Positions 1-11,885 of a stretch of 11,885 nucleotides of DNA are shown in pieces. The translations under genes were made by a program, and so were the position numbers. Below the pieces are notes generated by a model that searched no databases, was not told where the DNA came from, and was given only the letters and a program-made list of their open reading frames with translations. Origin of the DNA: Deltaproteobacteria bacterium RIFOXYA12_FULL_61_11 (GTDB taxonomy: Bacteria > Bdellovibrionota_F > JAHFAK01 > YA12-FULL-61-11); NCBI GenBank assembly GCA_001799195.1, contig MGSU01000063.1, forward strand, positions 1 through 11,885, written 5' to 3'. The stretch's first letter is position 1. Each line of letters starts with the position of its first letter.

Positions 1-328
1 TGACCGTATCGACGATGATGTCCCGCCAGGTGAACCAGAGTGGCCGTCGCTCGTCGTAGTCGTAGGCCCGGACTGACAACTCGTCTTGGAGCCCGAGGAC
101 CACGTGCAGGGCATCTTCCCCGCCCACCGCGTTGCGCGCGAAGACGCCGAACCGGATCTGCGGCGTGAGCCATGCGTTATCCAGACCAGCGTTCAGCGCC
201 GCGTAGTCGAACGGGATCGTGGTCTGGTACGACTGGATCGTGATCTCCCGCTGATCCAGGATGCTCTCGGCACGAGGCGCGACTTCCAGATGCTGGATAT
301 GGTCCTTGGGCTCGTACTGATGTGGCAT
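1..328 (-). CDS. Unrecognised protein, 5' part only (C-terminus beyond the left edge)
   Basis: On the minus strand an ATG at 328-326 opens a reading frame that stays free of stops for 109 codons and leaves the window at base 1. It starts MPHQYEPKDH and contains a plausible globular sequence with aromatic and acidic patches (for example RPLWFTWRD near residue 97). A good Shine-Dalgarno, GAGGGG, lies 7 bases before the ATG (plus coordinates 336-341). I recognise no domain, signal peptide or membrane segment, so the function is unknown. It is transcribed away from the recombinase cassette and probably belongs to the neighbouring or host segment. The frame has no internal stop and a proper ribosome site, so I think it is real, but only the N-terminus can be judged. 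Confidence 0.6.
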   Translation of the reverse strand, partial: MPHQYEPKDHIQHLEVAPRAESILDQREITIQSYQTTIPFDYAALNAGLDNAWLTPQIRFGVFARNAVGGEDALHVVLGLQDELSVRAYDYDERRPLWFTWRDIIVDTV

Positions 329-384
329 TACTGGTCCCCTCAATTTCATGGTCTGCTGCCTGCAATCCGCCAAAAGCTATGCAA

Positions 385-397
385 CAACAATTTGTTG
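385..397. promoter_or_regulatory. Small perfect inverted repeat, operator-like
   Basis: CAACAA and TTGTTG form a perfect 6-bp inverted repeat around a single T. It lies between the candidate leftward promoter (435-463) and the ATG at 328, roughly 30-45 bases after the predicted transcription start. A regulator bound there could block transcription. It could also be a weak AT-rich RNA stem or chance. No cognate regulator can be named. Confidence 0.3.
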
Positions 398-434
398 AAG
401 TGACGTTGGAACAAGGCATGTTGATAACTCCACC

Positions 435-463
435 ATTGTAGCAAGGTCTTGAACCGATAAAAA
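435..463 (-). promoter_or_regulatory. Candidate sigma70 promoter with extended -10 for the leftward gene
   Basis: Read on the minus strand, TACAAT (plus 440-435) is a five-of-six match to the -10 consensus. It is preceded by TGC (443-441), which makes it an extended -10. Seventeen bases further upstream is TTTTTA (463-458), a weak -35 with three of six matches. Transcription would begin near 428, about 100 bases before the ATG at 328. The strong -10 carries the call; the weak -35 lowers confidence. Confidence 0.4.
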
Positions 464-729
464 GGTGATAACCTGTGCGCATACTCCCGACACTTTTCCC
501 CGGCTTTCGGTAGGTACTACTACAGGAACCTTGAGTGGTGTTTTCATGAGGCCGTATGTAGATCCAACCTCCCCCCGTCACCTCCTCCTCGACCTCCTCT
601 CTACCGCAATCCTCGAGCTTCTTCTCTCCGAGCCCTCCCCCGCCCGCTCGAAGAGCATGCAGGCCCGGCGCGTAAAACCTGGATTACTCATTGAAATACA
701 ACACTCTCTCCCTTGCATTCCGCCTCCGG

Positions 730-741
730 ATAGGCCCCTAT
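730..741. repeat. Short inverted repeat ATAGG-CC-CCTAT
   Basis: Two perfect 5-bp arms, ATAGG (730-734) and CCTAT (737-741), flank a CC pair. The repeat sits 29 bases before the DUF2924 ATG and overlaps the only TATAGA box upstream of the cassette, so it could be an operator. Dyad arms around a 2-bp core also resemble the layout of serine-recombinase crossover sites, but the arms are too short to claim this. Confidence 0.25.
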
Positions 742-770
742 AGACCGTGAACCACCACCTTGGAGGCAGC

Positions 771-1253
771 ATGAATCGCACGCGGCAACGTCGGGAAGAG
801 CGAGCCAGAAGCGCCTCGATCGGCGAGCAGCTTCTGGCGCTCCAAACCCTATCGGTCGGGGAACTGGCAGACAAGTATCAGGAACTCTATGGCATCCCCT
901 CACGGACGAGGAACAAAGGGTATCTCCGCAAGCGGCTGGCCTGGCGCATTCAGGAGCTGGCCGAAGGGGGTTTGTCGGATCGGGCGCTGGCCAGGATCGA
1001 AGAACTGGCGCCGTTGGCTCCGGTGCGGTGGCGAACGCCCAAGGCCTCGGTCGTTTCGGAGCGGGATCCGCGGTTGCCGCCGGTCGGTACGGTGCTGACG
1101 CGGTCCTATCAGGGCACGGTGTATGAGGTCACCATCCTTGAAAAGGGGGTTGAATATCGCGGCGAAACGTATAGCTCCCTCTCGCGGGTGGCCCGCCTGA
1201 TCACGGGCACGGCTTGGAATGGTTTTGCGTTCTTCGGCTTGCGACCACGATGA
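771..1253 (+). CDS. DUF2924 family protein
   Basis: A 160-residue protein. The C-terminal half carries the pattern typical of DUF2924: LPPVGTVLTR (102-111), then YEVTILEKGVEYRGETYSSLS (118-138 region), then ITGTAWNGFAFFGL (144-157). The N-terminal half is helical and charged, with a segment (YGIPSRTRNKGYLRKRLAW) also common in this family. The biochemical role is unknown. These proteins are usually encoded immediately before large serine recombinases, as here, so a part in recombination or its control is an inference from context. The ATG at 771 is preferred over an in-frame GTG at 747 because TGGAGG (761-766) ends four bases before it. The stop (1251-1253) overlaps an ATG at 1250 in the recombinase frame. 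Confidence 0.9.
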   Translation: MNRTRQRREERARSASIGEQLLALQTLSVGELADKYQELYGIPSRTRNKGYLRKRLAWRIQELAEGGLSDRALARIEELAPLAPVRWRTPKASVVSERDPRLPPVGTVLTRSYQGTVYEVTILEKGVEYRGETYSSLSRVARLITGTAWNGFAFFGLRPR

Positions 1254-1257
1254 ATAT

Positions 1258-1264
1258 GGGAGGG
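1258..1264 (+). promoter_or_regulatory. Strong Shine-Dalgarno that points to a TTG start for the recombinase
   Basis: GGGAGGG lies just after the DUF2924 stop, six bases before TTG 1271 in the recombinase frame. It is downstream of the in-frame ATGs at 1214 and 1250 and cannot serve them. The ATG at 1250 has no visible ribosome site but overlaps the previous stop as ATGA, so coupled initiation there remains possible. Confidence 0.5.
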
Positions 1265-1270
1265 AAGCTT

Positions 1271-2800
1271 TTGAAGACTGACTCGCGCCTTGCCCTGCAC
1301 AACTCCAAGCGCGTGGCCATCTACACGAGGAAATCGACCTCGATCGGCCTCGAGCAGGAGTTCAACTCCCTCGACGCTCAGCGTGAGGCGTGTGCCGGTT
1401 ACGTGCGCAGCCAGCCGGGCTGGAAACTTTTATCACACAGCTATGACGATGGTGGGTTCACCGGAGCCAATCTCGAACGCCCGGCCTTTGCAAAACTCCT
1501 GCGCGACGTTGAGGCCGGCGGGATCGACATCGTGGTCGTCTACAAGGTCGATCGGCTCTCGCGTTCGCTGCTCGACTTCGCCCGGGTCATGGATTTTTTC
1601 AACCGCTCCGGCACGGCCTTTGTCAGCGTGACCCAGAATTTTTCCACGGCCGATGCTATTGGCCGATTGACCCTCAACATGCTGATGAGTTTTGCCGAGT
1701 TCGAACGGGAGATGATTTCCGAAAGAACCCGCGACAAGATCGCCGCCTCGCGCAGAAAAGGCATGTGGACCGGAGGGACCGTGCCGCTGGGCTATGACCT
1801 GGTCGAGAAGAAATTGAAAATTAATCCGGTCGAAGCCGAGCTCGTCCGCGAGATATTTCGCCGCTATCTCGACTGCCACTCGGCCCTCAGGGTGGCCAAA
1901 GACCTCAATGCCGAGCACCGGACCACCAAGCAGCGGCAAAGCAAAGAGGGCGTGCCTCGTGGCGGCGGCACGTGGAACAAGAATGCGGTGCTCAATATTT
2001 TGAAAAATCCGGTTCTGACCGGCCTCATGCCCTGTGGTCAGGAACGCTACGAGGCGGAACACGAGGCGATCGTCGAGCGGGAGGTGTTTGAAGCCGTGCA
2101 ACAACGGCTTGAAGCCATGGCGACATTTCAGAAGAAAAGTCGAAATTCAAACTACTTGCTCACCGGCATCTTATTCTGCGGGCATTGCGATAAAGCCATG
2201 ACCCCGGCCTCGACCAAACGGGGCACGTATCGTTATTATCGCTGTCTGTCCCGCGACAAGCGGGGGAAAGAGGCGTGTCCCACCGCACCCGTGTCGGCCG
2301 GGCCGCTCGAGGATTTGGTGCTCGCAAAGCTCCGCGAGGCAATCTTTAGCCATCACCTCGCCGAGGACGTCACCGCCAAGGCCCGGGAAAAATTGGACCA
2401 GGAGCGTCAGGCCTTGGAACGCGAGCAGAGCAAACTGCCCGGAAAAATTGCCCAGTTGGCCGAACAGGGCAAGCAACTCGTCGACAAGTCCGGCAAAGTG
2501 CCGGAACCCTTACTCCAGGCAAAATTCAAAGAGCTCGAACAGAAACTTGCCATCCACCAAGCCCGGCTGGAAGAGGTGCAGTATCGCCTCAAAAAACTGG
2601 CCGACGCTGCCCTCGAGGTCGACTGGGTGGCAAAGTGTTTGAAAAACTTTGACCCGATCTGGAACGCCCTGACGCCGCTCAACCAGCAACGTCTGGTCCG
2701 CGCGGTCGTCGAGCGCCTCGTGCTCAAAGAGTCCGACAACGTGTTGAACATGCAGTTTGCCAATTTGGAAGCCAGTGATCCCAAAGAGGCCGCACTATGA
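1271..2800 (+). CDS. Large serine recombinase (resolvase/invertase superfamily, site-specific integrase)
   Basis: From TTG 1271 the product is 509 residues; from ATG 1250 it is 516. It cuts and rejoins DNA through a covalent phosphoserine link, most likely to integrate or excise the element that carries it. Domains in order: an N-terminal resolvase catalytic domain (about 12-160) with nucleophile Ser22 in YTRKS, LDAQREAC at 34-41 and the conserved DRLSR at 94-98; a 'Recombinase' DNA-binding domain (about 170-280, starting PLGYDL); a zinc ribbon with Cys303, Cys306, Cys325 and Cys336; a long coiled coil (about 365-450); and a C-terminal tail with NQQRLVRAVVERL. All catalytic landmarks are present and the length is usual for the family, so it looks functional. 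It is flanked by DUF2924 and HTH genes with overlapping codons, forming one translation unit. Its target site cannot be deduced from this window. Confidence 0.95.
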   Translation: MKTDSRLALHNSKRVAIYTRKSTSIGLEQEFNSLDAQREACAGYVRSQPGWKLLSHSYDDGGFTGANLERPAFAKLLRDVEAGGIDIVVVYKVDRLSRSLLDFARVMDFFNRSGTAFVSVTQNFSTADAIGRLTLNMLMSFAEFEREMISERTRDKIAASRRKGMWTGGTVPLGYDLVEKKLKINPVEAELVREIFRRYLDCHSALRVAKDLNAEHRTTKQRQSKEGVPRGGGTWNKNAVLNILKNPVLTGLMPCGQERYEAEHEAIVEREVFEAVQQRLEAMATFQKKSRNSNYLLTGILFCGHCDKAMTPASTKRGTYRYYRCLSRDKRGKEACPTAPVSAGPLEDLVLAKLREAIFSHHLAEDVTAKAREKLDQERQALEREQSKLPGKIAQLAEQGKQLVDKSGKVPEPLLQAKFKELEQKLAIHQARLEEVQYRLKKLADAALEVDWVAKCLKNFDPIWNALTPLNQQRLVRAVVERLVLKESDNVLNMQFANLEASDPKEAAL

Positions 2801-3186
2801 GCATGCTGGAAGTATTCGTGTGCCGCGCCCAGCGAGGGCACGGAAAAAGCCTGGTCGATGAGCCGGTGGTTGCAATGCCGACTGAGCAAGAACGCCGCCC
2901 GGCGCGCGTCGCGGTGATGCTCGCATTGGCGCATAAGATCCAGGAGGCGATCGATAGGGGCGTCGTCCAAGATCAGGCTGAAGCCGCCCGGCGGCTGGGG
3001 GTCAGCCGGGCGAGGTTGACCCAGCTTTTGGATTTGACGCTGCTGGCACCGGGGATTCAGGAGGAGTTGTTGTTCCTGGAGGCGGTGGGCGGGGTGGAGG
3101 GGGTGAGCGAGCGGGCAGTGAGACCGGTGGTGAAGCACGAGAGGTGGGAGGAGCAGCGGCTGGAGTGGACAAGAATCAAGAGATAG
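2797..3186 (+). CDS. Small helix-turn-helix protein of the recombinase cassette
   Basis: A 129-residue protein. Residues 59-83 (AEAARRLGVSRARLTQLLDL and flanks) form a clear helix-turn-helix resembling those in ParB/KorB-like or sigma-like DNA-binding domains. It is preceded by a helix (RVAVMLALAHKIQEAI). The N-terminal 30 residues and the acidic/Arg-rich C-terminus have no match I recognise. The ATG overlaps the recombinase stop (ATGA at 2797-2800), and GAGG at 2785-2788 provides a ribosome site 8 bases upstream. The tight coupling suggests a regulator or directionality factor for the recombinase; this is inferred from position. The 3' third is unusually G-rich on the coding strand. Confidence 0.78.
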   Translation: MSMLEVFVCRAQRGHGKSLVDEPVVAMPTEQERRPARVAVMLALAHKIQEAIDRGVVQDQAEAARRLGVSRARLTQLLDLTLLAPGIQEELLFLEAVGGVEGVSERAVRPVVKHERWEEQRLEWTRIKR

Positions 3187-3210
3187 GTCTCGGAACCCAA
3201 CAATCGGTGC

Positions 3211-3239
3211 TTGTTCTCCACGGGAAAACTTGCCATGAT
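3211..3239 (+). promoter_or_regulatory. Weak candidate promoter for the restriction-modification operon
   Basis: In the 75-bp gap after the HTH gene, TTGTTC (3211-3216) and CATGAT (3234-3239) are spaced by 17 bp and end 22 bases before the HTH_17 ATG. Matches to consensus are only three and four of six. Position is the main argument; read-through from the recombinase cassette is also possible, as no terminator is visible in the gap. Confidence 0.25.
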
Positions 3240-3248
3240 GCCCGTCAC

Positions 3249-3255
3249 AAGGAGG
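3249..3255 (+). promoter_or_regulatory. Consensus Shine-Dalgarno fixing the HTH_17 start
   Basis: AAGGAGG, six bases before ATG 3262, is the best ribosome site in the window. It rules out the longer in-frame reading that begins with TTG at 3211. Confidence 0.75.
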
Positions 3256-3261
3256 CATTTC

Positions 3262-3471
3262 ATGGCGGAACCGTCAGAATCCGTTAAGGATGCAATGAAC
3301 CACCTCGGCGTGGCGAAGGACTCGGTCTACCGCTGGATCGAGGCCAAAGGCCTGCCCGCGCACCGGGTCAGCAGGCTCTGGAAGTTCAAGCTTTCGGATC
3401 TCGACGAGTGGGTACGTGCCGGCGGGGCGGGAGATGACGACGAGATACCCGGCAGGACAGCGAAGAAATGA
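3262..3471 (+). CDS. HTH_17/excisionase-type (MerR-like) DNA-binding protein
   Basis: A 69-residue protein made almost entirely of a winged HTH_17 domain. It has DAMNHLGVAKDSVYRWIEAKG (10-30) as the helix-turn-helix, then LPAHRVSRLWKFKLSDLDEW (31-50), the beta wing and closing helix typical of excisionase-family proteins. The tail is acidic then basic (GDDDEIPGRTAKK). It is a DNA binder without a catalytic part. The stop overlaps the hsdR ATG (ATGA, 3468-3471), so the two are translationally coupled. This suggests control of the restriction operon rather than phage excision, though a directionality factor for the upstream recombinase is an alternative. The family call is firm; the role is inferred. 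Confidence 0.9.
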   Translation: MAEPSESVKDAMNHLGVAKDSVYRWIEAKGLPAHRVSRLWKFKLSDLDEWVRAGGAGDDDEIPGRTAKK

Positions 3472-5840
3472 CGATGAACGAGGCCGACACCTGCCGCAAG
3501 TTCGTCGTCCCCAAGCTCCAGTCTTCTGGATGGGACGGCGAACCGCACAGTATCAACGAACAAGTTACGTTCACCGATGGCCGCATCATCGTGGCTGGCC
3601 GCAAAGCTCGACGCCGGCCAGGCAAGCGCGCCGACTACATCCTCCGCTTTCGCCCCGACATGCCAGTGGCCGTCGTCGAAGCCAAGCCCGAGTACAAAAC
3701 GCCTGGCGAGGGTCTCCAGCAGGCGAAAGACTACGCAGAGATCCTCGGTCTCAAGTTCGCTTACTCCACCAATGGTCTTGGGATCGTCGAGTACGACTAC
3801 ACTACTGGCATTGAACGGGAGATAGACACCTTCCCCATGCCCGACGAGCTCTGGCGACGGCTGTGCGGCAACGAAAAGCTCTCGGGGAAGCAAGCCGAGA
3901 GACTCCTCACCCCGAGCTACCATCTGAGCGGCAAATCGCCTCGCTACTACCAGAACATCGCCATCAACCGCACCATCCAGTCGGTTCTTCAGGGCAAGCG
4001 TCGCATCCTCCTCACGATGGCGACCGGTACGGGCAAGACGGTCGTGGCCTTCCAGATCTGCTGGAAGCTCTGGTCGGCCAAGTGGAACCGCGACGGAGCA
4101 CCGCGCCGACCCCGCATCTTGTACCTGTCGGACCGGACCATCCTTATCGACGATCCCAAGGACAAGACCTTCGCGCCCTTCGGCGACGCCCGTTGGAAAA
4201 TAGAGGGCGGCGTGGCTCAGAAGGGCCGCGAGATGTACTTCGCCATCTACCAGGCTCTTGCACAAGATGAGCGCCGTCCCGGCCTCTATCGCGAATATCC
4301 GCCCGACTTCTTCGACCTCATCGTGGTCGACGAGTGCCATCGCGGCAGCGCCGGTGACACGAGCAACTGGCGCGAGATCCTCGAATACTTCGAGCCCTCC
4401 TTCCAGCTCGGCATGACCGCTACGCCGCAACGAAAGGACAATGCAAACACCTACCGCTACTTCGGCGAGCCGATCTACATGTACAGCTTGCGCCAAGGTA
4501 TCGAAGACGGCTTCCTGGCCCCGTATCGGGTTCACCGCATCATCACCACCTGGGACGCGGCAGGCTGGCGCCCCAGCAAGGGAGAACTCGATCGCTACGG
4601 CCGTGAGATCCCCGACGAGGAGTACCATACCAACGACTTCGAGCGGGTGGTTGCCCTGAAAGCTCGTACGGAGGCTGTCGCGACCCACTTGTCCAACTTC
4701 CTGCGCGGCACGGATCGCTATGCCAAGACCATCGTGTTCTGCGTGGACCAAGAACACGCCAACGAGATGCGGCGCAGCCTCAACAACCACAACGCCGACC
4801 TGAGCAAGAAGAACGCCGACTACGTTTGCCGAGTGACCGCCGATGAAGGCGATCTTGGTCGCGGCTACCTCAGCAACTTCCAAGATCTGGAACGACAAAC
4901 GCCGGTCATCCTCACGACCTCGCAGATGCTGACGACTGGCGTGGACGCCCCGACGGTCCAGAACATCGTGCTCATGCGAGTCATCAACTCGATGACCGAT
5001 TTCAAACAGATTATAGGGCGCGGCACCCGCGTACGAGACGACTACGGCAAGCTGTTCTTCAACATCCTTGACTACACCGGAACAGCGACGCGCATGTTCG
5101 CCGATCCTGAATTCGACGGGGATCCTACGATTGAAACCGAACAGGAGATCGACGATTCAGGCGAACCTACTACCCAAGAGACCGTGCTCAAGCCGGAAGA
5201 AAAGGAGCTAGCGCCGGTCGTCGCCATCGGCGAGGCATTGCCACCGGATGAAGGCTGCATCGGCGAACGTCGTAAGTTCTACTTCGACGGCGGCAGCGTT
5301 GAAATCACGGCCCACATGGTCTTTGAACTCGATCCGGATGGCACGCAACTCCGGGTCGTCAAGTTCACCGACTACACCGCCGACAAGGTCCGAACCCTGT
5401 ACCGCAACGCGGCGGAGCTTCGCGGAGAGTGGGCCGACCCCCAGCAGCGCCGTGCGATCATAGAGAAGCTCGCCGAGCGCGGCATCGACTTCGATGAGTT
5501 GGCGCTGGTGGCGCACCAACCCGAGGCCGACCCGCTCGACCTCCTCTGTCACCTGGCGTTCAACGCCCCACTGCGGACCCGTCGTGAGCGAGCGCAGCGT
5601 CTTCGCAAGGACAAGCGCGATTTCTTCGACGCCTTCGAGGCCAAGGCTCGGCAGATCTTGGACGAACTGCTCGACAAGTACACCGAGCACGGCACGGCGC
5701 AATTCGTATTACCCGAGGTGCTCGAAGTTCCGCCGATCAGCGAGCACGGGAACGTGATCGAGATAGCCGGATACTTCGGCGGCGAGGCCAAGCTCATCGA
5801 AGCAGTCCACCGGTTGCAGACGCTGCTCTATGCGGCGTAA
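3468..5840 (+). CDS. hsdR: Type I restriction enzyme R subunit (EcoEI-like HsdR)
   Basis: A 790-residue subunit that gives the type I complex its ATP-driven DNA translocation and cleavage. The N-terminal nuclease domain shows the PD-(D/E)XK signature, with Asp56 in RADYIL and Glu71-x-Lys73 in VVEAKPE. The SF2 helicase follows: Walker A ATGTGKT at 185-191, DECH at 288-291, TATP at 317-320, GVDAP at 491-495 and QIIGRGTR at 514-521. The C-terminal third (about 560-790) matches the EcoEI R C-terminal type that contacts the methylase core. Length and complete motifs suggest an active enzyme of the type IB (EcoEI-like) group. The start ATG overlaps the HTH_17 stop; a second in-frame ATG sits six bases later (3474). 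hsdM follows 11 bases after the stop. Confidence 0.96.
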   Translation: MTMNEADTCRKFVVPKLQSSGWDGEPHSINEQVTFTDGRIIVAGRKARRRPGKRADYILRFRPDMPVAVVEAKPEYKTPGEGLQQAKDYAEILGLKFAYSTNGLGIVEYDYTTGIEREIDTFPMPDELWRRLCGNEKLSGKQAERLLTPSYHLSGKSPRYYQNIAINRTIQSVLQGKRRILLTMATGTGKTVVAFQICWKLWSAKWNRDGAPRRPRILYLSDRTILIDDPKDKTFAPFGDARWKIEGGVAQKGREMYFAIYQALAQDERRPGLYREYPPDFFDLIVVDECHRGSAGDTSNWREILEYFEPSFQLGMTATPQRKDNANTYRYFGEPIYMYSLRQGIEDGFLAPYRVHRIITTWDAAGWRPSKGELDRYGREIPDEEYHTNDFERVVALKARTEAVATHLSNFLRGTDRYAKTIVFCVDQEHANEMRRSLNNHNADLSKKNADYVCRVTADEGDLGRGYLSNFQDLERQTPVILTTSQMLTTGVDAPTVQNIVLMRVINSMTDFKQIIGRGTRVRDDYGKLFFNILDYTGTATRMFADPEFDGDPTIETEQEIDDSGEPTTQETVLKPEEKELAPVVAIGEALPPDEGCIGERRKFYFDGGSVEITAHMVFELDPDGTQLRVVKFTDYTADKVRTLYRNAAELRGEWADPQQRRAIIEKLAERGIDFDELALVAHQPEADPLDLLCHLAFNAPLRTRRERAQRLRKDKRDFFDAFEAKARQILDELLDKYTEHGTAQFVLPEVLEVPPISEHGNVIEIAGYFGGEAKLIEAVHRLQTLLYAA

Positions 5841-5851
5841 AGTAGGAGACC

Positions 5852-7444
5852 ATGGCTCGAATCAAGAAACCCAAAGCTGATGCCCTCCCGCAGACCACGG
5901 CACAACAGCTCGGTAGCCTTATCAAGTCGGCGCGCGACCTCATGCGCAAAGACAAGGGCCTCTCGACCGACCTCGACCGCCTGCCCCTCCTGACCTGGGT
6001 GATGTTTCTCAAGTTCCTCGACGATATGGAACAGCTCGAGGAGTCGAAATCCAGGATGCGCGGCGAGGAACACAAAGGCGCAATAGAAGCTCCCTACCGT
6101 TGGCGGGATTGGGGCGCACAGGAGGCTGGCATCACTGGCCCTGAGCTGCTCGCGTTCATCAACCACGAAGAGGCGACACGCCCCGACGGCACCAAGGGAC
6201 CGGGCCTACTCACGTACCTGCGAGGACTCCAGGGGAACGGCGACAACACCCACGGTCGGCGGCGACGTGTGATCGCCTCGGTATTCAAAGACATCACCTG
6301 CAGGATGCTCTCGGGTTATCTGCTGCGCGATGTCATCAACAAGCTGAACGGCATCCGCTTCCTGGCGAAGGAGGAGCTGTTCACCCTGGGACACCTCTAC
6401 GAGACCATGCTTCGCGAAATGCGCGACGCGGCAGGCGACAACGGCGAGTTCTACACCCCACGCGCCGTGGTGCGCTTCATGGTCGCGGTGACCGATCCAC
6501 GGCTTGGCGAAACAGTCATGGACCCAGCCTGCGGAACCGGTGGCTTCCTCGTCGAGGCGTATACCCATCTCGAAAAACAGTGCAAGACCATCGCCGACCG
6601 ACGTGTCTTGCAGGAGAGGAGCCTCTTCGGCGGCGAGGCCAAGCCGTTGCCGTTCTTGCTCTGCCAGATGAACCTACTGCTCCACGGGCTGGAAACGCCG
6701 CAGATCGATCCCGAGAACAGCCTGCGCCTGAAGCTGACCGAACTGGGAGACAAGGATCGGGTTGACGTCATCCTCACCAATCCACCCTTCGGCGGTGAGG
6801 AGGAGGCGGGCATCAAGGGCAACTTCCCCGCAGACCTACAGACCGCGGAGACCGCCCTGCTGTTCTTGCAGCTCATCATGCGCCGCTTGAAGCGACCGGG
6901 CCACGGGTCGGCGAGCGGTGGACGGGCCGCGGTCGTCGTCCCGAATGGGACCCTATTCGGCGATGGCGTGTGTGGCCGGATCAAGGAGCTACTCCTCAAG
7001 GAGTACAACCTTCACACGGTGGTGCGCCTGCCCAACGGCGTGTTCGCGCCCTACACCAGTATCCCGACCAACCTCCTCTTCTTCGACCGTTCGGGACTAA
7101 CCAGAGAGGTGTGGTTCTACGAGCTGCCCCTGCCGGATGGCCGGAAGAACTACACCAAGACCCAGCCCATGCAGTTCGAGGAGTTTACCGACTGCCTCGC
7201 CTGGTGGCAGAAGCGCGAGGAGAACGAGCACGCCTGGAAGGTCGAGGTCAAGGTCATCCTCAAGTACAACGAGGGGGGTCAGCTCGTGTCTGCCAACCTC
7301 GATCTCAAGAATCCTCATGCGCCCGAAGCGCTTGAGCACCTACCGCCCGAGCAACTCGCCGATGACATCCTCGAGAAAGAGCGGCGTATCATCGAGATCA
7401 TGGAAGAGATCAAGGCCGAGCTGGCAAAAGGGGCTTCAGCGTGA
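5852..7444 (+). CDS. hsdM: Type I restriction-modification methyltransferase M subunit (HsdM)
   Basis: A 530-residue N6-adenine DNA methyltransferase. It uses S-adenosylmethionine to methylate the site chosen by HsdS, and it forms the core to which HsdR binds. The N-terminal helical HsdM domain (about 15-165) is followed by the N6_Mtase domain. That domain has EFYTPR at 199-204, the AdoMet motif DPACGTGGF at 224-232 and the catalytic NPPF at 310-313. The C-terminal helix (LADDILEKERRIIEIMEEIK) is normal for the family. The ATG at 5852 has AGGAG three bases upstream and lies 11 bases after hsdR. The stop overlaps the GTG of a mini-ORF (GTGA, 7441-7444). All motifs are intact. Confidence 0.97.
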   Translation: MARIKKPKADALPQTTAQQLGSLIKSARDLMRKDKGLSTDLDRLPLLTWVMFLKFLDDMEQLEESKSRMRGEEHKGAIEAPYRWRDWGAQEAGITGPELLAFINHEEATRPDGTKGPGLLTYLRGLQGNGDNTHGRRRRVIASVFKDITCRMLSGYLLRDVINKLNGIRFLAKEELFTLGHLYETMLREMRDAAGDNGEFYTPRAVVRFMVAVTDPRLGETVMDPACGTGGFLVEAYTHLEKQCKTIADRRVLQERSLFGGEAKPLPFLLCQMNLLLHGLETPQIDPENSLRLKLTELGDKDRVDVILTNPPFGGEEEAGIKGNFPADLQTAETALLFLQLIMRRLKRPGHGSASGGRAAVVVPNGTLFGDGVCGRIKELLLKEYNLHTVVRLPNGVFAPYTSIPTNLLFFDRSGLTREVWFYELPLPDGRKNYTKTQPMQFEEFTDCLAWWQKREENEHAWKVEVKVILKYNEGGQLVSANLDLKNPHAPEALEHLPPEQLADDILEKERRIIEIMEEIKAELAKGASA

Positions 7445-7521
7445 AATCGAACGAGCCAAAATCGGGCAGCGGAGCAAGGTTGTATTTGACTCATTCATGG
7501 CATTTGGAATTTCCAGTATGA
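7441..7521 (+). CDS. Candidate 26-residue mini-ORF bridging hsdM and the KilA-N gene
   Basis: A GTG overlaps the hsdM stop (GTGA at 7441-7444) and is preceded by AAAAGGGG (7426-7433) at a 7-base spacing. The frame (MKSNEPKSGSG...) stays open for 26 codons and ends with TGA 7519-7521, which overlaps the KilA-N ATG (7518). It therefore fills the whole gap and links two genes by start/stop overlaps at both ends. No family is recognised. It may simply keep ribosomes moving into the next gene, or the overlaps may be chance. Two similar mini-ORFs follow in the operon, which makes chance less attractive. Confidence 0.4.
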   Translation: MKSNEPKSGSGARLYLTHSWHLEFPV

Positions 7522-8354
7522 GCACGACAACGGGCCGCACTATCATCGTAGAGGGTACGAAGATTACCGTCACAGGACGAGGCGACGAGGAATTCATTTC
7601 GCTCACCGACATGCTTCGTGCCAAGGTGGGTGACTTTTTTATCTCCGACTGGTTGCGAAATCGCAACACATTGGAGTTTTTGGGTATATTGGAAAGTGTT
7701 CACAACCCTAGGTTTAATTGTGGCGAATTCGCCATAATTAAAAGCCAGGCCGGCCTCAACAGCTACCGGATCAGCGTCAAGGATTGGGTTGAGAAGACGG
7801 GCGCCATCGGTCTCCGAGCGACAGCAGGGAGATATGGTGGTACGTACGCTCATCCGGACATCGCTTTCGAATTCGCGATGTGGATCAGTCCTGCCTTCAA
7901 GGTCTACCTCATCAAAGAATTCAAGCGCCTCAAGGACGAGGAAGCCGAGCGTAACTCGCGCGAGTGGAGCTTCCAGCGCACGCTCGCCAAGGTAAACTAC
8001 CGGATCCACACGGACGCTATCCAGGAGCACCTGATCCCGCCGGAGCTGACCAAAGCCCAGGTCCAGCTCGTCTACGCCTCCGAGGCCGATCTCTTGAACA
8101 TGGCCCTGTTCGGTAAGACGGCAGCCGAGTGGCGTCGGCACCATTCCAAGCTCGCAGGCAACCTGCGCGACCATGCCACGCTCGAGCAGCTCGTTGTGCT
8201 CTCGAACCTCGAAAGCCTGAATTCTGTGATGATTCACCAGGGCCTTGCCGCTTCCGAACGCCTGCAGCAACTCAACACGATCGCGATCACGCAGATGCGC
8301 TCCCTGGTGACGTCAGCCTCCGTGAAGCAACTGACCACAAGGGGCAAGCGATGA
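7518..8354 (+). CDS. KilA-N domain protein inside the type I R-M operon
   Basis: A 278-residue protein. Residues about 8-135 form a KilA-N DNA-binding domain: FISLTDM (26-32), WLRNRNTLEFLGI (45-57), AGLNSYRISVKDW (78-90), GRYGGTYAHPDIAFEFAMWISPAFKVYLIKEF (104-135 region, split by a conserved glycine turn). The C-terminal half is helical and charged, with no enzyme motif seen; it may serve for oligomerisation or partner contact. KilA-N is known from phage and large DNA virus proteins. Its place between hsdM and hsdS suggests a regulatory or accessory role in restriction, or antiphage sensing; this is inference. ATG 7518 is chosen (GGAA at 7506-7509); an ATG at 7497 would add seven residues. 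The codons for the N-terminal domain are AT-rich compared with the rest. Confidence 0.93.
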   Translation: MSTTTGRTIIVEGTKITVTGRGDEEFISLTDMLRAKVGDFFISDWLRNRNTLEFLGILESVHNPRFNCGEFAIIKSQAGLNSYRISVKDWVEKTGAIGLRATAGRYGGTYAHPDIAFEFAMWISPAFKVYLIKEFKRLKDEEAERNSREWSFQRTLAKVNYRIHTDAIQEHLIPPELTKAQVQLVYASEADLLNMALFGKTAAEWRRHHSKLAGNLRDHATLEQLVVLSNLESLNSVMIHQGLAASERLQQLNTIAITQMRSLVTSASVKQLTTRGKR

Positions 8355-8443
8355 CGAGGCCTGGACACCTGCCGCTCTCAGCCCAGGAGAAGCACGAGGT
8401 TTTCCGTGAGTTTCGCGACGAAACCGAAGAGGAAGGCGAGTGA
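8351..8443 (+). CDS. Candidate 30-residue mini-ORF bridging the KilA-N gene and hsdS
   Basis: The ATG overlaps the KilA-N stop (ATGA at 8351-8354) and has AAGGGG (8339-8344) six bases upstream. The frame runs 30 codons (MTRPGHLPLSAQEK..., acidic end EEEGE). It stops at 8441-8443, sharing one base with the hsdS ATG (TGATG). The sequence looks like a short charged helix with a Pro/Leu start rather than random arginine-rich out-of-frame text, so I lean to a real coding frame. I recognise no family. Its role could be structural coupling of translation or a small accessory peptide. Confidence 0.5.
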   Translation: MTRPGHLPLSAQEKHEVFREFRDETEEEGE

Positions 8444-9594
8444 TGAGTGCTACGTGGCCCATAGTGGCTCTGGGAGAGGTGCTGACCAAGTCAGAAGCAT
8501 GGATCGATCTCGCACCCGAGGTCGAGTACCAGGAGGTGACTGTCCATCTCTGGGGGCGAGGCGTCTCTCAGAGGCGACAAGTAATCGGCGCCGAGATCGG
8601 CAGCGACCGTCGTCGTCAGGTGCGCTCCCGCCAGTTCATTCTTTCCCGGATCGATGCCCGCAACGGGGCGTTCGGTCTTGTTCCCGCAGAACTTGACGGT
8701 GCAGTGGTGTCGAACGATTTTCCGACCTTCGATGTTCATGAAAACCGAATGCTGCCAGAGTATCTGGGATGGCTAAGTCGCACAGCCACGTTCGTTGATG
8801 CGTGCAAGGCCGCTAGCGAGGGCACGACCAACCGGGTTCGGCTGAAGGAAGACAAGTTCCTGCAAATGCCCTTGTCCTTGCCCCCGCTATCCGAGCAGCA
8901 ACGCATCGTGGCGAAGATCGAACGGCTGGCCGGGTTGGTGGATGAGGCGAAGAGGCTGCGGGCGAAGATCGAATTGGACCACCGCCGCTTGCTTCTATCG
9001 TGTTTTAACCAAGTTGTTCAGGGCGCGGGTTGGCGAAAAATGTCCGGTGTTGCCCCCTTGGTGCGGCGCGAAGTCAAGATCGATCCAAATGTTGAGTATC
9101 CGGAGTTAGGGATTCGCTCGTTTGGAAGGGGTACGTTTCATAAACCGGCACTCTCGGGCATGGAAGTCGGAAGTAAACGCCTGTTTCAAATCGCCAAGGG
9201 GGATTTGATTTTCAGCAATGTCTTTGCATGGGAAGGAGGTATTGCTGTTGCGCAAGACCAAGACGATAGTCGTTTTGGTTCGCATCGATTCATTACCTGT
9301 GTTCCTGATCCTGTGGTTGCTACCTCAAATTTCCTTTGTTTCTACTTCCTAACCATGCCAGGACTCTTGGAGATAGGTGAGGCATCCCCGGGAGGAGCGG
9401 GTCGTAACCGCACCCTGGGTCTTAACGCACTCTCACAAATCAAAGTACCTGTGCCGGATATTCGGAAGCAAGTTTGGTTCGATAGTGTACATGCAGGTCT
9501 AAGGGCGAAAGAGCAAATGCAGCAAGTCGCAGATCGAGGTATTGATTCGATTGTGCCAATAGTACTCCAACAGGTGTTCAACGGGGCATTATGA
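8443..9594 (+). CDS. hsdS: Type I restriction-modification specificity subunit (HsdS)
   Basis: A 383-residue DNA-recognition subunit. It has two target-recognition domains, each followed by a helical spacer, the normal full-length HsdS plan. TRD1 spans about 1-145 and ends with the typical LSLPPLSEQQRIV (144-156) leading into spacer helix 1 (to about 192). TRD2 spans about 195-335, with a more diverged spacer 2 (PVPDIRKQVWFDSV...). The two TRDs are related: VEYxE at 27 and 217, GRG at 38 and 228, and GxExGSxR at 49 and 239, all offset by 190 residues. Specificity cannot be read from this. The ATG at 8443 has AGGAAGG (8430-8436) six bases upstream; a GTG at 8440 is less likely. TRD2 is encoded by lower-GC DNA than TRD1. 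Confidence 0.94.
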   Translation: MSATWPIVALGEVLTKSEAWIDLAPEVEYQEVTVHLWGRGVSQRRQVIGAEIGSDRRRQVRSRQFILSRIDARNGAFGLVPAELDGAVVSNDFPTFDVHENRMLPEYLGWLSRTATFVDACKAASEGTTNRVRLKEDKFLQMPLSLPPLSEQQRIVAKIERLAGLVDEAKRLRAKIELDHRRLLLSCFNQVVQGAGWRKMSGVAPLVRREVKIDPNVEYPELGIRSFGRGTFHKPALSGMEVGSKRLFQIAKGDLIFSNVFAWEGGIAVAQDQDDSRFGSHRFITCVPDPVVATSNFLCFYFLTMPGLLEIGEASPGGAGRNRTLGLNALSQIKVPVPDIRKQVWFDSVHAGLRAKEQMQQVADRGIDSIVPIVLQQVFNGAL

Positions 9595-9710
9595 TCATGA
9601 ATGCGCGCCGGGTGACCATCACGGCCGAGAGCGAAAAACCGAGTGACGACCTAATCAAGGATCTGGACAAGCACCTGACCGGCGTCTCGGAAAAGTGGCG
9701 GTTGGAGTAG
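9591..9710 (+). CDS. Candidate 39-residue mini-ORF between hsdS and the large NTPase gene
   Basis: The ATG overlaps the hsdS stop (ATGA at 9591-9594), with GGGG at 9583-9586 close upstream; a second in-frame ATG is at 9597. The product, beginning MIMNARRVTITAE and ending EKWRLE, is 39 residues, charged and likely helical (SDDLIKDLDKHL). The TAG at 9708-9710 lies 9 bases before the ATG of the long downstream ORF. No family is recognised. The balanced composition and operon spacing favour a real small gene. It could also be a remnant, or a leader whose translation supports the next gene. Confidence 0.5.
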   Translation: MIMNARRVTITAESEKPSDDLIKDLDKHLTGVSEKWRLE

Positions 9711-9719
9711 GACCCGACG

Positions 9720-11885
9720 ATGGCGAAGAAAGTCGCACCGCCGAAAAGCACTGGAGGAGGTGGATTCGTCTTCGAAGACAAGGTGTGTGCGTGGTTCCTC
9801 GCCCATATGCTGGCCGGAGAACCACCCCTTGATACAACCCTGGGTACACTGGATCGGATCGATTTCCAGACGAGAGTTGACGGCTGGTATCTAGATGACT
9901 TGCTCCTCACGTTATCGGGACCAAGTGGTACTCGACGGTGTGCCTTGTCGGTCAAGAGCAACACCCAGTTTGGCGTCGCGACTGCTCCTCCGGACTTCGT
10001 TAAGGCCGCCTGGGAGCAGTTTCTCCACGAGGGCTCCGACGTTCTCAATGAGGCGGAGAACTACCTGGGCATTGCCACAGCGCCCATTTCCGGCGAACTC
10101 CGCGACGCGATCTCGTTTGTAATCCGAACGGCTCGCGAAGGAGATCCCCCGCTTCTACCCGGCCGATACGCGGATCCGAACTGGGCCAGCGAGACGAAGC
10201 GGTCTCTCTTCGAGAGCTTCACGTGTCCGAATGACCTCGCTATAGGACGCGGCATTACCTCGGCCGACACCGGCAGACTCACCGCACGCCTCCAGGTGCT
10301 CGAGTTCGACTTCGAAGCCACCGTTTCCGAGTCGGAGAAGGAGGCAGTCCAGCGCTGCAGGAGATCTCTGACCAGCCAATCGACGGAGGACGCCCTCGCC
10401 CTCTGGGCCGAGCTGCTGCGGATCTCGGCCACGAAGCGCCCAGTTGCCGGCTGCGTGACACGACTCACGCTATTGAATGAGCTTCGCGGCCGCTTTCGTC
10501 TCGTCGACCTGCCTGACCATCGTGCAGACTGGCGCCGCCTTGAACACCTTTCGACCACGGTACACGCGCAGATACGGGACTCAATTGGTGGGCAGGTGCG
10601 CATCCCGCGCGACAAGGACGTCGCGGCCGTCGGCGAAGCGCTCCATGCATCGCCCGGGGTTGTGCTGCTCGGCCGCTCTGGTATCGGCAAGTCGGTCGTA
10701 GCAAAGATTCTGTCGGACCGAAACACCTCGGATGGCGGGCGATCTCTTTGGTTTGACGCGCGTTCCTTCGACCGTGTCGACTACGCGGCGTTCGAGGCCG
10801 ACCTTGCGCTTTCGCACGAACTGCCGGAGGTCCTCCGCTCCGCACCGAATGCGCGTCCACTCCTGGTTCTCGATGGCTTGGATCGCCTCCGCGACGAGAC
10901 GGCATTCGGAATCGTCGCATTCTTGGTCCGTGGTCTCGGCGAGTCGCGCGGTGAAAGCCCGTGGCGCGTTATCCTCACGTGCCAGACGCCAGAGTGGCCG
11001 CGTCTTCAGGCTCTCCTCCCAAGGGTGGACGTGCCCGTCAACACATGGCCGCTCGTGGAGTGCGAGCCGGTATCGTTCGACGCACTGGAACCAGTGTGGG
11101 AACAGATTCCAAGTGCCTCACGCCTGCGTTTCCAGACGAACCTGCAACCCCTACTCGTCAACCTCAAGATTCTCGACCTAGTCGCAACCCAGATCCTCTC
11201 TGGGGGCAGTGTGGTCACGTCGGGCTGGGTCGGTGAAACAAGTGTCGCTCGTTGGTTCTGGGACGCGAATGTTGCACGCGGGGACGACGCATCTCCAAGA
11301 GCCCGGTTGGTAGCCCTGCTTGCCGAACGGCAGGCTGATGATCTCCGACCTGCACTCCCGTTGCATGCCTTTAATGTTGGAGAGTTGGCGCCTCTTGACG
11401 GCCTGATACGGGATGGCATCTGCCAGCGCAGCGAGGACGACCGCGTCGCCTTCCAGCATGACCTCTTCGGCGACTGGGCTCGCATGCGAATCCTTGCATC
11501 CCGGCATGACGATATCGAGAGCTTTCTTGCCGACCGCCTGGACTCCCCCCTGTGGCATCGGGCGCTTCGCCTCTACGGCATTCACCTGCTGGAGCAGACG
11601 CGTGATCTTGCTCGTTGGCGGGCCACGTTGGCGAGCCTCACCGGACGCGCTGGAAGCGGCGCCGGAGACTGTCTCATTGATTCGCTCTTTTTCGCCGCCA
11701 ACGCGCTACCGCTCCTTGAGGCCGTCCGCGCAGATTTGCTGGCCGAGGATGGCAAGCTCCTCCGCCGACTACTCGGGCGCTTTCTCGTCTTTGCCACGCT
11801 GCCCGACGCTCGCGTTCTCGCGTTCGCGAAGGCCGAGGAACTCGACAGCGATGAAGTGGCGGCTCGGTACCGACGTCCAAACTGG
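9720..11885 (+). CDS. Large P-loop (STAND-like) NTPase with N-terminal nuclease-like domain, 3' end beyond the window
   Basis: From ATG 9720 (AGGA at 9709-9712, 7 bases upstream) the frame has no stop for 722 codons up to the window end, so the C-terminus is missing. Residues 1-100 (GGGGFVFEDKVCAWFL, then DGWYLDDLLL at 54-63 and ALSVKS at 75-80) look like the acidic-plus-xxK layout of PD-(D/E)XK or Cap4-type nucleases. Asp60 and Lys79 would be key, but a Ser at 77 replaces the usual Glu/Gln, so activity is uncertain. The NTPase core has Walker A GRSGIGKS (318-325), Walker B LLVLDGLD (381-388) and a sensor-like VILTC (417-421). FQHDLFGDWAR (578-588) matches the winged-helix motif common in STAND proteins. 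A helical region follows and probably leads to a sensor repeat domain. It lies 9 bases after the mini-ORF, in the R-M operon. The NTPase is clear; the nuclease and antiphage roles are inferred, and Avs-like or other NACHT/STAND families are possible relatives. Confidence 0.88.
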   Translation, partial: MAKKVAPPKSTGGGGFVFEDKVCAWFLAHMLAGEPPLDTTLGTLDRIDFQTRVDGWYLDDLLLTLSGPSGTRRCALSVKSNTQFGVATAPPDFVKAAWEQFLHEGSDVLNEAENYLGIATAPISGELRDAISFVIRTAREGDPPLLPGRYADPNWASETKRSLFESFTCPNDLAIGRGITSADTGRLTARLQVLEFDFEATVSESEKEAVQRCRRSLTSQSTEDALALWAELLRISATKRPVAGCVTRLTLLNELRGRFRLVDLPDHRADWRRLEHLSTTVHAQIRDSIGGQVRIPRDKDVAAVGEALHASPGVVLLGRSGIGKSVVAKILSDRNTSDGGRSLWFDARSFDRVDYAAFEADLALSHELPEVLRSAPNARPLLVLDGLDRLRDETAFGIVAFLVRGLGESRGESPWRVILTCQTPEWPRLQALLPRVDVPVNTWPLVECEPVSFDALEPVWEQIPSASRLRFQTNLQPLLVNLKILDLVATQILSGGSVVTSGWVGETSVARWFWDANVARGDDASPRARLVALLAERQADDLRPALPLHAFNVGELAPLDGLIRDGICQRSEDDRVAFQHDLFGDWARMRILASRHDDIESFLADRLDSPLWHRALRLYGIHLLEQTRDLARWRATLASLTGRAGSGAGDCLIDSLFFAANALPLLEAVRADLLAEDGKLLRRLLGRFLVFATLPDARVLAFAKAEELDSDEVAARYRRPNW

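Follow-up and report, generated by a model that had tools for sequence, protein, structure and literature searches.

A predicted Avs4-related STAND immune receptor with a Cap4-type nuclease domain, encoded 3' of a type I restriction-modification operon

The question raised by this locus is whether the large gene at the 3' end of a type I restriction-modification (R-M) operon forms part of one defense unit with that operon or acts as an immune receptor of its own. The window, by which we mean the whole 11,885-nt stretch of contig MGSU01000063.1 of Deltaproteobacteria bacterium RIFOXYA12_FULL_61_11, holds the operon and the first part of the gene (Table 1). The gene encodes a large effector-STAND-sensor immune receptor, in which an NTPase and sensor of Avs4 type are combined with a nuclease of Cap4 type; it is related to Avs4 but is not Avs4 itself. 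Its domains are laid out as a nuclease effector (residues 1-265), a STAND NTPase (about 275-640), and a helical sensor (about 640-1775).

The preliminary description had proposed an open frame of at least 722 codons, and we indeed find the frame open from the ATG at 9720 for 722 codons, up to the window end, which is the exact start of a 21-N assembly gap. This gap amounts to 7 residues, the same number that the homologue from Paraburkholderia locus L003 has at this point, and the reading frame therefore continues through it. The complete gene specifies 1,775 aa and stops at window-equivalent position 15047, on a contig (C63) that extends to 15472. A stop soon after the window, with no sensor behind it, had been considered beforehand; what follows instead is a long C-terminal sensor that matches the Avs4 profile. 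Full-length homologues with 50% identity are found in two Paraburkholderia, which, together with the intact frame up to the stop, argues that the frame at 9720 is not a chance one.

Table 1. Positions of the genes, domains, and motifs discussed in the text, numbered from the first letter of the window
Feature	Position	Strand	Remarks
hsdR, EcoAI/FtnUII-family type I restriction subunit	3468..5840	+	NF046051, 1045 bits vs cut-off 550
hsdM, type I methyltransferase	5852..7444	+	
KilA-N protein gene between hsdM and hsdS (start approximate)	7500..8354	+	KilA-N E=1.4e-21; PADLOC candidate PDC-S22 E=6e-123
hsdS, type I specificity subunit	8440..9594	+	PADLOC Specificity_I E=2.7e-131
39-aa ORF between hsdS and STAND gene	9591..9710	+	ATGA overlap with hsdS stop; 9-bp gap to STAND gene
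STAND receptor gene, part inside window	9720..11885	+	First 722 codons; 21-N gap begins at window-equivalent 11886
Predicted Cap4-type PD-(D/E)XK nuclease domain, residues 1-265	9720..10514	+	AlphaFold2 model, Foldseek, VIA
E19, predicted active-site glutamate, helix 1	9774..9776	+	Invariant in 25/25 homologues
D59-D60, predicted metal-binding aspartates	9894..9899	+	Invariant in 25/25 homologues
S77-V78-K79, SxK form of (D/E/Q)xK half-motif	9948..9956	+	K in 24/25
D92, first residues of helix after K79 strand	9993..9995	+	Possible relocated acid or helix cap
Walker A (P-loop) GRSGIGKS, residues 318-325	10671..10694	+	Conserved in relatives
Walker B LLVLDGLD, residues 381-388	10860..10883	+	D385 invariant in family alignments
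FQHDLFGDWAR, residues 578-588	11451..11483	+	H580/D581 invariant; aligns to THDIYEEWA of Avs4 (8dgf HMM alignment)

The earlier reading of the protein as a STAND NTPase holds, as Walker A, Walker B, and the late FQHDLFGDWAR motif all lie where it had placed them and are conserved. Judged by profile comparison, the NTPase and sensor are homologous to those of Avs4. An 11-member family profile matched Avs4 (PDB 8dgf) over 275-1223 with E=1.7e-35, the next match being at 9e-4; with a Hymenobacter relative (L013) included, the E value for Avs4 was 3.3e-71, and L013 alone gave 4e-51. The profile of the window's own sub-clade was significant over the NTPase only (E=2.3e-7), and the link between the sensor and Avs4 thus depends on intermediates such as L010 (E=2e-33, with its best stretch in the sensor) and L014 (E=1e-9). 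Because the sensor link passes through these intermediates, the ligand may differ from that of Avs4. The STAND-sensor part of the L003 homologue was modeled with low confidence (pLDDT 52.7), and for that reason we treat as supporting evidence only the outcome of a fold search with this model, in which Avs4 was the single significant match among 350,542 chains (E=2e-14). Against the NCBI equivalog model for Avs4, with its cut-off of 1500 bits, the window protein scores 11.0 bits and L013, the relative nearest Avs4, 442; with 11 bits against 1500, we call the protein Avs4-related and do not file it as Avs4.

The N-terminal domain called for a fold search, since a Pfam search of nine members gave no match and a profile of the domain found no relative among PDB sequences. 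AlphaFold2 predicted a core of alpha-beta-beta-beta-alpha-beta order (helix 15-32; strands 43-49, 60-67, and 70-79; helix 91-102; strand 115-120) with a mean pLDDT of 71.7, a model of moderate confidence built from five aligned sequences. Foldseek against the PDB placed Cap4 at the top (E=3.5e-8), followed by LmuA of Lamassu and Avs3, and with VIA-align the Z score was 14.2 for Cap4, aligned along some 200 residues, and 12.4 for Avs3. In this model, residues 1-265 adopt a PD-(D/E)XK nuclease fold closest to Cap4. That the N terminus resembles Cap4/PD-(D/E)XK effectors had been suggested from a glycine-rich start (12-15), LDDLLL (58-63), and SVK (77-79). All three marks are present, and the modeled fold agrees with the suggestion, including over the first 130 residues, where lack of a nuclease fold would have counted against it.

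The active site of this domain departs from the usual form. Position 77, compared across 25 homologous domains, is Q in 17, S in 7 (the sub-clade of the window), and G in 1, so that the window clade has SxK in place of the canonical (D/E/Q)xK half-motif; its membership in the fold is unaffected. A serine in the catalytic motif had been singled out beforehand as unusual, and it is there, but it is not peculiar to this gene, being fixed in seven homologues from four lineages that are mostly about 30% identical to one another. The SxK sequences share 21 sub-clade-specific positions, one third of which lie close to the active site (77-100). One residue may matter to catalysis: position 92 is D in 7/7 SxK sequences versus 3/17 QxK sequences. 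In the CCGG-family restriction enzymes, the acid has been relocated to the next helix with a K-X12-13-E spacing, and such sites are active (PMC4652773, PMC551604); the K79-X12-D92 spacing equals theirs. It is accordingly conceivable, though rather doubtful, that this is a sub-clade of Avs4-related receptors whose Cap4-type nuclease has a rewired S-x-K site, with D92 as the relocated acid and altered cleavage behavior. We put D92 forward tentatively, since an aspartate at a helix start is common and 10 of the 17 QxK relatives have one two positions earlier.

The three architectural features of the Avs class are present in the protein, which has a central STAND NTPase bearing both Walker motifs, a large C-terminal sensor, and an N-terminal effector of nuclease type. 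It is like Avs4 (AVAST type 4) in its NTPase and long helical sensor, which are homologous by both profile and fold search, the HDxxxxWA motif included. It differs in an N-terminal domain that is about 90 residues longer and of Cap4 type, as well as in its score far under the equivalog cut-off. Known Avs4 carries an Mrr-like nuclease. In the window protein, the best N-terminal matches are to Cap4-type proteins, and the match to the Avs4 profile begins after the N terminus. Avs3 and Avs2 (PDB 8dgc and 9o4e) likewise have an effector ahead of the STAND core, and the Avs3 N terminus is the one that matches the nuclease domain above, but the NTPase and sensor profile of the window family matches them no higher than at P-loop level. 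The alignment with the PADLOC candidate PDC-M54A spanned parts of both nuclease and NTPase (183-418 of the window protein and 14-420 of the L003 protein; E=7e-12 and 7e-13). These alignments, however, scored about 42-45 bits on models of 1621-1657 positions and did not go past the NTPase, so this is not the same family; a full-length PDC-M54A match was not reached, and the PADLOC match was to the first 722 residues, the full-length window protein having none. Cap4 of CBASS, LmuA of Lamassu, and DUF4297-HerA have the nuclease-domain fold in common with our protein, but in place of a STAND sensor their activators are, respectively, a cyclic nucleotide, an SMC-like complex, and HerA.

The two parts of the receptor also occur separately. 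In a Geminocystis protein (L008), the NTPase and sensor recur, with 36-37% identity that includes the far C terminus, but only about 52 residues precede them and there is no nuclease. Conversely, the nuclease domain occurs without a P-loop in proteins of Agrobacterium (L039) and Burkholderia (L049). The modules therefore swap, with the core found without the nuclease and the nuclease without the NTPase, and effector swapping of this kind is expected of STAND immune receptors. Some of these loci show further points of detail. The short Asn-rich N terminus that stands in place of the nuclease in L008 (NIGNLQVNNVNQIVNQNKTVNI; 5943-6100) is possibly an amyloid-type signaling motif that recruits a separate effector. 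L039 (6385-9671, on a plasmid of Agrobacterium Ach5) encodes the Cap4-like nuclease domain in a 560-aa protein, directly 3' of trypsin-like protease genes, and it is possible that this is a separate protease-nuclease defense set. We rejected its identity with a published nuclease-protease pair, as that pair uses an MBL-fold nuclease. In L049 (5893-10395, on a Burkholderia cepacia plasmid), the nuclease domain is carried by a TPR protein and followed by a SIR2 gene.

The distribution of the family is sporadic, with the nuclease domain matched in 2 of 386 sampled genomes apart from the window's own. These two genomes are G245, with a frame of 1,882 aa (L042), and G087, in which the gene is split into two frames inside the domain (L041/L043). 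There are plasmid copies, and two homologues sit on viral contigs; searching the viral contigs with single proteins added no homologue in three scans and only a repeat in a fourth, and phage records gave no match. The plasmid copy of Aromatoleum (L006, 9926-15826) is shortened to 1,485 aa next to an IS1182-family transposase gene, which suggests a receptor disrupted by insertion. The window's phylum is represented by two genomes only, too few for comparing neighborhoods among close relatives. In the preliminary description, homologues lying mostly away from defense genes would have spoken against a role in immunity; they often adjoin TIR, Gabija, BrxL, and NACHT genes. TIR genes lie near both Paraburkholderia copies (L003 and L004), and L004 also has a ThsB TIR gene (Thoeris), patatin-SLOG, and GajA/GajB (Gabija). 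In Geminocystis L008, NACHT and type I R genes adjoin on the opposite strand, and the neighborhood of L014 has a BrxL gene. L015 lies within a satellite- or prophage-like element, and L006 and L007 have integrases, IS elements, and an HNH endonuclease gene nearby.

In the window itself, the STAND gene stands 3' of hsdR-hsdM-KilA-N-hsdS on the same strand. The preliminary description had the gene fused or appended to the hsd operon; it is indeed adjacent on the 3' side, but it is not fused, as the 39-aa ORF lies between. The ATGA overlap, the 9-bp gap, and the lack of any terminator-like or promoter-like site found between hsdS and the STAND gene make co-transcription likely. We consider that the gene is probably cotranscribed with the type I R-M operon yet independent of it in action. 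The 39-aa ORF had no plasmid match and was not found upstream of homologues, for which reasons we rejected it as a conserved partner. The genes 5' of hsdR (one for a DUF2924 protein, one for a large serine recombinase, and small HTH genes) are of the sort seen on mobile islands. A SLFN_AlbA_2 domain gene, truncated by the contig end, follows directly 3' of the STAND gene (L002 6107-6472; window-equivalent 15106 onward).

Taken together, we consider it likely that the gene product is a three-part STAND receptor of the Avs kind, made of a Cap4-type nuclease and an Avs4-type NTPase and sensor, that kills the infected cell on sensing a phage protein and acts independently of R-M. The analysis supports the nuclease fold (by modeling), the NTPase motifs, the homology of NTPase and sensor, and the modularity, from which we infer activation, ligand, DNA cutting, and death as follows. 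In a resting cell, the receptor would be inactive. On infection, the sensor would bind a conserved phage protein; ATP-dependent oligomerization would then bring the nuclease domains together, and these, once assembled, would cut DNA, leading to death of the infected cell. The portal is the first candidate ligand and our best guess, because the Avs4 structure was solved with portal bound (8dgf title). What Avs1 to Avs4 detect is terminase, portal, or another conserved protein of the phage, mostly from the packaging machinery, and they kill by means of nucleases that attack the DNA of both phage and host (PMC12931631).

The preliminary description went further and suggested that the hsd operon and STAND gene could be one combined defense unit. 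In such a unit, the STAND protein might, for example, be a backup for when restriction fails. The shared strand, the ATGA overlap and 9-bp gap of the short ORF, and the terminator that was not found all fit such a unit, as does the occurrence of a type I R gene in the vicinity of L008 and of L053, both homologues. However, the window copy is the only one of eight close homologues in an hsd operon, the others adjoining unrelated defense or mobile-element genes, and the short ORF was not found upstream of homologues. We therefore regard a combined unit as very unlikely; as close homologues adjoin other, unrelated defense systems, the arrangement points to clustering in defense islands rather than to a dedicated R-M unit. 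A housekeeping or regulatory role outside defense is more improbable still: although STAND NTPases include regulators, such a role is difficult to square with the sporadic distribution, the plasmid and viral-contig copies, the nuclease domain, and the defense neighbors.

Two other alternatives concern the sensor and the nuclease of the likely immune receptor rather than its role. The receptor could be a true Avs4 in function, sensing the portal and differing in its effector alone, which would be a sharper form of the explanation we prefer and not exclusive of it. The profile homology of NTPase and sensor to Avs4 makes this plausible, but the large divergence of the sensor, and the range of other proteins sensed by Avs types whose cores are similar (PMC12931631), incline us against it. 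As for the nuclease, activity is not assured with Ser in place of Gln in the catalytic half-motif. The SxK sub-clade might have lost or changed catalysis, its N-terminal domain binding DNA or serving as an oligomerization platform, as would suit the second half-motif, where all seven members have S for Q/E, and the G-x-R of relative L047, which looks degenerate. Yet every SxK sequence retains E19, D59, D60, and K79, although the lineages are only about 30% identical, which implies continued selection, and CCGG-family enzymes with a relocated acid are active (PMC551604, PMC4652773); we therefore think this unlikely. In L047 itself, from Streptomyces (5974-10983), where G-V-R replaces Q-x-K, the nuclease is probably dead, and a type ISP restriction enzyme is encoded nearby.

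Avs proteins and Cap4 nucleases are already known, as is the variability of effectors, and the gene is an unlabeled variant of a known family. Neither the pairing of an Avs4 sensor with a Cap4 nuclease nor the SxK sub-clade has a name in Pfam, NCBIfam, or PADLOC. A literature search, which covered subscription journals little, so that an earlier description is possible, found no account of the pairing. Current annotation does not recognize the family: its members score under the Avs4 cut-off and mostly bear the label "hypothetical protein". The clade-wide SxK motif offers a simple test of how much drift a Cap4-type active site tolerates without losing DNA cutting. A Cap4-type nuclease joined to an NTPase and sensor of Avs4 type, along with a nuclease-free core on a cyanobacterial plasmid, indicates that recombination joins effectors and sensors of different Avs types.
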